Source of the DNA: a virus
Length of the DNA: 34,877 nt
Strand: one strand, 5' to 3'
Virus record (IMG/VR): IMGVR_UViG_3300031708_000002
Location: 1-34,877 of that record
Part shown: positions 1-34,877 of the stretch, one piece after another
Position numbering within the stretch: position 1 is the stretch's first letter
How the letters are laid out: each line of letters begins with the position of its first letter
Notes under the pieces: model-generated
Told to the model about the DNA's origin: nothing
Databases searched by the model: none
What the model saw: only the letters and a program-made list of their open reading frames with translations
Position numbers and translations under genes: made by a program

Positions 1-501
1 ACCGCGCTGCACCGCCTGCAAGGCACGTTCCACACGGGCAAGCACGGCCGCGACCGCGCGCGCGAGCCGATCGCCGAGGGCGACCTCATCGTGGCGCCGC
101 CGGACCTGACCGACGCCCAGCAGGCGGGCTGGCAGTACGCCGTTGCGAACATGCCGAAAGGCGTGGTCAAGCTGATCGATCGCGGAATTCTGAAAGTCTG
201 GGTCGAGGCGGAGGATCGCCACAACACCGCGCGCATGATGCAAGCCATGCTGGACGCTGATACGAAGTTGAAGCTACTGGTCAAGGGGCCGAACGGGCTC
301 GAAGCGTCGCCGTACTGCGACATCCTCGACAAGGCGGCCAAGACGATGTTCCGCGCCGCACAAGAGTTGGGCTTTTCGCCCGCCGCCCGTCCGCGACTGC
401 GAACGGTGTTCGCCGGTGCCGAGACCGCCGCGCCCGAGACCGGGCCGCGCGCCGATCCGTGGTTGAGCCTGAAAGTCATTCCGGGTGGCAAGAGCGCCTA
501 A
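1..501 (+). CDS. terS: Phage terminase small subunit, P27-like (5' partial)
   Basis: The reading frame is open from the first base, so the gene begins upstream of the window; 166 residues are visible. The visible N-terminal part has the pattern of P27-family small terminases: a basic stretch, a proline-rich PPDL segment, then a helical region containing W-Q-Y-A, a long amphipathic helix around residues 60-90, and a C-terminal segment beginning near the SPAARPRLR motif. Small terminase subunits bind the packaging initiation site on phage DNA and load the large subunit. Its 3' end overlaps the large terminase by 17 bases, the usual order and coupling. A GTG at 91 could be mistaken for the start, but the coding pattern runs through it. 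The family call is by pattern recognition; the role is well supported by the neighbour. Confidence 0.8.
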   Translation, partial: TALHRLQGTFHTGKHGRDRAREPIAEGDLIVAPPDLTDAQQAGWQYAVANMPKGVVKLIDRGILKVWVEAEDRHNTARMMQAMLDADTKLKLLVKGPNGLEASPYCDILDKAAKTMFRAAQELGFSPAARPRLRTVFAGAETAAPETGPRADPWLSLKVIPGGKSA

Positions 502-2200
502 ACCGCCGCCTCCCGCTGATGACGATCCTGCTGTATTCGTGCAGCACGCGCTGGCCTATGCCCAACGCACCGCCGACGCACCCGCCGCCGCCTCGCTGCA
601 TGCCCGCCTGGCGTTCGACCGGTTCTTGCGCGACTACCGCGACGCCCGCCGCCGCGACAGCCAATGGACATTCGACGCCGCCGCCGCGACCCGCGCCATG
701 CTGTTCGCCCAACAAATGCCGAACATCAAAGGCCCGGAGGCTGGCAAGAGCATCCTGCTGATGGACTGGCAGAAGTTCGCCTATGCTAACATTTTCGGGT
801 TTAAGGAACGCTCGACCGGCCACCGCCGCTTCCGTCAAGCCGGCATCTTCGTGCCGAAAGGGAACGGCAAGACAACGGTTTCCGCACCGCTCGCGATGTA
901 TATGACCTTCGGTGAGGGCGAGGGCGGCGCGGAAGGCTACGCCGCCGCTGTGACCCGCGACCAGGCGCGCATCCTTTTCGACACGGCGCAAAACATGGTG
1001 CGCCGTTGTCCTGCCATGCAACGCGAATGGGGCGTGGGCATCCTGACGAACTCGATCTACCAGAACCGTACCGCGTCGCGGTTCGTACCGATCAGTTCCG
1101 ACGCGAAGGCGCTCGACGGGCTGAATGTCCAAGTCGCGGTGTGTGACGAGATAGGGTCGCACCGAACGAGCGAAGTCTATGACGCGCTCAACACCGCGAT
1201 GGGCAAACGCAGCCAGCCGTTCCTGCTATCGATCAGCACCGCCACCGCCAACAGCGCCGGCATCGGCCGACAGGTGTGGGATTATGTGTTACGCGTGCTT
1301 AACGGTGGACAAGACGACGAGCGTTTATTCGGCATCATCTATTCCGTTGACGATACGGACGATCCGTGGGACGAGGCGACCTGGGTCAAGGCCAACCCTG
1401 GGTGGGGCCGATCCGTCAACCCCGATGCGATCCGCGCCATCATGCGACAGGCCCGCAACAACCCCGCGCAAGAGGCCGCCGCGCGAACCCGACACTTGAA
1501 CATCTGGATCGGCGCCGACGAGGCGCTGTTTTCCACGCGCGCATGGACCGCCTGCGGCAACCCCGGCTTGCGTATCGAGGACTATGAGGGCCGCGAGTGT
1601 CACCTTGCGCTCGACCTCGCCTCTAAATCCGACCTGGCCGCGATGGTCGCGGTCTTTCCCGAGGCTGACGGTTACGCGGTGTTCCTCCGCGCCTATCTCA
1701 ATGAGGCCGCGGTGATGGAGGCGCGCAACCCGTCCTATCCGATCTGGGCCGTCAATGGTGAATTGGTCATTACGCAAGGTAACGAAACTGACTTTTCTGT
1801 CATCGAAACGGATGCGGTGGACTGGTGCCGCCGTTTCGCGGTCAAATCGATGGCGTATGATCCATGGGGATCAACGCAGCTTGCGCAACGCTTGCAGGCG
1901 CAAGGCGTTCCTATGTTGGAGTTCCGTTCCAATACTCAGAACTTTTCCGAGCCGACCAAAGAGCTTGAGGCTGCGATCCGCTCGACCCGCCTACAACATG
2001 ACGGCAACGGCGTCCTGACCTGGTGTATCGGCAATGTGGTCGGCCGCTACGACGCGCGCGGCAACGTCTATCCGCGCAAGGCGCGACCGGAAAATAAGAT
2101 CGATGGCGCAATAGCGCTGATCATGGGCATAGCTCGCTGCATGACCACAACCGAAACGAAATCGATCTATGAAACGCGCGGTTTTCTCATTGTCGAGTGA
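485..2200 (+). CDS. terL: Phage terminase large subunit (ATPase/nuclease, Terminase_1/YmfN-like)
   Basis: This 571-residue protein is the packaging motor that pumps DNA into the prohead and cuts it. A Walker A motif, PKGNGKT, lies at residues 124-130 and a Walker B, VAVCDE, at 217-222. The C-terminal RNase H-like nuclease has an acidic residue in LALD (377), D383, a YDP motif near 459 and D540 in the KID motif. Length is normal for the family. The GTG start at 485 lies inside the end of the small subunit gene and precedes the first recognisable helical segment; no better start is seen. The HK97-type portal, protease and capsid downstream match this terminase class. Confidence 0.95.
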   Translation: MARAPKPPPPADDDPAVFVQHALAYAQRTADAPAAASLHARLAFDRFLRDYRDARRRDSQWTFDAAAATRAMLFAQQMPNIKGPEAGKSILLMDWQKFAYANIFGFKERSTGHRRFRQAGIFVPKGNGKTTVSAPLAMYMTFGEGEGGAEGYAAAVTRDQARILFDTAQNMVRRCPAMQREWGVGILTNSIYQNRTASRFVPISSDAKALDGLNVQVAVCDEIGSHRTSEVYDALNTAMGKRSQPFLLSISTATANSAGIGRQVWDYVLRVLNGGQDDERLFGIIYSVDDTDDPWDEATWVKANPGWGRSVNPDAIRAIMRQARNNPAQEAAARTRHLNIWIGADEALFSTRAWTACGNPGLRIEDYEGRECHLALDLASKSDLAAMVAVFPEADGYAVFLRAYLNEAAVMEARNPSYPIWAVNGELVITQGNETDFSVIETDAVDWCRRFAVKSMAYDPWGSTQLAQRLQAQGVPMLEFRSNTQNFSEPTKELEAAIRSTRLQHDGNGVLTWCIGNVVGRYDARGNVYPRKARPENKIDGAIALIMGIARCMTTTETKSIYETRGFLIVE

Positions 2201-2243
2201 CCGCGTGCCGTGCCTATCGTTTCATTTTCAACGGAGTGAGCCA

Positions 2244-2738
2244 ATGCCGTTTGTGACCGGTTTTCTACGCGTGCGCCGCCGGGGTGGTCACCCTGATCAG
2301 GGACTGCCCGGGGAAGGCGAAGGCTCGACCGATCCCGACGATGGGATAGAGGGGGAAGGCCCTGACCAGGGCTTGCCCGCTCTGCCGCCGTTGCGCCCCG
2401 ATGCGCCTAACCAGGGCCTACCAAGGCCGCCGCCTGGGGTGTTCCCACCGTTGACGCCCTCGCATCCGATCCAACCCGCGCGGCCTGGCGTACCGCCTGG
2501 CACGATTTGGCCGCCCGTGGGCGGTCCGGATCAGGGCCTTCCCGACGAACCGGGTGCACCTGGCCAGGGCTTGCCACCTGGCGCACCGGGTGCGCCTGGC
2601 CAGGGCCTTCCGGGGCGGCCAGTCGGGCCTGATCAGGGCTTGCCGTCCAAGACGTTCTGGGTCGTGGCGGGCATTCCTGGCGTCGGCTGGCGCTATATCT
2701 GCGTTGACCCGTCGCTTAAGCCCACGCCGCATCGCTGA
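2244..2738 (+). CDS. PDQGLP-repeat low-complexity protein of unknown function
   Basis: The protein has 164 residues. I chose the ATG at 2244 because GGAG lies 9 bases before it; an upstream in-frame ATG at 2169 overlaps the terminase and has no such site. Residues from about 17 to 130 are Pro/Gly-rich and carry seven copies of a short motif, P-[DNG]-QGLP (HPDQGLP, GPDQGLP, APNQGLP, GPDQGLP, APGQGLP twice, GPDQGLP), with one SHPI box between copies 3 and 4. The last 35 residues (KTFWVVAGIPGVGWRYICV) look like a small folded beta segment. I recall similar PDQGLP/SHPI proteins in alphaproteobacterial and Burkholderia phages without a known role. The place between terminase and portal suggests a head or decoration function, but that is inference. 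Repeats are scattered, not strictly periodic. Confidence 0.75.
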   Translation: MPFVTGFLRVRRRGGHPDQGLPGEGEGSTDPDDGIEGEGPDQGLPALPPLRPDAPNQGLPRPPPGVFPPLTPSHPIQPARPGVPPGTIWPPVGGPDQGLPDEPGAPGQGLPPGAPGAPGQGLPGRPVGPDQGLPSKTFWVVAGIPGVGWRYICVDPSLKPTPHR

Positions 2739-2762
2739 TCGCTGGCGCGTGGTCTCGACCTG

Positions 2763-4112
2763 ATGTCGCACCATAGCTGGGGCGAGTTCCTCGGCACGCC
2801 GCGCGAACCGAAATTGACCACCGGGGCCGGCGCCTCGGTGGTCAAAACGGACTCGCTCGTTTCACAGGTGAACGCGCTGGCGTTTCCGCAACCGCTGCTA
2901 TACGCCGCGCTCGGCGGCTACGCCTCCAATACCGGCGTCCCGGTGACGCCGCTCACTGCCCTGCAAGCGTCCGCCGTCTATGGCTGCGTGAAGTGCATCA
3001 GCGACGATATCGCTGGCCTCGACATCATCGTTCGCAAACGCCTGGCCAACGGCAACGGCTGGAAAATCGACACCGACCACCAGCTTAACGAGTTGTTCGC
3101 CAACCCCAACCGTTGGCAAACCCCGTTTGAGTTCTGGTCCTATCTGGTCTCGTCCCTGTGCTTCCGGGGCAATTCGTTCGCGGTGATCGAACGCGACTAT
3201 GACGGCCACCCGATCGAACTGGTGCCGATCGCGCCCGACCGCGTGACGGTACAGCTCACCGATGACGGGACGCTATGGTATCGCGTCAACTCGCGACACA
3301 TCGGCTACGGCATCATGGTCCCGCCGGACGATATGTTGCACCTAAAGAATATGTCGCTAGACACATTCCTGGGCGTGTCGCCGATCGCGATCGCGCAAGA
3401 CGTGATCGGCCTGGCCCTGGCCACGCAACAGCATGGCGCGGTGCTGTTCCGCCAAGGCGGGCAAATCGGTGGCACCATCAACCACCCCGGCAAATTGTCT
3501 AAGGAAGCCGGCGACCGCATGGCCGCATCGTGGAAAGATACCCACAGTGGCGTGCAAAACGCCCACAAAGTGGCGATCTTGGAGGAAGGCGCTAAGTTCG
3601 AAAAGGTCGGAATGACCAACGAGGACGCGCAATTCCTGGCCACGCGCCAGTTTCAAACCCTCGAGATTTGCCGCCTGTTCAAGGTGCCGCCGCACAAGAT
3701 CGGTGAGCTGACCCGCGCGACCTTTTCCAACATTGAACAGCAGCAACAGCAATACATCGATGACGCATTGCAACCGATCGCCAAGCGAATCCGCGATGCC
3801 GCGCATGCGCAACTGTTATTCGACGATGAGCGCGGAACCTACGAGGTAACGCATAGCTTCGAATCGATGTTGCGTGGCGATCAAAAGACCCGGTTTGAGT
3901 CGTATCAAATTGGCCTGTTGAACGGTTTTCTGTCCCGCAACGAAGTGCGCCAGCGCGAGAATATGAACCCGGTGGAAGGCGGTGATGAATACCGCGTACC
4001 GCTCAACACCGCCGACCCGACCAAGCCGGGCAACATTCCGCAGGAAATACCTGGCGGGGGCAATGGCAACGGGGGCGATAGCGATGGCGACGAGGAAAAC
4101 GCCAATGACTGA
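2763..4112 (+). CDS. HK97-family portal protein
   Basis: At 449 residues this is the expected size for an HK97-type portal, the dodecameric ring at one capsid vertex through which DNA enters and to which the tail attaches. Family features seen are the N-terminal V-x-A-C-V-K-like segment (AVYGCVKCISDDIAGL, residues 77-92), the H-x-L-x-x-L-F-x-x-P-N stretch (DHQLNELFANPNRW), LVPIAPDRV, and the LEICRLFKVPPHKIG region with FSNIEQQQQQY that precedes the C-terminal helices. The C-terminus is Gly/Asn/Asp-rich and low complexity. The ribosome site before the ATG is weak. The stop overlaps the protease start by 8 bases, so translation of the two is probably coupled. Confidence 0.95.
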   Translation: MSHHSWGEFLGTPREPKLTTGAGASVVKTDSLVSQVNALAFPQPLLYAALGGYASNTGVPVTPLTALQASAVYGCVKCISDDIAGLDIIVRKRLANGNGWKIDTDHQLNELFANPNRWQTPFEFWSYLVSSLCFRGNSFAVIERDYDGHPIELVPIAPDRVTVQLTDDGTLWYRVNSRHIGYGIMVPPDDMLHLKNMSLDTFLGVSPIAIAQDVIGLALATQQHGAVLFRQGGQIGGTINHPGKLSKEAGDRMAASWKDTHSGVQNAHKVAILEEGAKFEKVGMTNEDAQFLATRQFQTLEICRLFKVPPHKIGELTRATFSNIEQQQQQYIDDALQPIAKRIRDAAHAQLLFDDERGTYEVTHSFESMLRGDQKTRFESYQIGLLNGFLSRNEVRQRENMNPVEGGDEYRVPLNTADPTKPGNIPQEIPGGGNGNGGDSDGDEENAND

Positions 4113-4779
4113 GTTCGTGAGCGCCTATAAATTCAAGCTCTTGAACCGACGCCACAAGAACGCCGCCGCCTCGCACCTGGCCGTGCGGAAAATCATGGAA
4201 AGCCCGGCGATGACGGTCGATGACACCGCGCGCGCCCTGCGATTCTGCATATCGTCCGGCATCGTCGACCGCGAGCGCGACGTGATCGATCCCAAGGGCT
4301 GGGACCTGGCCTGGTTCCGCCGCAACCCGGTCGTGCTCTGGGCACACGATGCAACATCGTTCCCGATCGGCAAGGCGAGCGATGTCGACCTGATCGATGG
4401 CAAGCTAATGGCCACCGTCCGCTTTATGCCCGAGGACATGCCGCTGGCCGGACCCCGCGCTGAGGCGGTGTTCCGCATGGCAAAGGAAGGCTGGCTGGCC
4501 GCGACCTCGGTCGGCTTCCGCCCGCTGGCATGGGCCTATACGGAGGACAAAGATCGAGGCGCCGACGATTGGTTTCCCGGTGTCGACTTTTACCGCCAAG
4601 AACTGGTCGAGTTTTCCATCGTCACCGTGCCCGCCAACCCGGAAGCGCTGATGGAGGAACCCGCCACCAGCGACCCCGAGGCACCGCCGGACGCCGATCC
4701 GCCCGACCCCGCTGCTACCGTGGCCGCCGCCCGCGCGCGCCGCCGCAGGGTGCTCGCGCTGGCTCAGGCGAGCGGTTGA
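4105..4779 (+). CDS. HK97-family prohead maturation protease (peptidase S78)
   Basis: The product (224 residues from the ATG at 4105) is a serine protease that trims the capsid delta domain and itself during head maturation. The core reads like the U35/S78 family: D-R-x-x-D-V-I-D-P-x-G (55-65), NPVVLWAHD with the predicted catalytic His81, a LAATSVGF motif with the nucleophile Ser135, and ELVEFSIVTVPANP with the third acidic residue at 166 or 169. The start was chosen as the ATG that overlaps the portal stop; a longer frame upstream is antiphase to portal coding. The C-terminal 45 residues are Pro/Asp/Ala-rich and probably disordered. Confidence 0.93.
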   Translation: MTEFVSAYKFKLLNRRHKNAAASHLAVRKIMESPAMTVDDTARALRFCISSGIVDRERDVIDPKGWDLAWFRRNPVVLWAHDATSFPIGKASDVDLIDGKLMATVRFMPEDMPLAGPRAEAVFRMAKEGWLAATSVGFRPLAWAYTEDKDRGADDWFPGVDFYRQELVEFSIVTVPANPEALMEEPATSDPEAPPDADPPDPAATVAAARARRRRVLALAQASG

Positions 4780-4826
4780 TGTCCACCCCCACGACGCTAG
4801 GCGCGAGCGTTCCGCGTCGCCACGAC

Positions 4827-4841
4827 CCGGCGTCGCGCCGG
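4827..4841 (+). other. Small stem-loop before the capsid ribosome site
   Basis: A perfect 6-bp GC stem (CCGGCG / CGCCGG) with a TCG loop lies in the 81-base gap between protease and capsid genes. It ends about 6 bases before the strong AAGGAGG ribosome site of the capsid gene. No T-run follows, so it is not a terminator. It could protect the 5' end of a processed capsid message or separate the two translation units; this is inference from position. Confidence 0.45.
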
Positions 4842-4860
4842 CACTAAGGAGGCTCCGAAA

Positions 4861-6399
4861 ATGAACCACGAAAGGCTGCACGAACTGCGCCGCCGCCGCG
4901 CGGCCCTGCTTGCTGAGATGCAAAAGCTCGTGAAGCAGGAAGAGGACCCGGACGGCGAGGGCCTGTCGGAGGATCAATCCAACGAGTTCGAAGAACTCCG
5001 CACCGAACTAGCCAAGCTCGACGGCCGCATCCAGCGCCTAGAGGCTGCGCTGGCGGCCGATGCCGCTTCCGCCAATGGCAACGGTGACGACGATGGCGAC
5101 GGCGGTGACGCGCAAGAGGACGCTTTCGCCCATGGCGGCCGCCGCCGCAATGTCGGTGGCTTCCGCTTCCGCACCGACACCACGCCCGCGACGGCGAAAC
5201 GAGTGGTTAACGACAAGCCGGGCATTCGCGCCGCCACGTTCGCCTTTGGCCTGATGTATGCCCGCTTTCACAAGCTGTCGCTGGAAAAGGCCGCTGAATT
5301 CGTGGAAACCCGGTTCGGCGATGTTGCTGTGGCGAAGGCGCTTAATACCATCGTCACCGGCGAGGGTGGCGCGCTGATTCCCCAGGATTTTCTCGCCGAC
5401 CTTATCGAGCTGCTACGCGCTAACACCGTGGTGCGCGGATCGATGCCGATGACCATCGGTATGTCGATGGGCAACTTGACCATCCCTCGCCTGGCCGGTG
5501 GCTCGACCGCCGCCTATCAAGGCGAGCTGGATGACATCGTGGTCAGCCAAGAGCGGTTCGATGACGTAAACTTCGTTGCGAAAAAGTTGACCGCCATGGT
5601 TCCGGTCTCCAACGACCTGATCCGCCGCGCGCCGATCGGCGTGGAAGAAGTCGTCCGCGATGACCTCATTCAGACCGTGGCCCGCCGCGAGGATCTGGCC
5701 TTCCTGCGTGGTGATGGCCTCGACAAAGGACCGATCGGGTTCCGTTCCCTGGTGCTGCCAACGAATATGCTGGTGATCGCCGCAATCGATGACATCACCT
5801 TGCCCGGCGCTGGCCTCAACGCCGTGGTGGCCGCGCTATCCGCCATGATGTTGACGTTACAAAACGGCCTGTCGCGCATGATCAAGCCGGTATGGATCAT
5901 GGCACCGACCACCGCGCGGTTCATCGCCGTGCAGCGCGATAACGTCGGCGGCTTCTACTACAAGGACGAGATGGCGCGCGGCATGCTCGAGGGCATCCCC
6001 TACAAGCTGACGACGCAAATACCCACCAATCTCGGACTTGGCTTTGGCTCCGAAATCTACCTGGCAGCGTTCGAGGACGTGGTGATCGCCGACACTTACA
6101 ATGTGATTGTCGACGCTTCCGACGTGGCAGCTTATACCGACGGCGGAACGATGATATCGACGTTCCAGCGTGATCAGTCGCTGTTCCGCGTCATTGCCGA
6201 GCACGACTTTAACATGCGCCACCTGCAATCGCTGGCAATCGGCACCACGATCGATTGGACCTTTACCGGGCTGGCCGGTCGGCCTGGTACACCCTGGTCC
6301 ACTCAGGCGCTCAACCCAACCTGGTCGCAGGCGCCCGCGATCCGCCCGGCTACTCTCACCGGTGCGAATGCCCCGCCGCCGCTCGCCAACCCACGATAA
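4861..6399 (+). CDS. HK97-fold major capsid protein with N-terminal delta (scaffold) domain
   Basis: The 512-residue product forms the capsid shell. Residues 1-65 are strongly charged and heptad-like, as in the delta domain that acts as an internal scaffold and is removed by the S78 protease. A low-complexity Asp/Gly/Asn linker follows (about 70-85). The HK97 fold begins near 120 and includes the ALNTIVTGEGGALIPQDF segment, ADLIELLRANTVVR (N-arm and spine helix region), the LTIPRLAGGSTAAYQGE motif and the LAFLRGDG loop, all typical of phage major capsid family members. A canonical AAGGAGG lies 9 bases before the ATG, in agreement with high expression. Confidence 0.95.
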   Translation: MNHERLHELRRRRAALLAEMQKLVKQEEDPDGEGLSEDQSNEFEELRTELAKLDGRIQRLEAALAADAASANGNGDDDGDGGDAQEDAFAHGGRRRNVGGFRFRTDTTPATAKRVVNDKPGIRAATFAFGLMYARFHKLSLEKAAEFVETRFGDVAVAKALNTIVTGEGGALIPQDFLADLIELLRANTVVRGSMPMTIGMSMGNLTIPRLAGGSTAAYQGELDDIVVSQERFDDVNFVAKKLTAMVPVSNDLIRRAPIGVEEVVRDDLIQTVARREDLAFLRGDGLDKGPIGFRSLVLPTNMLVIAAIDDITLPGAGLNAVVAALSAMMLTLQNGLSRMIKPVWIMAPTTARFIAVQRDNVGGFYYKDEMARGMLEGIPYKLTTQIPTNLGLGFGSEIYLAAFEDVVIADTYNVIVDASDVAAYTDGGTMISTFQRDQSLFRVIAEHDFNMRHLQSLAIGTTIDWTFTGLAGRPGTPWSTQALNPTWSQAPAIRPATLTGANAPPPLANPR

Positions 6400-6408
6400 G
6401 GAGGCCCA

Positions 6409-6630
6409 ATGTCAGACCAGCCAATGCACCCCATGGTGCAGGTGCGCTTTACCAAGAGTCACCCGCCATACCGTGCCGGCGACGTGGCGACGTTTTCGCT
6501 CGGTGCTGCGCAAGAGATTGTCGCGCTTCGCCGCGCCGTCGCCATTGCTGGCGTCGGTCCTGCCCCGCCTGGGGCAGGGGACGAGACGCCGACCAATCAA
6601 CGCGCTGTGCCCGCGCGCGTGACGAAGTAA
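6409..6630 (+). CDS. Small head-module protein, function unknown
   Basis: This 73-residue protein follows the capsid gene by 9 bases and has a strong AAGGAGG ribosome site. The first half, VQVRFTKSHPPYRAGDVATF followed by an A-x-E-I-V-A-L-R-R-A helix, is a pattern I have seen in many small phage proteins between capsid and connector genes; it suggests a small beta-barrel plus one helix. The last 25 residues are Pro/Gly-rich and probably flexible. A head-completion or stabilising role is possible, but no family with a proven function can be named. Confidence 0.75.
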   Translation: MSDQPMHPMVQVRFTKSHPPYRAGDVATFSLGAAQEIVALRRAVAIAGVGPAPPGAGDETPTNQRAVPARVTK

Positions 6631-6633
6631 GCC

Positions 6634-7272
6634 ATGGCTGCGGCCTATACTTCGTTGCGTGTGGTGACGCCGCCGGACGCCGAACCGATCGATATCGCGG
6701 TGGTCCGGCGGCATTGCCGCATTGATCAAACCTATGATGACGACTTGCTCGCGATGCAGCTCACCACCGCGCGCCAGCTCGCCGAGCAATACCTAAACCG
6801 CGCGCTGATGACGCAAACCTTGCTCTATTCCTGGTCCTCGACGCCGCCGCCGACCGCGACGCCCCTGGTCCCGCAATCGCTGATCATTTTTCCGCTGAAT
6901 TTTCCGCCGTTGACGCGTCGCGCGATCGAGCTACCGCGCGCGCCGGTCACCGAGGTGAAATCCGTCAAATGGGGACCGATCGATGACATGCAGGTGGCCG
7001 ACCCGGACGATTATCGGCTGAACCTGGCAATTGAACCCGCGCAATTGCTGGTCAGGCCGCAATTGATCCCGATACTTCCGCAACAGAATCTACAAATTGA
7101 GTATGTCGCCGGTTACGGGGACGATCCTCGCATCATCCCGGCCGGCATCCTGCAAGGCATCCTGATCCTGACGGCGCACCTGTACGAGCACCGGGGCGAC
7201 GCGAACCCCGAGTTTCCCGACGCCGCCTGGCTGGTGATGGGCATGCACCGCCTTTGGACCTTTTCGGGCTGA
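6634..7272 (+). CDS. Head-tail connector protein (gp6-like / phiE125 gp8-like)
   Basis: The protein (212 residues) should form the adaptor ring below the portal. The N-terminal part, E-P-I-D-I-A-V-V-R-R-H-C-R-I-D-x-x-Y-D-D-D-L-L, followed by a helix with T-A-R-Q-L-A-E-Q-Y-L-N-R, is the signature of the gp6-like connector group (DNA packaging protein QLRG/gp6). The central beta-rich part includes IELPRAPVTEVKSVK and DYRL. The C-terminal helical half (P-A-G-I-L-Q-G-I-L-I-L-T-A-H-L-Y-E-H-R-G-D) is also characteristic. It sits between capsid and head-closure genes, which is the conserved position. The start is an ATG 3 bases after the previous stop. Confidence 0.9.
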   Translation: MAAAYTSLRVVTPPDAEPIDIAVVRRHCRIDQTYDDDLLAMQLTTARQLAEQYLNRALMTQTLLYSWSSTPPPTATPLVPQSLIIFPLNFPPLTRRAIELPRAPVTEVKSVKWGPIDDMQVADPDDYRLNLAIEPAQLLVRPQLIPILPQQNLQIEYVAGYGDDPRIIPAGILQGILILTAHLYEHRGDANPEFPDAAWLVMGMHRLWTFSG

Positions 7273-7273
7273 C

Positions 7274-7714
7274 ATGGCCAGCAACCCGGCTGGGGACCTG
7301 CCTGATGGCATCGCGTCATTGCGCTGGCTGGTACAGCTCTATCAACGCGTGCAAACGCCAGCGGCCACCGGCGGGCTCAGTGAGTCCCTTGTGCTGATCG
7401 CCTCGACCCATGGCGACGTGCAACCGTCCTGGGCCTCGACGTTCAACGAGTCCAAGGCGATCGACGAACCGATCAGCCACATCGTTTGCACCCGCTGGGT
7501 CGACTATATCGAAAATACGAACGTGATCATGCGTTCGACCTTGCGCCCGGAGGACAACACCTTCCGCACCGAACTTTTCCGCGTGCGTCGCGTGAAAGAA
7601 GTCGGCGGCCGGAAGCGCTTTTCCGCGATCGAAGTCGAGCTGGAGGCGTCCAAGACAACGCCCGACGATTCAGAGGCATCGCGCGTCGCCCTTTTCATGG
7701 AAAACCCCGTTTGA
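7274..7714 (+). CDS. Head closure / head-tail joining protein
   Basis: The 146-residue product resembles the phage head-tail joining family (SPP1 gp16 / HK97 gp7-type): an N-terminal strand with V-Q-L-Y-Q-R-V-Q-T-P, a D-V-Q-P-S-W segment, SHIVCTRWVDYI and a C-terminal R-x-x-x-L-F-R-V-R-R-V-K-E strand. These proteins plug the connector after packaging and form the surface to which the tail docks. The stop TGA overlaps the TTG start of the next gene by three bases, so the two are likely translated together. Family assignment is from pattern and order. Confidence 0.82.
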   Translation: MASNPAGDLPDGIASLRWLVQLYQRVQTPAATGGLSESLVLIASTHGDVQPSWASTFNESKAIDEPISHIVCTRWVDYIENTNVIMRSTLRPEDNTFRTELFRVRRVKEVGGRKRFSAIEVELEASKTTPDDSEASRVALFMENPV

Positions 7715-8277
7715 GTGCGCTCAAGCTGACCGTCACGACCTGGGGCGAACTGGCGCAGGACACCAAGGCGCTCAAGGCCCTAATGCGAGCCGCTGGCAAC
7801 GACATCGCTAGCAAGACGCGCCGACTGATCGGCAATGAAGGCGGCGGCGGGCGCCTCTATCGGGGCGGCGGGGGGGCCGCCTACCGGGGCGCGTATAAAC
7901 CTGGCAGTTACCGTGCTTCCGCCGTGGCCGAGGCGCCTGTGGCCGTCAGCGGGACCCTACGAGGGTCATTGAAGGTCTACGCCTACAAGAGCGGCGAAGG
8001 CTTCGCCGTCCGCCTGCGGCAATACTATGCGATCTGGTTGGAAACCGGGGCGAAGGGCGGTGGCAACCCGTTCGGTGGCCGTCCGAAAGCCGCGGCGGCC
8101 TGGCGCGCGCTGCCAAACCGCAGACGGCACCACGCTAAGGGCGTCTATACGCAACGCGTCCTACTGCCGCGCCCGTCGCTCGACCGCGTGCTGAATGACG
8201 CGGCCGCCAACCTCGACCGCCGGGTGTTGGCCGCGCTGCATGCGGGCCTGACCTGGAAGCAAACCAAGGCGCCCTGA
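7711..8277 (+). CDS. HK97 gp10-like neck / tail completion protein
   Basis: With 188 residues from a TTG at 7711 that overlaps the previous stop, this resembles the HK97 gp10-like family, small proteins at the head-tail junction. Visible features are an N-terminal helix (LKALMRAAGNDIASKTRRLI), a Gly-rich stretch (residues 45-65), the AVSGTLRGSLKVYAYK strand, and the YYAIWLETGAKGGGNPFGGRP motif, which matches the W-x-E-x-G-x-x motif of the family. The C-terminal helix ends in K-Q-T-K. The upstream ATG at 7486 would overlap the head-closure gene by 230 bases and is rejected. Confidence 0.78.
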   Translation: MSALKLTVTTWGELAQDTKALKALMRAAGNDIASKTRRLIGNEGGGGRLYRGGGGAAYRGAYKPGSYRASAVAEAPVAVSGTLRGSLKVYAYKSGEGFAVRLRQYYAIWLETGAKGGGNPFGGRPKAAAAWRALPNRRRHHAKGVYTQRVLLPRPSLDRVLNDAAANLDRRVLAALHAGLTWKQTKAP

Positions 8278-8927
8278 TGTTTATGGGCCTGATGATTGCC
8301 AACCTGCGGTCGAATTGCCCGGTTTTCGCCGGGCGCGTCGCTGGCGCGGGTGCCTTCAATGAAGGGCTAAAAAACTTCGCCGCCGCGATGCCGCGACCCG
8401 CCGCCTATGTCGTGCCGATCGGCCAGGACAGCGCTGGCAATCAGAGCATGGTCGGGCTGTATCAAATCTTGCAAACCACGATGGCCGTCATTGTCGAGCT
8501 GGACGCGACGGGTGATCGCCGTGGCCAGGATCCCGCGATGGGCTATGACGAGATTCAAACCGGCTTATTTTCCTGCCTGTTGAACTGGAAACCGGTCCCA
8601 TGCGCCGGACCTCGGGGCATGTATACGATCGGCGGGCACTTCCTCGACCTCGATCGCGCCCGCCTGTTCTATCAATGGGAATTCGCGCTTGACGTGACGC
8701 TGAGTGACCAGGATGGCGCGGACCTCGACATCCGCGACCCGGATTGGGCGCCGTTGCGCGATATCGTGGTCAGCCTGCCAGAGCCCACCTTCCGCACCCT
8801 GACCAAGCGAACCGACTGGTACGAATATGCCCTGTGGGACGGTGGCGACAGCCAGTGGGACGATGGCGCCAGCCAGTGGGACGAGACCCTGATACCATGG
8901 GACGATGACAGAACGATGTGGTGCTGA
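8277..8927 (+). CDS. Tail terminator-like protein (Mu gp37-like) with Trp-Asp heptad tail
   Basis: The product has 216 residues. The first 165 match the general pattern of phage tail terminator proteins: an N-terminal helix (L-M-I-A-N-L-R-S-N-C-P), PRPAAYVVPIGQ, a central V-I-V-E-L-D-A strand, YDEIQTGLFSCLLNWKP and F-Y-Q-W-E-F-A-L-D-V. Tail terminators cap the tail tube after it reaches the tape-measure length. The C-terminal 30 residues are unusual: Trp recurs exactly every seven residues at 187, 194, 201, 208 and 215, four of them followed by Asp. The ATG overlaps the previous stop (TGATG). The core function is inferred from order and pattern. Confidence 0.75.
   Translation: MFMGLMIANLRSNCPVFAGRVAGAGAFNEGLKNFAAAMPRPAAYVVPIGQDSAGNQSMVGLYQILQTTMAVIVELDATGDRRGQDPAMGYDEIQTGLFSCLLNWKPVPCAGPRGMYTIGGHFLDLDRARLFYQWEFALDVTLSDQDGADLDIRDPDWAPLRDIVVSLPEPTFRTLTKRTDWYEYALWDGGDSQWDDGASQWDETLIPWDDDRTMWC
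8834..8921 (+). repeat. 21-base tandem repeat encoding a Trp-Asp heptad
   Basis: Units of 21 bases starting with GTGGGACG are repeated in the last part of the tail terminator gene; the first two units are nearly identical and later ones diverge. Each encodes seven residues of the type W-D-x-G-x-S-Q. The repeat ends at the junction with the fibre gene. Confidence 0.75.
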
Positions 8928-11899
8928 GAGTGAACGATATCGACCCTACTGTCCCATCTGGCCCGATCGCCTACACCGCCGACCAACGTGCCAATTGGGA
9001 AGCCACCATTGCGCGCACCGATCGGTTGCAAGCCAGGTTGGACGAGGGGCCGTTTATGCGCCTGGCCGGTGGCCAAATGCGCGGCCCGCTGTTCCTTAAT
9101 GCCGATCCGCTCGACCTCACCGAGGCCGCGACAAAGCGCTACGTCGACGTTTTGATAGGGATTGGCGGCCCCTACATGCCGGACGCGCCCCGCGATGGGT
9201 TCGCCTATGGCCGAAGTAACGGCTTCTGGGGCGAGGTCCTTCCGCTCACCGGTGGCAGGCTCACCGGATCGCTGTTGCTCGCCGCCGATCCGACGCTCGC
9301 CGCTGGCGCCGCGACGAAACGCTACGTCGACGCGCGGGTGTCCGCGATCCCGGAGGCCCCAATCGATGGCGGCGCCTATGGCCGAATTAACGGCTTCTGG
9401 GGCGAGGTCCTTCCGCTCACCGGTTGCAACCTGGGAGGCCCGCTGGTACTGGCCACCGAACCCACCTCGCCGAACGAGGCGGTGACGAAAGGCTACGTCG
9501 ACGCGCGGGTGTCAAATCTGCCCGAGGCGCCGATCGATACCGCGTTCTATGGCCGCGCCAACGAGGCTTGGAAGCCGGTGCTCGGATTGGCCGGGGGCAG
9601 AATGATCGGCCCGCTGATACTGGCCGCCGATCCTGCCAATGCGCCCGAGGCCGCGACCAAGCGCTACGTCGACGCCCAATTCAGCGCAGGCGGTTTTCCC
9701 GACGCCCCGGTTGATGGCGTGCTGTATGGCCGTCAGGACGCCGCCTGGGCTGCGGTGCCGCCGCCTGGCACGGGTGGCGGTGGCATTCCCGACGCGCCCG
9801 CTGATGGCGTCCTATACGGCCGTCAGGACGCCGCCTGGACCGCGGTCCCACCGCCTGGCACGGGTGGCGGTGGCATTCCCGACGCGCCCGCTGATGGCGT
9901 CCTATACGGCCGTCAGGACGCCGCCTGGGCGCCGATCCCGCCTGGCGGCTTTGTCGAGCCGATCGGCCCCGGCACCTTTGGACGATTGCAGACCGGGACG
10001 TGGGCACGCACGGTCGTTGTCGAAGGCGATGTCATGACCGGCCCGCTGCAGGTGCCTGATGGCATCCCGGCTCGGGTTTCGCTGGCGGTGGGCGAACCTA
10101 CGACCGGATTCTACCGCTCGCCCGCGCAAGGTCTGATCGCCACGCATGAAGGCACCGGCGTGATGCTGTTCAATCGCGGCGGTTCGATGCTGGTGACCGA
10201 CCTCAGTATGCAGGGGCGCCGGATTACCGGTCTGAGCGAGCCGACCGATCCGGGCGACGCCGCCAGCAAGGAATATGTCGATTCGCAGGGCGCCGACCTG
10301 CCGACGCTCGACGCGCGCTATGTGCGCATGATCGGCGATACGATGACCGGGCCGCTGCAGGTGCCTGACGGCATGCCGAACGTCGTTTCGCTGGCGGTGG
10401 GCGAACCTACGACCGGATTCTACCGCTCGCCCGCGCAAGGTCTGATCGCCACGCATGAAAATGTCGGGGTGATGCTGTTCGGTCGCGCCGGCTCAATCCT
10501 GGCGACTGACCTCAGTATGGCGGGCCGTCGCATCACCAATCTGGACGCGCCGACCGATCCGGGCGATGCCGCCAGCAAGGGCTACGTTGACGCCCAGGGC
10601 GCCGACCTGCCGACGCTTGACGCGCGCTATGTGCGCATGATCGGCGATACGATGACCGGTCTCCTGACCTTCCAGGGCCAAAGTCTGGGCATTCTCTGGG
10701 ACCAAGGGGCGACGATCTATCACGGGCCGAATGGCTTGGTTATTCGTCGCGACGCCGCCGACAACCCCGTGACGATCGAAGGTAGTGGCGGTCTGCCGTC
10801 AACCCGTTTCCCGATCCTCACGACGGACACGGGCGTGCGGAAAACGGGCGACACGATGTCCGGGCCGCTGAACGTGCCTGACGGCACCGTCACGGTTCCC
10901 GGTTTGGGATTGGGCGCGGCTGACGGCACGGGACTATCCCGATCACTCTCAGCGATCCTACTGTGCGTGCAAGGCGCCCCATTGGTCGCATTCTCGGCCG
11001 GCGCAATACCGGCGGTGCAATTCTATCAGCCGCTGTTCGTGCTCAACAATCGCATCCAGCAGATCGGCGACGCGACCGCTGCGGGTGATGCGCTGAACCT
11101 GCGCACTGGTGATGCGCGCTATCTGCAATTGGCGACCGGTGGTTCGGTGCGAGGCGATATACAGCTTATTGCCGCGTCCGGTATCGATGGCGAGATCGGC
11201 ATTGACCTCGGTGGCCGGTTCGCCCGCATCTACTGGGGTAACGGCATCGTGCTGCGCCGTGGCGGTGGCGGCGAAAGTGCCTTTATCGAAAACAATAACG
11301 GATCAAACCGCAGCGAGATCATTACACAACAACTCGGCGACACACGCTATTTGCAACTCGCGGGCGGCGGCATCGTAGCTGGTCCTGTGCAGATTCTGAC
11401 CACGCCGGTCATCGGCAATGACGCCGCGAACAAGACTTATGTCGATCAGGCCGTGGCCGCGGCCGTTGCGCCAACTGCGTTCCGCACCTTTGCTTTCACG
11501 CCGAACGACTTTACCATTGCGGCGCCGAGCGCAGCAACGCCGTTCCTTGATGTCAACGTCACTTTGCCCGGCGGGCCGCGCAATATCCTGATCAGCATCG
11601 ACCCGGTGTTCGCGTCCAATGATCCGCAAGGCACGATGTGGGAGTTGTTCTATTCGACCGACCTAATAGCGCTCGAAAGCTCAGTCGTGGCCTACAAAAT
11701 CACCAACAATACCGCCGCTTTCTTCCGCTCATCGGCAAAGCTCGCCGCCGCTGTCGATGCCTCGGCCGGTAGCGTCCGCGTCATCCTGCGCGTGCGGTGC
11801 ACGACACTCGGCAGCCCGCTGATTCAGGTCGGCAACGGCGGCACGCTCGCGCCGACGATGCGGACCTTTGTCACCGTCCAGGACCTGGGACCCGTCTAA
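8918..11899 (+). CDS. Large modular tail fibre, placed between tail terminator and sheath genes
   Basis: This 993-residue protein is a chain of modules. The N-terminal half repeats a unit of the form LTGGxLTGxLxLAADPxxxxxAATKRYVD followed by PDAPxDGxxYGRxxxxW, a pattern found in phage tail fibres. Residues about 258-340 contain three 30-residue copies around PDAPADGVLYGRQDAAW joined by PPPGTGGGG linkers. Two near-identical 103-residue modules follow (about 370-576). The last 130 residues have no repeats and may be the receptor-binding domain. The start is GTG 8918, overlapping the previous gene by 10 bases; GTG 8930 is also possible. It is 5' of the sheath, far from the usual fibre position beside the baseplate genes. 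Two other fibre-like genes follow in the window. Confidence 0.85.
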   Translation: MVLRVNDIDPTVPSGPIAYTADQRANWEATIARTDRLQARLDEGPFMRLAGGQMRGPLFLNADPLDLTEAATKRYVDVLIGIGGPYMPDAPRDGFAYGRSNGFWGEVLPLTGGRLTGSLLLAADPTLAAGAATKRYVDARVSAIPEAPIDGGAYGRINGFWGEVLPLTGCNLGGPLVLATEPTSPNEAVTKGYVDARVSNLPEAPIDTAFYGRANEAWKPVLGLAGGRMIGPLILAADPANAPEAATKRYVDAQFSAGGFPDAPVDGVLYGRQDAAWAAVPPPGTGGGGIPDAPADGVLYGRQDAAWTAVPPPGTGGGGIPDAPADGVLYGRQDAAWAPIPPGGFVEPIGPGTFGRLQTGTWARTVVVEGDVMTGPLQVPDGIPARVSLAVGEPTTGFYRSPAQGLIATHEGTGVMLFNRGGSMLVTDLSMQGRRITGLSEPTDPGDAASKEYVDSQGADLPTLDARYVRMIGDTMTGPLQVPDGMPNVVSLAVGEPTTGFYRSPAQGLIATHENVGVMLFGRAGSILATDLSMAGRRITNLDAPTDPGDAASKGYVDAQGADLPTLDARYVRMIGDTMTGLLTFQGQSLGILWDQGATIYHGPNGLVIRRDAADNPVTIEGSGGLPSTRFPILTTDTGVRKTGDTMSGPLNVPDGTVTVPGLGLGAADGTGLSRSLSAILLCVQGAPLVAFSAGAIPAVQFYQPLFVLNNRIQQIGDATAAGDALNLRTGDARYLQLATGGSVRGDIQLIAASGIDGEIGIDLGGRFARIYWGNGIVLRRGGGGESAFIENNNGSNRSEIITQQLGDTRYLQLAGGGIVAGPVQILTTPVIGNDAANKTYVDQAVAAAVAPTAFRTFAFTPNDFTIAAPSAATPFLDVNVTLPGGPRNILISIDPVFASNDPQGTMWELFYSTDLIALESSVVAYKITNNTAAFFRSSAKLAAAVDASAGSVRVILRVRCTTLGSPLIQVGNGGTLAPTMRTFVTVQDLGPV
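9691..9930 (+). repeat. 90-base tandem repeat in fibre 1
   Basis: Three copies of a 90-base unit are present, beginning near 9694, 9784 and 9874. Copies 2 and 3 are nearly identical at DNA level over about 80 bases; copy 1 differs at scattered third positions. Each encodes 30 residues with PDAPxDGVLYGRQDAAW plus a Pro/Gly linker. Copy number is likely to vary by slippage or recombination. Confidence 0.85.
10027..10644 (+). repeat. 309-base tandem duplication in fibre 1
   Basis: Two 309-base copies (10027-10335 and 10336-10644) encode a 103-residue module running from a MTGPLQVPDG segment to DARYVRMIGD. Stretches of 75 bases (10076-10150 versus 10385-10459) are identical between copies, so the duplication is recent or kept uniform by recombination. 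Confidence 0.88.
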
Positions 11900-11924
11900 T
11901 GCAATCGTTACTGGAGTAGCAACC

Positions 11925-12119
11925 ATGATGGTCAAGCCCGCCGAAGGCCGCGCCGTGCGCGACCCTAACACCAAGGAACTGCTGCCGCGCGAGGGGCGCA
12001 ACGTGCCCAACGATATGTTTTGGCGGCGCCGCTTGCGCGACGGCGACGTGGTGATGGTCCAGGACGAGGCGCCCGCGCCCGGCTCGCCCGTGCAATTGCC
12101 CAAGGCGAAAGGAGCCTGA
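11925..12119 (+). CDS. DUF2635 protein (Mu gp38-like)
   Basis: A 64-residue protein from the ATG at 11925, which has GGAG nine bases before it. The N-terminal MMVKPAEGRAVRDPNT and the LPREGRNVP motif are typical of DUF2635, a small protein coded just before the tail sheath in Mu-like phages. Its role is not established. A longer frame from 11868 would start inside the fibre gene. The gene lies 3 bases before the sheath gene, the same order as in Mu. Confidence 0.88.
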   Translation: MMVKPAEGRAVRDPNTKELLPREGRNVPNDMFWRRRLRDGDVVMVQDEAPAPGSPVQLPKAKGA

Positions 12120-12122
12120 GCT

Positions 12123-13601
12123 ATGTCTGGGTCAATCAACTTTACCTATTACCCGACCTCCAACCGGGTGCCCGGCGTCTATGTAGAAATGGACCCCTCG
12201 CAAGCCAACACCGCGACCGAGCTGCAACGCTCGCTACTGATCGGCCAGACATTGGCCTCCGGTTCCGCTGTGGCCGATATTCCCGTCATCGTCCAATCAC
12301 TTGCCCAGGTGGTCGACCTGTGCGGCGCCGGATCGATGCTGGCGGCGATGGCCGCGCGATACCTGACGATTGACCAGTTCGGCCCGCTTTACATCCTGCC
12401 GCTTAAGGACAACACCGCCGCCGTCGCCGCAGTGTCCACTCTGACCGTGACCGGAGCCGCCACCGCCTCGGGGACGATCAACCTGTATATCGCTGGCACG
12501 CTGGTGCAGGCCGCGGTCTATGTCGGCGACACCCCGACCGCTGTGGCCGCCGCTCTTACAGCCGCGATCACAGCGAATGCCAACCTGCCATGCGCCGCCG
12601 CCGCCGCCGCCGGTGTCATCACCCTGACCGCCAAGAATAAGGGCCTGGCAGCCAACGACATCGATCTGACCTTGAACTATCTGGGTCCGATGGGTGGCGA
12701 ATATCCGGTGCCTGGCGTCGGCATCACCATTGTGAAGTTTGCCGGTGGCACCGCCAACCCGCTGTTGGTCGACGCCCTCGGCAATCTGCTAGATACCACC
12801 TTTGACTTTATCGGCATGCCGTATAACGACACCGCCTCGCTGAATGCGATGGAGGAATTCCTTTCCGACGCCATCGGCCGCTGGGCGTGGAATGAGGCGC
12901 TGTATGGCGGGGCGTTCTGTGCCTATCGCGGAACGCTTGGCCAATCGATCGCATTCGGTGAAACCCGCAATGACCAACATATGTCGGTGATGCCGTTCCA
13001 AGGCAGTCCCGACGCGGTGTGGATTTGGGCCGCCGAAGTCACCGCCTGGTGCGCGGCCAGCCTACGCGTTGACCCTGGCTTGCCGCTGCAATACATCACT
13101 ACCACGCTAAAGGCGCCGCAGATTGCCGACCGCTGGTCGCTCGGCGAGCGGAATACGCTGCTGTATTCTGGCCTGTCATCGTTCCGCGTTGGCGACGATA
13201 ACTCGGTCATCATGGAACGCATGGCGACCACCTATCAAAAGAACGCCGCCGGGGCCACCGACAATTCATATCTTGACGTTGAAACAATGTATGGGCTGAT
13301 GTTCGTGGCGCGCGACCTGACCAACTACCTACTGACCCGCTACGCGCGCAAGAAGCTCGTTTCGGATACGACGGTGATCCTGGCAGGCTCGAATTGTGTC
13401 ACCGCGCCGCTGATCCGCGCCTCGATCATCAGCGAATACCGCGTGCTCGAGGCAGACGGCTACGTGCAAAATAGCGCGACCTTCGCCAAGAACCTGGTGG
13501 TGCAGAATGCCGGCAGTGGACTGGTGAAGGTGCTGGCGCCGGTGGATCTGGTGAACCAGCTTCGACAAATCGCGATCCTGTTGCAGTTCCGCAAGAGCTA
13601 A
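12123..13601 (+). CDS. Contractile tail sheath protein (Mu gpL-like)
   Basis: The 492-residue product shows that the tail is contractile. It opens with the sheath motif NRVPGVYVEMDPSQAN, then the RSLLIGQ strand. A middle domain carries repeats of T-V-T-G-x-A-x-x-x-G-T-I-N-L-Y-I and A-x-V-Y-V-G-D-T-P, as in Mu-type sheaths. The C-terminal part (P-L-Q-Y-I-T-T-T-L-K-A-P and NTLLYSGLSSFRV) is the conserved sheath core. The sheath polymerises around the tube and shortens to drive the tube through the envelope. AAGGAG precedes the ATG. Confidence 0.95.
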   Translation: MSGSINFTYYPTSNRVPGVYVEMDPSQANTATELQRSLLIGQTLASGSAVADIPVIVQSLAQVVDLCGAGSMLAAMAARYLTIDQFGPLYILPLKDNTAAVAAVSTLTVTGAATASGTINLYIAGTLVQAAVYVGDTPTAVAAALTAAITANANLPCAAAAAAGVITLTAKNKGLAANDIDLTLNYLGPMGGEYPVPGVGITIVKFAGGTANPLLVDALGNLLDTTFDFIGMPYNDTASLNAMEEFLSDAIGRWAWNEALYGGAFCAYRGTLGQSIAFGETRNDQHMSVMPFQGSPDAVWIWAAEVTAWCAASLRVDPGLPLQYITTTLKAPQIADRWSLGERNTLLYSGLSSFRVGDDNSVIMERMATTYQKNAAGATDNSYLDVETMYGLMFVARDLTNYLLTRYARKKLVSDTTVILAGSNCVTAPLIRASIISEYRVLEADGYVQNSATFAKNLVVQNAGSGLVKVLAPVDLVNQLRQIAILLQFRKS

Positions 13602-13616
13602 GGAAGGAGTAAGGCA

Positions 13617-13982
13617 ATGGCGAATTGCACCCCGCTTGCCGGCGTGACCGGCATCACGATCGACGGCAACGCTTATATGCTGGTGAGCGACCTCACCTGG
13701 TCGCCGACCAAATGGAAACGGGAAACCTTGCTTGGCCTCGACAGCGTGCACGGGTTCTCAGAAGTGCCCGCGCAAGGCTTCGTAGAGGGCATGCTCCGCG
13801 ATAGCGGCGACATCACCGTGGGCGACTTCAACCTGATGCGCTGCGTTGAAGTGCTGGTGTCCCTGGCCAACGGCAAGATTGTCGGCGGCGCCAACATGTG
13901 GTGCGTGTCCGCGCTCGAAGTGAAGGCCGCTGAAGGCACCTTCCAGGTGCGTTTTGACGGTGTGTCGGTGGACGAAAACTGA
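13617..13982 (+). CDS. Tail tube protein (Mu gpM-like)
   Basis: At 121 residues this matches the Mu-type tail tube family in size and pattern: an N-terminal G-I-T-I-D-G-N-A-Y segment, W-S-P-T-K-W-K-R-E-T-L-L-G-L-D (the conserved R-E-x-L-x-G-x-D/H region), GFSEVPAQGFVEG, and a D-I-T-V-G-D-F strand. Tube subunits stack as hexamers inside the sheath. A GGAAGGAGTAAG ribosome site precedes the ATG. The stop TGA overlaps the ATG of the next gene by one base. Confidence 0.93.
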   Translation: MANCTPLAGVTGITIDGNAYMLVSDLTWSPTKWKRETLLGLDSVHGFSEVPAQGFVEGMLRDSGDITVGDFNLMRCVEVLVSLANGKIVGGANMWCVSALEVKAAEGTFQVRFDGVSVDEN

Positions 13983-14377
13983 TGGCCGACCCCAAGCACG
14001 CCAACGGCGCCGATGCCGGACTAGATGCAACGATGACGATCCGCCTCGACCCGCCGGTGGTGACCGGAGGCGCGACGCATGATGAATTGATCCTCCGCGA
14101 ACCGAGTTCCGGGGCAATGCGCGACGCTGAAAAGGAGCTTGGCATCGGTCCGCCTGGCTCATCTTCGATCGCGCAAATGTCCGCCTATAAAATCGCCGTG
14201 GTGGCGGCTGGCGCCCGCGTCAACCGCGCGGTGATCGAACGCGCGCGCAATAGCGAGGTCAACGCAGCCTACGATTTTTTGGCAAAACTATTAGAGCTTG
14301 GCCGAGTAACTGGCCCGAACTTGTCGCCGACCTTGCCCGGTTCTGGGGATGGGGACCAGCCGATGCCTGGGGCCTGA
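13982..14377 (+). CDS. Tail assembly chaperone, unshifted product (Mu gp41-like)
   Basis: The zero-frame product has 131 residues. The segment MTIRLDPPVVTGGATHDELILREPSSGAMRD matches Mu gp41-type tail assembly proteins, and the remainder is helical. Such chaperones bind the tape measure and recruit tube subunits. After codon 98 the frame passes through a TTTTTTG slippery site; the zero-frame extension beyond it (LGRVTGPNLSPTLPGSG...) is short and looks non-conserved, as expected when the useful extension lies in the -1 frame. The longer shifted product is listed separately. Confidence 0.88.
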   Translation: MADPKHANGADAGLDATMTIRLDPPVVTGGATHDELILREPSSGAMRDAEKELGIGPPGSSSIAQMSAYKIAVVAAGARVNRAVIERARNSEVNAAYDFLAKLLELGRVTGPNLSPTLPGSGDGDQPMPGA

Positions 14378-14454
14378 CCGGAACCGAGTTGGTGTGGTGG
14401 GCCAGGCAATCCGATCGCATCGCCGCGCGAGAAGCTGAGGCAAGGCGCCAATAG
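13982..14454 (+). CDS. Tail assembly chaperone, -1 frameshift product with GpE-like tail
   Basis: Slipping back one base at 14275-14281 makes a 157-residue protein: 100 residues of the gp41-like chaperone followed by 57 residues read in the -1 frame. The extension contains WPELVADLARFWGWGP, then LTGTELVWWARQSDR, the pattern of P2 GpE-family tail proteins (D-x-A-x-x-F-x-W-x-P ... L-x-x-x-E-L-x-x-W). Its stop (TAG 14452-14454) is directly followed by the tape measure ATG at 14455, so it fills the gap exactly. Lambda G-GT, P2 E-E' and Mu gp41/42 use the same arrangement at this map position. The shifted protein is expected at low level and would bind the tape measure. Confidence 0.88.
14275..14281 (+). 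other. Programmed -1 frameshift site T TTT TTG
   Basis: The heptamer is in the correct phase: codons read GAT TTT TTG in the zero frame, and TTT TTT after slipping. This is the same T6G type reported for the P2 E/E' tail chaperone. A 57-codon open frame follows in -1. No strong downstream hairpin was recognised by eye. Confidence 0.88.
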
Positions 14455-16482
14455 ATGGCCGGCTATTCCGTCACATATTCCGTTGTCGACCAGGCGACGG
14501 CGCAAATCGACGCCATCAACCGGCGCATCGTGCAAATGCGCGCGCCGTTGGAACGCCAGGCGAAAAGCCTGCAAAAGTTCGTCGACGTGTCGGGCCTCAA
14601 GAATGTCGCCACCGGGTTCGGCGAGATTGGCAAGCAGGCGTTCGGTGCGTTTTCGGAAATGTCCAAAATGGTGCCCGTCCTTGGCACCATCGGCAGCGCG
14701 ACCACCGTTGCTGGGCTGGTCAAGATGGCAACCGCGTTTGCCAGCATGTCGCGCGAGCTGGTGCAGAACGCCGACCGGATCGGCGTGACCTCGCAAAAGC
14801 TGCAAGAACTCGAAACCATGATGCGGCTGACCGGCGGGTCCGCCGCCGACATGGACTCGACCCTGCAAAGCCTGACCACCATTTCGCGCAACGCCGCGCT
14901 TGGCCTCGACCAAAACGCCCGCGCCGCGTTCAACCGGCTGAACATCCAATTGCGCGACGCCAACGGCCAGTTCCGCTCGGCCGCCGACCTGTTGCCCGAA
15001 CTGATGACCAAAATCGGCCAGCTTAAGGACCCCACCGACCGCGCGCGCGTGGCCGCCGCCACGCTGGGGGACGCGCAAAACAAGGTCTACGAGTCGTTTA
15101 TTCACTCGTCTAAATCGTGGTCCGAATGGCAAACCGAGGCGGCCGGATATCCCAAGCTGACCGACCAACAAACCGCCGCCTATCAACGTTTCAGCGAGTC
15201 GATTGGCAGACTCACGCAAGGCTTTTCGTCGCTCGGCGAGCAAGTGGGCGTGACGATCGCGACCGCCCTAACGCCGCTTGTCAACTGGGCGGGCGACTGG
15301 GTGAAAGTGCACACCCCCGCCATTGCTGGCGGCATCGATACGCTGATCACCAAACACCAGGACCTGGCAGCGGCGGGCGCTGCGGTGCTGTCATTCTTTT
15401 CCCTCAAGTTTGCCGCTGGCCTGATCGGCGCCGTCGGCCGCATCGCCTCATCGTTCGGCCTGGTCGGCACCGGAACGCTCGGCGCTGGCGGCGCTGGATT
15501 GCTGGGCGCGCTCGGTTCCGTGCTCGCGCTGATCACCGCCGCCGTTGCTGCGAACAAAGCGTTGCAGGCGGTGACGCCCACCGTGGAAAACCTGTTGTGG
15601 GGCAAGGACACGTCCAAGGACGTTGAACGCCTGGCGCAAGCCAGCCACCAACGATTGACGGGCCTCGGCGTGCCTGAATGGATGACGAACATCCTGGCGC
15701 CGACCACCGGCGAACCGACCGGGCCACCGCCTGGCGCGGCGCCTGGCCTGGCCACCGGCCCGCGCGTCAACGCCCTGCCCACGCCCTCGACCTCCCCATT
15801 GCCCGCACCGATGCGGACTCCTGGCTTCTATCAATTGCCCGAGCCGACGCCCTCGGCCAAAATGCAAAGCGAACGCGCGAAACAGGCTTACGATTTTTTC
15901 CGGTCGCGCGGCTGGTCCGACGCCGCCGCTACGGGTCTCGTTGCCCGTCAACAACGTGAAAGCAATTTCAACCCGACCCTGCCGGGCGACGCTGGCCAGG
16001 CATACGGGGCTATGCAATGGCACCCCGACCGCCAGGCGAATTTTAAGCAGGTGTTCGGTCACGACATCCGGCAATCGACCTATCAGGAGCAATTGGAATT
16101 CCAGGACTGGGAGTTGCGCAACACTGAGAAGCGTTCGGGCGCCCTACTCGCCAATCCCAACCTGACCCCGGCGCAAGCGGGCGACATCGTGTCGCGCGAT
16201 TATATCCGACCTTTCGACAAGGAGGGCGAGGCGCAAAAGACCGGCGCGCTGGCTAGCCAGTACTCGAGTCAATACGCCGCCGCCGCCCCTCCCGTGGCCG
16301 CTGGGGCGCCCGTGCAAACCGCCGCTGCAGGTGCACCTGGCGCACCTGGCGCCGCTGGCAAGGTTGCGGTGTCGATCACTCACGTAAACCCACCGCCTAA
16401 CACTGCCATCACCGCGACGGGATCGGGCGCCGTTGATGTCGAGCCGCCGCGCACCGAACGCCAACAACTGGCCGCCGCATGA
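14455..16482 (+). CDS. Tape measure protein with C-terminal tail lysozyme domain
   Basis: This 675-residue protein sets tail length. Residues 1-290 are helical with few aromatic residues. Hydrophobic stretches at about 310-375 (VLSFFSLKFAAGLIGAVG and GAGGAGLLGALGSVLALITAAVAA) are typical of tape measures and could insert into the inner membrane. Residues 415-460 are Pro-rich. Residues 468-610 form a phage tail lysozyme domain: AYDFFRSRGWSDAAATGLV, then RESNFNP with predicted catalytic Glu502, and GQAYGAMQWHPDR. This would open peptidoglycan during injection. A collagen-like GAPGAPGAAG run follows. At roughly 0.15 nm per residue the protein fits a tail of about 100 nm or less. The start follows the shifted chaperone stop directly. 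Confidence 0.93.
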   Translation: MAGYSVTYSVVDQATAQIDAINRRIVQMRAPLERQAKSLQKFVDVSGLKNVATGFGEIGKQAFGAFSEMSKMVPVLGTIGSATTVAGLVKMATAFASMSRELVQNADRIGVTSQKLQELETMMRLTGGSAADMDSTLQSLTTISRNAALGLDQNARAAFNRLNIQLRDANGQFRSAADLLPELMTKIGQLKDPTDRARVAAATLGDAQNKVYESFIHSSKSWSEWQTEAAGYPKLTDQQTAAYQRFSESIGRLTQGFSSLGEQVGVTIATALTPLVNWAGDWVKVHTPAIAGGIDTLITKHQDLAAAGAAVLSFFSLKFAAGLIGAVGRIASSFGLVGTGTLGAGGAGLLGALGSVLALITAAVAANKALQAVTPTVENLLWGKDTSKDVERLAQASHQRLTGLGVPEWMTNILAPTTGEPTGPPPGAAPGLATGPRVNALPTPSTSPLPAPMRTPGFYQLPEPTPSAKMQSERAKQAYDFFRSRGWSDAAATGLVARQQRESNFNPTLPGDAGQAYGAMQWHPDRQANFKQVFGHDIRQSTYQEQLEFQDWELRNTEKRSGALLANPNLTPAQAGDIVSRDYIRPFDKEGEAQKTGALASQYSSQYAAAAPPVAAGAPVQTAAAGAPGAPGAAGKVAVSITHVNPPPNTAITATGSGAVDVEPPRTERQQLAAA

Positions 16483-17033
16483 GCGATCTTCTGCGCGCGA
16501 TTCCCAGCCTTTGGACCGGACTGGAAGCCGATATCTCGGGCCAGTCCTGGGGCAGTGGCGCATGGTTCCTGCAATTGCAGCCGGGGAGCTGGCGCGGTGT
16601 CGGGTTCGTCATGGACACCATGCAATGCAAAGCTGGGCGCCGCGTCGCCGTGCACGAGTATCCGTATCGCCCGACGATCTGGGCCGAGGACCTCGGATTG
16701 TTGCCCCGTCGCTTCGCCCTGCAAGGCTACCTATGCGGCGATGACGTGTACCAACAACGCGACGCCATGATTGCCGCATGCGAGCAACCGGGGGCGGGGA
16801 CGTTGGTGCACCCGACAATGGGCGCCGTGGAGTGCGTCTTGCTGGACTTCGCCGTGACCGATCGTCGCGAACATGGCCGTGTGGTGGAGGTCGCCCTCGC
16901 TTTCATCGTCAGCGGCGACATCCGCTATCCGGGATCTGCCACCGCCACCGGCGACGATGTGACCGCGCGAGCCGCGAACCTTGGCGCCGCCTCGTCCGCC
17001 GACCTGGCCGCCAGCTCGGCGACGTGGGACTGA
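16479..17033 (+). CDS. gpN-like DNA circularisation protein, N-terminal half
   Basis: The 184 residues correspond to the DNA_circ_N domain of Mu gpN-type baseplate proteins. Key segments are the S-W-R-G-V-x-F line near residue 37, GRRVAVHEYPYRPTIWAEDLG, the F-x-L-x-G-Y-L-x-G-D-D-V line and the H-P-T-M-G motif (LVHPTMGAVECVLLDFAV). In most relatives this domain is fused to a long helical C-terminal region; here translation stops after an Ala/Ser-rich stretch, and the next gene carries the rest. The name comes from an old proposal for Mu; the structural role is in the baseplate hub. ATGA overlap with the tape measure. Confidence 0.9.
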   Translation: MSDLLRAIPSLWTGLEADISGQSWGSGAWFLQLQPGSWRGVGFVMDTMQCKAGRRVAVHEYPYRPTIWAEDLGLLPRRFALQGYLCGDDVYQQRDAMIAACEQPGAGTLVHPTMGAVECVLLDFAVTDRREHGRVVEVALAFIVSGDIRYPGSATATGDDVTARAANLGAASSADLAASSATWD

Positions 17034-17896
17034 TGCCGGTCAGGGTCACCACCATTGCGGCCGCTGCGGTGCCCGCCTGGGCCGCCCTGGCAAACGCCGC
17101 TGTAGACGATCCGACCCGCGCGCTGAGGGCCGTCACGGGGCTGCAAGGCGCCTATTACGGGCGCTATGCGATGGGCCGCCGCGCGACGCTGCAACCTGCC
17201 ACCGCCACCGTTGCGAGCGTGCTCGCCGATAGCATCGCCCAACGCACCGCGGTGCAAACCGCGACCGCCGCCCTACTGATCGCGGCAACATCTCTCACAA
17301 CGGGCACAGCGGGCGCTCGACGGGCCATCGGTGCGAGGACTGCACCTTTCGCCACGGCTGCGCAGGCGGTCGCTGGCGCGGTTCTGGCGAGCGCTGCTGA
17401 CCCCGCCGACGCCATCCGCCTGTTGCTGCCGCTCGCGACCTGGATCGAGCCGCCGATCCCGGGTTATGGGCCGCTCGCGCAATCCGCCACGATCGCCCGC
17501 GCCGCCATCGCCTCGAACCTGCGTTGCGCCGCGCTGGCCGCGCTCGCGCAAGCCTCGGCCGCCTATCAACCCGTGTCCTTCCAAGACGCGCAGGCCGTCC
17601 GCGCCCTGGTGTGCAACGCCCTCGACGCGGAGGCGACGCGCGCCGGCGATTCCGGCGTGCGGGATGCAACGTTCGCCGCGTTGCGTGCAACGCGCGCCGC
17701 CGTCGCGCTCGACCTCGCGGTTCGTGGCGCCAACCTGGCCGCCCTGGTTGAGGTCACCACGATCGCGCCCATGCCATCGCTGGCGGCGGCGTGGTGGCTT
17801 TACCAAGACACGACGCGCGAGCCGCAGCTCGTCGCCTCCGCTGATCCGCCGCATCCAATGTTCTTGCCGCTGAGCTTCCCGGCGCTCGACCGATGA
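17033..17896 (+). CDS. gpN-like protein, C-terminal half as a separate gene
   Basis: The product has 287 residues from an ATG that overlaps the previous stop (TGATG). It is very Ala-rich and helical, and ends with NLAALVEVTTIAPMPSLAAA, WWLYQDTTREPQLVA and H-P-M-F-L-P-L-S, which is the usual C-terminus of full-length DNA circularisation proteins. Together the two genes give 471 residues, the normal length of the single-gene form. It is therefore a natural fission of gpN with translational coupling, or a sequencing error that created a stop. The clean TGATG junction favours fission. The stop overlaps the gp44-like start by 4 bases. Confidence 0.82.
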   Translation: MPVRVTTIAAAAVPAWAALANAAVDDPTRALRAVTGLQGAYYGRYAMGRRATLQPATATVASVLADSIAQRTAVQTATAALLIAATSLTTGTAGARRAIGARTAPFATAAQAVAGAVLASAADPADAIRLLLPLATWIEPPIPGYGPLAQSATIARAAIASNLRCAALAALAQASAAYQPVSFQDAQAVRALVCNALDAEATRAGDSGVRDATFAALRATRAAVALDLAVRGANLAALVEVTTIAPMPSLAAAWWLYQDTTREPQLVASADPPHPMFLPLSFPALDR

Positions 17897-19047
17897 GCGA
17901 CGCGCATGGCGTCATTCCGCACGGGCCGCCGCCTGGCGCTTCCGACGCCCTGACCCTGACCGTGGGCGGCGCTACCCTCGGCGGCTGGCAACGCATCGTT
18001 GTAGCGCGTGGCCTCGGTGTGATCCCTGCATCATTTGACATAACTGTCACCGAAAAGTTCCCACTCACACCCGCCGCCGACTTGCGACCTGGCATGCCGT
18101 GCACGGTGCAGATTGGCGCCGACCTGGTGCTTACCGGCTACGTCGACCGTTACACCGCCTCGGTGTCGGGGTCGGATCACTCGATCCGCATCCAAGGCCG
18201 CAGCAAATCCGAGGACCTGATGGACTGCGCCGCGTTTGTCGGAACCGTCCGCGCTGCGGGGACGCAGGTCCTCGGCGGCTCGGCCCTATCGATCGCGCAA
18301 AAGATCGCCGCGCCCTACGACTGCACCATCCAAAGCCTTGCCGGGCCTGGCGCCTCGATCCCACAATTCAACATCAACCTGGGCGAAACGGCGTGGGAGA
18401 TAATCGACCGTATGACGCGGTTTTCTAAACTGATCGCCTATGACATGCCCGACGGCTCGGTGATGTTCGCGCAGGCTGGTGCCGAGACCATGGCGTCGGG
18501 CTTCGTGATCGGTGGCAACGTGGAGTCTGGTAGCGTTACGTTCGCGATGGACGGGCGCTATTCCGACTATGAAGGCCATTTTCTCTCGACGATGGCACTG
18601 GGCGATGATGCTGGCGTCAACACCCCCGGCGTCGGCCAGGTGATCCATGACGAGGGCGTGCCACGGTTTCGCAAGCGTTATGTCATCTCGGAACAAACCC
18701 AGCTAGGCATGTCGCTGGCCTATGCCCGCGCCCTGTGGGAATGCAATCGTCGCTTCGGGCTATCGATGCAATTTACGGTCACGTGCGACTCCTGGCGCGA
18801 TGCCGCTGGCAAACTATGGGCGCCGAACCACCTGGCGCCGATCGCCGCGACGGTTCTGAAGCTCAACACCGCGTCATGGCTGATCGCCTCGGTGCAATAC
18901 ATCCGCGACGAAAACGGCCAGCACGCGCAATTGACCATGATGGACCCCAAGGCGTTCTCGCCCGAGCCGGTCGTGCTGCAACCGTTGATGCCGCTGGTCC
19001 AGGACATCCCTGGCGTGAGCAACCCGACCGCACCGGCGCCGCAATGA
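17893..19047 (+). CDS. Baseplate hub protein (Mu gp44/gpP-like)
   Basis: The 384 residues match the phage baseplate assembly protein family of Mu gp44 and P2 gpD-like hubs: LTLTVGGATLGGWQRIVVARG, ASFDITVTEKFP, RPGMPCTVQIG, LTGYVDRYTASV, and IQGRSKSEDLMDCAA early on, and the A-x-x-L-W-E-C-N-R-R-F-G-L segment near 277 later. The hub forms a trimer that joins the tail tube to the spike. Start at the ATGA overlap. Family assignment is firm from motif order and neighbours gp43 and gp45. Confidence 0.92.
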   Translation: MSDAHGVIPHGPPPGASDALTLTVGGATLGGWQRIVVARGLGVIPASFDITVTEKFPLTPAADLRPGMPCTVQIGADLVLTGYVDRYTASVSGSDHSIRIQGRSKSEDLMDCAAFVGTVRAAGTQVLGGSALSIAQKIAAPYDCTIQSLAGPGASIPQFNINLGETAWEIIDRMTRFSKLIAYDMPDGSVMFAQAGAETMASGFVIGGNVESGSVTFAMDGRYSDYEGHFLSTMALGDDAGVNTPGVGQVIHDEGVPRFRKRYVISEQTQLGMSLAYARALWECNRRFGLSMQFTVTCDSWRDAAGKLWAPNHLAPIAATVLKLNTASWLIASVQYIRDENGQHAQLTMMDPKAFSPEPVVLQPLMPLVQDIPGVSNPTAPAPQ

Positions 19048-19556
19048 GCGACCACCGCGCCCAGCTCGACCGCCTTTGGCGCCGAGTCCTCATGGCGGTC
19101 ATGCCGGTCAAGATTACCGCGACCGATGACAGTGGCCCGGTGCACCGCGCCCAAGTCCGCGGCTTCGCCCCTGAGACCATCGACCATATGCCGGTGTCGC
19201 AGATTTATGGCCTGGCGTCGCATGCCATGCCTGGCAGCGATGGCGTCGCGGTGTTCCTCACCGGTGACCGGTCGAGCGGCGTCATCATCGCCACCGGGAA
19301 CCAGCAATACCGCTTGCGCGACCTGGCCGTGGGGGAGGTCGCGCTTTACGACAACGTGGGCAACATCGTCCATTTGCACACTGACGGAACGATTAAAATC
19401 ACCTGCCCGACCATGGTGACGATCGAGGCGCAAGCGGTGAACATCGAAGGCCCCGGAGGCGGCATAGCGACCGTCAACCTGATGGGCGACATCCATTCAA
19501 CGGGCACGATCACCGCCGACACGATCAACGCACCGCATGGGAACGTCGGCGGGTGA
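19044..19556 (+). CDS. Baseplate spike protein (Mu gp45-like)
   Basis: The product (170 residues) has an N-terminal region followed by an OB-like domain (A-Q-V-R-G-F-A-P-E-T-I-D) and repeated beta segments (TIKITCPTMVTIEAQAVNIEG, DIHSTGTITADTI) that are typical of the intertwined spike. Q-Y-R-L-R-D-L-A-V-G-E-V-A-L-Y-D is the family signature. The trimeric spike punctures the outer membrane. A clear His-x-His iron site at the tip is not seen, only a single His in APHGNV. The ATG at 19044 is the ATGA overlap with the hub gene; a longer frame from 18735 is rejected. Confidence 0.93.
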   Translation: MSDHRAQLDRLWRRVLMAVMPVKITATDDSGPVHRAQVRGFAPETIDHMPVSQIYGLASHAMPGSDGVAVFLTGDRSSGVIIATGNQQYRLRDLAVGEVALYDNVGNIVHLHTDGTIKITCPTMVTIEAQAVNIEGPGGGIATVNLMGDIHSTGTITADTINAPHGNVGG

Positions 19557-20143
19557 CGGGCTGGGTCGACCTCGACCATTTGCCGTTTGATGCAGCGGAT
19601 TCGCTACCGCCCGCACTGTGCGCCGGTGATGTCCTGATCCTGTGGGACAACCTGAAGGGCGAGGGTGACTGGGCGCTCGCCCTCGGTGACCTGCAAACCG
19701 GGCAGGACCTCGAGACCGCTTGCCTTGTGTCGCTGTTTACCGATCGCCTGGCCACGCCCGACTTTTCGCCGACCGATGGCACCACCGACCGGCGCGGCTG
19801 GTGGGCCGATCCTTACAACGAGGAGCCGCTCGGCTCGACCTTGTGGCAACTCGACCGCGCCAAGAAAACCCGCGACACATTGGGCACCGCGCGCCGCTAT
19901 GCCCTGACCGCCTTACAATGGCTGATCGATGACGGGGTGGCCGCCTCGATCGCCTGCAACACAAGTTGGCTTGGCGGGGCGGGCTCGACCTTGCTTGGCA
20001 TCGCGCTGGCAATCACGCGACCGAACGGCGCCCAAACCCGCTTTATGTTCGCGTGGGCGTGGGAAGGCATGGCGTCCCTGCCGTCGCCTGTTGCGGTTCC
20101 GCCGGTGCTTGCGACGATGCAACGCCGCATGATCGGGGGGTGA
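19553..20143 (+). CDS. Baseplate protein (Mu gp46-like)
   Basis: The 196-residue protein belongs to the phage GP46 family, part of the baseplate wedge. The TDRRGWWADPY motif, LGSTLWQLDRAKKT and the following A-L-T-A-L-Q-W-L-I-D-D-G-V helix are the conserved features. The start is GTG at 19553 in a GTGA overlap with the spike gene. Order gp45-gp46-gp47 is that of Mu. Confidence 0.92.
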   Translation: MTGWVDLDHLPFDAADSLPPALCAGDVLILWDNLKGEGDWALALGDLQTGQDLETACLVSLFTDRLATPDFSPTDGTTDRRGWWADPYNEEPLGSTLWQLDRAKKTRDTLGTARRYALTALQWLIDDGVAASIACNTSWLGGAGSTLLGIALAITRPNGAQTRFMFAWAWEGMASLPSPVAVPPVLATMQRRMIGG

Positions 20144-20146
20144 CGC

Positions 20147-21253
20147 ATGCCGTTCGGCCGACCAACCCTCACGCAGCTCCGCAGCACCGCAATCCAGGAC
20201 ATCACGACCTCGGGTGTTCCTGGCCTTGTCGGTCTGTTGCGCAACGCCGTTTTGCGCGCGCTGGCGTGGCCAATGTCGGGGCTGGCTTACTCGGTCTATG
20301 GCTACATCGACTGGTGTTTTCACCAGTCAATCCCGTTCACGGCGACCGATGAATACCTGACCGCATGGGCGGGCCTCATCCGGGTTTTCCAAAAGGACTC
20401 AACCCCCTCGACCGGCACCGCGACCTTCAGCGGCTACACGGGGCTTCCGGTGGCCGCTGGGGCGGCTCTGACCCGACAGGATGGCACGCCCTACACCGTG
20501 ACCGCCGACGCCGCCGTGGGGCCTGATGGGACCGTTAGCGTGCCGTTCATTGCGGCGGTGTCCGGGGCGTTCACCAACGATCCGGGCGGCACGCCGATCA
20601 GCATCGATGATCCGGTGCGCGGCATCAATTCCGGGGGCTTTATCACCGGCCCCGCCACCGGTGGCGCCGACCAGGAGACGCAAGACGAGTTCCGCTCGCG
20701 CATGCTATTCGCCTATCGCAACCCCCCGCAGGGCGGCAGCGAAGCGGACTTCATTCGCTGGGCGCTGGAAGTGCCTGGCGTCACCCGCGCATGGAGCGGG
20801 GGCACCTGGCCGGGGCCTGGGTCGGTCGTGGTGTTCGTCATGCTCGACGATGCCAATGTACTAGCGGGGGGCTTCCCGATCGGCACCAATGGCACCGCGA
20901 GCGAGGAATGGCGTGGCACCGTCGCGACGGGTGATCAGCTCATCGTGGCCGAGCACCTGTGGCCGCTGCAACCCGTCACCGCGCTGGTGACCGTGGCCGC
21001 GCCGGTGCCGTTCCCGATCAACGTCACGCTTGCGACGCTCGCGCCCAACACCCCCGAAATGCGCGCGTCCATTGTCGCCGCTTTTGAGGATCTGTTCCTT
21101 TCGATCGCCGAGCCTGGCGGCGTCATCTATCCATCGGACCTTTACGGGGCTGCGCTGGCAGCGCCGGGCATTGTCAACTTTGCCATCGCTTCGCCGCAGG
21201 CCGCCGTGCATGCGCCGCCCGGTGCGTTGCCAATCATGGGGACCCTGACATGA
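20147..21253 (+). CDS. Baseplate J / gp47-family wedge protein
   Basis: With 368 residues this fits the baseplate J-like family. Features are the N-terminal Y-x-x-I-D-W region (VYGYIDWCFHQSIPFTA), a Gly/Pro-rich small domain with repeats of beta strands (T-G-T-A-T-F-S-G-Y-T-G-L-P-V-A-A-G-A), GGADQETQDEFRSRML, FIRWALEVPGVTRAW and the P-G-x-V-V-V-F-V-M strand. The C-terminal IAEPGGVIYPSDLYGAALAA helix is also typical. The wedge protein links the hub to fibres and triggers sheath contraction. The ATGA overlap couples it to the fibre gene. Confidence 0.93.
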   Translation: MPFGRPTLTQLRSTAIQDITTSGVPGLVGLLRNAVLRALAWPMSGLAYSVYGYIDWCFHQSIPFTATDEYLTAWAGLIRVFQKDSTPSTGTATFSGYTGLPVAAGAALTRQDGTPYTVTADAAVGPDGTVSVPFIAAVSGAFTNDPGGTPISIDDPVRGINSGGFITGPATGGADQETQDEFRSRMLFAYRNPPQGGSEADFIRWALEVPGVTRAWSGGTWPGPGSVVVFVMLDDANVLAGGFPIGTNGTASEEWRGTVATGDQLIVAEHLWPLQPVTALVTVAAPVPFPINVTLATLAPNTPEMRASIVAAFEDLFLSIAEPGGVIYPSDLYGAALAAPGIVNFAIASPQAAVHAPPGALPIMGTLT

Positions 21254-23538
21254 GCGCGATCGATCCGACCGTTCCGGTTTATGGCCAACCGACCACGCAA
21301 AGCGTGCGCGATAACTTCGCGGTCGCGGCTGGGGAAATCACTGCGTTGGAGGACGCCGTGGCCGCGCTGTCGGCGATCCTTGGGGACATCACCGACTTGC
21401 CCGACGCCCTGGCCGGGATGTTGCCATTGACCGGTGGCACCCTGACCGGGCCGCTGCTTATTCAAGAGATAACGCCGTCCGGCCCTTTGCTGGTGACGCT
21501 CAACAAGCCGATCGGTTACGACAATTATGTCCGTTTTGAGCAACCGGGCGGCATCCCCAACTCTTGGAACATCGGCGCAAACGTCAACGCGATTTTTACC
21601 ATTCAATCGGACGGCGACCCGCCCGCGTTTTCGATCGATGCAGTCCGCGACGTTATGACTATCTCGTCCGCAACGTTGTTGGTCCCGCCGTTGCTCGAGC
21701 GTCGCGCCGGGGGGTGGAATGATACTTTCGACTATGGCACCGACTCGCGCGTGTGGCAGGCACCTGGCGGTGTCCCGCTGATGACGCTCGGCCCGTCCGG
21801 GGCACTTGCGACGGCTGGCCCGCTTAACGTCACCGGCGGCATATCGACCAGCGCCGGCATCAACGTGACGGGCCAAGTCGCCAGTCCGCCCGCGCCAACG
21901 GCCAGCACGCATTTGACCAACAAGGCATATGTCGACGCCGCCGACGCTCTCGCGCTTCCGCGCACTGGCGGAATGCTCAGCGGGCCGCTGGTGTTGGCGG
22001 GTGACCCGACTGAGGTTTTCCACGCGGCAACGAAACAATACGTTGACGCGTCGCTCGCAACCGGGCTGGCCTATCAAGGCACCTGGGCGGTCGCAGCGAA
22101 TAGTCCCGATCTGACGACGGTACCCGTGCAGGGCGGCTTCCGTTGGCTGTGCACGACTGCGAACCCGGCAATATCCGAGACACCGCCTGTTGCCATCCCC
22201 GGCTTGACCGGCAGAAGCATCTCTGATGGCGATTTCATTCTGTGGGATGCAGCGGTCGGGCAATTCAACCTGATTGCTTCCGGTGGCCTGACCAAGGCCG
22301 ATGCCGACTCGCTCTATTTGTCGCTCGGCGGCGGTACGTTGAACAGCGGGATCTCATTCGGTAGCAACCTCGCGACGGGGACGACCGATTTTTCCAATCA
22401 TTTGAGCTTGTGGGGTGGGGTCTACGGCATCTCGGTTACCGGCTCACGGCTGAACCTTGTCACCGGCGCAAGCGTCGTGATGGCCCTCGGTACAAGCGAT
22501 GTCGCCACATTCAACGCCGCCGGACTGACGATGGCAGCGACACGATCAATCACGCTGTCCGCCGATCCGACAACCGCGTTGCATGCCGCAACGAAACAAT
22601 ACGTCGACACCGCCACCCCGCCGACCACCGTTGTGCCGGTCATTGACGGGGCCGTAGCGATCGGCACCGACACCGGCTGGGCGCGCGGCGATCACACTCA
22701 TCCGACCGCCTTAAATATGAATCAAATCAACGTCACGGCTGGTTCGCTCACGCTGACGATTGCGCAAGTTAGGATGTATTTACTTTATTTTTACGGCACC
22801 CCAACGGCTCCCCTAACGGTGACATTCCCTGTGGGCACTAGCCCGAGCGTGGTGTGGCAGGTCCTGAACGTCACCGGCCAAAACATCACGCTGGCAGGTG
22901 TCGGCGGTGGAACGGTTCTTCTGCCGCCCAATCAATACCGAGAAGTGTGGACCGATAGGGGCGGCCTCTATCCGCTGAACACTGTCACCAACACCCCGCC
23001 TGCGGCCGACAATTCGCTCGTGGTTGCGAACACCGCTTGGACTAGCGCGAACTTCCTTCGTCTGACCGGTGGGACTATCAGTGGTGCGCTGACGGTATTC
23101 AGTGGCCTTTCATTGCCGAGCAGTACTTTCACTTGTGGCGCTACAAGCACCTTCAATAACGCGGCAACTTTCAATGCCGGCGTTTATATCGGTAGCCCGA
23201 CCAGTTCCACCGGGACAGTCGTTTTACAAGGCGCTGCCGATTTCAATAAATCGATAACTTGGCGTTCGACGACCTCAGCACCGTTCTACACGTGGAGAAT
23301 GCTGCGGGATGACGTTGGCGACGACATATACGGTGATTTTGAGTTTGTAAGTCATTATCCTAACGTGACGGTCGAACATATCATTTTCCATATCGATCGG
23401 GTCACAGGGCTGGCGACAGTCGGTAACGATCCGACTGCCCCGCTTGGCATTGCAACTAAGCAATATGTGGACAACAATCCGTTGGCCGCCGCACTGGCCG
23501 CGCGCGTCGCCGCACTCGAAGCACGCATTGCAGCCTGA
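21250..23538 (+). CDS. Tail fibre 2
   Basis: This 762-residue fibre starts with a short helical N-terminus (E-I-T-A-L-E-D-A-V-A-A-L) followed by modules of LTGGTLTGPLLI and DPTxxxHAATKQYVD type, near residues 57-70, 236-265, 430-450 and at the C-terminus. The end is NPLAAALAARVAALEARIAA, a trimeric coiled-coil candidate. Part of the gene from about 22700 to 23400 has more A and T than its neighbours, which suggests that this shaft/receptor part was exchanged recently. Position after gp47 is the normal place for a baseplate-anchored fibre. Its module pattern is shared with the fibre at 8918. Confidence 0.9.
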   Translation: MSAIDPTVPVYGQPTTQSVRDNFAVAAGEITALEDAVAALSAILGDITDLPDALAGMLPLTGGTLTGPLLIQEITPSGPLLVTLNKPIGYDNYVRFEQPGGIPNSWNIGANVNAIFTIQSDGDPPAFSIDAVRDVMTISSATLLVPPLLERRAGGWNDTFDYGTDSRVWQAPGGVPLMTLGPSGALATAGPLNVTGGISTSAGINVTGQVASPPAPTASTHLTNKAYVDAADALALPRTGGMLSGPLVLAGDPTEVFHAATKQYVDASLATGLAYQGTWAVAANSPDLTTVPVQGGFRWLCTTANPAISETPPVAIPGLTGRSISDGDFILWDAAVGQFNLIASGGLTKADADSLYLSLGGGTLNSGISFGSNLATGTTDFSNHLSLWGGVYGISVTGSRLNLVTGASVVMALGTSDVATFNAAGLTMAATRSITLSADPTTALHAATKQYVDTATPPTTVVPVIDGAVAIGTDTGWARGDHTHPTALNMNQINVTAGSLTLTIAQVRMYLLYFYGTPTAPLTVTFPVGTSPSVVWQVLNVTGQNITLAGVGGGTVLLPPNQYREVWTDRGGLYPLNTVTNTPPAADNSLVVANTAWTSANFLRLTGGTISGALTVFSGLSLPSSTFTCGATSTFNNAATFNAGVYIGSPTSSTGTVVLQGAADFNKSITWRSTTSAPFYTWRMLRDDVGDDIYGDFEFVSHYPNVTVEHIIFHIDRVTGLATVGNDPTAPLGIATKQYVDNNPLAAALAARVAALEARIAA

Positions 23539-23555
23539 CCACGCAGGAGTCTGCT

Positions 23556-23813
23556 ATGTCCGAAACAATCAACCCTACTCATCGCCATCCCCATTGCGAG
23601 CACCAGGCGTTAGAATGCCGGGTGACGCGTAAGCACTGGATCGCTAATCTGGTCGAGTGGACGCCGGTTTATGATGGCGCTGGTCGCATGATCAACAGCG
23701 ACCCGAATAGGTTTATTAACGAAATGTCCTGCGCCACCTGCGGTCGGGTTTGGCAGGTGATCACCGAACTCGGTGTAAGCCACACGGTGGACAAGGCCAC
23801 CACGCCGACCTGA
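23556..23813 (+). CDS. Small His/Cys-rich protein, zinc-ribbon candidate
   Basis: An 85-residue protein with a good GGAG site before the ATG. It carries a His-rich start (H9, H11, H13, H16), C14 and C21, and a CATC pair at C59 and C62, which could form one zinc site. No known family was recognised. It sits between fibre 2 and gp48 in the late operon, where Mu has no equivalent. A metal-stabilised baseplate part or a fibre-linked accessory are possibilities only. Confidence 0.7.
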   Translation: MSETINPTHRHPHCEHQALECRVTRKHWIANLVEWTPVYDGAGRMINSDPNRFINEMSCATCGRVWQVITELGVSHTVDKATTPT

Positions 23814-23817
23814 TCCG

Positions 23818-24429
23818 ATGCTCGCGCCGGTTTATTCCGCATACGACTACTTAAGGCAATTCGTCCGCCTGCTACCGCGCGGCCGGGTGTGGCGACGCGG
23901 CGCCGGATCGGTGCAGACCGCCGACCTGCTAACGCTGATGCCAACGTGGGCGCGGTTGCATGGCCGCGCGAATGACCTGATCACCGAGGTATTCCCGTGC
24001 TCGACCACCGAGGGCTTGCAAGAATGGGAGTCAACCCTTGGCCTGCCCGACCCGTGCACCGGAACGCTTGGCACCCTGCAACAACGCCAAGCGGCGGTAT
24101 GCGCCAAGTTCGCCGCGCGTGGCGGGCAATCGATCCCCTATTTTATCGACCTGGCAGAACGGCTCGGCTTCGTCATCACGATCGAAACTTTCCGCCCGTT
24201 CCGCGCTGGCATCAGCCGCGCCGGTGAGCGGCTTTATGGCGCCCCCTGGGCTTTCGTGTGGCGCGTCCATGCGCCCTCGACCACCGTGGTGTGGTTCCGC
24301 GCTGGTGTCAGTACCGCGGCCGAACCGCTGCGAAGCTGGGGGAACGAACTGCTAGAATGCACCCTTAATGCTTACAAGCCGGCCCATACTGTGATCATCT
24401 TCGCCTATGGATTGGAGGGCAGCCCATGA
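23818..24429 (+). CDS. DUF2313 / Mu gp48-like (YmfQ) baseplate protein
   Basis: The 203 residues match the YmfQ/DUF2313 family: Y-L-R-Q-F-V-R-L-L-P-R-G-R-V-W at the start, a helix with L-M-P-T-W-A-R-L-H-G-R-A-N-D-L, PCSTTEGLQEWESTLGLPD, RQAAVCAKFAARGG and IPYFIDLAERLGF. The family completes the Mu-like baseplate inner wedge. It follows the small Cys-rich gene by 4 bases and overlaps the lysin gene by 4 (ATGA). Confidence 0.93.
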   Translation: MLAPVYSAYDYLRQFVRLLPRGRVWRRGAGSVQTADLLTLMPTWARLHGRANDLITEVFPCSTTEGLQEWESTLGLPDPCTGTLGTLQQRQAAVCAKFAARGGQSIPYFIDLAERLGFVITIETFRPFRAGISRAGERLYGAPWAFVWRVHAPSTTVVWFRAGVSTAAEPLRSWGNELLECTLNAYKPAHTVIIFAYGLEGSP

Positions 24430-24815
24430 GCTGGATCGCAGCCGCACCGGGAAACTACAACGGCATGGTGGTCGGTGATGGCCATTGCGTCGCTTTTGTC
24501 CGCGCCGCCTCCGGGGCGCCGCACACGTCCGGCTGGCGGGCCGGCGAGCGGTTGTCATTCGCCCAGAATGCAACGCCCGGCATCGCTATCGCCACCTTCG
24601 GCTACGATAACCGTTATCAAAATGCCACCGATGGCAGCTCACATGCGGCGGTGTTGCTGTATGTGCACCCCGACGCCCTCGAGGTCCTCGATCAATGGGT
24701 GGGCCGCAAGGTCGGCCCCCGCCTGATCCGCTTCAAGAAAGGCAACGGCCTGCCCTGCGATGACGGTGACGCCTATCGCGTGATCGAGGCCGATGCTGGA
24801 CCGGCCGCCGCCTAA
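24426..24815 (+). CDS. BPSL0067-type NlpC/P60-like protein, probable endolysin
   Basis: At 129 residues the protein shows the pattern of the BPSL0067 family: GDGHCVAFVRAASGAPHTSGW with predicted nucleophile Cys21, GIAIATFGYDNRYQNATDGSSHAAVLLYV with His73, and LDQWVG with Asp89. Such small Cys/His proteins have an amidase/endopeptidase-like fold. Next to a small two-helix membrane protein, the best role is cutting peptidoglycan at lysis. No signal peptide is visible, so it would need the holin. The family is known mostly by sequence; activity is inferred. Confidence 0.75.
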   Translation: MSWIAAAPGNYNGMVVGDGHCVAFVRAASGAPHTSGWRAGERLSFAQNATPGIAIATFGYDNRYQNATDGSSHAAVLLYVHPDALEVLDQWVGRKVGPRLIRFKKGNGLPCDDGDAYRVIEADAGPAAA

Positions 24816-25041
24816 GCCACCATTTGACACCACGCGCGCGGCGGTCCTGCTACTCGCCGCGATCATCCTTTGTTACGTGGCAATGTCCATGGTGGTAGTG
24901 GTTCGTTGCACAGTGTTTTGGATCGAGCCTTGCGCCAACCGAAACTGGGGCACGATCATCAGCGAATGGTTTTCGGAGGCGATTGTGGTCCTGATCGCCC
25001 TGGTGATGGCGAACCGGCCCAACCCGCCGCCGAATGAGTAA
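24793..25041 (+). CDS. Small two-helix membrane protein, probable holin
   Basis: The product has 82 residues with two hydrophobic segments, about 16-38 (AVLLLAAIILCYVAMSMVVV) and 61-73 (EAIVVLIALVMAN), and a short Pro-rich end. It overlaps the lysin gene by 23 bases. A holin role fits position, size and topology, but holins have no common motif. No Rz/Rz1 spanin was found in the remaining frames nearby. Confidence 0.65.
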   Translation: MLDRPPPKPPFDTTRAAVLLLAAIILCYVAMSMVVVVRCTVFWIEPCANRNWGTIISEWFSEAIVVLIALVMANRPNPPPNE

Positions 25042-25052
25042 GGAGCCTGATC

Positions 25053-26090
25053 ATGTATCGGATCGATAACACCACCAGTATCGGCGTTCTGCCGCCGCCG
25101 TCGCCCTCGACCTCGACGCCCAACCGGTTTTTCAGTGACGGCGACTATGCCACCGGACTCGACGCAACCGTTGTCGACGCCGAATGGTTGAACATGCAGC
25201 AAGAGGAAATATGCAACGTTGTGACGGCGGCGGGCTTCCCGTTGAACAAAGGCGACCGGACGCAACTCTATCAGGCGATCCGCCAAATGATCGCGGAAGG
25301 CTCGGTCCTGCCGCCCGATCTGTCGCTGTATGTCATGAAAACCGGCGACACGATGACCGGCGTATTAAACGTCAATGCCAACATCGCGTCAGCCGCCACC
25401 GTCAGCGCCAACCTTCTTTACAGTGCCGGCTCTATCTCTGCCGCTGCGAACATCAACGCAACCGGCGACATTGGCGCCACGAACGTTTACGCCGCTGCGA
25501 ACATCGGCGCCGCCGGGACGGTCACCGGGTCTCGGCTTGTCAGCGAGGGAAATATCGACGCGGTCGACGATTTGACATGCGGTGCCAACGTTCATTGCAT
25601 GGGTGTGTTCTCTACCAATGGCGTCTTTGCTAACACGTGGCCAACGCAAGACTTTGGCTTTGCGCAAAGCGGCGGCTACCGCAACTTTGCTTTTGGCGGC
25701 ACGCTGTGGAACCTCAGTTGGGAAGTTGCGACCGGTACCCTCACGTGGTTCGGCATTGGCGCCCCGAGCTTTTCATCGGCCCCCGGCTCAAAGCATTTTA
25801 CCGTCTGGGGGAATTATTTCTATCAAGGCAGCATTCCGGTGCCAGTTTCGGACGCACCGCGACGTGGCCTCGAGCACGTCTTGCAGCTTGCCGGAACCAT
25901 GCAATTGCGGCCCGAGGACGTGCGGGATGTGCTACCGGAAGCGGTGCAGATATTCACCACTCGACGGGACGAGAGCGTGCCAGCCGTGGAAAGCCTCGCT
26001 ATGACCGATGGCCCGATCATCCTCGCGCTGGTGCATGCCGTGCAGGAATTGAACGGGCTTCTGATGGCGCAGCAGGGCGCCCGCGCTTAA
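25053..26090 (+). CDS. Tail fibre 3 / collar-like fibre
   Basis: The 345-residue product has a start with good AAGGAG spacing. The N-terminus (residues 1-75: YRIDNTTSIGVLPPPSPS, then ATVVDAEWLNMQQEEICNVV) is typical of phage tail-fibre attachment regions. KTGDTMTGVLNVNANI marks the shaft, followed by short hexapeptide-like repeats (AAANIxATGDIGATNVYAAANIGAAG) that suggest a beta-helix. The C-terminal 75 residues (L-R-P-E-D-V-R-D-V-L-P-E-A-V ... ALVHAVQELNGLL) recall the C-terminal chaperone helices of S74-type fibres, though I do not see a clear Ser-Lys dyad. Its placement after the lysis genes is unusual. Confidence 0.82.
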   Translation: MYRIDNTTSIGVLPPPSPSTSTPNRFFSDGDYATGLDATVVDAEWLNMQQEEICNVVTAAGFPLNKGDRTQLYQAIRQMIAEGSVLPPDLSLYVMKTGDTMTGVLNVNANIASAATVSANLLYSAGSISAAANINATGDIGATNVYAAANIGAAGTVTGSRLVSEGNIDAVDDLTCGANVHCMGVFSTNGVFANTWPTQDFGFAQSGGYRNFAFGGTLWNLSWEVATGTLTWFGIGAPSFSSAPGSKHFTVWGNYFYQGSIPVPVSDAPRRGLEHVLQLAGTMQLRPEDVRDVLPEAVQIFTTRRDESVPAVESLAMTDGPIILALVHAVQELNGLLMAQQGARA

Positions 26091-26395
26091 GGCTTGGAAG
26101 TCTGGCCTAGTACCGCCGCGATGGCCTCAGCGGTCTCGGGGTCAAACCCCTGGAACCGCTGTTGCACCGTCGCCAGCACCCGTTCCATCGCCACCGCGCG
26201 CTGCAACGTCCGGTCGGTGATCTGGGCCGCCGCACCGAGCAACAGGCGGTACAGCTCTAACAGCCCCACCGTGCCAGGCTCGACCCGGAATTGGCCCGTA
26301 TCGTACAGGGTGCACACCGGAACCGGCTGGCGCTGCGGCCGTGGCGTCAGCGTCACCTTGTCGGGCGGCTCCGGGGTCTCGACATCGTTCGGCAT
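26087..26395 (-). CDS. Small conserved-looking protein of unknown function
   Basis: A 102-residue product from an ATG at 26395, with GAGG five bases before it. A TTG at 26461 would add 22 residues but has no ribosome site. The first 30 residues are Pro-rich; the rest is helical (L-L-E-L-Y-R-L-L-L-G-A-A-A-Q-I and T-L-Q-R-A-V-A-M-E-R-V-L-A-T-V). No family recognised. Its stop overlaps the fibre-3 stop by two bases in convergent orientation, so there is no room for a terminator between. Last gene of the minus cassette. Confidence 0.65.
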   Translation of the reverse strand: MPNDVETPEPPDKVTLTPRPQRQPVPVCTLYDTGQFRVEPGTVGLLELYRLLLGAAAQITDRTLQRAVAMERVLATVQQRFQGFDPETAEAIAAVLGQTSKP

Positions 26396-26472
26396 GGCGA
26401 CCTCGCGCGCGTGGTAATTTTTGCCGCCACAAATGAGGTCGGAAAAATGCCCGCGCGTCAAATGCTGGCCCG

Positions 26473-27138
26473 CTAATCGCCTTTGAGCGCCGACAGGATT
26501 GCCCGCCCTCGCGCATGGATGCGCGCGCGGGCTTCGTCGCTTGTCATGCTATCGCGCTCCGGGCTGATCCCGGCAGCATCGCGGATATCATCCAACGGAT
26601 TGCGCCATGCCCCGCTTGATGGCCCGGCCGTTTTTTCGCACCATTCGCCGTCCGCCATCATGTTCGGTGGGAAAATCACGAGGCCGCTGCGATTGCCCAA
26701 CCGAACGAGCGTCGCCTCGCCGCGCTCGCCCGCCATCGTGATCATGTATCGCCGCAACGCCGCATCCCGACGCCACGCGTCGGGATAGGCCGGGTCCGCC
26801 CATACCTGCATCACCGGAACGTTGACAGGCTCGCCCCCGCCGGGGTCGGCCGCGCCGACAAAATCGGGCATGATATCGATGACATAATGAACCCGATCGG
26901 GCCGGTGCAGCTCGCGCGCGTGCAGATCGACCAGCCAACGACAGCTCCACAAGCGACACTCGGGCGAGACCTGATTGAGCGTCGCATAGACCTTGCATCC
27001 ACGATGACCCTGGTATCGGCACCGCTGGCCGGCCGCTTTGCCCAACCCCTCGACTGGTACCAACCGGCAGCAGAGCGTGCATGACCCGCACACCCGATTT
27101 GGCTTGCCCGCACTTACGGCCATTCTAATGCCGGGCAT
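26473..27138 (-). CDS. YkgJ-like cysteine-cluster protein
   Basis: The 221-residue product carries a CxxCxxCC motif (C17, C20, C23, C24) followed by C40, C48, C61 and C66 in a short span, with C-K-V-Y and P-E-C-R-L-W-S-C. This is the layout of the YkgJ/UPF0153 group, thought to bind zinc or an iron-sulfur cluster; its reaction is unknown. The C-terminal 150 residues have no recognised motif and include V-P-V-M-Q-V-W-A-D-P. It lies in the minus cassette between the integrase and the late genes, a typical place for accessory genes. The start ATG lies 5 bases after the preceding gene's stop. Confidence 0.75.
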   Translation of the reverse strand: MPGIRMAVSAGKPNRVCGSCTLCCRLVPVEGLGKAAGQRCRYQGHRGCKVYATLNQVSPECRLWSCRWLVDLHARELHRPDRVHYVIDIMPDFVGAADPGGGEPVNVPVMQVWADPAYPDAWRRDAALRRYMITMAGERGEATLVRLGNRSGLVIFPPNMMADGEWCEKTAGPSSGAWRNPLDDIRDAAGISPERDSMTSDEARARIHARGRAILSALKGD

Positions 27139-27143
27139 CGGGG

Positions 27144-27641
27144 CTATCCGCCGCCGTCGCTCGACAGAATGAGGCCCGCGTCCAGGATCATCCGCAACAA
27201 TGGCACCGCCTGGCCGACCGGCAACGACACGTCCAGCCTGATCCGCGCTTCGCCGCTGGCGTCGACATTGAACGTGAGTACATCCGCCGCCTTGGACTTT
27301 ACCGGGGCCAAGGGGGCGCCCAGCGCGGGCACCAGGGCGTGCACCGCCGCCGCCTCACGTGGCGTCGCTCCTGCCGGCATAGGGGTCACCTGGGCCTCGG
27401 TGAGGCCCAGCACCTTCGCGACCTTGGCCCTGATCCTCGGACCTGGCGCACCCCTGGCATTGATCCAATACCACGGCATGGCCTCCGGATGGGCCGAGTC
27501 TGGCTTGAGCGCGCGCCCGAGGTCGCGCTTGCTCATCCCCTTGGCCTTCATTGCCGCGCTGATCGCCGCGGCGACGTGGCCAAACTTCGCCAATTGATTC
27601 GCGCTAGGCGGCTGCGCCGGCTTGCGGCGTCCCGTCGGCAT
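27144..27641 (-). CDS. XRE-like DNA-binding protein
   Basis: The protein (165 residues) starts at the ATG 27641, which shares one base with the upstream stop; AAGGTGG precedes it. Residues 15-80 read as a helix-turn-helix: A-A-A-I-S-A-A-M-K-A-K-G-M-S-K-R-D-L-G-R-A-L, then a Trp-containing stretch and R-I-R-A-K-V-A-K-V-L-G-L. The second half (from about 110) is beta-rich with ARIRLDVSLPVGQAVPLLR. It may regulate the cassette or host genes. The helix-turn-helix is fair but lacks some consensus residues. Confidence 0.65.
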   Translation of the reverse strand: MPTGRRKPAQPPSANQLAKFGHVAAAISAAMKAKGMSKRDLGRALKPDSAHPEAMPWYWINARGAPGPRIRAKVAKVLGLTEAQVTPMPAGATPREAAAVHALVPALGAPLAPVKSKAADVLTFNVDASGEARIRLDVSLPVGQAVPLLRMILDAGLILSSDGGG

Positions 27642-27949
27642 CACGCCACCTTACGGCGACGCGCCGTGTCCGCCCTGCGTTGCTCGCGTGCTTGGAACGC
27701 GTCGGCGGTGTTGTGCACCGCTGGCGCTTCGCGCTCGAGGACGACCTGGTACCACGCGTCGCGATGCGCCGCGCTCCGTGACTTGAACGGTCCTGCTTCG
27801 CGCGATGCGACGCACCAATACCAACCGCAGAACACCCCCGGTTGGCCTGCCTCGCGCCGATCGTTCCAATACCGCGCGATCGGCCTCGACAAATAAAAAA
27901 CGCGGACGCTCCGTTGCACGTCCGCGATAAGGCTATTCCTGAGCCGCAT
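27641..27949 (-). CDS. Small basic protein, start region crosses a terminator-like hairpin
   Basis: A 102-residue product if started at the ATG 27949, where GGAG stands 8 bases upstream. The middle part, GVFCGWYWCVASREAGPFKSRS followed by AAHRDAWYQVVLERE, is a pattern seen in small phage proteins (G-P-F-x-S-x-x-A-A-x-R-D-A). The C-terminus is Arg/Ala-rich. Codons 8-20 lie across a strong hairpin plus T-run (27926-27891). A TTG at 27892, just after the hairpin, is an alternative start but has no ribosome site. Function unknown. Confidence 0.6.
   Translation of the reverse strand: MRLRNSLIADVQRSVRVFYLSRPIARYWNDRREAGQPGVFCGWYWCVASREAGPFKSRSAAHRDAWYQVVLEREAPAVHNTADAFQAREQRRADTARRRKVA
27891..27926 (-). 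terminator. Rho-independent terminator at the 3' side of the integrase gene
   Basis: On the minus strand an 8-bp perfect stem CGCGGACG / CGTCCGCG with a 10-base loop is followed by TTTTTT ATTT. It is 102 bases after the integrase stop codon and would end the integrase transcript. It also falls within the first codons of the next minus gene. Confidence 0.8.
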
Positions 27950-27987
27950 GGGCATAACTCCGTTGTGCCGTTGACCGGCCAACGAAC

Positions 27988-28024
27988 GACGCCGGGACAT
28001 GCCACAATGGCACACCCCGGCGTC
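27988..28024. repeat. Nested palindrome just after the integrase stop
   Basis: Outer 9-base arms GACGCCGGG / CCCGGCGTC enclose an inner TGCCA-CAA-TGGCA palindrome with three unpaired bases each side. It begins 4 bases after the integrase stop. As RNA it folds into a long hairpin without a T-run. The inner part is one of the six TGCC-N5-GGCA sites. Confidence 0.75.
28000..28012. promoter_or_regulatory. Operator-like palindrome site 1 (TGCC-N5-GGCA)
   Basis: TGCCACAATGGCA matches the 13-base consensus found at six places in this window. It lies 51 bases upstream of the minus gene starting at 27949 and inside the nested palindrome after the integrase. Confidence 0.5.
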
Positions 28025-28028
28025 AGCG

Positions 28029-29294
28029 TCACGCCGCCTTGGCGGTGACCTCGACGATGCCGCCGACAACTTCGCCGATCGGACGCGCCTCGGCGAGAAG
28101 GCGATCCGCCCATAGGATCGCCAATTGGCGCCGCCGCTCCAGGTGTTGGCTACGATTGTATGGCCCCTCGCTGTCGCTCACACCGTTGGGCACGTGGTGC
28201 AACATCCGGTCGATTACCTGCCGATCGGACGGGTGGGCATCGTTCATAATCGTTGAAAACGCCGCCCGCCAACCGTGCGCAACGTGCCTCACGGGCAACG
28301 CCGTCCGCTTCAACATGCCTTGCACCGTTTTGGCCGCCACACATGCGCCCGGTACGCCCTCCGCTGCGAAAACGTAGGGGCCCGACCCGACCCGCCTGGC
28401 TTGCAGGATCACCGCGACCGCCTGCGGGGCCAGGGGGACCACGTGGCCACGCCGCCCGCCCTTCATCGCCTCGGCCGGAATGTCCAGCGTGGGGGCCGTC
28501 CCTGCCAGGTCTTGCACGTAGTCCCACCGCAACCGCGTCGCCTCGCTGATCCGCAACCCCGTGAGGGCAATCAGCCGATGGCAGAGGATCGTTCCTGCGT
28601 GGCACCGATGGCCGGCCTCGACCGCCGCCAGTACCGCGCGCGCCTCGACCAACGTCGACGCCGCTGGCTGGGGCACATGGGGCACGACGTGCACATCATC
28701 TCGGATCGCGTCGGCCGGATTGCGCTCGCAGGCATCATGCCGGATTGCCAGCCTGAACACCGCGTCGAGGACACTGCGCAGCATCGGCCGCATCGATGCC
28801 GGGGCTTGGTCGAGTGCCTCTTGCACCCTGCGCCATGTCACCGATGCAATTGGCAATGCCCCGATGGGGCGCACAATCCACCGCTCGACCTTCAGGCTGA
28901 GGCGGTGGGCGTACCCTTCCGACCAGGCTCCCTTCTTGTCGGCCGGACGCGCCCGGCGAGATGCGAACCACGCTTTGACAAAATGTGCGACGGTGTTGGC
29001 TTCCGCCTCGACCCGCTTGGCGTCCTCTTGCGCGCGGACCTCTTTCGGGTGCTCGCCACGGATGACAGCCGCGCGGGCTTGCACCCGCGCGTCGCGCGCA
29101 TCGGCCAGCGAGATTGCCGGATACTGCCCGATAGTGAAGGCGGCGGGCTTGCCGCGCAGGCGGTACCGATACACCCATGTTTTGGTCCCGCCCGCATGCG
29201 GGACAAGATAGAGGGCGCCGCCGTCGCCGAGCTGCTTTGCACCTCGTTTGAGGTTGCGGCATGCGAGGTCGCTGAGGGGGCTATGGCGTTTCAT
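28029..29294 (-). CDS. int: Tyrosine-recombinase phage integrase (P4-like)
   Basis: The 421-residue protein joins phage and host DNA. The N-terminus resembles DUF4102 (S-D-x-A-x-R-N-L-K ... W-V-Y-R-Y-R-L-R-G-K, then F-T-I-G-Q-Y-P-A-I-S-L-A-D-A-R). A core-binding SAM-like domain lies around 95-200. The catalytic domain has Arg248 in GLRIS, Lys278, the HGWR pair His340 and Arg343, His366/367 and the nucleophile Tyr379 in EGPYNRS. All key residues are present. The ATG 29294 has GGGAGGG upstream and overlaps the previous stop; a longer frame to 29348 is rejected. Confidence 0.95.
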   Translation of the reverse strand: MKRHSPLSDLACRNLKRGAKQLGDGGALYLVPHAGGTKTWVYRYRLRGKPAAFTIGQYPAISLADARDARVQARAAVIRGEHPKEVRAQEDAKRVEAEANTVAHFVKAWFASRRARPADKKGAWSEGYAHRLSLKVERWIVRPIGALPIASVTWRRVQEALDQAPASMRPMLRSVLDAVFRLAIRHDACERNPADAIRDDVHVVPHVPQPAASTLVEARAVLAAVEAGHRCHAGTILCHRLIALTGLRISEATRLRWDYVQDLAGTAPTLDIPAEAMKGGRRGHVVPLAPQAVAVILQARRVGSGPYVFAAEGVPGACVAAKTVQGMLKRTALPVRHVAHGWRAAFSTIMNDAHPSDRQVIDRMLHHVPNGVSDSEGPYNRSQHLERRRQLAILWADRLLAEARPIGEVVGGIVEVTAKAA

Positions 29295-29503
29295 GCCGCC
29301 GCCCTCCCTTTGCTGGCGCGGATCGTCCGGAGCAGGCGCGGCTCCCATAGATCGCTGGTGACCTGGCCGACGCCCTCGACCTGGACCGGCGTATCGAGGA
29401 TGACCCGATACAGGCCGCCCTCTTTCCCCTGCACCGTGCCGGTGCGACCGACGAACTCGCGCATACCGCCGCGGATTGTCACGTGACGCATTGTGGTGTT
29501 CAT
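29291..29503 (-). CDS. Small SH3/KOW-like protein next to integrase
   Basis: A 70-residue protein. The segment FVGRTGTVQGKEGGLYRVILDTPVQ looks like a KOW/SH3-type small barrel, with a G-x-x-G-T-V turn. The ATG 29503 follows AGGA by 8 bases; longer frames upstream are unlikely because they pass through the terminator and the next gene. Its stop overlaps the integrase start (ATGA), so it is probably needed for, or simply translated with, integrase. No family name can be given. Confidence 0.7.
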   Translation of the reverse strand: MNTTMRHVTIRGGMREFVGRTGTVQGKEGGLYRVILDTPVQVEGVGQVTSDLWEPRLLRTIRASKGRAAA

Positions 29504-29528
29504 TGGCAGAGTCCTTGTGTGCGTTGCG

Positions 29529-29560
29529 AAAACGGCGGCCCTGTGCTGGGCCGCCGTTGC
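29529..29560 (-). terminator. Rho-independent terminator between two small genes upstream of integrase
   Basis: A perfect 10-bp stem, AACGGCGGCC / GGCCGCCGTT (29531-29540 with 29549-29558), has an 8-base loop. On the minus strand it is followed by a run of T. It lies 6 bases after the 57-residue gene and 26 bases before the next start, so integrase transcription from the upstream promoter would be reduced or would need antitermination. Confidence 0.78.
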
Positions 29561-29564
29561 CTTG

Positions 29565-29738
29565 TCACTCGCTGATCTGTGGCAGGTCGGTCCAGTCCGC
29601 GTATGCGTTCCACGCCGCGACCAACCGCTGTTCGCCGCCGACATCGCTGTGCAATGCCGCCTGCGCTGCCTCGACCTCGTGCCAGAGTCGATCGCCCTCG
29701 GCCTTGTCGGAATTGTTGGAGATGATACGCTGTGCCAT
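29565..29738 (-). CDS. Small helical protein, 57 residues
   Basis: Translating the minus strand from ATG 29738 gives a 57-residue acidic protein starting MAQRIISNNSDKAEG and ending WTDLPQISE. It contains L-W-H-E-V-E-A-A-Q-A-A-L-H and R-L-V-A-A-W-N-A-Y-A, two clear amphipathic helices. AGGA lies 10 bases upstream, and a terminator follows directly after the stop. Function unknown; a small regulator or early host-takeover peptide are possible. Confidence 0.7.
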   Translation of the reverse strand: MAQRIISNNSDKAEGDRLWHEVEAAQAALHSDVGGEQRLVAAWNAYADWTDLPQISE

Positions 29739-29812
29739 GTGTGCGTGTCCTTCTGTTGTCGTGTCGCCGCTGGCCGATTAACTTCTATGTAAACTTGGCT
29801 TGCGACGTGACG

Positions 29813-29825
29813 TGCCACCGTGGCA
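29813..29825. promoter_or_regulatory. Operator-like palindrome site 2 (TGCC-N5-GGCA)
   Basis: TGCCACCGTGGCA is the core of a longer perfect dyad with 9-base arms (29809-29817 and 29821-29829). It lies 75 bases upstream of the 57-residue gene that heads the integrase operon. Confidence 0.6.
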
Positions 29826-30070
29826 CGTCCTGACCGATCAGCACCACTAAAAAGGCCGGAATGCAACAGTTTTCGCATGCTCTGACGCGCCGTGACCTGC
29901 CGTGACCGACCATGATCAGCCTGGCGGTGTCTGCCCTGAAACCCGCCATCGGGCCGCAAGGCATTGATTTAATTCAAGTCGTTTGCGGAACAGGCTCAGC
30001 ACATTAACTCTCGCATACACAAAACGCTCGGTTGGCATGCGTCTAGGTAATCACCGCGCGAGAGTCGTCA

Positions 30071-30086
30071 CCATAACGCGTTATGG
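30071..30086. promoter_or_regulatory. Perfect 16-base palindrome CCATAACGCGTTATGG
   Basis: The sequence equals its own reverse complement over 16 bases. It lies 4 bases beyond the stop of the AlpA-like gene, in the integrase control gap. It could bind the AlpA-like protein or another dimeric regulator. It differs from the TGCC-N5-GGCA sites. Confidence 0.5.
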
Positions 30087-30090
30087 CAAT

Positions 30091-30375
30091 TCAGGCGTGG
30101 CGGAGCCCGCCTGGCTTCGCACCTGGCCGCACCTTGGCCGGTGCCTCGACCTCCGGCGCCTTGGCATGTGCCAGCCGGCGTATGCCCTCGTTAACATCGC
30201 TCAGCCGCCACCGTTCAGTGCGCTGCACGATGGGAAGCGTTATCGGCGCCGGAAACTTGCCCGCCCGGACCAGGCGGTACAACGTCGACAGACTGACCGC
30301 CAACAGCTCAGCAACCTCGTCCCTGCGGAGCAACCGCTCATCGTCCACCGCCTCGACCTCGGCCCGCTCGGTCAT
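30091..30375 (-). CDS. AlpA/MerR-type helix-turn-helix, probable excisionase or integrase regulator
   Basis: The 94-residue product has a winged helix-turn-helix: LLRRDEVAELLAVSLSTLYRLV, A-G-K-F-P-A-P-I and R-W-R-L-S-D-V. This is the AlpA pattern (G-x-F-P-x-P, W). AlpA of P4-like elements controls integrase and acts with excision. The ATG 30375 follows GGGAGG by 7 bases and overlaps the previous stop (ATGA). The C-terminus is Pro/Ala/Lys-rich. Last gene of the recombination operon and first upstream neighbour of the integrase gap, so an excisionase role is likely. Confidence 0.82.
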   Translation of the reverse strand: MTERAEVEAVDDERLLRRDEVAELLAVSLSTLYRLVRAGKFPAPITLPIVQRTERWRLSDVNEGIRRLAHAKAPEVEAPAKVRPGAKPGGLRHA

Positions 30376-31046
30376 GCCGTGACCTCCCGCACTAAATCGG
30401 GATCGGGCAACCACCGGCGCGCCTCGCGCAATTGCAGAGCGAACGCTACGACGGCATCCTCACTTTCCGCCGAGGCCGTGGCGAGAAGCCGCCCCGCGCC
30501 CTTGGTGAACGCCGCCGCGGCGACCTCTGGTGTCGCCGGTGCACCGCTCGCCCACCAGGTCACCGCGTCCGGCTCGCCCAGCTCGATCAGCGGGCCGGTG
30601 GCTGTCATGAGGACGCTCGATTGACGCGTTGCCCACAACGCAATCGCGCCGGGATTGGCCAGGCTGTGGAGGCCGGGCGGGGCGATGACCTCGCCCAACC
30701 GTTCCAACCGCTCGAGTGGCACCCGTCGCATGCTCGGGTTCACCAGGAATGGGCAAACCATCACGGCATACGTCGCACAGTCGTAGTGACTGCCTGGCTC
30801 GCTGGTGATCCGATTGATGGCGCACATGGGGCCGATCGGAAACACCGCCACGCGCCCGAGCGGCTGGCCGCAAATCCAGCACAGGCGGTGCGTCACCGCG
30901 CGGCTCCATTTGCGCGGATCGAGGATCGGAAAGATGGGCAACCCGTCGCGCCACTCGACAAACCACGGCACCGCAAATCCGCGGTGATCGCGTGGCAACA
31001 CCGCGATCCGCGCTGGCATCGGGACGTCGTTACGCGGCGTTATCAT
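30372..31046 (-). CDS. Conserved Cys-rich protein of unknown function
   Basis: The product has 224 residues from ATG 31046, with AGGGGGC ahead. Its core, HRLCWICGQPLGRVAVFPIGP followed by MCAINRITSEPGSHYDCATYAV and CPFLVNPSMRR, is a pattern I recognise from many alphaproteobacterial phage and genomic proteins; it has Cys residues in CWIC, MC, DC and CPF arrangement, which could hold one or two zinc ions. The C-terminal half has T-G-P-L-I-E-L-G-E-P-D-A-V-T-W-W-A. The family has no known role. It lies between a 68-residue protein and the AlpA-like gene in the early operon, so DNA recombination or replication is plausible. Confidence 0.75.
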   Translation of the reverse strand: MITPRNDVPMPARIAVLPRDHRGFAVPWFVEWRDGLPIFPILDPRKWSRAVTHRLCWICGQPLGRVAVFPIGPMCAINRITSEPGSHYDCATYAVMVCPFLVNPSMRRVPLERLERLGEVIAPPGLHSLANPGAIALWATRQSSVLMTATGPLIELGEPDAVTWWASGAPATPEVAAAAFTKGAGRLLATASAESEDAVVAFALQLREARRWLPDPDLVREVTA

Positions 31047-31236
31047 CGTCGCCCCCTTTGCCGATCGACGCCACGGGCACGCGGAACGGCACCATGGGCA
31101 CCGGTTCCGGCTTGGGGTCCATCGTGTCGAGGCGTTGCAGAATGAACCCGACCGACCGCTTGCGGACCTCCGGGCGCATCGCCGCCAATATCGCGAGGAT
31201 CCGCTCAATATCGGCAAGCTCCTGATCCCGTGCCAT
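31030..31236 (-). CDS. Small helical early protein
   Basis: The product has 68 residues: ELADIERILAILAAMRPEVRKRSVGFI and then a Pro/Val-rich tail. The ATG 31236 sits 2 bases after the preceding stop; a GTG at 31299 would overlap the 79-residue gene by 60 bases. It overlaps the next gene by 17 bases. The helix resembles short regulators in phage early operons, but no family is assigned. Confidence 0.6.
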   Translation of the reverse strand: MARDQELADIERILAILAAMRPEVRKRSVGFILQRLDTMDPKPEPVPMVPFRVPVASIGKGGDDDNAA

Positions 31237-31238
31237 GA

Positions 31239-31478
31239 TCACCACCGCCTTGCATTTGCGACCGACAACAACACCCAGCCCGTGGTATCGGACCACCACG
31301 CGTTGAAAAACATTTTCAGTCGCCCGCGCATTTGATGTTGCTCGGCCGAATCGAGCTTGCGTTGCTGGACGTGCTCGCGCTTTTCGTCATGGATCACCGC
31401 CGGGGCGTCTGCGGGAAGCGCCCAGAGCGTCACCTTGACGGTCTGTATGCGGCGGTTCTCTGGCTTGCGATTGCTCAT
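31239..31478 (-). CDS. Small basic early protein
   Basis: This 79-residue protein follows the RecT gene with an ATGA overlap and has GAGG upstream. It is basic at the start (MSNRKPENRRIQTVKVTLWAL) and ends in a Trp-rich stretch (FFNAWWSDTTGWVLLSVANARRW). It may bind nucleic acid. No family recognised. Its position directly after recT suggests an accessory role in recombination. Confidence 0.6.
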   Translation of the reverse strand: MSNRKPENRRIQTVKVTLWALPADAPAVIHDEKREHVQQRKLDSAEQHQMRGRLKMFFNAWWSDTTGWVLLSVANARRW

Positions 31479-32476
31479 CGTGCACCGCCTCGTGGCCTGT
31501 CGAGGATGGCATCAAGCCGGGTCTCGACATCCATCACCGCGCCCATGTCCATTTGTCCGGCCTCGGTGAACGTGCCGTTATTCATATGCCGCAGCGCCCG
31601 CAGCTCGTTCGGCTGGTCCTTGTATTGGGCAATCAACTTGTCCCATTGCGCCAGCCAGTCGATGCTGTTGCGGAATGCGAACCCGCCGTCAGGCGTCGCA
31701 ATCCGCCAGTCGCCACCGTCCGCGTCGGTGCTGGCGTTTTCCATCGCGTCGACCTGGCGCTGGGTAATCTCCCGCTTGGGTGCTGGCCGCTGCGGCTCCG
31801 CTGGCCGCTCGGGTGTGCCGTCAATGGTGATCCCCCCCGCGTCGACCTCGCGCCCGTCCATTTCATCATCGGTATAGTCTGAGACATCCTCGGGGAACGC
31901 CGCCCGCAGCACCGCCGCCTTCGTGCACTTGTGGATCATTTGCCGCGGCGCTTGCTGCCATCGTTGGTTCGGGACCTCGGATCGGAACGATGCTCGACCG
32001 TAGCATTCATCCCAAAATAATTGCTCGGTGAACGCCCGTTGCACGCCGCCGACATCGCGGTAGACCGTGACCGCGCACCATGTCGGATAGGTCAACGTCA
32101 TCTCGACGTTGCGTGTGGAGCCATCGTCATTCTCGAATTGACCACGAAACGTCCGCTCGACATCGGGACCCCATACGGGCATATCCATGCCAGTCCATTT
32201 GCCCGATCGCGACGCGGTTATTTCGACTTCGTTAATACCCGACATCACGACTTGAACCTTGCGGCGTAGCTTGCTGTTATACATCGCAACGATGTGCACA
32301 GGCTTCTTCATTGGGTCCAATTTGCGCACGGTGCAGTAATCCAACACCGCCATGATTATCTCGGGGGTCTCGGCCGCCGGGTAGAGATCGGCCAAGACTC
32401 TCCACTGTACATCGGTGCCGGGGAATATCGCCGGCTTATTGATACGAACGGCGATCGACATCGGTTCACGTGCCAT
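31475..32476 (-). CDS. recT: RecT/Bet-type single-strand annealing protein
   Basis: The protein has 333 residues. Residues 38-215 resemble the Bet branch of the RecT superfamily: PEIIMAVLDYCTVRKLDPMKKPVHIV, V-Q-V-V-M-S-G-I-N-E, W-C-A-V-T-V-Y-R, and QAPRQMIHKCTKAAVLRAAFP. These proteins pair complementary single strands during phage recombination and replication. The C-terminal 120 residues are less conserved and acidic. A partner exonuclease would be expected next to it, but neither neighbour looks like one. Start TGATG overlaps the Gp157-like gene. Confidence 0.9.
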   Translation of the reverse strand: MAREPMSIAVRINKPAIFPGTDVQWRVLADLYPAAETPEIIMAVLDYCTVRKLDPMKKPVHIVAMYNSKLRRKVQVVMSGINEVEITASRSGKWTGMDMPVWGPDVERTFRGQFENDDGSTRNVEMTLTYPTWCAVTVYRDVGGVQRAFTEQLFWDECYGRASFRSEVPNQRWQQAPRQMIHKCTKAAVLRAAFPEDVSDYTDDEMDGREVDAGGITIDGTPERPAEPQRPAPKREITQRQVDAMENASTDADGGDWRIATPDGGFAFRNSIDWLAQWDKLIAQYKDQPNELRALRHMNNGTFTEAGQMDMGAVMDVETRLDAILDRPRGGAR

Positions 32477-33066
32477 CAGTCCGACCCTTCCTCGGTTGTC
32501 TCGGGTGCCTCGCCGTCCGGCTCGTCAACCGGAGTAATTCCAGTGATCACCAGTTTTGGGGCTGCGTTCGACAGAAAGGCGCCCTCGATCACGACGCCCT
32601 GTTTAAGGTCGTCAAGGATCGCTCGCCGGTTGAGTTCCCGAATCATTTTCACATACTGCGCGGGGATCGCTTGTTCGTCGGTGATCAACGCCGATGGGCT
32701 GCCACGGGCAACCGATACGGTGCCCTCAAGCGCCATAAAGCGCGGATATCGCAGGATTTGCATAAGGTCCAATAGCTCGGATCGCAACGCCGCGAGGCGC
32801 TTGGCGTAGCGGGCCTGGCGCGCGCGATAGGTGCCCGCGAAAGCCTTGGCCTCGGCCGTCCGCATCGTCGCAAAGGCAATCGCGCGGACGATGCGCCGGA
32901 TCAGGTCGTCCGGGTGCATCGCGCCCGGATCGGCGCCGAGTGCGGCCCTGATCGCGTTCTCATCATCGGCCAGGTCCGGGTCGCCCGCGAGCTGCGCCCG
33001 CGCTCGCTGCCACGCTGCAACGCAAAGCTCGATTGTCATGGGAGAGGGGCCGGTCGGTTCGCTCAT
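32476..33066 (-). CDS. Gp157-family early protein
   Basis: The product (196 residues) matches the siphovirus Gp157 pattern: a long helix with AEAKAFAGTYRARQARYAKRL followed by ALRSELLDLMQ, then ALEGTVSVARGSPSALITDEQAIPAQYV, R-R-A-I-L-D-D-L-K-Q-G-V-V-I-E-G-A and S-N-A-A-P-K-L-V-I. Gp157 proteins accompany RecT or Erf in many phages and probably act in recombination; the molecular role is unproven. The ATG 33066 has GGAGG 7 bases ahead. It is the first gene of the early minus operon and has an operator-like palindrome in its promoter region. Confidence 0.85.
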   Translation of the reverse strand: MSEPTGPSPMTIELCVAAWQRARAQLAGDPDLADDENAIRAALGADPGAMHPDDLIRRIVRAIAFATMRTAEAKAFAGTYRARQARYAKRLAALRSELLDLMQILRYPRFMALEGTVSVARGSPSALITDEQAIPAQYVKMIRELNRRAILDDLKQGVVIEGAFLSNAAPKLVITGITPVDEPDGEAPETTEEGSD

Positions 33067-33082
33067 CTCGTCGCCTCCGGGT

Positions 33083-33111
33083 CTAGAAAGTGCCACGCTG
33101 GCACGACTCAA
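33083..33111 (-). promoter_or_regulatory. Candidate promoter of the recombination operon
   Basis: On the minus strand TTGAGT (33111-33106) and TTCTAG (33088-33083) are separated by 17 bases. The spacer is filled by the palindrome at 33091-33103. The -10 match is weak, so the promoter is a proposal. Transcription would begin about 10 bases before the Gp157 ribosome site. Confidence 0.4.
33091..33103. promoter_or_regulatory. Operator-like palindrome site 3 (TGCC-N5-GGCA)
   Basis: TGCCACGCTGGCA, with GTGCCA / TGGCAC arms of six bases. It lies 25 bases upstream of the Gp157-like start and would sit between the -35 and -10 of the proposed promoter, an ideal place for repression. Confidence 0.65.
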
Positions 33112-33162
33112 GGGGCGACGGCAAGAGGCATTGCAGTAAGTGCAATTCGCAAATGATTGCTA

Positions 33163-33193
33163 TTGGAAAGGCGGCGGCGGATCATCGTTATAC
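33163..33193 (+). promoter_or_regulatory. Possible plus-strand promoter before the gene at 33265
   Basis: TTGGAA and TTATAC with a 19-base spacer lie about 72 bases before the start. A 6-bp inverted repeat CGGTGG / CCACCG follows at 33193-33210. The spacing is longer than ideal. Confidence 0.3.
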
Positions 33194-33264
33194 GGTGGGG
33201 CTCACCACCGTGACAACGGCGTTAAGGCTACGTCATTGAGCCGTTACGACATGGAGGTTGCACA

Positions 33265-33519
33265 ATGAACGTCTTGATCCACGGCGAGCCGCCGTGGCCC
33301 GTCCATATCCTTAATTCCCACACGATGGGGTATCGTCCGGCAACGGATACGCCGAACCTTTGGTTGCGCCGCCTAAAGTGGTGTCTCGTGATGCCGTGGG
33401 ATGCGGTCGCACGTCCTGAAAATCCATCCCCTTATGTCTTAAAAGATGTGCACACAGAAGCGGATCGCGCGCCCACATATCCGCGCCGATGTCGCCAAAC
33501 GTCAGCAAATCCAAGGTGA
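33265..33519 (+). CDS. Small plus-strand protein overlapping the repressor gene antisense
   Basis: The 84-residue frame has a strong GGAGG seven bases before the ATG. Its first 50 codons (MNVLIHGEPPWPVHILNSHTM...) mostly end in G or C as genuine genes here do, while the second half from about 33417 does not and is antisense to the repressor's 3' part. It may therefore be a truncated gene whose end was replaced, or a real small gene. No family recognised. Confidence 0.5.
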   Translation: MNVLIHGEPPWPVHILNSHTMGYRPATDTPNLWLRRLKWCLVMPWDAVARPENPSPYVLKDVHTEADRAPTYPRRCRQTSANPR

Positions 33520-33733
33520 TGCCGAAACCGCGGCACACCCTTGCTGCGGTTTCGTGTCCCATCTCGCGAGTGGCCGTTTCATACCTGGCATAAGCTGTTC
33601 GCCCGAGTAACGCGTCGGCCACCGCGTTCACTTCGGGCTGTGTGAGGCCCCGAAACTCGCGTACGGCTTTCAATCGCGCGGCGACCGGAAGTAAAAATCT
33701 CTCTTTTGTCTTAATTCGTCTGCGTGGCGGCAT
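33311..33733 (-). CDS. XRE-family repressor-like protein (probable lysogeny repressor)
   Basis: The protein has 140 residues from ATG 33733. A helix-turn-helix lies at about 18-75: R-L-K-A-V-R-E-F-R-G-L-T-Q-P-E-V-N-A-V, G-R-T-A-Y-A-R-Y-E-T-A-T-R and A-A-R-V-C-R-G-F-G-I-T-L-D-L-L. The last 55 residues look unstructured and lie antisense to another frame. There is no LexA/CI-type S24 protease domain, so RecA-stimulated self-cleavage is unlikely. It is divergent from the Cro-like gene, and operators lie between them, so it is the best candidate for the CI-like repressor. The ribosome site is weak. Confidence 0.78.
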   Translation of the reverse strand: MPPRRRIKTKERFLLPVAARLKAVREFRGLTQPEVNAVADALLGRTAYARYETATREMGHETAARVCRGFGITLDLLTFGDIGADMWARDPLLCAHLLRHKGMDFQDVRPHPTASRDTTLGGATKGSAYPLPDDTPSCGN

Positions 33734-33764
33734 TTTCAAACCCCAATCAATCCTTCGTGAGCGG

Positions 33765-33777
33765 TGCCATTCTGGCA
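33765..33777. promoter_or_regulatory. Operator-like palindrome site 4 (TGCC-N5-GGCA)
   Basis: TGCCATTCTGGCA with seven-base arms GGTGCCA / TGGCACC (33763-33779). It covers the proposed -10 of the repressor promoter, so it could serve autoregulation. Confidence 0.65.
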
Positions 33778-33800
33778 CCAACTTGCCGTTAAGGCAATGA
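33772..33800 (-). promoter_or_regulatory. Candidate repressor promoter
   Basis: On the minus strand TTGCCT and CAGAAT are spaced 17 bases apart, each with four of six consensus bases. The -10 is in the middle of operator site 4 and the -35 touches operator site 5. Transcription would start about 30 bases before the repressor ATG. Confidence 0.5.
33784..33796. promoter_or_regulatory. Operator-like palindrome site 5 (TGCC-N5-GGCA)
   Basis: TGCCGTTAAGGCA, part of the dyad TTGCC-GTTAA-GGCAA. It shares the TGCC/GGCA half-sites but has a different centre. Centre-to-centre distance to site 4 is 19 bases, about two helical turns, as in tandem operators. Confidence 0.55.
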
Positions 33801-33809
33801 ACGATGCGG

Positions 33810-33829
33810 CGTCCTGACCGGTCAGGACG
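33810..33829. promoter_or_regulatory. Perfect 20-base palindrome
   Basis: CGTCCTGACCGGTCAGGACG is identical to its reverse complement. It lies between the divergent repressor and Cro-like genes. A related incomplete copy (CGTCCTGACCGATCAG) follows operator site 2 at 29826. This is a second regulator's site, distinct from the TGCC-N5-GGCA type. Confidence 0.65.
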
Positions 33830-33836
33830 TGCCACC

Positions 33837-33850
33837 TGCAACAGTTTGCA
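33837..33850. promoter_or_regulatory. TGCAA-N4-TTGCA dyad
   Basis: TGCAACAGTTTGCA lies 60 bases before the Cro-like start. TGCAACAGTTTT occurs also at 29862 in the integrase control gap, so the motif is shared by both regions. Confidence 0.45.
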
Positions 33851-33860
33851 ACGACCCAAT

Positions 33861-33890
33861 TTGCCATCGTGCCTCGCTGGCACGTAAGCT
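33861..33890 (+). promoter_or_regulatory. Candidate promoter for the Cro-like gene, operator in spacer
   Basis: TTGCCA (33861-33866) and TAAGCT (33885-33890) are 18 bases apart with operator site 6 between them. The predicted transcript start, seven bases after the -10, falls on the ATG at 33897, so the message would be leaderless. The -10 has three of six consensus bases. Confidence 0.45.
33870..33882. promoter_or_regulatory. Operator-like palindrome site 6 (TGCC-N5-GGCA)
   Basis: TGCCTCGCTGGCA with outer arms CGTGCC / GGCACG (33868-33884). It ends 14 bases before the Cro-like ATG and lies inside the proposed promoter spacer. Confidence 0.6.
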
Positions 33891-33896
33891 CCGGGC

Positions 33897-34142
33897 ATGC
33901 TTCACGCGCAGGTCATTCGGGAACTTGGCGGGCCGACCTTCCTGGCAGAACGGCTGGGCTATGGGCATAGTTCCGTTGTCAGCCGGTGGGCGACGCGTGG
34001 CATCCCCCCGATGCTCTGGGGCACCATCGCCAAGCTGTGCGCCCAGCACGAGCCGCCGATCCGTTGCGGCAAGCGCCGCCCGCTCACCTGGCAGGACTTC
34101 GCCGACGCCTCGCCGTTGTTCGCCCGCCGCCGCGCGGCTTGA
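33897..34142 (+). CDS. Cro-like helix-turn-helix protein
   Basis: The 81-residue protein has PTFLAERLGYGHSSVVSRWATRGIP near its start, a compact helix-turn-helix like that of Cro/YdaS proteins, then an I-A-K-L-C helix. It heads the plus-strand operon leading to the nuclease and packaging genes and is divergent from the repressor. No Shine-Dalgarno is seen before the ATG; a leaderless message is probable. It would compete with the repressor and commit the phage to lytic growth. Confidence 0.8.
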   Translation: MLHAQVIRELGGPTFLAERLGYGHSSVVSRWATRGIPPMLWGTIAKLCAQHEPPIRCGKRRPLTWQDFADASPLFARRRAA

Positions 34143-34148
34143 GCGGTC

Positions 34149-34391
34149 ATGCGCCGGACCTCCGCGCGCCAGCCGTGCTTTCCGATTCATTTTCCCGGCT
34201 TCGCGCGCGTGCACTGCCATCGCTGCGGGCGCCTCGGGGTGCGGATCGTCCAGCTTGGCTTGACCACCAACGGCGCTTTGGAGCGGGCCTGGTGCGGGCC
34301 TGACTGCGCCCAGCTCGACGGCTGGCCTTGGCTGATCAGTGAGGTATCGCGCCGCGACGCTCGCCGCGACGCCGCCCGCGCGACCGGGTGA
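34149..34391 (+). CDS. Small zinc-ribbon-like protein
   Basis: An 80-residue protein with CHRCGRLGV (Cys 23 and 26) and WCGPDCAQ (two Cys three residues apart), which together could bind one zinc. The C-terminus is Arg/Ala-rich and helical. It follows the Cro-like gene by 6 bases. No family name is supported; a DNA- or RNA-binding role is possible. Its stop overlaps the nuclease GTG start. Confidence 0.65.
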   Translation: MRRTSARQPCFPIHFPGFARVHCHRCGRLGVRIVQLGLTTNGALERAWCGPDCAQLDGWPWLISEVSRRDARRDAARATG

Positions 34392-34831
34392 CGCCGATGA
34401 TCAGGTCGCGGTTCCGACTGTCACCGCCGCCGACCGCAGAGGACGATCTGCACATTGCTGTTGCCGACGCCTTGCGCGTCCTGATCCTGCCGCCGGTGCA
34501 ATGGACCACGTTCCCGGCCGGTGTCGGTGACCTGCCACCGCAGACCGCCGCACGGCTTTACAGGAAGGGCCTGGCATCGGGCTGGCCCGATATCCTGGTG
34601 TTGCACGTCCGCCTGTATGGGATCGAGCTAAAGGCCCCTGGGGGCCAGTTGACGCGCACCCGCCGCATCGTGCGCCCGCGCTCGGGCCGCGTCGTCGAGC
34701 GCATGGGCCAGGTCGAGCGCTTCCCGTTGCTCGAAGGCGCCGGGATGACCATCGCCACATGCCGGTCTGTCGCCGAAGTGGTGGACGTGCTGCGCGGCTG
34801 GGGCATCCCGATGCGGAGGGCTGCGGCGTGA
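34388..34831 (+). CDS. VRR-NUC domain nuclease
   Basis: The product has 147 residues from GTG 34388 in a GTGA overlap. It matches the VRR-NUC fold of the PD-(D/E)xK superfamily: E-D-D-L-H near the start, G-W-P-D-I-L-V-L (acidic residue) and Y-G-I-E-L-K-A-P-G-G (Glu and Lys), then a G-Q-V-E-R-F-like helix. Single-domain VRR-NUC proteins are common in phage early operons and may resolve branched DNA before packaging. It is also the only nuclease in the window that could act with the RecT-like protein. Start choice is by overlap. Confidence 0.88.
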   Translation: MTPMIRSRFRLSPPPTAEDDLHIAVADALRVLILPPVQWTTFPAGVGDLPPQTAARLYRKGLASGWPDILVLHVRLYGIELKAPGGQLTRTRRIVRPRSGRVVERMGQVERFPLLEGAGMTIATCRSVAEVVDVLRGWGIPMRRAAA

Positions 34832-34877
34832 GAGAGTTCCGCAAGCGTCCCGAGGACTGCGCCCTGTGCGGATCGCG
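34828..34877 (+). CDS. Start of a Cys-containing gene (3' partial), possibly HNH nuclease
   Basis: A GTG start in GTGA overlap opens a frame MREFRKRPEDCALCGSR that runs out of the window. The CALC pair would fit the zinc site of an HNH endonuclease, which often precedes the small terminase, but only 16 residues can be seen. Confidence 0.45.
   Translation, partial: MREFRKRPEDCALCGS

Follow-up and report, generated by a model that had tools for sequence, protein, structure and literature searches.

Gene Arrangement at the Tail Locus

The window, i.e. the whole stretch of 34,877 nucleotides analyzed here, originates from an uncultured soil phage deposited as an IMG/VR record (IMGVR_UViG_3300031708_000002). 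Its tail region contains the following features.

12123–13601, plus strand: tail sheath protein of the Mu gpL type, 492 amino acids (phrog_165, E = 1e-161; tblastn matches to phiNP, BZS1, phiKM1, and Mu)
13617–13982, plus strand: tail tube protein of the Mu gpM type, 121 amino acids (PF10618, E = 4e-25)
13982–14377, plus strand: tail assembly chaperone, unshifted, 131 amino acids, Phage_TAC_7/P2 E/Mu gp41 family (PF10109, E = 8.5e-6; location between tube and tape measure)
14275–14281, plus strand: slippery heptamer T_TTT_TTG, predicted -1 ribosomal frameshifting (phase; conservation in relatives)
14281–14454, plus strand: GpE-like domain, -1 frame extension of 57 codons plus TAG (profiles; dN/dS)
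14455–16482, plus strand: tape measure protein with a Phage_lysozyme2 domain, 675 amino acids (phrog_9570, E = 1e-65; PF18013, E = 1.5e-23)

Mu-type baseplate genes follow downstream of the tape measure gene, in whose product the Phage_lysozyme2 domain comprises residues 473–604. The head genes are of the HK97 type (TerL, PF20441; portal, PF04860; capsid, PF05065), an integrase (phrog_1) and a RecT-like protein are also encoded, and no Mu-type transposase was seen among the window ORFs that were scanned. Given the HK97-type head genes, the integrase, and the RecT-like protein, the Mu-like part of this phage is its tail; the head is not of the Mu type. Between the head-completion genes and the sheath gene, a gene at 8918–11899 encodes a repetitive, fiber-like or fibritin-like protein of 993 residues.

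The chaperone reading frame starts with ATG at 13982 and, when read unshifted, comprises 131 codons up to the stop at 14375–14377. Its product matched the Phage_TAC_7 family (PF10109; P2 E, Mu 41, and HP1 14) with 26.2 bits, above the curated cut-off of 25, and the gene lies between those for tail tube and tape measure as in other members of this family, in agreement with the Mu-type tail chaperone proposed in an earlier note on this DNA. DNA and protein searches of named phages with the chaperone gave no usable match. Codons 98–100 (GAT TTT TTG) set T_TTT_TTG in phase at 14275–14281, exactly where the earlier note had placed it (reading phase ...AAC GCA GCC TAC GAT TTT TTG GCA AAA...). The -1 frame from 14281 (GKTIRAWPSNWPELVADLARFWGWGPADAWGLTGTELVWWARQSDRIAAREAEARRQ) comprises the 57 codons that had been claimed and ends with TAG at 14452–14454, directly before the tape measure ATG at 14455. 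The predicted shift product thus consists of 100 chaperone residues plus 57, i.e. 157 residues. On both strands of the window TTTTTTR occurs three times, compared with 3.09 expected; because this count is not unusual, the conservation of the heptamer was used as the test instead.

Conservation of the Slippery Site and the -1 Frame

A sheath scan yielded 80 related viral loci (62–82% identity), of which 75 stretches, the window's included, were long enough for comparison. Both chaperone and extension were located in 74 of these 75, always with an offset of -1 (74/74), and 70 of the 74 regions have an in-phase T TTT TTR at the corresponding position. In the remaining stretch (L051), an insert shifts the chaperone out to the end of the compared region. 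After position 4996, L051 contains an inserted Gly-Leu-Pro-rich reading frame between sheath and tube, and enlarged gaps before the chaperone were also observed in a few other relatives, e.g. L005 and L011.

After duplicates were collapsed, 66 distinct sequences were obtained, all of which encode Phe-Leu at the site (66/66). The dipeptide is spelled T TTT TTR in 62, T TTT CTN in three, and A TTC CTT in one of the 66. In the rest of the gene, TTT accounts for 31% of the Phe codons and TTR for 23% of the Leu codons, and at these frequencies T TTT TTR would be expected in approximately 5 of the 66 sequences rather than in the 62 found. The related sequences are not independent owing to shared descent, yet the codons around the site vary freely. 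The position and conservation of the heptamer exceed chance.

None of the 53 complete, distinct extensions contains a stop in the -1 frame (0/53), compared with 53/53 and 43/53 for the other two frames. The median dN/dS was 0.37 for the extension and 0.33 beyond its double-coded part (overall about 0.35), and positions P8, W24, W40, Q43, and R46 are invariant. The extension is under purifying selection. With an open frame, a dN/dS below 1, and a heptamer kept in 70/74 members of the window's lineage, the earlier interpretation of the site as -1 recoding is very likely right.

Possible stimulators of slippage were also considered, and those of the window are weak or absent. Over the relatives, a downstream stem showed a modest enrichment (mean z of -1.06 for 40 nt after the spacer) with no consensus fold, and in the window the stretches downstream of the site had folding z values between about -1 and +1. 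SD-like 4-mers occur 8–20 nt from the site in 41 of 62 relatives. An upstream SD stimulator was rejected, since the choice between GAG and GAA is the same as in the rest of the gene (Fisher p = 0.5) and no SD-like stimulator is present in the window at the usual distance upstream of the slip site; conserved Glu-Ala codons may account for how often the 4-mers occur in relatives. T_TTT_TTG is not among the most efficient E. coli motifs listed in PMC4066793.

Identity of the Extension Domain

Searched alone, the window's 57 residues matched phrog_10636 (unknown function) and phrog_1756 (tail protein), as did 52/53 and 36/53 family members, respectively. They gave no match to Phage_P2_GpE (PF06528), a family that was matched by 16 of 53 relatives with a best E value of 2.9e-6. 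The profile of the extension family matched P2's own extension (probability 93.6%, 2.1e-7) and a set of named -1 phages to which P2 belongs (probability 99.2%, E = 1.6e-19). Judged by these profile matches, the window's extension domain and that of P2 GpE are homologous, and the GpE-like assignment of the earlier note is upheld. The -2 extensions of Mu and its kin matched those of the named -1 phages (93.8%, E = 1.7e-7; reversed control 1.4%), which at the profile level identifies the two as one and the same domain. The comparison of the -2 extensions with the window's own family was not significant (2.1%).

Frameshift Direction among Mu-Type Tails

A Mu-type sheath together with an in-phase T6N and an open -1 extension was found, among others, in phiNP, BZS1, PG1, SfV, ST64B, PBb002, YPCBV-1, BgVeeders33, YeP1, DVM-2008, AH07, EPP-1, and phiAP1. 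When genomes were scanned with the window's sheath as the only query, no match was obtained, whereas a sheath alignment gave 80 prophages; these lean towards the kin of that alignment, and none of the hosts exceeded about 50% sheath identity. Of these 80 prophages, 68 carry the extension in the -1 frame; an in-phase T6N is present in 59 of the 68 and another X_XXY_YYZ heptamer, e.g. G_GGT_TTT, in the other nine. Prophages of Yersinia, Photorhabdus, and Azospirillum, among others, share the layout, site, and frame. In Mu, D108, MuM16-2, martha, B23, and Pmp9, as well as in Actinobacillus, Pseudodesulfovibrio, and a Phycisphaerales MAG, the extension is in the -2 frame and GGGGGCGA is conserved. 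In the sheath tree, -2 is restricted to the part around Mu. Even close phages can differ in direction: B23 (L099; -2 at GGGGGCGA) and YPCBV-1 (L094; -1 at T TTT TTG) are fully supported sisters by sheath.

Among the sampled phages with a Mu-type sheath, -1 at T6N is the usual site, and Mu with its nearest -2 kin is the exception. The earlier note had seen in this phage a combination of a Mu-like tail and P2-like recoding; a reading of this combination as out of the ordinary was not supported, as the in-phase T6N is found in many Mu-tail phages and in 59/68 prophages. The -2 shift of Mu is already described as exceptional in a passage of PMC4378225 that cites Xu, Hendrix and Duda (2004), and a conserved -1 arrangement, with -2 in Mu, has been reported (PMC2628397, PMC5009743).

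Among the known systems closest to the window are BZS1, phiNP, SfV, ST64B, PG1, and the prophages, in which a Mu-type sheath, tube, and chaperone, an in-phase T6N, a -1 GpE-like extension, and the tape measure are arranged in the same way; these differ in sequence only (sheath identity about 39–52%). The nearest named relatives in the sheath tree, phiKM1 and phiAP1 from Acetobacteraceae, share the window's starred group of -1 phages and have a -1 extension, but have two chaperone domains in tandem upstream of the slip site (L086, L089), and in phiKM1 G_GGT_TTT replaces T6N. With P2 E/E+E' the window shares the heptamer T TTT TTG, its phase, its position before the tape measure, and a homologous extension, whereas its sheath and tube are of the Mu type and its chaperone N-part is linked to P2 E only via the common Pfam family PF10109. 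Mu gp41 and its kin have the same gene order, but shift by -2 rather than -1 and have a conserved GGGGGCGA in place of T6N; the window's extension, being in the -1 frame, does not belong to this -2 class. As in the lambda G/GT class, the window's extension is shifted, under coding selection, and without a start of its own.

As the earlier note had anticipated, the fused product is missing from annotation: it was present in none of the 21 Mu-tail records opened, a stand-alone ORF over the extension was annotated in three of the 21, and the P2 record has a join. The second product is thus omitted from nearly all records of Mu-type-tail phages.

Proposed Mechanism and Alternatives

The window very likely contains the standard tail-assembly-chaperone frameshift of a Mu-type contractile-tail phage. 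We infer that most ribosomes would read 13982–14377 to give the 131-residue chaperone, while a minority would slip by -1 on U_UUU_UUG, with the tRNAs re-pairing to UUU_UUU, and produce the 157-residue fusion with the GpE-like end. In analogy to lambda gpG/gpGT, the tape measure would be coated by the common N-terminal part, and the GpE-like part would serve to recruit tail-tube subunits. In lambda, the short form and the fusion load the tape measure, start tube assembly, and leave before the tail is finished; the shift rate of P2-type phages is two to three times that of lambda (PMC5009743).

Slippage could also take place during transcription at the T6 run, giving some mRNAs in which both parts are fused in frame. 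Such a homopolymer run exists and is extended to seven or eight T in some relatives, but six T are short for polymerase slippage, and the phase is strictly X_XXY_YYZ. Other members have G_GGU_UUU or C_CCU_UUR without a long run, which fits tRNA re-pairing and not polymerase slippage, and this alternative is considered very unlikely.

Slightly less probable still is an extension translated as a separate small gene from an internal start, with no fusion formed. In the Caballeronia prophages L149 and L155 and in phage IPK, a homologous ORF apparently begins at a GTG of its own downstream of the chaperone stop, and stand-alone ORFs are annotated in the records of D108, YPCBV-1, and ST405-OXA48phi1.1. 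However, 61 of the 66 distinct sequences, among them the window, have no ATG, GTG, or TTG able to start the extension alone; the window's -1 frame is closed at 14251–14253, and none of these codons occurs before the conserved core. An internal start also leaves the conserved heptamer unexplained. That the -1 frame is open merely by chance, as the expected number of T6R sites in the window might suggest (3 versus 3.09), has a negligible probability in view of its conservation in 74/74 regions, a dN/dS well below 1, and the homology to GpE.

Relatives with Altered Slip Sites

In some relatives the heptamer is reduced. Four contigs from different metagenomes have T TTT CTN (GAT TTT CTN) in place of T TTT TTR (L016, 8406–8419; L018, 8136–8149; L021, 7600–7613; L255, 1388–1401), with the -1 extension intact. 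The extensions of L018 and L021 differ by five base changes, none of which alters an amino acid of the -1 frame. With an intact frame and exclusively synonymous changes, the extension of these four phages is very probably expressed. In the sheath tree, L016, L018, and L021 are placed among T6R phages, so that loss of the heptamer in these three, or exchange of the gene, is probable. The earlier note had counted loss of the T6 run beside an open extension as evidence against recoding; such a loss does occur in this one small sub-clade, but the sub-clade retains U_UU.U, a known weaker -1 motif. As U_UU.U ranks among the top three tetramers for slippage in E. coli (PMC4066793), these phages probably reach the extension by slipping on the tetramer. 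A sub-clade with a reduced heptamer and a selected extension is the one mildly new point of this analysis, and as a natural variant it offers a simple test of the slippage level needed for tail assembly. Otherwise, a clade of uncultured phages is added to a type of recoding long known from lambda and P2.

The routes to the GpE-like domain would comprise -1 at T6N, -1 at other heptamers, -1 at U_UU.U (L016, L018, L021, and L255), -2 at GGGGGCGA, and perhaps a separate start (Caballeronia). It is possible, and we propose it tentatively, that Mu-type tails retain the GpE-like domain while the route to it changes, the direction of the shift being the exchangeable part and the product ratio what is selected.

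Further deviations were observed in single members. L071 lacks T6R at this position, and C_CCT_TTA and G_GGT_TTC lie in phase slightly further on. L153 and L157 (Mesosutterella) have the extension in the +1/-2 frame, close to CCT CTT TTT GGA, which is neither T6N nor GGGGGCGA. In the Caballeronia prophages L149 and L155 and in phage IPK (L088), the GpE-like ORF is seemingly started separately, with no slip; in L149, GAGGGG and then GTG follow the chaperone stop.
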